In this document: positions 1-38,957 of the stretch, piece after piece
How positions within the stretch are numbered: position 1 is the first letter of the stretch
How the letters are laid out: each line of letters starts with the position of its first letter
Source of the DNA: a bacterium
Lineage (GTDB): Bacteria; Pseudomonadota; Alphaproteobacteria; Rs-D84; CACZYB01
Direction of reading: 5' to 3'
DNA length: 38,957 nt
NCBI GenBank assembly: GCA_014803575.1
Contig: JAAVBO010000008.1
Coordinates: forward strand, 98,985-137,941
Program-made: the position numbers and the translations under genes
Notes under the pieces: generated by a model
Told to the model about the DNA's origin: nothing
Seen by the model: only the letters and a program-made list of their open reading frames with translations
Databases searched by the model: none

Positions 1-13
1 GTTCAAAAATTAA

Positions 14-46
14 AAGGTGTCAGTTTCCTATTGACACCTTTTTTTT
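14..46 (+). terminator. Rho-independent terminator (of an upstream gene outside the window)
   Basis: AAGGTGTCA-gtttcctat-TGACACCTT followed by a T-run. Confidence 0.85.
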
Positions 47-110
47 ATTGCAATTTTTCTTTTCTGTATATAATATGAAAACAGACATTAAAATAAAAAG
101 GAGAATAATT

Positions 111-431
111 ATGTTATTACTAAAACAAGAAGATATTCAAAAGATGGCTTATCAAACTCATGACGACGCTGTGACATATTCTTATGGTGATGAAGAAAAA
201 TTACGTAAAAGATTCAACAGAAAGATTATAATGAACTATATACTTTCTGCTTTATTAGGAGCAGTTATTACTACCCAAGCTTTCTTAGCAACAAAAAATC
301 CTGAAATTATAAAAAAGCTTTTATTGGCAGATGTACTTTCTATCTTTGCTGTAAGCGTTGCATCTGTTTCATCTTCTATTATAAAATTAATAAAAGCAGA
401 AAAAGAACTAAAAAAAGATGTCTATTACTAA
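111..431 (+). CDS. Small membrane-associated hypothetical protein (start revised to ATG at 111, after AGGAG)
   Basis: ORF 48-431; ATG at 111 has SD 'aaggagaataatt'; hydrophobic segments; 3' end duplicated at 763-939. Confidence 0.65.
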   Translation: MLLLKQEDIQKMAYQTHDDAVTYSYGDEEKLRKRFNRKIIMNYILSALLGAVITTQAFLATKNPEIIKKLLLADVLSIFAVSVASVSSSIIKLIKAEKELKKDVYY

Positions 432-445
432 GACATCTTTTTTAT
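414..445 (+). terminator. Terminator overlapping the 3' end of the preceding ORF
   Basis: AAAGATGTCT-attacta-AGACATCTTTTTT. Confidence 0.75.
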
Positions 446-459
446 TAAATTATAAAATA

Positions 460-672
460 TTATTTATGTTTTTTATAAGCAATTGTGTAAAATAGTGCTA
501 TAAGCCAAGTAATTCCAGCAAGAAACCCAAACCAAGTTAAAATTTTGATAAGGATTAAATCATTTCCTTTTATTTTCTTTGATTCTGCCAATCTTATAGG
601 ATATAAAAGCACATACCACACAAACAAAAATGCTATAAAAACACCGACTAAAAAAATAACAGCTTCTTTCAT
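460..672 (-). CDS. Small two-TM hypothetical membrane protein
   Basis: 70 aa ORF with two hydrophobic segments; 'aaaggaggtaatt' SD before ATG. Confidence 0.65.
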   Translation of the reverse strand: MKEAVIFLVGVFIAFLFVWYVLLYPIRLAESKKIKGNDLILIKILTWFGFLAGITWLIALFYTIAYKKHK

Positions 673-735
673 AATTACCTCCTTTTATATTAGATAATAA
701 ATTCTATTATATATAAAAAGAGGAAATAATTCAAC

Positions 736-761
736 TAATAAATATTATCTTTCTTAACATT
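736..761 (+). repeat. 26-bp direct repeat copy 1 (taataaatattatctttcttaacatt)
   Basis: Exact match to 2291-2316. Confidence 0.85.
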
Positions 762-762
762 T

Positions 763-939
763 TTATTAGGAGCAGTTATTACTACCCAAGCTTTCTTAGC
801 AACAAAAAATCCTGAAATTATAAAAAAGCTTTTATTGGCAGATGTACTTGCTATCTTTGCTGTAAGCGTTGCATCCGTTTCATCTTCTATTATAAAATTA
901 ATAAAAGCAGAAAAAGAACAAAAAGATGTATATTATTAA
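763..939 (+). pseudogene. 5'-truncated duplicate of the 111-431 gene
   Basis: Near-identical to ~251-431 (few substitutions, small indel near 3' end); no start codon. Confidence 0.85.
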
Positions 940-969
940 ATAGTTTTTACATTTACTTAAACAAACAAC

Positions 970-997
970 TTGACGTTTTGTTTTTTTTGTTTAGAAT
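970..997 (+). promoter_or_regulatory. Sigma70-like promoter with poly-T spacer, upstream of ORF 1056
   Basis: TTGACG-16 bp (TTTTGT8GTT)-TAGAAT. Confidence 0.6.
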
Positions 998-1055
998 ATT
1001 ATTTAAAGATTCGAAAGAATTATAATATTAACATATTAACTATAAGGAAACAAAA

Positions 1056-1256
1056 ATGAAAATAATAAAAACAGAAATAGTTCAAACTTTTGAAGATGGT
1101 TCAAAATCTACTACACTTTTAACAGAAAAAGCAAGACAAGATACTTATGAAGTACAAAAACATAGACAGTTTGAACATAATCTTCTTATTTTTGAAGATG
1201 GTGCACGTATTGTATACAAACCAAGTTGGCTTTTTATGAAAGTGAAAGAAAGATAA
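1056..1256 (+). CDS. Hypothetical protein, 66 aa
   Basis: ORF with SD 'aaggaaac', preceding promoter and following terminator. Confidence 0.65.
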   Translation: MKIIKTEIVQTFEDGSKSTTLLTEKARQDTYEVQKHRQFEHNLLIFEDGARIVYKPSWLFMKVKER

Positions 1257-1280
1257 TTTATTTCTTTGAAATTAAAAGAA

Positions 1281-1309
1281 AAGGGCATTTTATAATGCCT
1301 CTTTTTTTA
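1281..1309 (+). terminator. Rho-independent terminator
   Basis: AGGGCATT-ttat-AATGCCTCT followed by T7. Confidence 0.75.
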
Positions 1310-1407
1310 TCTGAAGAAAACTAATTAATATTAATAAATTACTTTACAAAATAATAAAATAGATTATATTATTTTCTAGGATTTTATATTTTGGAAAGGA
1401 TTATATT

Positions 1408-2248
1408 ATGAACAAATCTTTTATATTATTTTGCCTGGGGGGGGGTATTTTGTCTAAATAATTTATCTTATTCTTCAGAATTATATCAATGCACACCTTG
1501 TCCAGATGGATTTCTTTGTGAAAATAGTGAAAAAAAAGATTGCCCAGATGGTTATTTTTGCCAAAGTGGTTTAAAATTTATTTGCGATGATTATTTTTAC
1601 TGTGATAATAAAAGTGCAACAAAATGTGAAAAAGATTATGTATGTCCGTCTGGGACTATGAATAAAATTCCATTATCACAATGTCAGAAAACTCTTGTAA
1701 AAAGTTTTACAACTTCCGGTTTATATAATGATTATAAACTTCCGGTTGGAATCTTTTTAATTGAAGTTGCCAGTGCTGGTGGTGGTGGAGGTGGTTCCTA
1801 TGGTGGATACTCATCTCCGAAAAAATACTATACAAGAGGTGGTAATGGAGGTAATGGTGAATTAAAAACTGATATAATATATAATAAAGAGGAAATTTCT
1901 ACCATTGCAGTTTTAGGTGCGGCAGGTGCAGCAGGTGGGGACAGATCAGATGGGAAAAATGCTGATGATTCATATTTCGCCATAAGAGGTATAAAGACTG
2001 TTTCCGAATATGTTGATAATACCGGTAAAACACATTATGTTGAACAGAATGGTTTTGAACTTAAAGCAGAAGGAGGAAAAGCCGGAGGAGGCGGATCTAA
2101 ACACGATGGTGGTAAAGATGCAACAAATACAGGAAATGGTCAAGGTGGAGCTGGCGGTGCCGGTGGAAAAAAGGACAGTTATCCTCGTTCACACCCTGGA
2201 AACAAAGGAAGTGATGGTTGGATAAAGATATATAAGATTTCTTGTTAA
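1408..2248 (+). pseudogene. Putative phase-variable secreted protein (signal peptide, Cys-rich region, Gly-rich C-terminal domain); out of frame at G9 as sequenced
   Basis: ATG1408 with 'aaagga' SD reads MNKSFILFCLGGGILSK*; removing one G from G9 (1437-1445) fuses it to an open frame through 2248: MNKSFILFCLGGVFCLNNLSYSSELYQCTPCPDGFLCENSEKKDCPDGYFCQSG...CPSGTMNKIPLSQC... Confidence 0.8.
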
Positions 2249-2276
2249 AAAAATCCCCTGTTGTGGGGGATTTTTA
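2247..2276 (+). terminator. Rho-independent terminator
   Basis: AAAAAATCCCC-tgttgt-GGGGGATTTTT. Confidence 0.9.
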
Positions 2277-2290
2277 AATAATTTTTACAA

Positions 2291-2316
2291 TAATAAATAT
2301 TATCTTTCTTAACATT
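2291..2316 (+). repeat. 26-bp direct repeat copy 2
   Basis: Exact match to 736-761; lies just upstream of a TTGACA promoter. Confidence 0.85.
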
Positions 2317-2376
2317 AAACTTGACAATAAAAATTTTTGTTTATATAGTAAATAAAAAAAATAAAGGGAATTTATT

Positions 2377-2832
2377 ATGCAAGAAGTAAATAAAGATATT
2401 GTAATGTCTGATTCATTCCAAGCAATGGCCGAGTTGCAAGATTATATAAATTATATTTTGGAAAACAGTGAATTTAATAAAAATGCTTTATTACTTGATG
2501 CATATAATCTTTTAGCTTACAAAGAAGTTATTAAAAATAACTCCCTATATGGATTATATTTAGCTAACAAAGGACTTGAAACCTTGATAATTGGAGGTAT
2601 TGATTATGTCGGCACATTACAATACAAAGATGCTTTATTTTGGGATAAAAATTTAAAAAAGGAGCAACATATAATTAAGGAAGAAGCAAAAGAGGAAGAA
2701 AATACAAATAATCCATTCTTAGACTATGTTATTGCTCTTGCAAAAAATTTAAAGGATGATGAATATGGTATTATAAAAAAAAGTAAAGATATCTGGAAAA
2801 TAATGCCATTTGATAATAGCAATGAACGTTAA
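2377..2832 (+). CDS. Hypothetical acidic protein, 151 aa
   Basis: ORF; SD 'aaaggga'; upstream TTGACA-17-TATAGT. Confidence 0.7.
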   Translation: MQEVNKDIVMSDSFQAMAELQDYINYILENSEFNKNALLLDAYNLLAYKEVIKNNSLYGLYLANKGLETLIIGGIDYVGTLQYKDALFWDKNLKKEQHIIKEEAKEEENTNNPFLDYVIALAKNLKDDEYGIIKKSKDIWKIMPFDNSNER

Positions 2833-4112
2833 ACAAGTTTTGCTATTACATTTAAATCTTTATCAACCTTTATTATCTTTGCTTTTACAATAGTGTTTGA
2901 TGATATAGGTTTGCCAAGAATTTTCACAAATATATAATTTTCTGTGTAACCGTTATTATTATTTTCCACCAAGATATTTTGAATTTTTCCTTTTTGCTTT
3001 TTAATAAATTTATATTTTAATTTTTTGCCAAGTTCTCGAAGTTTTAAAGAACGTTCCTTTTTAATACTCTCCGGTATTTGATTTTTCATAGAGGCAGCCT
3101 TTGTCCCCTCTCTTACAGAATAAGGGAAAACGTGAAGATGTGTAATTTTGCATTTCTTCACTAGGTTATAAGTATTTTTAAATTCCTTTTCGCTTTCATC
3201 CGGAAAACCGACAATAATATCTGCGCCTATTGCTGTATTTTTATTTGCTTTTCTGATTTTTTTACATAATGTTATAATATCATTTCTGTTATGCCTACGT
3301 CTCATATCTGATAAAACTTTGTCATCGCCTGCCTGTATTGATAAATGGAAATGTGGCATAAGGCGACTGTCAAGTTTCATCAATCCAAAAATTTGGTCAT
3401 AGCTTTTTGCTGGATCAAGTGATGAAAGTCTTAATCTCTGAAGAGTAGGGAAGTTATCAAGAATCTTTTTTACTATATTAAATAAAGATTGATTTTTTGT
3501 TTCACTTCCATACGCAGAAATATCAACACCTGTAAGTATGATTTCTTTATATCCTTTTTTTATAAAATTTTTACATTGATTTAAAATACTTGTTTCGGAA
3601 AAACTTTGATTTTTACCTCTTGTAAATGGAACAATACAATAAGAACAACGATTATTACAACCTTGTTGTATTTGAACGAAGGCCTTTGTTTTTCCATCAA
3701 ATGTGAAAAGTTCATCTTTTGTCTTTATCTCTATTTGCTCCGGTGGATTTTTTAAAACATCACCCACGAACACAAAAGGTGCTTTATCAGGATTTTCGGA
3801 GATTTCATCATAATATTTTTGAACTAATTTTTCTTTATTTCCAAGCACGGCCAATACATTATTTTGATTTTTATAATAATCGGCGGAATTTTGTGCAGAA
3901 CAACCTGTAATAATAATTGGGGTTGAAGGATTTTCTTTCAAAATCTTTCTAAATTGTTGTTTTGCTTGTCTTTCAGCCTCTGCAGTTATTGCACAGGTAT
4001 GTAAAACTATCACATTGAAAATATTTGCTTTGGACAATCTTTTTTTGATAATTTCACTTTCAAAAATATTTAATCTGCATCCAAAAGTAATAACTTTTAT
4101 TTGATTTTTCAT
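2829..4112 (-). CDS. mtaB: tRNA (N6-threonylcarbamoyladenosine(37)-C2)-methylthiotransferase MtaB
   Basis: MTTase/radical SAM family: TFGCRLN, HTCAITAEAERQAKQ, CNNRCSYCIVPFTRG. Confidence 0.93.
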   Translation of the reverse strand: MKNQIKVITFGCRLNIFESEIIKKRLSKANIFNVIVLHTCAITAEAERQAKQQFRKILKENPSTPIIITGCSAQNSADYYKNQNNVLAVLGNKEKLVQKYYDEISENPDKAPFVFVGDVLKNPPEQIEIKTKDELFTFDGKTKAFVQIQQGCNNRCSYCIVPFTRGKNQSFSETSILNQCKNFIKKGYKEIILTGVDISAYGSETKNQSLFNIVKKILDNFPTLQRLRLSSLDPAKSYDQIFGLMKLDSRLMPHFHLSIQAGDDKVLSDMRRRHNRNDIITLCKKIRKANKNTAIGADIIVGFPDESEKEFKNTYNLVKKCKITHLHVFPYSVREGTKAASMKNQIPESIKKERSLKLRELGKKLKYKFIKKQKGKIQNILVENNNNGYTENYIFVKILGKPISSNTIVKAKIIKVDKDLNVIAKLV

Positions 4113-4140
4113 TTTATACCTTAAAAAATTAAAAAAATAC

Positions 4141-4169
4141 TTGATAAGATTATATATTTAGTGTATAAA
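4141..4169 (+). promoter_or_regulatory. Sigma70-like promoter of rpoZ
   Basis: TTGATA-17 bp-TATAAA. Confidence 0.6.
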
Positions 4170-4201
4170 ATATCAATAGTTTTATTTAATAGGAGTAAAA
4201 A

Positions 4202-4564
4202 ATGGCAAGAATTACAGTTGAAGACTGCATCACAAAAGTTCACGACAGATTTGAATTGGTTGTTTTATCAGCAGAAAGGGCAAACGAACTTCAAAATGGA
4301 ACACCGGCATTTGTTGATAAAGATTACGATAAAAACACTGTTATTGCATTAAGAGAAATTGCAGATGATAAATTAAATATTGAAAATCTTCGTGATAATC
4401 TTGTTTTGGGATACAGACATACTATTCAACAGAAAAACACAAATGAAGAAAATACAGATTTAGAGTTTATTGAAAACGAAATTATGAATGATATTGTTCT
4501 TGATGATGAAAATGCAAGTACTTTAAATAATGTTTCCGAAGAAGAATTAAAGACAATAGAATAA
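4202..4564 (+). CDS. rpoZ: DNA-directed RNA polymerase omega subunit
   Basis: MARITVEDCITKVHDRFELVVLSAERANEL is the typical alphaproteobacterial omega N-terminus. Confidence 0.93.
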   Translation: MARITVEDCITKVHDRFELVVLSAERANELQNGTPAFVDKDYDKNTVIALREIADDKLNIENLRDNLVLGYRHTIQQKNTNEENTDLEFIENEIMNDIVLDDENASTLNNVSEEELKTIE

Positions 4565-4609
4565 TATTTTATAGTTAGGAATTTAAACTATATAAATAAG
4601 AGTGAAAAT

Positions 4610-5569
4610 ATGAATATTTCTCAATTAAAGGAACGATTATATACACATTTAAAAAATTCAAATTCCAATAAAATAAAACCATCTGTATCAGATATAGACA
4701 ATATTTTAAATAAAGATTTACTGACATTTCAAGATATTATTAATACACCTATAAATCTTGGAATAGACACTGAAAATATAACAACAAATTATAATGATAT
4801 AGATGTTAATACTAACTCTCAATTATTTAACGAAAAACTTGTAAATATTGAACCAGAATTAAATGAGTTTAAATCTTTCAATCGTTCTTTATTACCGTCT
4901 TCTGAAACCAGAACAAAAAATTTATGGGCAAGAGAAAGTGTTGCAAGAAAACTTGTCCTTGCAAATGAAATTTTAAAACTTTATACAAAAGATAACACAG
5001 AAGAATTTGGCGGACAATTACAATTATATTTAAAAGATATTTACAAACCTATTGAAGCACAAATATCCCTTTGGAATAACATACTTAATCGTGAAATTAA
5101 AAATGCAAACGGTAATAAAGAAGAGGGGTATCGCATTGCAAAAATTCTTTGTAGCGAACCAACAAATTTTAATCCAAACAATCCTAAAACAGCTCCTATT
5201 CATACAACAGGTGGAGCTGTTGATACTTTCCTTTATTCTGATAAAGGAAGTCAATATGCCATAATTACAATAACAGATTATACAGATGAAAATGATATAA
5301 ACAAAGTCGTAGATCACTATAATACCGATTATTTTGAAAAAAAATTAAAAAATAATAAAAATTTAACTGATGAAGAAGCTCTATGTCTTAGAAACAGAAG
5401 AATTTTATTTTACATAATGTCTATTGTCGGTTTTGAAAATTATATAAAAGAACCATGGCATTTTGATTACAAGGATCAAATGTATGCAATGATGAAAAAT
5501 AAACGATACAATATGAATATAATTGCAGAATACGGATATGCAAAACACCCTGAAAATAATGGGAGATAA
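4610..5569 (+). CDS. Hypothetical protein, 319 aa
   Basis: Long ORF, AT-rich codon use matching neighbours; no recognised domain. Confidence 0.75.
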   Translation: MNISQLKERLYTHLKNSNSNKIKPSVSDIDNILNKDLLTFQDIINTPINLGIDTENITTNYNDIDVNTNSQLFNEKLVNIEPELNEFKSFNRSLLPSSETRTKNLWARESVARKLVLANEILKLYTKDNTEEFGGQLQLYLKDIYKPIEAQISLWNNILNREIKNANGNKEEGYRIAKILCSEPTNFNPNNPKTAPIHTTGGAVDTFLYSDKGSQYAIITITDYTDENDINKVVDHYNTDYFEKKLKNNKNLTDEEALCLRNRRILFYIMSIVGFENYIKEPWHFDYKDQMYAMMKNKRYNMNIIAEYGYAKHPENNGR

Positions 5570-5572
5570 GTA

Positions 5573-6157
5573 ATGAATAAAGTTAATTTTCCAAAAGTTT
5601 TAATAGGTGAAAGAATTACTTTAAATGCCTATGCAAACGGAGATATAAAAGAACAATCAGAAAAAATGTTTGATATTATAAATCGCAACCGAGATTTCTT
5701 TATTCCTTGGCACAAAGATACTACTGGCAATATAAAATATCAAAATCCAGAAATGTGTGCAGATTATATAACAAGAATTGTTAATGCTTTTAATAATCAA
5801 ACACAAGCAGGTTATGGCATTTATTTCAAAGAAACAAATCAATATATAGGCCATATTATGGCAATTGAAATTGATTATCAAAATAATTCTGTGGAATTTG
5901 GTCGTTTTATAGATAAGAATTTTGCTAAAAATGGGTATATGAAAGAAGCTAATTTATTACTTGAAGATTTCTTTATAAAACAAGGCGCTCATCATTTTAC
6001 ATTAAAATGTGCAGGCGATAACGAGAATGCAAAAAAATCTCATGAAAAATTAAATTATAATTTAGAGGGGATTCAAAAAGAAAATCGTTTATATATCGGT
6101 GATACAAAATATCGTGATACATATATCTATGGAAAAATAATAAATAATCAAAAATAA
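5573..6157 (+). CDS. GNAT-family N-acetyltransferase (RimJ/RimL-like)
   Basis: N-terminal ERITL and 'IDKNFAKNGYMKEANLLLEDFFIKQGAHHFTLKCAGDNENAKKSHEKLNYNLEG'. Confidence 0.85.
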   Translation: MNKVNFPKVLIGERITLNAYANGDIKEQSEKMFDIINRNRDFFIPWHKDTTGNIKYQNPEMCADYITRIVNAFNNQTQAGYGIYFKETNQYIGHIMAIEIDYQNNSVEFGRFIDKNFAKNGYMKEANLLLEDFFIKQGAHHFTLKCAGDNENAKKSHEKLNYNLEGIQKENRLYIGDTKYRDTYIYGKIINNQK

Positions 6158-6236
6158 AAATCTGGGGGAATACCTATATTTTATGAAATAAGTTTGTCGC
6201 ATAATATATATTATGTTAATAAGATATATTATTTAT

Positions 6237-6265
6237 TTGACAATTCTTTTTTTTTGTTATATTTA
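6237..6265 (+). promoter_or_regulatory. Promoter with T9 tract in the spacer
   Basis: TTGACA followed by ATTC-T9-GTTATATTTA. Confidence 0.5.
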
Positions 6266-6295
6266 TCTTGTAATAACCAAATAAAAGGAAATATT

Positions 6296-6688
6296 ATGAA
6301 AAAAGTAAATATAGAAGCTTTAAAAGCAAAAAATGATTATTTATCATTTTGTCTTAAAAATATAAGATTACAACTCAAAGCTGACAAGAAAATATTAGCA
6401 GAAAGTCAGGAAAAATATGACGATTTATATGAAACTTATGGTGAAGAATTATCTGCTCCTGAACTATCAACACGATTTGTTGAAAGACTTTCTTTAAAAA
6501 AAGATAAAAAATATATAAATTTTGCAAACTCACTTGTGAAAAAACACTATCCAGCATATAAAATTGATGAAATAGTAAGTAATTTAATGCTTTATCCAGA
6601 TTTTATAGAAAGATTAGAAAATCAAAAAAAGAAAATTGGAAAGAAATATTATAAAAATTTGGTAAAGATTAACAAATATTCACGATAA
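6296..6688 (+). CDS. Hypothetical coiled-coil protein (start revised to ATG 6296)
   Basis: SD 'aaaaggaaatatt' before ATG 6296; MKKVNIEALKAKNDYLSF... Confidence 0.65.
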   Translation: MKKVNIEALKAKNDYLSFCLKNIRLQLKADKKILAESQEKYDDLYETYGEELSAPELSTRFVERLSLKKDKKYINFANSLVKKHYPAYKIDEIVSNLMLYPDFIERLENQKKKIGKKYYKNLVKINKYSR

Positions 6689-6708
6689 AACCAAAAAAAG
6701 GAATTATT

Positions 6709-7047
6709 ATGAAAAACGTAAACAAAGAAAAATTAATTAAAAAAATTAATAAAATTCAACAATTAGAAAAAAAACTTGAAGATGCAAAATATAATCTTCA
6801 CAATATGTATAACGAAATAGATCGCGAAAGCCAAAGATTAGAAGATAACCGAACAAAATATAATGAATTGATTAATACTTCTATTGAAAAGGTTAAAGAC
6901 TATTCTCAATCTCAACTTGATGAAATGATAGAAGTTTTAAAATTTTCTCCTAAAAAAATAGTAAAATTAAAAAACAAAATATCAAAAGGTTACAGACAAT
7001 ATCAGGCTATTGAAAATAAATTATATAAACTATATAACGTAAGATAA
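6709..7047 (+). CDS. Hypothetical coiled-coil protein, 112 aa
   Basis: ORF; SD 'aaaaggaattatt'; Lys/Glu-rich heptads. Confidence 0.65.
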   Translation: MKNVNKEKLIKKINKIQQLEKKLEDAKYNLHNMYNEIDRESQRLEDNRTKYNELINTSIEKVKDYSQSQLDEMIEVLKFSPKKIVKLKNKISKGYRQYQAIENKLYKLYNVR

Positions 7048-7065
7048 TAAAAGAAAGGAACCTTT

Positions 7066-7272
7066 ATGAAAATAGATACTGCAAAAGTTGAATATGAAAA
7101 ATAAAGATGGTTATCAGGATACTATTTTGACGGTCGAAACGAAGGAGAACCACCTTATGTTTACAGTCTCCCTAAAAATTGGGATAAGGAAGAACGACTT
7201 GGTTATAAATTGGCACAAAAAGAATTAAAAAAAAGATGGAAAGAACATCTAAAATCATTAAAACAACGTTAA
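7066..7272 (+). pseudogene. Small hypothetical ORF with in-frame TAA at codon 13
   Basis: SD 'aaaggaaccttt' then ATG; MKIDTAKVEYEK*RWLSGYYFDGRNEGEPPYVYSLPKNWDKEERLGYKLAQKELKKRWKEHLKSLKQR*. Confidence 0.65.
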
Positions 7273-7299
7273 AAAAAACTCCCAATTGGGAGTTTTTTT
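7273..7299. terminator. Bidirectional terminator between convergent genes
   Basis: AAAAAAACTCCCAATTGGGAGTTTTTTT. Confidence 0.9.
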
Positions 7300-8502
7300 A
7301 TGGCTCATAATCCCAGAAAGGATAAATAATTGGGTTCACAACATCATACCATTTATAAGTAAATATATTAGGATTTTCAGGAAGTTCTATAAGTCTTGTA
7401 TAATATGTAGGATTTTCACCATACCAAGATGCTGGATACTTATTATAATATTTTACTTGTATAATATCTGTTAAAGGAATAGTTTTTGGATATGTGTCTT
7501 TTCGTGTCACTATTCCTATATAATTTTTAGTAGTTATTTTATTTTTGGTTGAATATGATGATTTACTAAGATCAAATCCTTTAAGAGTTTCATCTATAAA
7601 ATATGCAAATAATAATACAGGTTCCATATATCCGCAATTCTTATTATCCTCAGATTTTGTAATTTTTGTTACTGATTTTATTAATGGTTTAACTATTGGT
7701 TTTATAAATTTATTTGTGACAATATATACTTCACTTTTTTCATCATATTTGTATATATATACATAATCAGTACCTTTTACATCGGCTTGACTTATAATAT
7801 CTTCAAAAGGACAACCTTTTTTGTATTTTCCCCATTTAACACGTTCGGCTTCATCCTTAATTACACCATACTTATCCATTATTTTTGAATCTGTTATATA
7901 AATAGGGTCCCAGTCTTCTGCCTTTGGATATTGAAAAAGTTTTTCATCCCAATTATTGGTCCAACCCTTTATACATTTGTAATCATCCTCTGTTCCTGGG
8001 ACTTTTTCTATACGAAGTCTGGCAAGCCTTGTCGCTTCGTCCTCGTTCCTTGAACCTAATGTGCTATTTTTTAATTTCGTAAGCTCATCATTTACTTTGG
8101 AAAATTTTTCCTTGTAATCAGCAAGCTCATTATTTGCTTTTAAAAATTCATCTTTATAATAAGAAATTTGTTTTTCAAAACTTGAAGTATCACAGTTAGG
8201 ACACACTGGGCAAGTTTTTTCATTATTAGATGATGTATTGTTTGTTACAGGAGTTTTTGTTTGCTTACCTCTTGCTCCTATTCTTTTTGATGAAAGGTTT
8301 GAGCGAGCAGAAGAGACTGCTGCTCTTTTCTGAGATGGAGCAGAGTTTTTTGAGGCAATACCAGCTCTTTTTACATTGGTTCGTTTAGCGGAGTATATAG
8401 GATAATTTATTATAAAGGATAGAGAAAAAAGTAAGATAATCAATGTGTAACATATTGATTTTACAAAACTATTCACCCCCCCATATGGTGTTTTTTTATC
8501 AT
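7298..8502 (-). pseudogene. Putative phase-variable secreted protein with RAG motif, A/R/S-rich region and coiled coil; out of frame at G7 as sequenced
   Basis: SD AAAGGAG + ATG at 8502 reads MIKKHHMGG* with G7 (C7 on + at 8476-8482); G8 gives MIKKHHMGGVNSFVKSICYTLIILLFSLSFIINYPIYSAKRTNVKRAG... continuous to 7298. The ORF track uses a GTG at 8476. Confidence 0.75.
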
Positions 8503-8565
8503 TTTGATACTCCTTTCTTTTATTTAATCTTTTTTATAATACCATTTTTTAGGATTTTATGCAAT

Positions 8566-8592
8566 AAAAAAACTCCCGATTGGGAGTTTTTC
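8566..8592. terminator. Terminator after guaC (symmetric)
   Basis: AAAAAAACTCCCGATTGGGAGTTTTT. Confidence 0.85.
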
Positions 8593-8593
8593 T

Positions 8594-9631
8594 TTACTTT
8601 GCAAATATTTCATTTAATTGTCGGTTGACCTTATAAAAAGTTGCACATTTAGGTATATCCTTAAGTCTTCTTGCTCCGATATAGGTCATAGCGCTTCTTA
8701 TTCCTCCATAAATTTCCTCAATCGTATTTTCAACCGGACCAGTGTATGGAATTTCTACAACCCTTCCCTCTGATGCACGATACTTATTCATCTTTCCCCA
8801 ATGCTTGTTTTGTGCATATCCGGAACTCATACCATAAAAAAGTTTAAGTTCTTTATCATCTCGTTTTATAAGTTCACCGGCAGATTCATCACTTCCTGCA
8901 AACATTCCGCCAATCATAACGAAATCAGCACCACCGGCGTAGGATTTCACTATATCTCCCGGACAAGTGCAACCTCCATCAGCACAAATCATTCCGTTCA
9001 TACCGTGTGCAGCATCCGCACATTCCATAACGGCTGAAAGCTGAGGTCTTCCTATACCAGTAATCTTTCTTGTGGTACAGGCACTTCCTGGACCAATACC
9101 AATTTTTACCAAATCGGCACCGTTTAAAATAAGCTCCTGTGTCATATCGCTTGTTACAACATTTCCCGCCATAATCAATATGTTATTACCATACTTTTCA
9201 CGAAGTTTGTTAATAAATTGTGAAAGGTTTGGAATGTATCCGTTTGCTATATCGACACAAACTTTATCAATAAGTCCTGTATCTAAAATTTCACAAGTTT
9301 TTTGAAACTCATCATCCTTTATGCCGGTAGAAATAAATACCAAACTGTTATCATCATTTGATTTCAAAAACTCTACAATCTCATCAACGCTATAATGTTT
9401 TTGAAGGCAAGTAACAGCATTTAATTTTGACATAGTCTTTGCCATTTCAAAAGTACCTGTTGTGGCCATATTTGCAACAGTAACTCCTGTTGCTGAAAGA
9501 GCTTTCTTGTAATACTTGAATTTAAAAGTCCTTATAATATCAGCCTCTTTTCTTGAATTAAGTGTAGTTCTTTTTGGTTGAAGCAAAACATCGCTGTAAT
9601 CAAGTTGAACATTATCAATAATAGTTGTCAT
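8594..9631 (-). CDS. guaC: GMP reductase
   Basis: IMPDH/GMPR family: LDYSDVLLQPKR, GIGPGSACTTRKITGIGRPQ, ADGGCTCPGDIVKSYAGGADFVMIGGMFAG. Confidence 0.9.
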   Translation of the reverse strand: MTTIIDNVQLDYSDVLLQPKRTTLNSRKEADIIRTFKFKYYKKALSATGVTVANMATTGTFEMAKTMSKLNAVTCLQKHYSVDEIVEFLKSNDDNSLVFISTGIKDDEFQKTCEILDTGLIDKVCVDIANGYIPNLSQFINKLREKYGNNILIMAGNVVTSDMTQELILNGADLVKIGIGPGSACTTRKITGIGRPQLSAVMECADAAHGMNGMICADGGCTCPGDIVKSYAGGADFVMIGGMFAGSDESAGELIKRDDKELKLFYGMSSGYAQNKHWGKMNKYRASEGRVVEIPYTGPVENTIEEIYGGIRSAMTYIGARRLKDIPKCATFYKVNRQLNEIFAK

Positions 9632-9645
9632 AGATACTCCTTTCT

Positions 9646-10395
9646 TTATTGTTTTATAATATCGGTAAGAGAAGCGCCCTTCTCTAAAATTTTTTTTGCA
9701 TCAATTGAATATTGTCCATCATCATTATGAAGAATAACAGGTTTATATATAATTGCCGGTGATTTGTAGAATTTTTTTGCTCGAATAATTATTCTGTTTG
9801 CTGTTTCGTCTTTCTTTGAATTAATCGGAAAAATTTCAATAGCACCAAGATTATTTTTTTTCAAAGAATAGATTATATCGTCAATTCTATCGGCCTTATG
9901 AATGATGATAAAACTTCCACCGGATTTCAACCTTTTTATTGCAGAAGTTATCCAATTATCAAGATTCAAACCTTGTTCGCTGTGAGCTTTTGCTTTTATT
10001 TTATCAGGAGAGGTTTGTCCCTTGTAATACGGAGGATTTGTAATGACTATATCAAATTCCATATTTTTAAAATTGTCGGACGGATTTAAAATATCTTCTT
10101 TTATAACAGAAAATCTGTCTTCGAAATGATTTTCCTTTATACTCTCATTTGCAATTTCCAACATCTCATCTTGAATATCAATTCCAAGTATATTTAAATT
10201 ATCAAACCTACTTAGAAGACAAAGGGAAATACCACCTCCCCCTACTCCTACATCTAATATTTTTGTGGATTTGTTCAAAATTTTATTATCAACTGAGGAA
10301 GCAATTAACACAGCATCACTTGAAACCTTTACCCCTGTTTCAAACTGGCAAATTTTAACTTTACCGCCAAGCAATGTGTTTATGACCTTTTTCAT
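9646..10395 (-). CDS. tRNA1(Val) (adenine(37)-N6)-methyltransferase-like SAM methyltransferase
   Basis: DVGVGGGGISLCLLSRF SAM motif; NPPYYKGQ N6-adenine MTase motif. Confidence 0.85.
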   Translation of the reverse strand: MKKVINTLLGGKVKICQFETGVKVSSDAVLIASSVDNKILNKSTKILDVGVGGGGISLCLLSRFDNLNILGIDIQDEMLEIANESIKENHFEDRFSVIKEDILNPSDNFKNMEFDIVITNPPYYKGQTSPDKIKAKAHSEQGLNLDNWITSAIKRLKSGGSFIIIHKADRIDDIIYSLKKNNLGAIEIFPINSKKDETANRIIIRAKKFYKSPAIIYKPVILHNDDGQYSIDAKKILEKGASLTDIIKQ

Positions 10396-10463
10396 ACTCT
10401 TAAATCTTGCATTTATAACTTTTATATTATATCATAAGAAATAAATTTATAAAGGAGAAAAAA

Positions 10464-11360
10464 TTGTTTGAAGATGAAATTATTTTAGAAAATACACAGG
10501 AGACAAAAACTACTATAGAAAGTATCAGTTTAATTGATAATGAAGAGCAATCTGAATTAACTCAAACTCCAGTAAAAGATGAGGTTATGGCACCAGAAAA
10601 TCCAAAAACAGAAACTAAATCCACCGGTGTTTCAACTTATATTTCTATTCCTGATATCAAAAAGGAAAATCAGTCTTGTAATCTTAATATGCTTACAATT
10701 TGGGATAAGATAAATATGTGGACTGTTTTTTTATTCGTTGCAATAGTTTTAGCATTATTTACAAGAAAATCATTTAAAAATTTAATGGAAAAAGTTTCAA
10801 AATTTATAGGAAAATATCAATTTCTTTTGAATTTATTATTCTTAGGTTTTACAATGATTATATTTCTTCATCCAACATTTTTTAACAGTGGTATTTCCGG
10901 AAATATAAATATTTTTACTATGATTGAATTTGTCTTATTTATAATATTAAATTCAGGTTTGTTCACTTATTTGAGTATAAAATTTTTAAAGAAGAAAAAT
11001 TTTATTTTCAAGGATAAAGATATATCCTTTGCCGGTATTTCATTTTTGAAAAAAAGTATGTGGATTTTCACATTAACTGGTATTTTATTTTTCTTTTTCA
11101 CAGAATCAAAAATTGCATTTATAATTTTATACATAATATCGTTTTTAACTTTAATAATAACATTTAATCAGATTGATTTTACTAAATTAAATTCGCTTAT
11201 AAATTTTCCTTATACTTTATTTTCACTTCAAATATTTTTAATAGGCAGTTTTCTTGGAGTATATTTAATTTTGATTATAGGAACAGTTTTAGTCGGTTAT
11301 TATTTATCAAATAAAGATGAAAATAAAAATATAATAACTACATTGAACAATATTATATAA
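10464..11360 (+). CDS. Multi-TM hypothetical membrane protein
   Basis: ORF with TTG start after 'aaaggagaaaaaa'; several hydrophobic helices. Confidence 0.75.
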   Translation: MFEDEIILENTQETKTTIESISLIDNEEQSELTQTPVKDEVMAPENPKTETKSTGVSTYISIPDIKKENQSCNLNMLTIWDKINMWTVFLFVAIVLALFTRKSFKNLMEKVSKFIGKYQFLLNLLFLGFTMIIFLHPTFFNSGISGNINIFTMIEFVLFIILNSGLFTYLSIKFLKKKNFIFKDKDISFAGISFLKKSMWIFTLTGILFFFFTESKIAFIILYIISFLTLIITFNQIDFTKLNSLINFPYTLFSLQIFLIGSFLGVYLILIIGTVLVGYYLSNKDENKNIITTLNNII

Positions 11361-11373
11361 GAGGAGTTCTTAA

Positions 11374-12966
11374 ATGCCATTTCCAAACATATCACCAGTT
11401 GCATTTTATTTTTTTGGATTTCCAATTCGTTGGTATGCTTTGGCATATATTGCAGGCTTTTTAATATCATTTTACCTTATAAAATATTTTTTGCGCCACA
11501 ATACAAATAGCACAGTATCATATAAAAATCTTGATGATTTATTTACTTATATGATTTTTGGTATTATTTTGGGAGGACGGTTAGGATATGTTTTATTTTA
11601 TAATTTCACATATTACCTATCTCATTTAGCAGAGATATTTCAAATTTGGTATGGTGGAATGTCTTTTCATGGCGGACTTATCGGAAGTATAGTTGCTTTG
11701 TTTCTTTGGTGTAAAAGATATAAGAAAAGTTTTTTATATATGTCTGATATTTTATGCACCTGTGCACCTATCGGTTTATTTTTTGGACGAATTGCAAACT
11801 TTATAAATGGGGAATTATATGGACGAATAACAACTTCAAAATTTGGAGTAATTTTCCCAAATACCAATGGAATACCCAGATATCCAAGCCAACTTTTTGA
11901 AGCTGTAACAGAAGGTTTGATATTATTTACGGTTTTAATGTGTTTAAGACGGTTAAAATCTGTTAAAAATAGGTATGGACTTATTGCATTTATTTTTATC
12001 GGTGGTTATGCGATTTCAAGGATTGTTGTTGAAAATTTTCGTGAACCGGATGAACAAATTGGTTTTATTTCTGCACATATTACTATGGGACAAATACTTT
12101 CAACTCCTATGCTTTTATTATCAATATTTGGAATTTTTTATTTATTAAAAAGAAATCCGCAGGAAGAGCTTTTTATAACATCTCCTCTTCTTGACAATTG
12201 TTCATTTGCAACACACCGATTTTTTACAAGAAACGGAGGTGTTTCATCCGGTGTATTTGAATCTGCAAATTGTAAGTTTGAAACAAGTGATAAAAAAGAT
12301 AATGTAAAGAAAAACCGTGAAATATTACTTTCATCTATTGGACTTAACGCAAATACTTCACTTATAACACTTAATCAAAAGCATACAGATAATGTTATTG
12401 TAATTGATAAACAAATTGAAAATGTAAATGATTATTTGAATATAGAAGCAGATGGACTTTTATCTACCGTTCCAAATATTGCCATTGGAATTTTAACGGC
12501 AGATTGTGTTCCTGTAATCTTAATTGATGAAAAAAAGAAAATTGTTGGAGCAATTCATTGCGGTTGGCAGGGAATTTACAATGATATAATTAAAGCAACA
12601 GCAAAAAAATTAAAAGAATTAGATTCTAATATAGAAGATGTAAATGTTGCCCTTGGTCCTTGTTTAAAGCAAAAATCTTATGAAGTAGATTTCAATTTTA
12701 AGGATAAAATACTTTCACAAAATAAGGATTTTGATATACTTTTCAAACCAATAAAAAACAAAAATAAATATCTTTTTGATTGCACGAAATATTGTATTAT
12801 GAAACTTAGATTGGAGGGCTTTAATATAATTGAAACACTTGATTTTGATACTTATACACAAAAGGATTTATTTTTCAGTTATAGACGAAGTGTTATTACC
12901 AAGGATTTTGCAACCTCACCAACCGATGAAGGAAGGATACTTTCTGTAATTGCAATAAAAGAATAA
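11374..12966 (+). CDS. lgt: Fusion: prolipoprotein diacylglyceryl transferase (Lgt, N-term) and YfiH/PgeF Cu-oxidase_4 domain (C-term)
   Basis: Lgt hallmarks (FPIRWYALAYIAGF, GGRLGYVLFYN, GGMSFHGGL, GRIANFINGELYGR) then YfiH hallmarks (FFTRNGGVSSG, LNQKHTDNV, ADGLL...ADCVPVIL, GAIHCGWQG, GPCL) in one uninterrupted frame. Confidence 0.92.
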   Translation: MPFPNISPVAFYFFGFPIRWYALAYIAGFLISFYLIKYFLRHNTNSTVSYKNLDDLFTYMIFGIILGGRLGYVLFYNFTYYLSHLAEIFQIWYGGMSFHGGLIGSIVALFLWCKRYKKSFLYMSDILCTCAPIGLFFGRIANFINGELYGRITTSKFGVIFPNTNGIPRYPSQLFEAVTEGLILFTVLMCLRRLKSVKNRYGLIAFIFIGGYAISRIVVENFREPDEQIGFISAHITMGQILSTPMLLLSIFGIFYLLKRNPQEELFITSPLLDNCSFATHRFFTRNGGVSSGVFESANCKFETSDKKDNVKKNREILLSSIGLNANTSLITLNQKHTDNVIVIDKQIENVNDYLNIEADGLLSTVPNIAIGILTADCVPVILIDEKKKIVGAIHCGWQGIYNDIIKATAKKLKELDSNIEDVNVALGPCLKQKSYEVDFNFKDKILSQNKDFDILFKPIKNKNKYLFDCTKYCIMKLRLEGFNIIETLDFDTYTQKDLFFSYRRSVITKDFATSPTDEGRILSVIAIKE

Positions 12967-12969
12967 TTT

Positions 12970-13632
12970 TTAATTTAATTTATCAGAATCTATAATAGCT
13001 TTTATCTTTCCGGTAAAAATGTGACTATCATCTTTTTTGAAATTAAAGCCATCACCAACAATTGTTCCAAAATAAGTATTTGCTTTTATAGGTTTATGAC
13101 CTTCTATTTCAGAGGTATTTAGTTTTATAATTGCTTCGTCGGTAAAAACTTCGTTATTTTGATTATCCACTAAATAAAGATTACCCGATAAAGTCATATT
13201 ATTATCATTTTTCAGATATGTTCCATTATCGGTAGTTAAATCAATCCAGCTTGCATCTTTAAAAAAAAGTTTTGCATTAATATTTGAAAAATACATCAAA
13301 TCATCAACTCTGTTTTCTTGGAAATTTTCAATGTTTAAGGAAAACATCATTCCATCATCACCTTGTCCATAAAAAGAACTGTTATCCATAGTAAAAGAAA
13401 TTTTATCAGAGCTTTCAAGTTTTGGAATTTCTATCTTTATTTTTTTGATTTCATTTAATTTAGGTGCCAAAATAATAATACCAAGAAAGATAGCAACTAT
13501 AGAAGGAAGGGCAATTTTAAGCAAAAAGACCATTCTGCTATGAGCGGTCTTTTGCTTATAAATTTTTTTTATAGTTTTTCTATACGCTTTTAATTTTCGT
13601 TGAAATAAATTAATATATTTCAATTTATGCAA
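12970..13632 (-). CDS. lptC: LPS export system protein LptC
   Basis: Single N-terminal TM, beta-rich LptC-like periplasmic domain (..GTYLKNDNNMTLSGNLYLVDNQNNEVFTDEAIIKLNTSEIEGHKPI..); overlaps kdsD. Confidence 0.85.
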   Translation of the reverse strand: MHKLKYINLFQRKLKAYRKTIKKIYKQKTAHSRMVFLLKIALPSIVAIFLGIIILAPKLNEIKKIKIEIPKLESSDKISFTMDNSSFYGQGDDGMMFSLNIENFQENRVDDLMYFSNINAKLFFKDASWIDLTTDNGTYLKNDNNMTLSGNLYLVDNQNNEVFTDEAIIKLNTSEIEGHKPIKANTYFGTIVGDGFNFKKDDSHIFTGKIKAIIDSDKLN

Positions 13633-14599
13633 CCCCGGCTTTTAAAAGATCGTGGAAACCAATAATTCCGATTGGTTTTTTATCATTATCAACAACAAAC
13701 ATTGTTTGAATCTTATTTTCATTTAACATCAGTAATGTAGTTGATGCCAATGTATCCGGACCAATGAGTTTAGGAGATCTTCCCATAACATCATAAGCTG
13801 TTTTTTTCATAATATCTATTCCTTCATGGAGACGACGTCTTATATCACCATCAGTGAATATTCCGCAAATTCTTCCATCTTCATCAATAACACCAACGCA
13901 ACCGAATCTTACTTTTCTTCCCATAACATCCAAAATTTCCATCATATTTGCATCTTTTTTTACAAGAGGAAGTTCAGAAGAGATATGCATAAGTTCGCTT
14001 ACCTTTAAAAGAGATGCTCCAAGTTTACCATTTGGATGCCAATTTTTATACATATCACCAGTCAAACCTTTTAAATTTTCAAGTGCATAAATAAGTGCAT
14101 TTGAAATAGCTGATAAAAGGATAATGGAGGTTGTAGGAGCCTTTCCGATAACACAAGTTTCACTTACATCAGGAATAGTTATATTTATATCAGCAACCTT
14201 TCCAAGAGAACTTTCCGGATTATTACAAATTGCAATAAGTTTTATACCAAATCTTCTTGTATAATCCAAAACATTTTTCATTTCCTTTGTTTCACCACTA
14301 TTTGACATAGCAATAACACAGTCGTTGTCTTCAATTATACCCATATCACCGTGAGAAGCCTCTGCACAATGGAGAAAAAATGATTTTGTTCCGGTTGAAG
14401 CAAGGGTTGTTGCCAATCTTCGTGCAACATATCCTGATTTTCCCATACCAGCAACTATTACCTTTCCTGTTAATTCGTTTGCAATATAATTTACAGCATC
14501 AACAAAGCCATAAGGAAAATTATCAATCATTTGTTTTAATGCACCAATATCTTGGTTTAAAACATCTTTTGCAAGTTCAATAATCTTGTCATTAGTCAT
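13625..14599 (-). CDS. kdsD: Arabinose-5-phosphate isomerase (KdsD/KpsF)
   Basis: SIS domain GKVIVAGMGKSGYVARRLATTLASTGTKSFFLHCAEASHGDMG plus two CBS domains. Confidence 0.93.
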   Translation of the reverse strand: MTNDKIIELAKDVLNQDIGALKQMIDNFPYGFVDAVNYIANELTGKVIVAGMGKSGYVARRLATTLASTGTKSFFLHCAEASHGDMGIIEDNDCVIAMSNSGETKEMKNVLDYTRRFGIKLIAICNNPESSLGKVADINITIPDVSETCVIGKAPTTSIILLSAISNALIYALENLKGLTGDMYKNWHPNGKLGASLLKVSELMHISSELPLVKKDANMMEILDVMGRKVRFGCVGVIDEDGRICGIFTDGDIRRRLHEGIDIMKKTAYDVMGRSPKLIGPDTLASTTLLMLNENKIQTMFVVDNDKKPIGIIGFHDLLKAGVA

Positions 14600-14619
14600 A
14601 ATAAAAGCCTTTCTTTTTA

Positions 14620-15354
14620 TTAAAATAAGATTTCAACAGTATTTGATTTGTCCTTTGTGTTATCTTCCAAAACCATAATCATAGTTTGGGAAGTTTTTAT
14701 TCCTTTATCAAGTAAAATTTTTCTTGTGTTAAGAAGTCTTGAAAATGCAACATTTCTATTTTCCGGATTATCATAATAAGAAATAATCTTAAAATATACA
14801 TCAGGATTATTAACACCATTTTCAACAGAATTAACTATCTTTTTTATATCATCGGAAGATAGTTCTTCTTGATTTGGTGTGAATTTTACAACGATATTTA
14901 CAGGTTCTGTTTCTTCTATACCCGATAAAATTTTCACATCATCATTTTCCATTAAATCCTTTTCATCCTTTATAGAATTTGCCAATCTTTCGGCAGCTCT
15001 TAAAAGCTCCCTAGCCTCATTTATGTTTTTATCGGTTCTTGTTTCTTCTGTTTCAGGTACATTCAAAACAACTTCTTTTTTCTCTTCTATAACAACTGGT
15101 TGTAAAACAACAACTTCATCATTTGAAGATACAACAGCAGGCAAATTTTCCACTTTTTTAGCTGGTAAGTCCCTTACTTTTTTAGGGGAAGATACAAAAT
15201 TAGAAGCCATAGTTGGAACAGGTGTTTTAAAACCTAAATTTTTATTTTCTGGATTTTTTAGTTTCACAGGATTCATCAATCTTAAATCCTGAGAAAAAGA
15301 ATTATTAGAAAATCCCAATCCTACAAATACGGCATAAATTAAAATTTTTTTCAT
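14620..15354 (-). CDS. Secreted protein with OmpA-like C-terminal segment
   Basis: Signal peptide MKKILIYAVFVGLGFSNNSFS; C-term IVVKFTPNQEELSSDDIKKI..RNVAFSRLLNTRKILLDKGI. Confidence 0.7.
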   Translation of the reverse strand: MKKILIYAVFVGLGFSNNSFSQDLRLMNPVKLKNPENKNLGFKTPVPTMASNFVSSPKKVRDLPAKKVENLPAVVSSNDEVVVLQPVVIEEKKEVVLNVPETEETRTDKNINEARELLRAAERLANSIKDEKDLMENDDVKILSGIEETEPVNIVVKFTPNQEELSSDDIKKIVNSVENGVNNPDVYFKIISYYDNPENRNVAFSRLLNTRKILLDKGIKTSQTMIMVLEDNTKDKSNTVEILF

Positions 15355-15373
15355 ACTAACCTCCTGTTAACTT

Positions 15374-16153
15374 TTACTTTATTATAATACTTGTTAATTC
15401 AGATTGTAAATAATTATTTCCACAAATTACTAAATCAGCCTCAAATAATTTATCTGTAATCTTACCATCTTTATCATAAGCTCGAACAATTGCACCTGCT
15501 TCCTTTGCAATTAAGACACCGGCAGATAAATCAAAAACATTTTTACATTTTCCTATATATGCGTCAATTATTCCGGCAGATAAATATCCTAAATTTAAAC
15601 CGTCTGTATTCAAAGTTTGTAAAGGAAGTGTTGTTTTTAACTTTAAATCCTCGACATTTTTTCCAGAATAAATTATAAGTGATTTTTCATAATCTTTTTT
15701 AGGGGATACCCTAATTCTTCTTGTCATTCTTGTTTCACTAAGGAATGCTCCACCGCCATTTTCAGCGTAAAACATTTTATCCAAAACAGGATTATAAATT
15801 ACTCCAGCAATAAGTTTTTTTTGTTCTTGAAGTGCAACACTTATAGAAAAAAATGGAAAACCGTGAGAATAATTTTCAAATCCATCAATAACATTTATAA
15901 TAAATCTGTGTGAAATATCACTACCTTTTATTTCAGATGAAGGGGTTAAAATGCCATACTTTGGTCTTGCTTCCAAAAGATTATCTATCAAAGTTTTTTC
16001 AATTTTTACCTTTGACGCATTTGCGAAACCGCTACTTCCATTTATTGATGATTGAAGTTGTTCAATTTCTCCAAAATCCCTTAACATAAACCTTGCAATC
16101 CTTTGGCAAGCATTAGTCATTATATGTAAGTTAGCAGATAAATTTGTGTCCAT
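15374..16153 (-). CDS. Inositol monophosphatase family protein (SuhB-like)
   Basis: FIINVIDGFENYSHGFPFFSISVALQE; AGVIYNPVLDKMFYAENGGGAF; FDLSAGVLIAKEAGAIV. Confidence 0.87.
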   Translation of the reverse strand: MDTNLSANLHIMTNACQRIARFMLRDFGEIEQLQSSINGSSGFANASKVKIEKTLIDNLLEARPKYGILTPSSEIKGSDISHRFIINVIDGFENYSHGFPFFSISVALQEQKKLIAGVIYNPVLDKMFYAENGGGAFLSETRMTRRIRVSPKKDYEKSLIIYSGKNVEDLKLKTTLPLQTLNTDGLNLGYLSAGIIDAYIGKCKNVFDLSAGVLIAKEAGAIVRAYDKDGKITDKLFEADLVICGNNYLQSELTSIIIK

Positions 16154-16324
16154 TTTACAACTCCTATTTACGATTTATTAATATATATTCTTATTATAAA
16201 TAATAATTTTATTTTTGCAAGGATTTTTATAAAAAGTCTATATTCCTTTTTCAAAAGTTATATTGATTTTCATAAAAAAAAGATTTATCATTTAAAAATT
16301 AAATTAAGAAACAGGAGAAAAAAT

Positions 16325-17851
16325 ATGTCAAAACAAAACCCAGTAGTTTTATGTATCCTTGACGGTTGGGGATACAACGAAAGTAAAATCGGGAACTCTA
16401 TTGAAATAGCAAATACACCAAATTGGCACAGAATGTTAAATGAGTATCCTCATAACCTTATTGATGCAAGTGGTGAAGCTGTCGGTCTTCCGGACGGACA
16501 AATGGGTAATTCCGAGGTTGGTCATACAAATATTGGTGCAGGTCGTGTTGTTATGCAACTTTTGGGTATGATTGAACAATCTATCAAAAATGACACCTTA
16601 AAAGATAATGAATTTTTAAAGGATTTTATTCAAAAAGTAAAATCTTCAAATGGAGCTTGTCATTTAATAGGTCTTTTATCAGACGGTGGTGTTCACGCAC
16701 ACATTAAACACATTATTGCCCTTGCAAAGGCAGTTGAAAATGCAGGCGTAAAAGTATATCTTCATGCTATAACTGATGGTCGTGATACTCCTCCATCATC
16801 TGCAATTCAATATATGGAAGAGTTTTTAGAGGCAACAAAGGATCTAACAAATCTTGAAATTGCGACTATTTCCGGTCGCTATTATACAATGGATAGAAAT
16901 AAAACCTGGGACAGGACAAAGCTTGCATATGAGGCATTAACCGAAGGTAAAACTATTGATAAATTTATAAATCCGATGGAGGCTATTAAACAATCTTATG
17001 CAAATGGTGTGACTGATGAATTTATCGTTCCAACAGCAAAAGAAGGTTATGATGGTATGAATAACGGCGATGGAGTTTTAATCGCAAACTTCCGTGCTGA
17101 TCGTGTTCGTCAAATTGCTGATGCTCTTGCAAATCCAAATTTTGATAATTTTGAAAGGGATAAAGTCGTTAAATTCTCCGCCCTTCTCGGTATGGCTGAA
17201 TATTCAGTTGAACTTAACGAATTCTATAAAACTTTATTTCCTCAACAAGAATTAAAAAATATTTTTGGTGAGGTGATTGCAAATGCCGGACTTTGCCAAC
17301 TTCGTATCGCAGAAACGGAAAAATATGCTCATGTCACATTTTTCTTTAATGGTGGAGAAGAAAAAACTTTCCATTGTGAAGAAAGAATTTTAATTCCTTC
17401 GCCAAGTGTTGCAACCTATGACTTACAACCTGAAATGTCGGCATATAAAATCACAGAAAAGATTGAGAAGGCATTAAAGGAAGAAAAATTTGATGTAATC
17501 ATAGTCAACTATGCAAACGGAGATATGGTCGGACACACAGGTATTCAACCTGCTGCACAAAAGGCTGCTGAAACTATTGACGAATGTATTGCGAGACTTG
17601 AAAAAGCAGTCCTTGAAAAACACGGTGTTCTTCTTATTACAGCAGATCATGGAAATGTTGAAAAAATGCTTGATAGTGATGGAAAGACTCCATTTACAGC
17701 ACATACAACAAATCCGGTTGAAGCAATTTTAATCGGTGTTGACGGTGTAAAAGAATTACATAGAGGAAAATTGGCGGATATTGCCCCTACTCTTCTTAAA
17801 ATTCTAAATATTCCACAACCTGCGGAAATGACCGGAAAAGCTTTATTTTAA
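16325..17851 (+). CDS. gpmI: 2,3-bisphosphoglycerate-independent phosphoglycerate mutase
   Basis: VVLCILDGWGYNES; GQMGNSEVGHTNIGAGR; LITADHGNVEKM. Confidence 0.96.
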   Translation: MSKQNPVVLCILDGWGYNESKIGNSIEIANTPNWHRMLNEYPHNLIDASGEAVGLPDGQMGNSEVGHTNIGAGRVVMQLLGMIEQSIKNDTLKDNEFLKDFIQKVKSSNGACHLIGLLSDGGVHAHIKHIIALAKAVENAGVKVYLHAITDGRDTPPSSAIQYMEEFLEATKDLTNLEIATISGRYYTMDRNKTWDRTKLAYEALTEGKTIDKFINPMEAIKQSYANGVTDEFIVPTAKEGYDGMNNGDGVLIANFRADRVRQIADALANPNFDNFERDKVVKFSALLGMAEYSVELNEFYKTLFPQQELKNIFGEVIANAGLCQLRIAETEKYAHVTFFFNGGEEKTFHCEERILIPSPSVATYDLQPEMSAYKITEKIEKALKEEKFDVIIVNYANGDMVGHTGIQPAAQKAAETIDECIARLEKAVLEKHGVLLITADHGNVEKMLDSDGKTPFTAHTTNPVEAILIGVDGVKELHRGKLADIAPTLLKILNIPQPAEMTGKALF

Positions 17852-17855
17852 AATA

Positions 17856-17888
17856 AATATCCCCTCTGATTTGAGGGGATATTTTTTA
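17856..17888. terminator. Terminator between convergent gpmI and the Cys-rich secreted gene
   Basis: AATATCCCCTC-tgattt-GAGGGGATATTTTTTA. Confidence 0.88.
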
Positions 17889-17897
17889 TACAAATGA

Positions 17898-18509
17898 TTA
17901 TCTAGTTTGACAATATCCATTATAACACCTTGTTCCGGAAGGGCAAGTACATCCTGTATACTCTCCGTCACATTTGTTTTGACAAGTTTTACCAACCCAA
18001 CTGCTACTACTGGAACTGCTGTTATTATCTGATACGCAAGAATAGATTTTTCTATTGCTACCGTCACCAGCAGTAGAGCCTGTCATATGATATCCTGGTA
18101 AACAACCAAAAAAACAACTTTCTGAAGTTGTAGAAATAAAGGTCTTAGTACTACAACCATTATTATAATAATATTTATAAACAGAACATCCACCTTCATA
18201 AAATGCATTGGCAGGAAGTTTAGAATCTTCACAGCAAAAATTAAAAGCTTTATCATTATCTTCTACGGTAAGAGTTGATTTATTTCCCTTAGTATATCCC
18301 GATTTACAAGTCCATTTGCAATCATTTTCATTAGGAGTAGCATTTTCCGGAATACTGTCAGGACAACATTTATCACCTCTTAGAGTATACCCCTTTTCAC
18401 AAGTGATAGGCATACACTGGTAGAAGGTTTGAGCGTTAGTATTAGCAGGTATTAATGTAGAGATAAGACCTGTGGCAGTTAGGTATAAAATTTTGTTATT
18501 AAGTTTCAT
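17898..18509 (-). CDS. Secreted Cys-rich protein
   Basis: Signal peptide MKLNNKILYLTATGLISTLIPANTNAQ; many CxxGY-type motifs; SD 'aaaggaaaaaaac'. Confidence 0.8.
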   Translation of the reverse strand: MKLNNKILYLTATGLISTLIPANTNAQTFYQCMPITCEKGYTLRGDKCCPDSIPENATPNENDCKWTCKSGYTKGNKSTLTVEDNDKAFNFCCEDSKLPANAFYEGGCSVYKYYYNNGCSTKTFISTTSESCFFGCLPGYHMTGSTAGDGSNRKIYSCVSDNNSSSSSSSWVGKTCQNKCDGEYTGCTCPSGTRCYNGYCQTR

Positions 18510-18572
18510 GTTTTTTTCCTTTCGTTTTGTTGTTAATAAAAATCTTCTCGGGAGGGAGTTTGGTTTCTATGT

Positions 18573-18628
18573 CGCCATCCCCCTACACCCCCCTATGGGG
18601 GATGGCGCGTAATTAACTTCGTAATTAC
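18573..18628. repeat. Double-hairpin unit A
   Basis: CGCCATCCCCC...GGGGGATGGCG (11-bp stem) followed by GTAATTA-acttcg-TAATTAC. Confidence 0.85.
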
Positions 18629-18660
18629 GAACTTAGTGCTTCATTTATGTTTATTTTCAT
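18625..18660 (-). other. Short ORF of unit A (MKININEALSS) with SD
   Basis: 'caaaggagtgagaaaacaaaATG', stop within hairpin region. Confidence 0.35.
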
Positions 18661-18712
18661 TTTGTTTTCTCACTCCTTTGTTAATTAATAAATTCTTGTA
18701 GAAGGTTCCCAG

Positions 18713-18793
18713 TCAGCAAACGGTCACCCCCAACCCCCCGAAGGGGTGACCGTAGTCACTTCGTTCCTTTTGTGCTGATTTATTTTTTCCCAT
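18713..18793 (-). other. Short ORF of unit B (MGKNKSAQKERSDYGHPFGGLGVTVC)
   Basis: 'aaagaggggaaaactagaATG'. Confidence 0.4.
18721..18752. repeat. Hairpin unit B
   Basis: CGGTCACCCC...GGGGTGACCG (10-bp stem), 148 bp from unit A. Confidence 0.85.
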
Positions 18794-18809
18794 TCTAGTT
18801 TTCCCCTCT

Positions 18810-18944
18810 TTAATTAATAGTTTTCTTTTTCGAGTAGAGTAATTCATACACTCCCCTCTTTGTCACAAGGCGACCCCCGTATCCCCCCTTGCGGGGTCGC
18901 CTGTAATTGTCTTCACAATTACTTACTTGTTGATTTTCTTTCAT
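18810..18944 (-). other. Short ORF of unit C (MKENQQVSNCEDNYRRPRKGGYGGRLVTKRGVYELLYSKKKTIN)
   Basis: 'ggaggagaataatATG'; start overlaps an upstream short ORF stop (ATGA). Confidence 0.45.
18868..18922. repeat. Double-hairpin unit C
   Basis: AGGCGACCCC...GGGGTCGCCT and GTAATTGT-cttc-ACAATTAC; 147 bp from unit B. Confidence 0.85.
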
Positions 18945-18971
18945 ATTATTCTCCTCCATATATTCTCGGGA

Positions 18972-19010
18972 GGGAGGAAGTGAAGACCATGAACAAAAAA
19001 ACTTCCTCCC
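18972..19010. repeat. Inverted repeat downstream of ORF 19020-19439
   Basis: GGGAGGAAGT...ACTTCCTCCC, 10 bp perfect arms, 19-nt loop. Confidence 0.8.
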
Positions 19011-19019
19011 ATTTTCTTT

Positions 19020-19439
19020 CTACTTCCAACTCTTACTTGTTGCTACATACTCCTTTAACCCATACCCGCTTGGACAAGCTCCGCTCTTTACCTGAGTCAA
19101 ACTGTACCCGCTCGGACACTTGCCATCGGTAATCAAAGTCGCTACATAACCGGAAGGGCAAGTTATAGCTTCACAGCTCTTGCGATCATTACTCGCAAAA
19201 GACCCATCAATACAGTTCTTGCAACTCCTTGAAGATATATCGTAGTATTTTGACAGAGTCCCGCATTCGCACTTGCCATTAGTGTACGTCGCCTTCTCCG
19301 AACAGTAATTAATCGACGCAGGCACGCAGTACTCCTGTAAGATTTCTGTTATGGTTTTTGTTTTTGAGTGAACAGCTATTTCTCCTCCATAAAATAGCAA
19401 ATTACTAATGAAAAGTATTTTTAATAAGTTTTTTTTCAT
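19020..19439 (-). CDS. Secreted Cys-rich protein with CPSGY repeats
   Basis: Signal peptide MKKNLLKILFISNLLFYGGEIAVHS; repeats CPSGYVATLITDGK/CPSGYSLTQVKSGA/CPSGYGLKEY; SD 'aaaggggaataat'. Confidence 0.75.
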   Translation of the reverse strand: MKKNLLKILFISNLLFYGGEIAVHSKTKTITEILQEYCVPASINYCSEKATYTNGKCECGTLSKYYDISSRSCKNCIDGSFASNDRKSCEAITCPSGYVATLITDGKCPSGYSLTQVKSGACPSGYGLKEYVATSKSWK

Positions 19440-19510
19440 ATTATTCCCCTTTCTTTTTGTGTTATAAGCACAAAAATATTCTTTACTATTCTCGTATCAA
19501 AGAAAATGTT

Positions 19511-19680
19511 GGGGGAGTTAGTTAATCATATGTAAGAATGACTTCCTTGGCCTTTGGGGAAAAATCCCTTGGACATACGCCAAAGACTCCCCCAAAAGAT
19601 AAAGGGGGAACACTTTTTCGGGACATAAACACAAAGAGAATATGCTCCGCTTACATAAAGGATTAACTACAATCCCGTAT
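19511..19680 (-). other. Structured intergenic element / candidate leader RNA of ORF 19020-19439
   Basis: TTGGGGGAGT (19511-19520)/ACTCCCCCAA (19588-19597); competing CCCCC 19591-19595/GGGGG 19606-19610; inverted arms tagttaatcatatgtaag (19521-19538)/cttacataaaggattaacta (19652-19671). Confidence 0.45.
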
Positions 19681-19754
19681 CATCTCTGATACTAAGTTTG
19701 AATATAGATTCAAACCTAATTTTATAATAAGATATTAAAACAAACTTTTCAAGA

Positions 19755-19786
19755 AAAAAATAACCCCTCAAACGAGGGGCTTTTTA
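19755..19786 (-). terminator. Terminator of ORF 19797-20435
   Basis: On the minus strand GCCCCTC-gttt-GAGGGGTTATTTTTTT. Confidence 0.85.
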
Positions 19787-19796
19787 ATAACTATAA

Positions 19797-20435
19797 TTAT
19801 CTTTGATTATCTTTTAATTGTTGGGAAATAGAATCCATTACTAATTGCTTTTTACTTACTGTTAATAATTCAGAATGATTTGTTAAAGAATATAAGAATA
19901 CATCTTCATTTAATAACACATCATAAAGTCTTCCTTCTTTCTCTTTAATAAGAGTTTCAAGAATCTTATCACGATTCAATAAATGACTGAATATATCAAA
20001 ACTTCTTTTTAATAATTCTATTTTTTTATCAGATTCTATACTTACTTTATAACCAGCTCTATATCTCATAGCTTCTAAATCAGAATTATATATATCTATT
20101 AAAACAGATAAAAGTGTATATACAGAAGCAGTTCTTTGGAATAAATCAAAAAATCCTCCAAACATATCAATAACATTTTCATCTTCTATTTTATTAAATT
20201 TATCAGATAAAGTTTCCATTTTTTTTGAAGGTTCATGCAAATCCTCTTCTGTAAAAGTAGTTGATTTAGTGGAAACGAAGTAATTATAATAAAAGTATCC
20301 ATTTTTATCATAAAAATCTTTTCGTTGGTCAATGAATCTTTCTAATTCACTATCTACTTTGTCATAATCCCAATAATCTACATTTGATATTGTAGGATTA
20401 AGATTTATTTCTATTGAAGAATTTACTTTATTCAT
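19797..20435 (-). CDS. Hypothetical protein, 212 aa
   Basis: ORF with SD 'aaaagaggtataaaaATG', promoter and terminator. Confidence 0.75.
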   Translation of the reverse strand: MNKVNSSIEINLNPTISNVDYWDYDKVDSELERFIDQRKDFYDKNGYFYYNYFVSTKSTTFTEEDLHEPSKKMETLSDKFNKIEDENVIDMFGGFFDLFQRTASVYTLLSVLIDIYNSDLEAMRYRAGYKVSIESDKKIELLKRSFDIFSHLLNRDKILETLIKEKEGRLYDVLLNEDVFLYSLTNHSELLTVSKKQLVMDSISQQLKDNQR

Positions 20436-20477
20436 TTTTATACCTCTTTTTTTTGTTAATTTTAACTAACGAATCTC

Positions 20478-20505
20478 ATATTAAACAAAAAAAAACAAAT
20501 GTCAA
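20478..20505 (-). promoter_or_regulatory. Promoter with A/T9 spacer tract
   Basis: Minus strand TTGACA-16 (TTTGT9GT..)-TAATAT. Confidence 0.6.
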
Positions 20506-20596
20506 TATGTTTTTTATATAAAAAATAACACCAATAAAAACTAGGACTTTACTTATCTTGTATAAATATATTTATAACTTTTATATATTTCCCCAC

Positions 20597-20693
20597 TTGT
20601 AAAAGTTCGCGAATCGTGTTATTATATATTTATACATTGATAGTTAAGACAAACAACTCTTTGTAAGGTTGACTACCTTTAAAGGGATTTTTT
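20597..20693 (+). ncRNA. Candidate small RNA transcription unit (promoter + ~60 nt + terminator)
   Basis: TTGTAA-17-TATTAT at 20597-20625; terminator CTTTGTAAGG-ttgacta-CCTTTAAAGG-ga-T6 at 20659-20693. Confidence 0.4.
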
Positions 20694-20694
20694 A

Positions 20695-21204
20695 TTACCT
20701 ATTTAAAATATTTAAAAATTTTGTAATAACTTCTTTATAGACTTCTTGTTTAAATTGAATTACTTTTTCTGTAAGTGATAAAGAAAGTGAAGTCCAGATA
20801 TAATCTTCAAATTCATCTGACGGGATTTTTATTTCATCATCATTTCCGGTAAATTTTACAAGGAACCACTTTTGGATTTGACCGGTTACATCTTCGTAAT
20901 ACTTTTTTGACTTTCTTATATCTTCGGGAAAATCATATTTATAGAGTTTTTCATCTGTATATATTATTTGAGCGGAGGTTATACCTGTTTCTTCGGCTAA
21001 TTCACGAAGTGCAGCAATCTCTTCTGTTTCGCCGATATCGACACCACCTTGTGGAAATTGCCAATTTCCTGTTTTGCTATTTAATCTTTTACAAAAAAGG
21101 ACCTTTTTATTATCATTAAAAACGATTATACCAACATTTTTACGGTAAAGTTTACCGTCTATTGTCATATAGTCCGAATTATCTCGCATAATACTTCCTT
21201 TCAA
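20695..21204 (-). CDS. rppH: RNA pyrophosphohydrolase (Nudix)
   Basis: YRKNVGIIVFN...WQFPQGGVDIGETEEIAALRELAEETGI Nudix box. Confidence 0.9.
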   Translation of the reverse strand: MKGSIMRDNSDYMTIDGKLYRKNVGIIVFNDNKKVLFCKRLNSKTGNWQFPQGGVDIGETEEIAALRELAEETGITSAQIIYTDEKLYKYDFPEDIRKSKKYYEDVTGQIQKWFLVKFTGNDDEIKIPSDEFEDYIWTSLSLSLTEKVIQFKQEVYKEVITKFLNILNR

Positions 21205-21230
21205 AAAAAGCAGGGTGTTTGCCCTGCTCT
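21203..21230 (-). terminator. Terminator of ssb
   Basis: Minus strand AGCAGGGC-aaac-ACCCTGCTTTTTTT. Confidence 0.88.
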
Positions 21231-21236
21231 TATTTA

Positions 21237-21686
21237 TTAAAATGGGATTTCATCGTCAATATCTACGGCTGTATCGGAATTATCCCAACCTGCATCAGAT
21301 GAACCCATAGAATCAGAAGATTCATAATCAGAGCCAGATGATTTATCAAGCATAATCATATAAGCATTGAAACCTGATAAAACAATTTCTGTTGAATATT
21401 TATCGGCACCGCTTGCATCTTGCCATTTACGAGTGCGAAGTTGACCTTCGACATAAACCTTTGAACCCTTTTTTAAATATTTTTCAGCTACATCAGCAAG
21501 TCCTGGTGAGAATATAACAACTCTGTGCCATTCTGTTCTGTCTTTTTTTTCACCACTTTTGTCCTTCCAAGTCTCACTTGTCGCGATATTGAAAGTAACA
21601 ATTTTATTTCCATCTTGTGAATGTTTTACTTCTGGATCCTTTCCAAGATTTCCAACCAATATAACTTTATTTATTGATCCTGCCAT
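21237..21686 (-). CDS. ssb: Single-stranded DNA-binding protein
   Basis: [23 protein letters not shown]; acidic C-terminus DDEIPF. Confidence 0.96.
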
Positions 21687-21704
21687 ATTATTTTCTCCTT
21701 TTTA

Positions 21705-21740
21705 AAAATCAAGTCCGAGTATAAAACTCAGACTTGATTG
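21705..21740 (-). terminator. Terminator of eno
   Basis: Minus strand AATCAAGTCTGAG-ttttata-CTCGGACTTGATTTTT. Confidence 0.85.
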
Positions 21741-21749
21741 TTTTTATAA

Positions 21750-23033
<1,284 letters not shown>

Positions 23034-23162
23034 TCATTTATTAATTTTAGATATGTGTTTGATTATAATACCTTGCTTTTTATTTTGCAAGTATCTATTT
23101 AGAAAATAAACTTATAATTAATAAAAAATAAAAAAGGAGTTAATTTATAACTCCCTTTATAT

Positions 23163-23825
23163 TTATTCAACCGGTGTAAGTTTTATTTCTACACGTCGAT
23201 TTTGTTCACGACCTGTTGATGTGCCGTTTGAAGCTATAGGATAATCAGGTCCATATCCTTCAATTGTAAATCTTGAAGATTTTACACCTTGACCTTGAAG
23301 ATATTTTGCAACAGCATTTGCACGGTTATATGATAAAGTCATATTAGTTGCACGTGTTCCTGTGCTGTCTGTATGTCCGATAACTTCTATATTTGTTTTA
23401 TCGTATTTTGCCAAAACTTTTGCAACAGAATTTAGGACATCATAAAAACTTGCTGAAATATCATAAGAGTTAGTTTTAAAAGTGATATTTCCGGGCATAT
23501 TCAATGTGATATTATTACCAACTTTTGATACGCTTACACCTGTGCCTTGTAATTCTTGGCGAAGAAGTTTATCTTGGTTATCCATATAAACACCGATACC
23601 ACCGCCAACAGCAGCACCAGCCAAAGCTCCGGTTAACATATGTTTACCACGATTTTTTGAATTAGATGTTGCTGCACCGATAGCAGCACCGGCAAATGCA
23701 CCAATTCCAGTTCCTACGGCAGTTTTGCTTGCCTTCGTTTCACCAGTATATGGATCAGTTGTTGTACAAGATGTTGTCAAAAGTGACATACAAATTGCAA
23801 TAAGTGATAATTTTTGAAATTTCAT
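23163..23825 (-). CDS. OmpA-family lipoprotein with glycine-zipper region
   Basis: Lipobox LLTTSC; GTGIGAFAGAAIGAA; OmpA domain IEVIGHTDSTGTRATNMTLSYNRANAVAKYL..NRRVEIKL. Confidence 0.9.
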   Translation of the reverse strand: MKFQKLSLIAICMSLLTTSCTTTDPYTGETKASKTAVGTGIGAFAGAAIGAATSNSKNRGKHMLTGALAGAAVGGGIGVYMDNQDKLLRQELQGTGVSVSKVGNNITLNMPGNITFKTNSYDISASFYDVLNSVAKVLAKYDKTNIEVIGHTDSTGTRATNMTLSYNRANAVAKYLQGQGVKSSRFTIEGYGPDYPIASNGTSTGREQNRRVEIKLTPVE

Positions 23826-23827
23826 TT

Positions 23828-24052
23828 TTATCTCCTTTCTCCTCTATTTTTTAAAGCGGTTTCAAAAATTTTTACTAATATACTTTTATTTTTTAAAATA
23901 TCATCAAAATATTTAGCTTTTAATATTTGAGCATTTAATTTATAAATTTTTTTATAAGTAATTTTCTTTTTATATCTTTTATTTCTTCTTTGCTTATCTG
24001 ACAATCTTTCATTCTCTTCGCAATACTTTTCATATACATTATTAATAATCAT
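23828..24052 (-). CDS. Small basic hypothetical protein
   Basis: 74 aa Lys/Arg-rich ORF immediately upstream of the OmpA-family gene. Confidence 0.5.
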   Translation of the reverse strand: MIINNVYEKYCEENERLSDKQRRNKRYKKKITYKKIYKLNAQILKAKYFDDILKNKSILVKIFETALKNRGERR

Positions 24053-24180
24053 ATTAAATCCTTTAGCTCTCTATTTTTTATTAGTATTAGAAATGAAATA
24101 TTTTTATAACATAAACAAAAAAGAATTACAATAAAAAAAATCCCATATTATAAAAATATAGGATTTTTAAATTTTACTAT

Positions 24181-24792
24181 TTAAAGTTTAGGCGGAGCAC
24201 CTACTCCATTTGAATTAGACGCGTAATTAATATTTGATGCATCACCTAAACCAAGAGAACCTGCTGCTTGTTTTTGAGCATCAGGAGATACAAATGCCGT
24301 TGATTGATTCATAGGTGCAGTTTCCATACCTTGTGAATTTGTTGTATTTGTATTTTTTGATTGTCTTGATTTAAAATCTCTTCTTGGAACAGGAGTTAAA
24401 CTCATTGTAACAGTTGAACCGCTAAATCTGTTTGATTCTAATCTAATAATCATAACTCTTGGAAAACGTCCATAAATTAACACAGGAACCTTTCCATGGA
24501 TAGAAGCAACTTCTCTCCAATTAAATTTTGGAAGTTCAGTTTTAAAGAAGTCAAACAAATTGAGTGTATCATAAGGAGATTCGTATACAACCTTTCCTAC
24601 CCAATCATTATCCTTTCCATAAATTTCTGTATTTTCAATACTCATTATAGATTCTTCTGGTATTGGAATATCAGAAAATTCCGAGAATGAATAAGATTCA
24701 TTTTGTTGTGTATTATTTGATACACTAAATCCATTCATTGAACATGCAGATAAAGTAATCAATAAACCACATAATAAAGATTTTGTTTTCAT
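24181..24792 (-). CDS. Putative lipoprotein
   Basis: Lipobox LITLSAC; SD 'aaaggaggaaacaa'. Confidence 0.78.
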   Translation of the reverse strand: MKTKSLLCGLLITLSACSMNGFSVSNNTQQNESYSFSEFSDIPIPEESIMSIENTEIYGKDNDWVGKVVYESPYDTLNLFDFFKTELPKFNWREVASIHGKVPVLIYGRFPRVMIIRLESNRFSGSTVTMSLTPVPRRDFKSRQSKNTNTTNSQGMETAPMNQSTAFVSPDAQKQAAGSLGLGDASNINYASNSNGVGAPPKL

Positions 24793-24852
24793 TTGTTTCC
24801 TCCTTTGAATTTATATTGATATAATAATATCATAAAAAAAACATCTTTTCAA

Positions 24853-25338
24853 TTAATTTTTTGAATTTCTTAGTTTTTTAAAAAAATCTTTTAAAATTTT
24901 TGAACAATCATCATTTAAAATATTTGCATAAACATTTGGTTTATATAGATTTTTTGCATTTTGATAAAGTTTTATTCCGTTTAATATTGCACCACCTTTT
25001 CTATCCTCTGCTCCTATATAAACATTTGTAATCTTAGCAAGTGATATAGCAGTGGCACACATAGGACAAGGTTCAAGTGTTATAAAAATACTTGCATTCA
25101 TTAGATATTTCTCATCTGTTTTTTTTGTTGCTTTTTGTATTGCAATAAGTTCGGCGTGAAGGGTCGCATTATTTTTTTTCTCTACTTGATTATGAGATTT
25201 AGCTAAAATTCTACCATTTTCGTCCACTATTATACAACCGATAGGAACTTCGTCTTTTGAAAAAGCCTTTTGTGCTTCTTTATAAGCCATTTTCATAAAC
25301 TTTAATTTATTTTTATGAATTAAGTCTTTATTTTCCAA
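24853..25338 (-). CDS. tadA: tRNA-specific adenosine deaminase
   Basis: HAELIAIQKA...LEPCPMCATAISLAKI zinc deaminase motifs. Confidence 0.92.
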   Translation of the reverse strand: MENKDLIHKNKLKFMKMAYKEAQKAFSKDEVPIGCIIVDENGRILAKSHNQVEKKNNATLHAELIAIQKATKKTDEKYLMNASIFITLEPCPMCATAISLAKITNVYIGAEDRKGGAILNGIKLYQNAKNLYKPNVYANILNDDCSKILKDFFKKLRNSKN

Positions 25339-25484
25339 AAAAATCTCCTTATATTATATAAAGGTATTATAAATGAAGATAAATTATTTTTAAAGACTTT
25401 TTATTATTTGTCTTGCATTTCTTGATGTTAAATAGTAATAAAGTATTTTAAGTATGAATAATTTTTAAGAGGAAAGGTAGTAAT

Positions 25485-28145
25485 ATGTTTAATTATGTTG
25501 CAAAAAAAGTTTTCGGAACTGCAAATAATCGTGCTTTGAAGAAATACAAAGCTAAAGTTGAAAAAATAAATGCACTTGAAAGTCAAATGCAAAAACTTTC
25601 TGATGAGGAATTAAAAAACAAAACAGCAGAATTTAAGGAAAGACTTTCAAACGGTGAAACATTAGATGATATTTTGGTGGAAGCTTTTGCAGTTGCTCGT
25701 GAAGGAGCAAAGAGAGTTTTGGGTCAACGTCATTATGATGTTCAACTTATTGGTGGTATGATTCTTCATGATGGAAAAATTACAGAAATGAAAACGGGTG
25801 AAGGTAAAACTTTGGTTGCTACTCTTCCTGTTTATCTTAATGCTTTAACTGGAAAAGGTGTGCATGTAATTACTGTTAATGATTATCTTGCAAAAAGAGA
25901 TTCTGATTGGATGGGAAATCTTTATCGTTTCCTTGGTCTTACCTGTGGTTGTATCTTAACAGAAATGGACGATAGTGAAAGACGTGAGGCTTATAAATGT
26001 GATATAACTTATGGAACGAATCACGAGTTTGGGTTTGACTATCTTCGTGATAATATGAAATTCAGACTTGAAACTTTGGTGCAACGTCCATTTAATTATG
26101 CAATAGTCGACGAAGTCGATTCTATTTTAATTGATGAGGCAAGAACTCCTCTTATAATTTCCGGACCAAGTGATGATTCATCAGAACTTTACAACCAGGT
26201 TGACAGTGTTATTCCTCTTTTACAACCTGAACATTACAAGGTTGATGAAAAGGATAGAAATGCTACACTTACAGAAATCGGTATGGAATTTATTGAAAAT
26301 GTTTTATTTGAAAAGAAAATCACAAAAGTAAAAAATCTTTATGATATTTCAAATGCGACTATTGTTCATCATTTGGATAAAGCTTTGACTGCACATAAGC
26401 TTTATAAACCTGATGTTGATTATTTGGTTCGTGATGGGCAAGTTTATATTATTGATGAATTTACCGGTCGTATTATGGATGGCAGACGCTACTCTGACGG
26501 ACTTCATCAGGCATTAGAAGCAAAAGAACATGTAAAAGTGCAAAGCGAATCACAGACACTTGCAAGTATTACATATCAAAATTATTTCCGTCTTTATCCA
26601 AAACTTGCCGGTATGACAGGAACCGCACTTACTGAGGCACAAGAATTTGAGGAAATTTATAAACTTAAATGTGTGGAAGTACCTACAAATCTTCCTATTG
26701 CTCGTATTGATTATGAAGATGAAATCTATCTTACTGAGGAAGAAAAGTATGAGGCAGTTATAAAACTTATAAAAGAATTGCATGCGAAGAATCAACCTGT
26801 GTTGGTTGGAACTGTTTCAATTGAAAAATCGGAACTTTTGAACCGTCATTTATTAAAAGCAGGAATAAAAGCACAGGTTTTAAATGCTAAATATCACGAA
26901 TTGGAAGCATACATCATTGCACAAGCCGGTGTTCCAGGGGCGATTACTATTGCAACAAATATGGCTGGTCGTGGAACTGATATACAGCTTGGCGGTAATT
27001 TTGAAATGAGAGTTAAACAAGAAACTGCAGGAATGGAAAATGCTGAACTTATTAAGAAAAAAGTTGATGAGATAAAGAAAGATATTGCTGAAAAGAAGAA
27101 AATTGCTCTTTCCTCCGGTGGACTTTATGTTATTGGAACAGAAAGACACGAATCACGTCGTATTGATAACCAACTTCGTGGAAGAACCGGACGTCAAGGA
27201 GATCCTGGAGCATCGAAATTCTTCCTTTCTATGGATGATAATTTAATGCGTATTTTCGGTGGTGAGAGAATGAAATCTATGCTTTCAAAACTTGGACTTA
27301 AACGCGGAGAGGCAATTACCCATGCTTGGGTATCTCGTGCACTTGAAAAAGCACAAACAAAGGTGGAAGCTCATAACTTCTCTATCAGAAAAAATCTTCT
27401 TAAATATGATGATGTTATGAATGAACAAAGAAAAATTATTTATTCACAAAGATATCAACTTATGTCTATGGAAAATGTTCATACCTATGTTGAAGATATG
27501 AGATTAGATGTTATTGATGATATTGTTGACAGAGCAATTCCAGTTAATGAAAATTCTCCTGAAGATTGGAATATAAACGGACTTGAAATTGATTGTATGG
27601 AAACTTTGGGAATAAATGCTAATGTAAGGAATTGGTTGGAAAATGACGAAACAACATCTGCACAAATGGTTTTTGAAAAAGTAAAGGAACTTTCTGATAA
27701 TCAAATTAAATCACAAGAGGATAAATATTCTGTTGATTTTATGAGATTTATTGAAAAATCTGTTATGCTTCAAACTTTGGATCAGGTTTGGAAAGATCAT
27801 CTTTTGTCACTTGATTATTTAAAGCAAGGTATTGGTCTTCGTGCATACGGACAAAAAGATCCACTTAATGAATATAAGCGTGAAGCATTTATTACTTTTG
27901 AAAAAAATATGTTAAAGATGAAGTATAAAACCATACAAATAATTTCTAAAACTGACTTTACACAAAAGGGAGTTGAGGAGTTAACCGAAGAAAAAAATGA
28001 TGATATTATAACTTCACAAGAAGCCCTTAATAATTTTAATGGTGAAGCAGATAATAACTATGCAAATCTTAATATAAGCAGAAATGCAATGTGTCCTTGT
28101 GGCAGTGGAAAGAAATACAAATATTGCCATGGTAAACTTGATTAA
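25485..28145 (+). CDS. secA: Preprotein translocase subunit SecA
   Basis: MKTGEGKTLVATLPVYLNAL; DEVDSILIDEARTPLIISG; C-terminal CPCGSGKKYKYCHG. Confidence 0.98.
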   Translation: MFNYVAKKVFGTANNRALKKYKAKVEKINALESQMQKLSDEELKNKTAEFKERLSNGETLDDILVEAFAVAREGAKRVLGQRHYDVQLIGGMILHDGKITEMKTGEGKTLVATLPVYLNALTGKGVHVITVNDYLAKRDSDWMGNLYRFLGLTCGCILTEMDDSERREAYKCDITYGTNHEFGFDYLRDNMKFRLETLVQRPFNYAIVDEVDSILIDEARTPLIISGPSDDSSELYNQVDSVIPLLQPEHYKVDEKDRNATLTEIGMEFIENVLFEKKITKVKNLYDISNATIVHHLDKALTAHKLYKPDVDYLVRDGQVYIIDEFTGRIMDGRRYSDGLHQALEAKEHVKVQSESQTLASITYQNYFRLYPKLAGMTGTALTEAQEFEEIYKLKCVEVPTNLPIARIDYEDEIYLTEEEKYEAVIKLIKELHAKNQPVLVGTVSIEKSELLNRHLLKAGIKAQVLNAKYHELEAYIIAQAGVPGAITIATNMAGRGTDIQLGGNFEMRVKQETAGMENAELIKKKVDEIKKDIAEKKKIALSSGGLYVIGTERHESRRIDNQLRGRTGRQGDPGASKFFLSMDDNLMRIFGGERMKSMLSKLGLKRGEAITHAWVSRALEKAQTKVEAHNFSIRKNLLKYDDVMNEQRKIIYSQRYQLMSMENVHTYVEDMRLDVIDDIVDRAIPVNENSPEDWNINGLEIDCMETLGINANVRNWLENDETTSAQMVFEKVKELSDNQIKSQEDKYSVDFMRFIEKSVMLQTLDQVWKDHLLSLDYLKQGIGLRAYGQKDPLNEYKREAFITFEKNMLKMKYKTIQIISKTDFTQKGVEELTEEKNDDIITSQEALNNFNGEADNNYANLNISRNAMCPCGSGKKYKYCHGKLD

Positions 28146-28161
28146 AAAAACAGGTATGTGA

Positions 28162-31100
28162 ATGAACTATGCTCCTTTTGTGCATTTAAGAAATCATACT
28201 GCATATTCTTTGGCAGAAGGGGCTTTGCGTATTCCTCAACTTGCAAATATGTGTAAGGAATACAATATGCCGGCAGTGGCTATTACTGATACAAATAATA
28301 TTTTTGGAGGGGCAGAATTTTCCAAATATATTCCTGAAAGTGGAGTTCAACCTATATTAGGAACGCAAATATCTGTGGATTTTGGGCTTCCTTCAGATAT
28401 AACGATAAAGGAAAAATATTCTCAACTTATATTACTTGTGCAAAATGATATTGGGTATCAAAATATAATAAAACTTTTATCATACGCATATCTTAAAAAA
28501 TTAGCAGTTGAAACTCCGCATATAAACTTTTCAGATTTAAAAGAACATTGTGAAGGATTGATTGCTCTGTCCGGCGGTGTTAAGGGAGTTATAGGTCAAG
28601 CGTTAATTGCTGAAAACAAAGAGCTTGCCGAAGCAAAATGTTTAGAACTTTTGGATTTATTTAAAGACAGGTTTTATATAGAATTAATGCGTCATAATCT
28701 TGCCGATGAAATTAAAACAGAAGATGATTTTTTGGATTTGGCGTATAAACATAATATACCTATTGTCGCAACGAATGAATGTTATTTTGCAACAAAGGAT
28801 ATGTATCAGGCACATGATATTTTGCTTTGTATTACAGATGGAAAATATGTTGATGAAACAGACAGACGTCACGAAACAGAAGAGCATTATTTTAAAACAG
28901 CCGAAGAAATGGTTGAACTTTTTTCTGATTTGCCTGAGGCTATTGAAAATACTGTCAATATTGCAAAACGATGTGGATATAAGGTTAAAAAGTCCCCTCC
29001 TCTGCTTCCTCACGTGGAAAAGGGGGCTGATGAACCTACTCTTTTAAAAGAAAAGGCTTATAATGGTTTAAAAGAAAGGTTAGAAACGTCAAATATTATT
29101 GGCGAAGAAGAGCAAAAACCTTATTATGACAGACTTGAATATGAACTTGGTGTGATTATTCAGATGGGCTTTTCCGGATATTTTTTAATTGTTGCAGACT
29201 TTATTGGTTGGGCAAAACGGAACAATATTCCGGTGGGACCAGGACGTGGTAGTGGTGCCGGTTCTATTGTTGCATGGAGTATGAAAATTACCGATTTGAA
29301 TCCATTAAGGTTCAGTCTTCTTTTTGAGCGATTTTTAAATCCTGAACGTGTTAATATGCCTGATTTTGATATTGATTTTTGTCAGGACAGACGCGGTGAA
29401 GTTATACATTACATTCAAGAAAAATACGGGTTTGATAGTGTTGGACAAATTATAACATTCGGAAAACTTCAAGCAAAAAATGCGATAAAAGATGTTGGTA
29501 GAGTATTAAGACTTCCTTACAGTAAATGTGATGATTTATGTAAGATGATACCATTTAAAATTATTGATGCCGATGGAAAAGATGTGCCAATTACTATTGC
29601 AAATGTTATGACTCATATTCCTGATTTTAAGCAAGCTGTTGATAATGATGATGTGTTAAAAGGTCTTATTAATATTGCATTGAAATTAGAGGGACTTTTC
29701 AGAAATGCCGGAACACATGCGGCTGGTGTTGTTATTGGCGACAGACCGATTGACCAATTAGTTGCTCTTTATAAAGATGATAAATCTGATATTCCTGCAA
29801 CACAATATAATATGAAATATGTTGAAAGCACAGGTCTTATAAAATATGACTTTTTGGGGCTTAAAACTCTTACTATTATTCAAAAAGCATGTGATATGAT
29901 TTATAAAAATCATAATATAAAAATTGATATTTCAAATATACCTATTGATGATAAGGAAACTTATGAATTAATTGCTTCTGCTAATACAGCCGGTATATTC
30001 CAACTTGAATCAAAGGGTATGCAAGATGTTATTTTGGAAATGAAACCAAATAGAATTGAGGATTTAGTTGCTCTTGTTGCCCTATATCGACCAGGACCTA
30101 TGGATAACATTCCCGTATATATTAGGCGAAAATTTGGTGAGGAAATTGAATATTTACATCCACTGATGGAACCGATACTTCGTGAAACATACGGTATTAT
30201 GGTGTATCAAGAGCAAGTTATGGAAATGGGAAAATCGCTTGCTGGATATAGCTTAGGTGCATCAGATTTGCTTCGCCGTGCTATGGGTAAAAAAATCAAA
30301 GAAGAAATGATTAAGCAACGTGAAATTTTTAAACAAGGTTGTTTAAAGTATAACAACATAGATGAAGAAACATCTATGAAAATCTTTGATTTGATGGAAA
30401 AATTTGCAAATTACGGTTTTAATAAGTCGCATGCGGCTTGTTATGCTTGGATATGTTATCAAACTGCTTATTTAAAAACTCATTATCCTGCCGAATTTAT
30501 GGCTGCAACTATGACTTATGATATGACAGATGCTGATAAACTTTCATTTTTTGCAGATAATATCAAAAGTATGGGTATTAAACTTTTAAGACCTGATATA
30601 AATAAATCTTATGAATATTTTTCTGTGGAAGATGGAAATATTAGATATTCTATGGCTGGGATAAAAAGTGTTGGTGTCGGTGCAGTAAAGGAAATCGTGA
30701 AAGAGCGTGAGACAAACGGTGAATTTAAAAATGTGACTGATTTTATTGAAAGAATTGGTCCAAAAACTTTGAACAGGCGAATGCTGGAAAACCTTATAAA
30801 AGCAGGTGCATTTGACAGTTTGGAACCAAACAGGGCAAAAATGTTTGAAAATGTTCCTTATATTATGGCACAAATTATTTCAATAAATCAGGACAAAGAA
30901 ATAAATCAAACCAGCTTATTTTCTTTAGATGAAATGTCGTTAAAACGTGATGATATAAAATTGGCCGAAGCCATTGACTGGAAACCTCTTGAACGATTAA
31001 AATTTGAGCATGAAGCTATTGGATTTTATGTATCCGCTCATCCTCTTGACATTTATGAAAATGTATTAAAATCATTAAATGCTATAAGTTCGGAAGAACT

Positions 31101-31596
31101 TAAATCTATTAATCAAGACAGAAAAGCTACTTTTGCGGGAATTGTTGATAATATAAAAAGCAGATTTTCAAAGGCAGGAAATAAATTTTATATAGTATCC
31201 GTAAGTGATACAAAGGGAACTGTTGAAATATTATTTTCCGAAAGAAATATGAATTTCGGTAAAAACGAAGAATATCTTAAAAGCGGGCAACCGGTTGCAA
31301 TTTCATGTGATGTCAAAACCAATAATGAAAGAGTTTCCATTTTTGGCGGAAATGTTGAAATACTTTCTATAAATACTCAACTTAACGGAACTTTGCATAT
31401 AATCGTTAAAAGTGAAGAGGCTGTTTCTTCAATTAAAAAAACTTTAGGAGCAATAGGCAGTGGATACACAAATATAGAATTTACTGTTTTTGCAGATAAT
31501 AAAAAAGCGATTATTCCACTTAGGGATAAATATAATATAACCACAGAAAATCTTGAATTATTCAAAACAATAAAGAATATTGAATTTTCGTTTTAG
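28162..31596 (+). CDS. dnaE: DNA polymerase III subunit alpha
   Basis: PHP domain HLRNHTAYSLAEGAL; PGRGSGAGSIVAW; PDFDIDFCQDRR; ALYRPGPMDNIP. Confidence 0.97.
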   Translation: MNYAPFVHLRNHTAYSLAEGALRIPQLANMCKEYNMPAVAITDTNNIFGGAEFSKYIPESGVQPILGTQISVDFGLPSDITIKEKYSQLILLVQNDIGYQNIIKLLSYAYLKKLAVETPHINFSDLKEHCEGLIALSGGVKGVIGQALIAENKELAEAKCLELLDLFKDRFYIELMRHNLADEIKTEDDFLDLAYKHNIPIVATNECYFATKDMYQAHDILLCITDGKYVDETDRRHETEEHYFKTAEEMVELFSDLPEAIENTVNIAKRCGYKVKKSPPLLPHVEKGADEPTLLKEKAYNGLKERLETSNIIGEEEQKPYYDRLEYELGVIIQMGFSGYFLIVADFIGWAKRNNIPVGPGRGSGAGSIVAWSMKITDLNPLRFSLLFERFLNPERVNMPDFDIDFCQDRRGEVIHYIQEKYGFDSVGQIITFGKLQAKNAIKDVGRVLRLPYSKCDDLCKMIPFKIIDADGKDVPITIANVMTHIPDFKQAVDNDDVLKGLINIALKLEGLFRNAGTHAAGVVIGDRPIDQLVALYKDDKSDIPATQYNMKYVESTGLIKYDFLGLKTLTIIQKACDMIYKNHNIKIDISNIPIDDKETYELIASANTAGIFQLESKGMQDVILEMKPNRIEDLVALVALYRPGPMDNIPVYIRRKFGEEIEYLHPLMEPILRETYGIMVYQEQVMEMGKSLAGYSLGASDLLRRAMGKKIKEEMIKQREIFKQGCLKYNNIDEETSMKIFDLMEKFANYGFNKSHAACYAWICYQTAYLKTHYPAEFMAATMTYDMTDADKLSFFADNIKSMGIKLLRPDINKSYEYFSVEDGNIRYSMAGIKSVGVGAVKEIVKERETNGEFKNVTDFIERIGPKTLNRRMLENLIKAGAFDSLEPNRAKMFENVPYIMAQIISINQDKEINQTSLFSLDEMSLKRDDIKLAEAIDWKPLERLKFEHEAIGFYVSAHPLDIYENVLKSLNAISSEELKSINQDRKATFAGIVDNIKSRFSKAGNKFYIVSVSDTKGTVEILFSERNMNFGKNEEYLKSGQPVAISCDVKTNNERVSIFGGNVEILSINTQLNGTLHIIVKSEEAVSSIKKTLGAIGSGYTNIEFTVFADNKKAIIPLRDKYNITTENLELFKTIKNIEFSF

Positions 31597-31642
31597 GAAT
31601 AAAATAATATCTTTATAACATATTGATTTTACAAAATTTTCT

Positions 31643-31652
31643 GGGGGGGGGG
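31643..31652 (+). repeat. Homopolymer G10 upstream of a promoter
   Basis: ttctGGGGGGGGGGtaatt, about 30 bp upstream of TTTACA. Confidence 0.9.
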
Positions 31653-31681
31653 TAATTAGGTATATTTTTTCTATTTATTTC

Positions 31682-31710
31682 TTTACAATTTTTAAATATT
31701 TTTTTATAAT
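31682..31710 (+). promoter_or_regulatory. Promoter of ORF 31750
   Basis: TTTACA-17-TATAAT. Confidence 0.65.
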
Positions 31711-31749
31711 ATAACAAGAAAAGGATAAAAATTTGGGAGATAGGTTATT

Positions 31750-32715
31750 ATGAAAAAGATAACTATATATGTTTTGGTATTGTGTATTTCCACTATTGGT
31801 TTTACAAGAATATCTTTATCAGTTACAAGACCATCAGTAAGAAGAGCAGGACAAATGGGAAAAAACACCCAAAAACAGTCATCATCTTCTTCAAATACAA
31901 AGGCTAAAGCTGCAAGATCTGCTACTACCGCAAGGGCAGCTACCGGCACAAATGCAAGGGCTGCATCAACTACAAGATCTGCTTCTTCAAAAAGAGCAAA
32001 TAGTCTATCAGCAAGAAGAAATGCTGCAAGTAAAAAGACTTCTTCATCAGAAACAAGTTCCACTAACAATACAACCTGTCCTATTGGTGTAGTAATAAAA
32101 AAAATGATTGATGATAATGGAAATGAGGTATTATATTCCGACAAAGAAACTGTTTGTACGGAACCTGAAAATGTTATGGGGACATCTGTGTTGGATAATC
32201 TTACCGTGCCTACTTGGATGGCAGGGAAATATGCTTATGTATTCAATTGTAATTATGGTTATGTGAAAACTATTAATGATAATGTTGATGTTTGTGTTGA
32301 TCAAAATACTATCTGTCCTTTGAATACGACTGTTAAATATGAAAACGATAAATATTATAATCCTTATACAAATCAAGAGTGTAATTTGCCCGCTTATGCC
32401 AGTGCTTTAAAATTAACTGAAGAATTAAATACAAATGGAAATATTGCTACCGATAATGCTTATTATACATATTGTAATAAAAATTACTATACACTTTCTA
32501 ATGCAGAATGTAAGGCTTGCCCAACCGGAAAATATACAGTTGGCACACAAATAAAATTTATAAGTACTACAGATGCAGATGGAAAAGTCACCGGTCAAAA
32601 GCGTCTTTTAGTAGGAGATGCCACAAGTGAAAATGACTGCTATAAATCAGATGAAGTACAATCTATAAAATGGGATGAAAATGGTAATATGTCTATAACA
32701 AGATCATCAAATTAA
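31750..32715 (+). CDS. Secreted RAG-motif, A/R/S-rich protein with Cys-containing C-terminal region
   Basis: Signal peptide then SVTRPSVRRAGQMGKNTQKQSSSSSNTKAKAARSATTARAA; paralogous to 32736 ORF. Confidence 0.85.
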   Translation: MKKITIYVLVLCISTIGFTRISLSVTRPSVRRAGQMGKNTQKQSSSSSNTKAKAARSATTARAATGTNARAASTTRSASSKRANSLSARRNAASKKTSSSETSSTNNTTCPIGVVIKKMIDDNGNEVLYSDKETVCTEPENVMGTSVLDNLTVPTWMAGKYAYVFNCNYGYVKTINDNVDVCVDQNTICPLNTTVKYENDKYYNPYTNQECNLPAYASALKLTEELNTNGNIATDNAYYTYCNKNYYTLSNAECKACPTGKYTVGTQIKFISTTDADGKVTGQKRLLVGDATSENDCYKSDEVQSIKWDENGNMSITRSSN

Positions 32716-32735
32716 GTGTTTTATGGGAGATATAA

Positions 32736-34298
32736 ATGAGAAAAAGTTTTTTATATATTGGATTAATTTTTTTTATCGGAATAACTTTATTTGTTTTTGA
32801 AAATAACAGTTATAGTGTTACAAGACCATCAGTAAGAAGAGCCGGACAAATGGGGAAAAATACCCAAAAACAGTCATCATCTTCTTCAAATACAAAGGCT
32901 AAGGCTGCAAGATCTGCTACTACCGCAAGGGCAGCTGCCAGCACAAATGCAAGGGCTGCATCTAACGCAAGAGCAGCAGTATCTAATGCAAGAGGTGCAA
33001 AAACAGCACGTGTATTATCCAGAAGCGGTCAAAAAAAGCCTGTATCTAATAATCTTGCAGCCACACAAAATATGCCTGCACCAACAGGAGATAATTGTCC
33101 GGCTATGACTATATTAAGAAAGGTAACAGATGAAAATGGAAATACTGTGTATTATTCAGCGAAAAACAAAACTTGCATTGAACCTGAAAATGCACACGAT
33201 ATGTCATATTCTGCTGCTACTAAAAGCAGTTTACCTTTAACAATGCAGGTAAAACCTAGTTGGATAGAAAATAATTATGCATATTATTTTGAATGTGATA
33301 ATGGTTATCTTTTAAAAACTGTTAATAAAGTAAAAACTTGTGTTCCATTTACAGAAATTTGTCCTCTTAATACTGTTGTTGAAAAAACAAATGATGGATT
33401 TTTGCATCCTAATACACAGGAAAATTGTTATTCTGCAGAATATTCTACTATGATTGATGTATCAATTATTAATGAAATAGATGCAAATCAAGTCGCTCGC
33501 TATGCTTATGATATTGCAAAAGACGATATGCGTATGTTTATTTGCCCTGCAAATTATTATGCAGAACAAATCTCATCATATACAGAAAAAAATTTACTTG
33601 TTGAATGTAAGCCATGTGCTAATGGACTTTATTCGCCAAAGGGTTCTACCGGTGCAAATGCTTGTAAACTTCCTTGTAATGCCGGTCAAACAAGTGTTTT
33701 TGATGGTAAAGGAAATTATGAATGTAAGGCTTGCAATACACAATGTTCAACATATAACTCTCAAACAAAATCTTGTGAGACAAAAAATGGTTGGATTTGT
33801 AGTGCTAATGGAACAGGTACTGCTATTCCTGCAGATTCATCCGTTTGTGATTCGAATACTGACCTTGTAAAAGACAGCAATGGTAATAATATGTGTAAAT
33901 GTAAAGAAGGTTATATTGGCGATGGAATAAAAACATCATTGGGAGGTAATGGTTGCATCAGAGAATGTGGTACAAATGCCTCAAGAAGACAAAGTGATAA
34001 CACTTGTGTATGTAACGATGGGTATACTGGTGACGGTTATACATGTGAGGAAAAACCAAAAGATTTATCAGCTGATGATTGCGTTGATAATGCAACATTT
34101 GAAAATGGTGAATGCAAGTGCCCAGAGGGTTATATGGGTGATGGAATAAAGGATAATGATACATCTCCACTATGTAAACTTGTTCCTAATAGTTCTTTCT
34201 GTCAGCACAAATATGACAACTCTACTAAACAGGGAACTAATCCTCCAAGAGGCTGTGTTCCACAGTGTGAATCCGGAAGTTATTGGGCTCCTGTTTAA
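32736..34298 (+). CDS. Secreted RAG-motif protein with EGF-like Cys-rich C-terminal repeats
   Basis: Same N-terminal module; CKCKEGYIGDGIKT../CVCNDGYTGDGYTCEE/CKCPEGYMGDGIKD. Confidence 0.87.
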   Translation: MRKSFLYIGLIFFIGITLFVFENNSYSVTRPSVRRAGQMGKNTQKQSSSSSNTKAKAARSATTARAAASTNARAASNARAAVSNARGAKTARVLSRSGQKKPVSNNLAATQNMPAPTGDNCPAMTILRKVTDENGNTVYYSAKNKTCIEPENAHDMSYSAATKSSLPLTMQVKPSWIENNYAYYFECDNGYLLKTVNKVKTCVPFTEICPLNTVVEKTNDGFLHPNTQENCYSAEYSTMIDVSIINEIDANQVARYAYDIAKDDMRMFICPANYYAEQISSYTEKNLLVECKPCANGLYSPKGSTGANACKLPCNAGQTSVFDGKGNYECKACNTQCSTYNSQTKSCETKNGWICSANGTGTAIPADSSVCDSNTDLVKDSNGNNMCKCKEGYIGDGIKTSLGGNGCIRECGTNASRRQSDNTCVCNDGYTGDGYTCEEKPKDLSADDCVDNATFENGECKCPEGYMGDGIKDNDTSPLCKLVPNSSFCQHKYDNSTKQGTNPPRGCVPQCESGSYWAPV

Positions 34299-34319
34299 TA
34301 ATAAAACTATTTTATATTT

Positions 34320-34356
34320 AATTCCCTTTCTTTAAAAGAAGGGGAATTTTATTTTG
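34320..34356 (+). terminator. Terminator after the EGF-like gene
   Basis: AATTCCCtTTCTTTAAAAGAAGGGGAATTTTATTTT. Confidence 0.7.
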
Positions 34357-34429
34357 GATATTTTTTCTCTTGTCTTTATATAAAAAAAGGGGTAAAAATT
34401 TAATTATATTATTATAAAAGGAGTTTAAT

Positions 34430-35128
34430 ATGCAACCATCGACTTTTTCATTATTCAGTCTTTTTACTGAATCTGATTTAATGACAAGATTTGTTTCTAT
34501 ACTTATGGTAATTGCCTCTATATATTCGTGGGCCATTATTATAGAAAAGATATTTTTAATAAAAAGGATAAAACTTGCCGGTGATATTTTTGAACGAAAG
34601 TTTTGGAGTGGAGGTTCTTTGGATGAACTTTTTAATTCGATAAAATCAAAGGCAACTGATCCTATGTCCCTAGTATTTATTGCAGCAATGAAGGAATGGA
34701 AAAAGTCATCCCCTTTACTTCGTGCAAAAAATAACAGTTCTAAAACCATGAATATACATCAGAGAATTGACAAGGTTATGACTATTACTATTGAACGGGA
34801 AGTTGGAAAATTAGAAGACAGGATTGATTTTCTTTCTATGATTGGAAGTATTGCACCTCTTGTCGGACTGTTTGGAACTATATGGGGAATAATGTCAAGT
34901 TTTTCTGCGATAGGTTCTTCGCAAAGCACAACTTTAGGAGTGATTGCACCGGGAATTGCAACTGCACTTTCAACAACAGCATTAGGATTAATTGTGGCTA
35001 TTCCTGCAGTGGTTGGATATAACAAAATCTCAACAGATTTAACAAAATATATTATGAAGTTAGAATCTTTTGCAGGTGAATTTACTGCTATCATTTCTCG
35101 TCAAATTGATGAAAATACAAATAGTTAG
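34430..35128 (+). CDS. tolQ: TolQ proton channel (MotA/TolQ/ExbB)
   Basis: LSMIGSIAPLVGLFGTIWGIMSSFSAIG; APGIATALSTTALGLIVAIPAVVGYN. Confidence 0.94.
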   Translation: MQPSTFSLFSLFTESDLMTRFVSILMVIASIYSWAIIIEKIFLIKRIKLAGDIFERKFWSGGSLDELFNSIKSKATDPMSLVFIAAMKEWKKSSPLLRAKNNSSKTMNIHQRIDKVMTITIEREVGKLEDRIDFLSMIGSIAPLVGLFGTIWGIMSSFSAIGSSQSTTLGVIAPGIATALSTTALGLIVAIPAVVGYNKISTDLTKYIMKLESFAGEFTAIISRQIDENTNS

Positions 35129-35136
35129 GTGTATAA

Positions 35137-35559
35137 ATGTTTGTAAAAAAATACAAAAAATATGGGCATATAAAACCCGAAATAAACTTAACTTCTATGA
35201 TTGATGTTATGTGTATTTTGATGTCTGTTTTTATGGTGACGGCACCTATGCTTACAACGGGGATGAGTGTTAATTTACCAACAGGTGCAAAAACTGCTAT
35301 AGAAGGGGCAGAAAAGTCTGTGAATATTGTTATTGATAAAGTTGGAAATATTTATATAGGAAAAGAAAAAATTCTACGCAAAAATTTGAAGGGAAAACTT
35401 CAAGCTATGTTAAAACAAAATCCATCTCTTTCTATTGTTATAAGTGGTGACACAAATACTCAATATGGAAAAGTTATTGAAATTATGGGAGATTTGAAAA
35501 CTGCCGGATTTAAAAAAGTCGGACTTAAAACTGACCCTATGGAAAATAAAAAAGGTTAA
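35137..35559 (+). CDS. tolR: TolR/ExbD family protein
   Basis: KPEINLTSMIDVMCILMSVFMVTAPMLTTGMSVNLP. Confidence 0.93.
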   Translation: MFVKKYKKYGHIKPEINLTSMIDVMCILMSVFMVTAPMLTTGMSVNLPTGAKTAIEGAEKSVNIVIDKVGNIYIGKEKILRKNLKGKLQAMLKQNPSLSIVISGDTNTQYGKVIEIMGDLKTAGFKKVGLKTDPMENKKG

Positions 35560-35565
35560 AACTTA

Positions 35566-36534
35566 ATGAAAAAGCATTTTAGTTTTATAAAATTTGATAA
35601 TGCTGTTGAATTGATACCTCCGCTTCTTATGGACGGGCTTGTAATTTCTTTTATCGTTCATATTTTTGTTTTAATTCTTATTTTGATAAGTCCTTATGTT
35701 CATATAAAAAGTTTTGTTCCAAAATTAAAATATGATGAACCTATAATAATTGATTTAGAAAATGTTGTAATTGGAAAACAAACTGTGTTACCCCCTGCTC
35801 CTTCAAAAGTCACTCCTAAAATTGTAAAAGAAGAGGCACCTAAACCTGCTCCTAAAAAAGAAACTGCTACACATTTTACGCCAGAGGTGGCAAAACCTAC
35901 ACCGGCAGAAGAAAAAGTTGAAAAGCATCAAGTTGAAGATAAAAAATCAGACAGTGATTTCATAACTGAAAAAAAGGAAGAAAAAAAAGAAACTTCACAA
36001 AAAAATGATAAAAACTTAGCAGATGAAAGAATTGGTTCTATTAATGATTTACTTGCCTCTGTTGATGGAATTAAGCGTGATAAGGAAAAAGTAAAGGAAA
36101 AAGAATTAGAAAAACTGAATCAAAAAGAGGAATTTGTGGAGGTAAAAAAAGGTATTTCCGCCTCTTCCATTGATACACAAACCCAAAATTATCAGGCAAA
36201 TTCTACTGCTGATTATTTGAAAAAGCAATTGGCGGTATCTTATATTGATGCAATAAGGATTAAGCTTCGTTCTTGTTGGAATATTGACCCAGGGGCAAAG
36301 GATATAAAAAATATGAAAATAGTGATAAGGACCACTATTTCACCTGATGGAAATATTAATAATATTGATATTTTGAATCTGAATGAAAGTGAGTCTCCTT
36401 GGTTCAAGGCTGTTGCAGAAAGTGCAAAAAGAGCCTTGATTGTTTGCAGTCCTTATCATCTTCCTGTTGAATACTATAACGATTGGAAAAGTATAGTTTT
36501 CACTTTTTATCCAGATAAGCAATCCGTTCAATAA
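35566..36534 (+). CDS. tolA: TolA-like energy transduction protein
   Basis: Position after tolQR; single N-terminal TM, Pro/Lys/Glu linker, C-terminal TolA/TonB-like domain (IRLRSCWNIDPGAKDIKNMKIVIRTTISPDGNINNI). Confidence 0.85.
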   Translation: MKKHFSFIKFDNAVELIPPLLMDGLVISFIVHIFVLILILISPYVHIKSFVPKLKYDEPIIIDLENVVIGKQTVLPPAPSKVTPKIVKEEAPKPAPKKETATHFTPEVAKPTPAEEKVEKHQVEDKKSDSDFITEKKEEKKETSQKNDKNLADERIGSINDLLASVDGIKRDKEKVKEKELEKLNQKEEFVEVKKGISASSIDTQTQNYQANSTADYLKKQLAVSYIDAIRIKLRSCWNIDPGAKDIKNMKIVIRTTISPDGNINNIDILNLNESESPWFKAVAESAKRALIVCSPYHLPVEYYNDWKSIVFTFYPDKQSVQ

Positions 36535-36595
36535 AAATCCTTGATTTATGGGAATAATTTTATATACTTAAAATATGTAAAATGGGAGTTTATAA

Positions 36596-37909
36596 TTGAA
36601 AAAAGTAATTCTTAAAAAAAATCCAACAAAAAAAACTTTTTTTGAATATTTAAAAATTATTTTTTACAGTATTTTTAAAGAAAGAGTTTTTATTACTCAA
36701 AGAAAGGGTAAATTTAATTTTTATCATATATCCCCTGTTTTACAATTTGTTATAGTTTTATTTTTGGGGTTTTCTATATACTGGACCATATTTACAACAA
36801 AACTTTACTTTTTAAATTCTGAAATTTTAAAGGAAAAAGATAATCTTATTGCTGATGCAAGAAAGAAATTTAATAAAACTGTTGTAGATATAAAGGCTTA
36901 CAGAGACACAATTGAAAATATAAATAACAAGATTGAAATATCGCAAAAAAATATTATTTCTATGCTTGAAAAAAATGAAAATATTACAAAACTTGAAAAA
37001 GATAATCTCATAAAAAATCAATTACTTCTTTCCACTGAACTTAAATATGTAAATTCCTCGCTTAATGATTTTACAAAGGGTATTACATGGGCAAGTGTTG
37101 ATACAAGGGATCCTATTTATAAAACAACCAAAAATGAATTGGAAAAAAATGTTGTTTTAAATGAAAATATTTTCTTGAAAGAAAGAAACAATAAACTTGA
37201 AAACTCATTAAATGATATGAGGGAGCTTCAAACAAATCTTCTTGATAAAATTACTATACTTGCGGAAGACAAAATTGAAGACTTTGAAAAAACTTTAAGT
37301 AAAATTGATATAATTTTATCACAAGTAAATCTTAAAAACAGAAATACTCTACTTAAAAAAGTTAAAGAAGAAAATGGTGAAGGTTTAGGCGGAAAATATA
37401 TTCCACTTAAAAATATAGATCTTAATGACGAAGAATTAAATGAAAAATTTAAAAATGCAAATTTAAAAGTGAACCTTTGGGAAGGGTTGTCAAAAGCAAA
37501 TACTATGCTTCCTCTTGGGGCGCCCGTAAAAACAAGAATTAGAATAACCTCTCCTTTTGGTGTAAGATCTGATCCTTTTTTAAAAACTCCTGCTATGCAT
37601 ACAGGTATTGATTTCGGTGGAAAAATGGGGACTCCACTTTATGCAACAGCCGGTGGCAAGGTGATACAGGCCGGTCCCCGTGGTGATTATGGTTTAGCTG
37701 TAGAAGTTGATCACGGTTTGGGATTTTCTACTCTTTATGCCCATTTAAGTGAAGTAAAAGTAAAAAAAGGTGATATAATTGAAGAAGGAACAAAGGTTGG
37801 ACTTGCCGGTTCTACAGGAAGAAGTACCGGAGTTCATCTTCATTATGAATTAAGACATAATAAACGGGCTTTGAACCCTTATGCTTTTGTAAAAGTTGAA
37901 AATAAATAG
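36596..37909 (+). CDS. M23-family metallopeptidase with N-terminal TM and coiled coil
   Basis: ITSPFGVRSDPFLKTPAMHTGIDFGGKMGTPLYATAGGKV...LGFSTLYAHLSEV..TGVHLHYELR. Confidence 0.92.
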   Translation: MKKVILKKNPTKKTFFEYLKIIFYSIFKERVFITQRKGKFNFYHISPVLQFVIVLFLGFSIYWTIFTTKLYFLNSEILKEKDNLIADARKKFNKTVVDIKAYRDTIENINNKIEISQKNIISMLEKNENITKLEKDNLIKNQLLLSTELKYVNSSLNDFTKGITWASVDTRDPIYKTTKNELEKNVVLNENIFLKERNNKLENSLNDMRELQTNLLDKITILAEDKIEDFEKTLSKIDIILSQVNLKNRNTLLKKVKEENGEGLGGKYIPLKNIDLNDEELNEKFKNANLKVNLWEGLSKANTMLPLGAPVKTRIRITSPFGVRSDPFLKTPAMHTGIDFGGKMGTPLYATAGGKVIQAGPRGDYGLAVEVDHGLGFSTLYAHLSEVKVKKGDIIEEGTKVGLAGSTGRSTGVHLHYELRHNKRALNPYAFVKVENK

Positions 37910-38258
37910 AGAGGTAAAAATGTTTGGATTTTCAAAAAAAATAATTCCATCAAGTTTAATAAGCAGTTCTATGTATGTTAAAGGTTTTGTTAAATCTGAT
38001 GCTGAGTTATATGTTGACGGAACTATTGAAGGTGATATTGTTTGTAAAACTCTTATAATAGGAATAAACGGTAAAATCAAAAGTTCATCAATTGAAGTAG
38101 AAAAAATTGTCGTTCATGGAAATATTGATGGAAATATCAATGCAATTTCGGTATATCTTGGAAGTAGTGCTAGAATAAACGGTAATATCTTACACAAAGA
38201 TATTTCCATTGAAAATGGTGCTTTTATAAATGGAGATTTAAAACAAAAACGCGATTAA
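37896..38258 (+). CDS. Bactofilin family cytoskeletal protein (first in-frame ATG of the ORF overlaps the M23 gene; likely start 37920)
   Basis: VKGFVKSDAELYVDGTIEGDIVCKTLIIGINGKIKSSSIEVEKIVVHGNIDGNINA beta-helix repeats; 'agaggtaaaaATG' at 37920. Confidence 0.9.
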   Translation: MKINREVKMFGFSKKIIPSSLISSSMYVKGFVKSDAELYVDGTIEGDIVCKTLIIGINGKIKSSSIEVEKIVVHGNIDGNINAISVYLGSSARINGNILHKDISIENGAFINGDLKQKRD

Positions 38259-38276
38259 AAAAAATAGGAGGGGATT

Positions 38277-38708
38277 ATGAATAAATTATTTATTGGTTCG
38301 GATCATGCCGGTTTTGATTTAAAAGAGTTTTTAAAATCTTATTTAAAAGATGAAGGTTATGAAATTGATGATATTGGGACAACTTCTTCGAAATCTTGTG
38401 ATTATCCTGATATTGCAAATAAAATGGCTGATTCATTAACAAAAGATAAAGAAAATCTTGGTATCCTTATTTGTGGAACCGGACTTGGAATGAGTATGGC
38501 TGTAAATAGATATAGAAATATAAGAGGAGCATTACTTTACAGTCCAGAAGAAGCAAGACTTGCAAGGGAACATAATAATGCAAATGTTGCTGTCCTTGGG
38601 GCAAGAACCTTTTCAAACAAGGAAAATTTGGATTTTTTAACTGCCTTTTTAACAGCAAAATTTTCAAACGAAGAAAGACATCAGCAAAGAATTGATAAAA
38701 TATCTTAA
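38277..38708 (+). CDS. rpiB: Ribose 5-phosphate isomerase B
   Basis: IGSDHAGFDLKEFLKSYL; CGTGLGMSMAVNRYRNIRGAL; EHNNANVAVLGART. Confidence 0.95.
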   Translation: MNKLFIGSDHAGFDLKEFLKSYLKDEGYEIDDIGTTSSKSCDYPDIANKMADSLTKDKENLGILICGTGLGMSMAVNRYRNIRGALLYSPEEARLAREHNNANVAVLGARTFSNKENLDFLTAFLTAKFSNEERHQQRIDKIS

Positions 38709-38715
38709 ATAAACC

Positions 38716-38745
38716 ATCCCCCTCATTTGGGGGGGTATATTTTTA
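38716..38745 (+). terminator. Terminator after rpiB
   Basis: CCCCC-tcattt-GGGGGGG-tatattttt. Confidence 0.75.
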
Positions 38746-38758
38746 CCTATATTTTTTA

Positions 38759-38787
38759 TTGACAAAAGTTATTATATTGTTTATAAT
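38759..38787 (+). promoter_or_regulatory. Consensus sigma70-like promoter
   Basis: TTGACA-17-TATAAT. Confidence 0.85.
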
Positions 38788-38820
38788 ATCCTTAATTTAA
38801 TAAAAATAAGGAGTCGTTTT

Positions 38821-38957
38821 ATGAAGCAAGTTTCTGTTTATGACATCATTAAAAAGCAAAATGGAGAACACTTTGCTAAGGCTATCAGAAATTATAATAA
38901 CGGTATTTTTGAAATTCCTGATATTGTAAATATTGTTAAATATTCTGGTCGTGAGGC
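38821..38957 (+). CDS. Hypothetical protein, truncated at window edge
   Basis: 'aataaggagtcgttttATG'; open to the end: MKQVSVYDIIKKQNGEHFAKAIRNYNNGIFEIPDIVNIVKYSGREA. Confidence 0.7.
   Translation, partial: MKQVSVYDIIKKQNGEHFAKAIRNYNNGIFEIPDIVNIVKYSGRE

Follow-up and report, generated by a model that had tools for sequence, protein, structure and literature searches.

GC-rich double-hairpin units as candidate dispersed DNA repeats in two species of an uncultured alphaproteobacterial genus

We suggest, with roughly even confidence, that three GC-rich hairpin units in the genome of an uncultured alphaproteobacterium are members of a class of palindromic DNA repeats, dispersed and lineage-specific, which spread and turn over at the DNA level, a mobility that we infer. 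The units lie in the 38,957-nt stretch of contig JAAVBO010000008.1 that we analysed (the window), where a spacer of 510 bp holds them between two genes on the minus strand, each encoding a cysteine-rich protein with a signal-like N-terminus: downstream, a secreted protein of 203 aa (17898..18509); upstream, a small secreted protein of 139 aa (19020..19439). The source genome (G000) spans 1.118 Mb in 26 contigs; its size and its housekeeping genes suggest a reduced, host-associated organism.

Exactly three perfect GC-rich hairpins (stem of at least 10 bp with at least 7 GC pairs, loop of 9-16 nt) occur in the window, and none in 25 simulated windows drawn from its dinucleotide frequencies. They lie at 18573-18607 (11 bp stem, 13 nt loop), 18720-18753 (11 bp stem, 12 nt loop) and 18868-18902 (10 bp stem, 15 nt loop), with a GC content of 71-74% against 31% for the window. 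A preliminary description of this DNA had given these positions and the 148 and 147 bp spacing correctly; constant spacing is not a rule, however, with hairpins lying ~121-139 bp apart in the related arrays L009 and L011. The same description saw a tandem array of one unit with a common ‘CCCCC-N3-CCCCCC’ core, but the core spacers are N4, N2 and N4, and the units, here A, B and C, represent three different families of one repeat class. The two AT-rich second hairpins that it reported are real (18609-18630 and 18903-18922); that of the middle unit is degenerate.

In unit A (18568..18634, minus strand) the short hairpin abuts the long one; the unit matches our broader model R2 at 29.9 bits, its predicted fold has a z-score of -4.5, and copies occur on contigs C4, C3, C8 and C16 of the same genome. 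Unit B (18709..18781, minus strand) joins inverted-repeat ends (ATCAGCA/TGCTGACT here; consensus AGTCAGCA/TGCTGACT) to its degenerate short hairpin and its long hairpin, matches R2 at 78.5 bits and belongs to the family with covariation evidence. Unit C (18859..18928, minus strand), in which the short hairpin again abuts the long one, matches R2 at 36.6 bits, folds with a z-score of -4.6 and has a second copy in L009. On the transcribed strand a Shine-Dalgarno sequence and then an ATG precede each unit (at 18660, 18793 and 18944 for A, B and C). No Rfam family matched the window at its gathering score, and at a relaxed threshold the units gave chance-level matches only; neither tRNA nor tmRNA was found in the window.

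By stem sequence the repeats fall into about 12 families, which we number 5 (GCGAGCCGCCC), 6 (ATGAGCCAGCC), 7 (GGCACACCCG), 9 (GTCCATCCCCC), 10 (GTCGCCCTCCC), 11 (GCGAGCCACCCG), 12 (GAGCACACCCC) and 13 (GTGCCCGCCC), with A, B and C for the window units. Once every long hairpin is turned to present a G-rich loop, most families follow the plan a1 - C-run - 3-5 nt - G-run - 3-4 nt - G-run - a1', with a stem of 10-14 bp and the C-run opposite two G-runs; families 5, 6 and 13 instead carry a self-complementary CCCGAA..TTCGGG repeat where the runs would be. We considered an intramolecular G-rich triplex in the long-hairpin loop as a conceivable reason for this pattern. The short hairpin adjoins the long one in most families (gap of 0-1 nt), on its 5' side in most B copies, in families 7, 9, A and C and in the L066 unit, and on its 3' side in families 10, 11 and 12. 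Its loop on the oriented strand is mostly GNA in family B (GAA, GCA, GGA) and mostly GNNA in families 7 and 9. Family B, whose inverted-repeat ends are 8 nt long, is predicted to fold as a three-way junction. Families A, B, C, 11 and 12 run forward relative to transcription and families 7, 9 and 10 backward; within a family, the units seem always to face the same way with respect to their own Shine-Dalgarno/ATG flank. The G/C homopolymers in loops vary in length from ~4 to 10 (families 9 and B; L040, L051, L053, L055, L059), and because copies differ in this way these loops may be hypermutable.

R1, a covariance model built on family B, matched 13 sites in G000 and 22 in the congener G004 (JAAVBN01, MAG Mgla_MAG_18-bin_5), 35 in all, and no site in any of 206 further genomes of the order, four congeners among them; a DNA search agrees. 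Such dispersal, together with the absence of matches from those 206 genomes, argues for a DNA repeat. Among 395 genomes of the class R2 matched only G000; G004 was not among the genomes matched, presumably because it was not drawn in that even sample. Both large searches used strict filters and may miss weak distant relatives, and copy counts, taken from searches and local stretches, are minimum numbers. A viral collection gave 11 pattern matches, just one of which reached the model (23 bits), without the long hairpin, and plasmids gave no match to a G004 array. The units appear specific to two species of one uncultured, small-genome genus, the only place where we found them.

A DNA search of G000 located more copies on contigs C4, C3, C8 and C16, several of them at contig ends, with the same spacer organisation and often different hairpins (stems such as GTGGGCGCCC, GCGAGCCGCCCG, GGCACACCCG and ATGAGCCAGCC). 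Some arrays separate paired genes for cysteine-rich secreted proteins; others lie behind terminators or between convergent genes (L012, L059, L063, L072, L074), as do three units at C8:12.5-12.9 kb, between two convergent genes; and lone copies stand beside unrelated genes (L058, L062, L066, L072). The arrays behind terminators or between convergent genes, and the occurrence of both orientations relative to transcription, likewise favour the DNA-repeat reading. No copy was seen inside a long gene, and the family B copies inspected, which are not the full set, were all intergenic.

The units are also exchanged. Window unit B and L011 agree in their flanks (39/45 and 75/88 positions identical) and differ in the hairpin block (29/53), which has therefore been replaced; whole hairpins are swapped within conserved flanks, and chimeric hairpins that combine the arms of two families are present in L047, in L073 and, at its end, in the L045 array. 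The chimeras form in the shared C/G core, and units stand in mosaic arrays. Hairpin swaps, chimeras, the lack of a conserved reading frame and a cysteine-rich gene pair without units in the congener G003, where sampled spacers hold a GGGAGGAAG..CTTCCTCCC palindrome and a short leader, all speak for turnover at the DNA level. Some array sites are common to G000 and G004 with different content, for example one behind a 409-aa gene (L012 vs L059) and one beside a 78-aa gene (L060 vs L047), which suggests old array sites, not fresh insertion. Because the identity of B-family copies is about equal within G000 (0.61) and between the species (0.62), the families are older than the species split; identity is somewhat higher within G004 (0.69), with some later homogenisation there.

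Signs of transposition were sought. No Y1 (RAYT) transposase (PF01797) was found in nine genomes, G000 and G004 included, in a search whose positive controls matched, and no reverse transcriptase that might act as a mobiliser was found in G000, in a sample that lacked G004. At 24 sites we compared 4-7 nt direct repeats close to the ends with those of shuffled partners and saw no excess beyond one or two sites. Neither the 409-aa nor the 78-aa gene site yielded a clean empty site at conserved synteny: in G001-G003 the 409-aa gene has no units behind it and a different next gene, so that the comparison is not clean, and the 78-aa gene has no orthologue in the sampled congeners. The missing Y1 transposase, the lack of a target-site duplication excess and the lack of a clean empty site count against our reading, as do the shared array sites and the fixed orientation within families.

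These results bear on a possible if somewhat unlikely alternative in which nothing transposes: passive palindromes would be amplified by duplication and gene conversion among paralogous cysteine-rich gene loci and further array sites, while template-switch correction would maintain perfect stems. Most arrays do lie in a multicopy gene family, near-identical stretches connect loci (the window and C4 share one of 248 bp at 98%), and the chimeras, the hairpin swaps, the array sites common to two species and the failure to find a transposase or target-site duplication all fit. Passive amplification accords less well with the lone copies beside unrelated genes, or with family B ends that are conserved in sequence and not in pairing alone.

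Across 35 model-aligned matches, 21 of the 25 pairs are changed on both sides (154 cells, against 53 in shuffles and ~22 in slid controls); the alignment is fitted to the model and so leans towards its structure, and its last seven rows are other families or weak matches. It supersedes an alignment of ten B units in which register errors weakened covariation. Compensatory variation, previously read from the three window sequences, cannot be seen in these alone, as they are of different families, and becomes demonstrable with the 35 matches. That it ‘argues for selection on structure’ was too strong a conclusion, since template-switching palindrome correction or whole-hairpin exchange would also preserve complementarity. 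The preliminary description had staked its finding on further copies and covariation in relatives, and on both it survived.

We compared wobble pairs between strands by counting G-U against A-C. For the long stem we obtain 5:4 across 39 distinct hairpins (a list whose detection allowed at most one mismatch) and 3:4 in family B (counted without that limit), compared to 53:2 by the same counting in R3, a structured RNA described below that serves as a bona fide RNA control (Fisher p = 0.003 and 0.0009); the wobble pairs counted are few. Because G-U and A-C are equally rare, the long stem would seem, on these small counts, to persist as a Watson-Crick palindrome with neither strand preferred, which suggests DNA; the covariation and the ratio of 5:4 are further grounds for the DNA-repeat reading. 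Against it we count the small wobble numbers, the model-fitted alignment and a G-U excess in the family B short hairpin (18:2, mostly at the outermost pair). Strand counting with a bona fide RNA control is a simple means of telling DNA-level and RNA-level covariation apart in palindromic repeats; it also cautions that covariation by itself is no proof of a functional RNA.

A functional RNA is in our judgement improbable here. The arrays would be leader or spacer RNAs that regulate or stabilise the cysteine-rich gene transcripts through double hairpins after the start codon, and a Shine-Dalgarno sequence and ATG ahead of transcribed-strand units at many loci, strong predicted folds (z -1.5 to -6) and covariation are consistent with this. 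However, free-standing arrays have no downstream gene, units occur in reverse orientation, the long stem has no G-U preference, and congeners with the same gene pairs lack the units. The ‘structured mRNA spacer array’ proposed earlier is disfavoured by arrays behind terminators that lead no gene, by the reversed families and by the lack of long-stem G-U bias. The units look like parasitic or recombining DNA palindromes rather than regulatory RNA.

As DNA repeats, the units would spread and turn over through hairpins extruded where the DNA is single-stranded, at the replication fork or in the course of recombination. Template switching between arms and exchange between copies would keep the long stem perfect, and illegitimate recombination or a putative mobilising enzyme would bring new copies to intergenic sites. 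Cysteine-rich gene operons would tolerate arrays because these lie in the transcribed spacer, where unit junctions keep a Shine-Dalgarno sequence and ATG. A more speculative and decidedly improbable proposal is a bacterial hairpin-cassette system, in which dedicated single-strand recombination would swap two-hairpin interiors between fixed inverted-repeat ends, keep stems perfect and diversify the spacers beside multicopy cysteine-rich surface proteins.

An integron-like cassette array, with the palindromes as attC-like recombination sites, would share the diverse stems of conserved structure, the arrayed units and the unit exchange; attC sites, however, end in RYYYAAC/GTTRRRY, from which the family B ends differ, and the units hold no conserved gene. 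We rate this reading as very improbable. Least credible is an array of small translated genes, which we reject because reading frames are not conserved: a Shine-Dalgarno sequence and ATG precede many units and frames reach 44 codons, but from copy to copy the hairpin falls in frame 0, 1 or 2 and the frame spans anything between 5 and 44 codons, a start is missing from many copies, and loop indels shift the frame between the two C units.

The neighbouring genes have features of their own. The small cysteine-rich protein family is multicopy and present in every sampled genome of the genus. Small and larger genes form multicopy pairs (as in the window and in L013 and L046), and several of the larger proteins carry Ephrin_rec_like repeats and a glycine-rich domain. 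The gene family gives 13-15 matches per genome in G000, G003 and G004, and many copies lie at contig ends, so the assemblies probably under-count them. The GGGAGGAAG..CTTCCTCCC palindrome lies at the 3' end of the small gene (18972..19010, minus strand in the window) and of its counterparts in G000, G003 and G004 (L017, L018, L023, L033), in G004 as GGGTGGAAG..CTTCCACCC; as it also occurs in the congeners G003 and G004, we place it outside the hairpin-unit class. Its CUUCCUCCC arm could also pair with the downstream Shine-Dalgarno sequence (GGAGGAG), so the palindrome could be a terminator or switch. Arrays lie near Cro/C1-type HTH genes in L060 and L074 and near a small unannotated protein family (the 78-aa gene in L060, a relative in L066), either by chance or as part of a mobile module.

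Upstream (5') of the small cysteine-rich gene lies R3 (19511-19593, minus strand), a structured RNA of four helices with the core GUAUGUCCA..AAAG. In eight copies 93% of cells are paired and 12 of 24 pairs are changed on both sides; in 32 matches these values rise to 97.3% and 20 of 24. The R3 model matches 150 of 208 genomes of the order and 17 of its 24 genera, with up to 21 copies per genome. Within the window R3 has no Rfam match at the gathering score. Two R3 copies, found in other genomes of the order, resemble sRNA-Xcc1 (RF02221) with scores of 36.7 and 32.9 bits against a cut-off of 53, and on this account R3 may be a remote relative of sRNA-Xcc1, which occurs on integron cassettes upstream of symE in Xanthomonas (PMC12444791). 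R3 often stands ahead of genes for cysteine-rich or other secreted proteins and sometimes ahead of HTH regulators; in this genus it precedes the small cysteine-rich genes and also Cro/C1-type regulator genes in L060 (an HTH_3 match) and L074 (judged by eye). It may interest readers more than the hairpin units and probably deserves separate study.

Among known systems, mitochondrial GC clusters and double-hairpin elements are the nearest to the units, both in structure and in how they behave, merger and shuffling included. Yeast GC42, Allomyces DHE, sponge hairpin-forming elements and Volvox palindromes likewise form single or double GC-rich hairpins within AT-rich intergenic DNA, have a patchy distribution among close relatives, and merge and shuffle (PMC4478555, PMC2800124, PMC2670323). 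The units share the two GC-rich hairpins per element, the AT-rich intergenic setting and the merger and shuffling, but lie on a bacterial chromosome, form ~12 families and mostly oppose a C-run to two G-runs. The AG or ACT direct repeats that flank yeast GC clusters (PMC4478555) have no counterpart at the units, and the 24 sites showed no excess of target-site duplications beyond one or two sites.

The closest bacterial analogues are the Rickettsia palindromic elements (RPEs), short palindromic repeats with long stem-loops dispersed in a small genome (PMC2229807). RPEs measure 105-146 bp and also occur in frame inside genes (PMC2229807); the units, likewise dispersed and stem-loop forming, have a family B core of ~70-78 bp and a whole length of ~120-150 bp, and in-frame copies inside protein genes were not seen among the family B copies inspected, a partial set. 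The earlier proposal of RPE-like elements thus holds as an analogy, given many dispersed copies, strong covariation and occurrence in two species of one genus; membership of the RPE family does not, since no copy was seen inside a long gene and the likeness is to descriptions of RPEs, not to their sequences. REP/REPIN/BIME elements are similarly clustered extragenic palindromes with predicted hairpins in single-stranded DNA or mRNA (PMC3116915). A GTAG or CGTC tag marks many REPs (PMC3733652), which are associated with RAYT transposases (PMC3116915); among the 68 hairpin contexts listed no common tag stands at the foot of the hairpin, stems are free to vary between fixed flanks where REP/REPIN sequence is conserved, and we rejected a RAYT/REP assignment because no Y1 transposase was found. 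We class the units as short palindromic repeats of a new variety, outside the mitochondrial, RPE and REP/REPIN families.

Double-hairpin GC elements have been described mainly from organelles, and the units would be their bacterial counterpart in a reduced, AT-rich genome. With its many stem families and clear shuffling, such a counterpart would be a system in which to study how perfect palindromes are kept up and spread without a known transposase.
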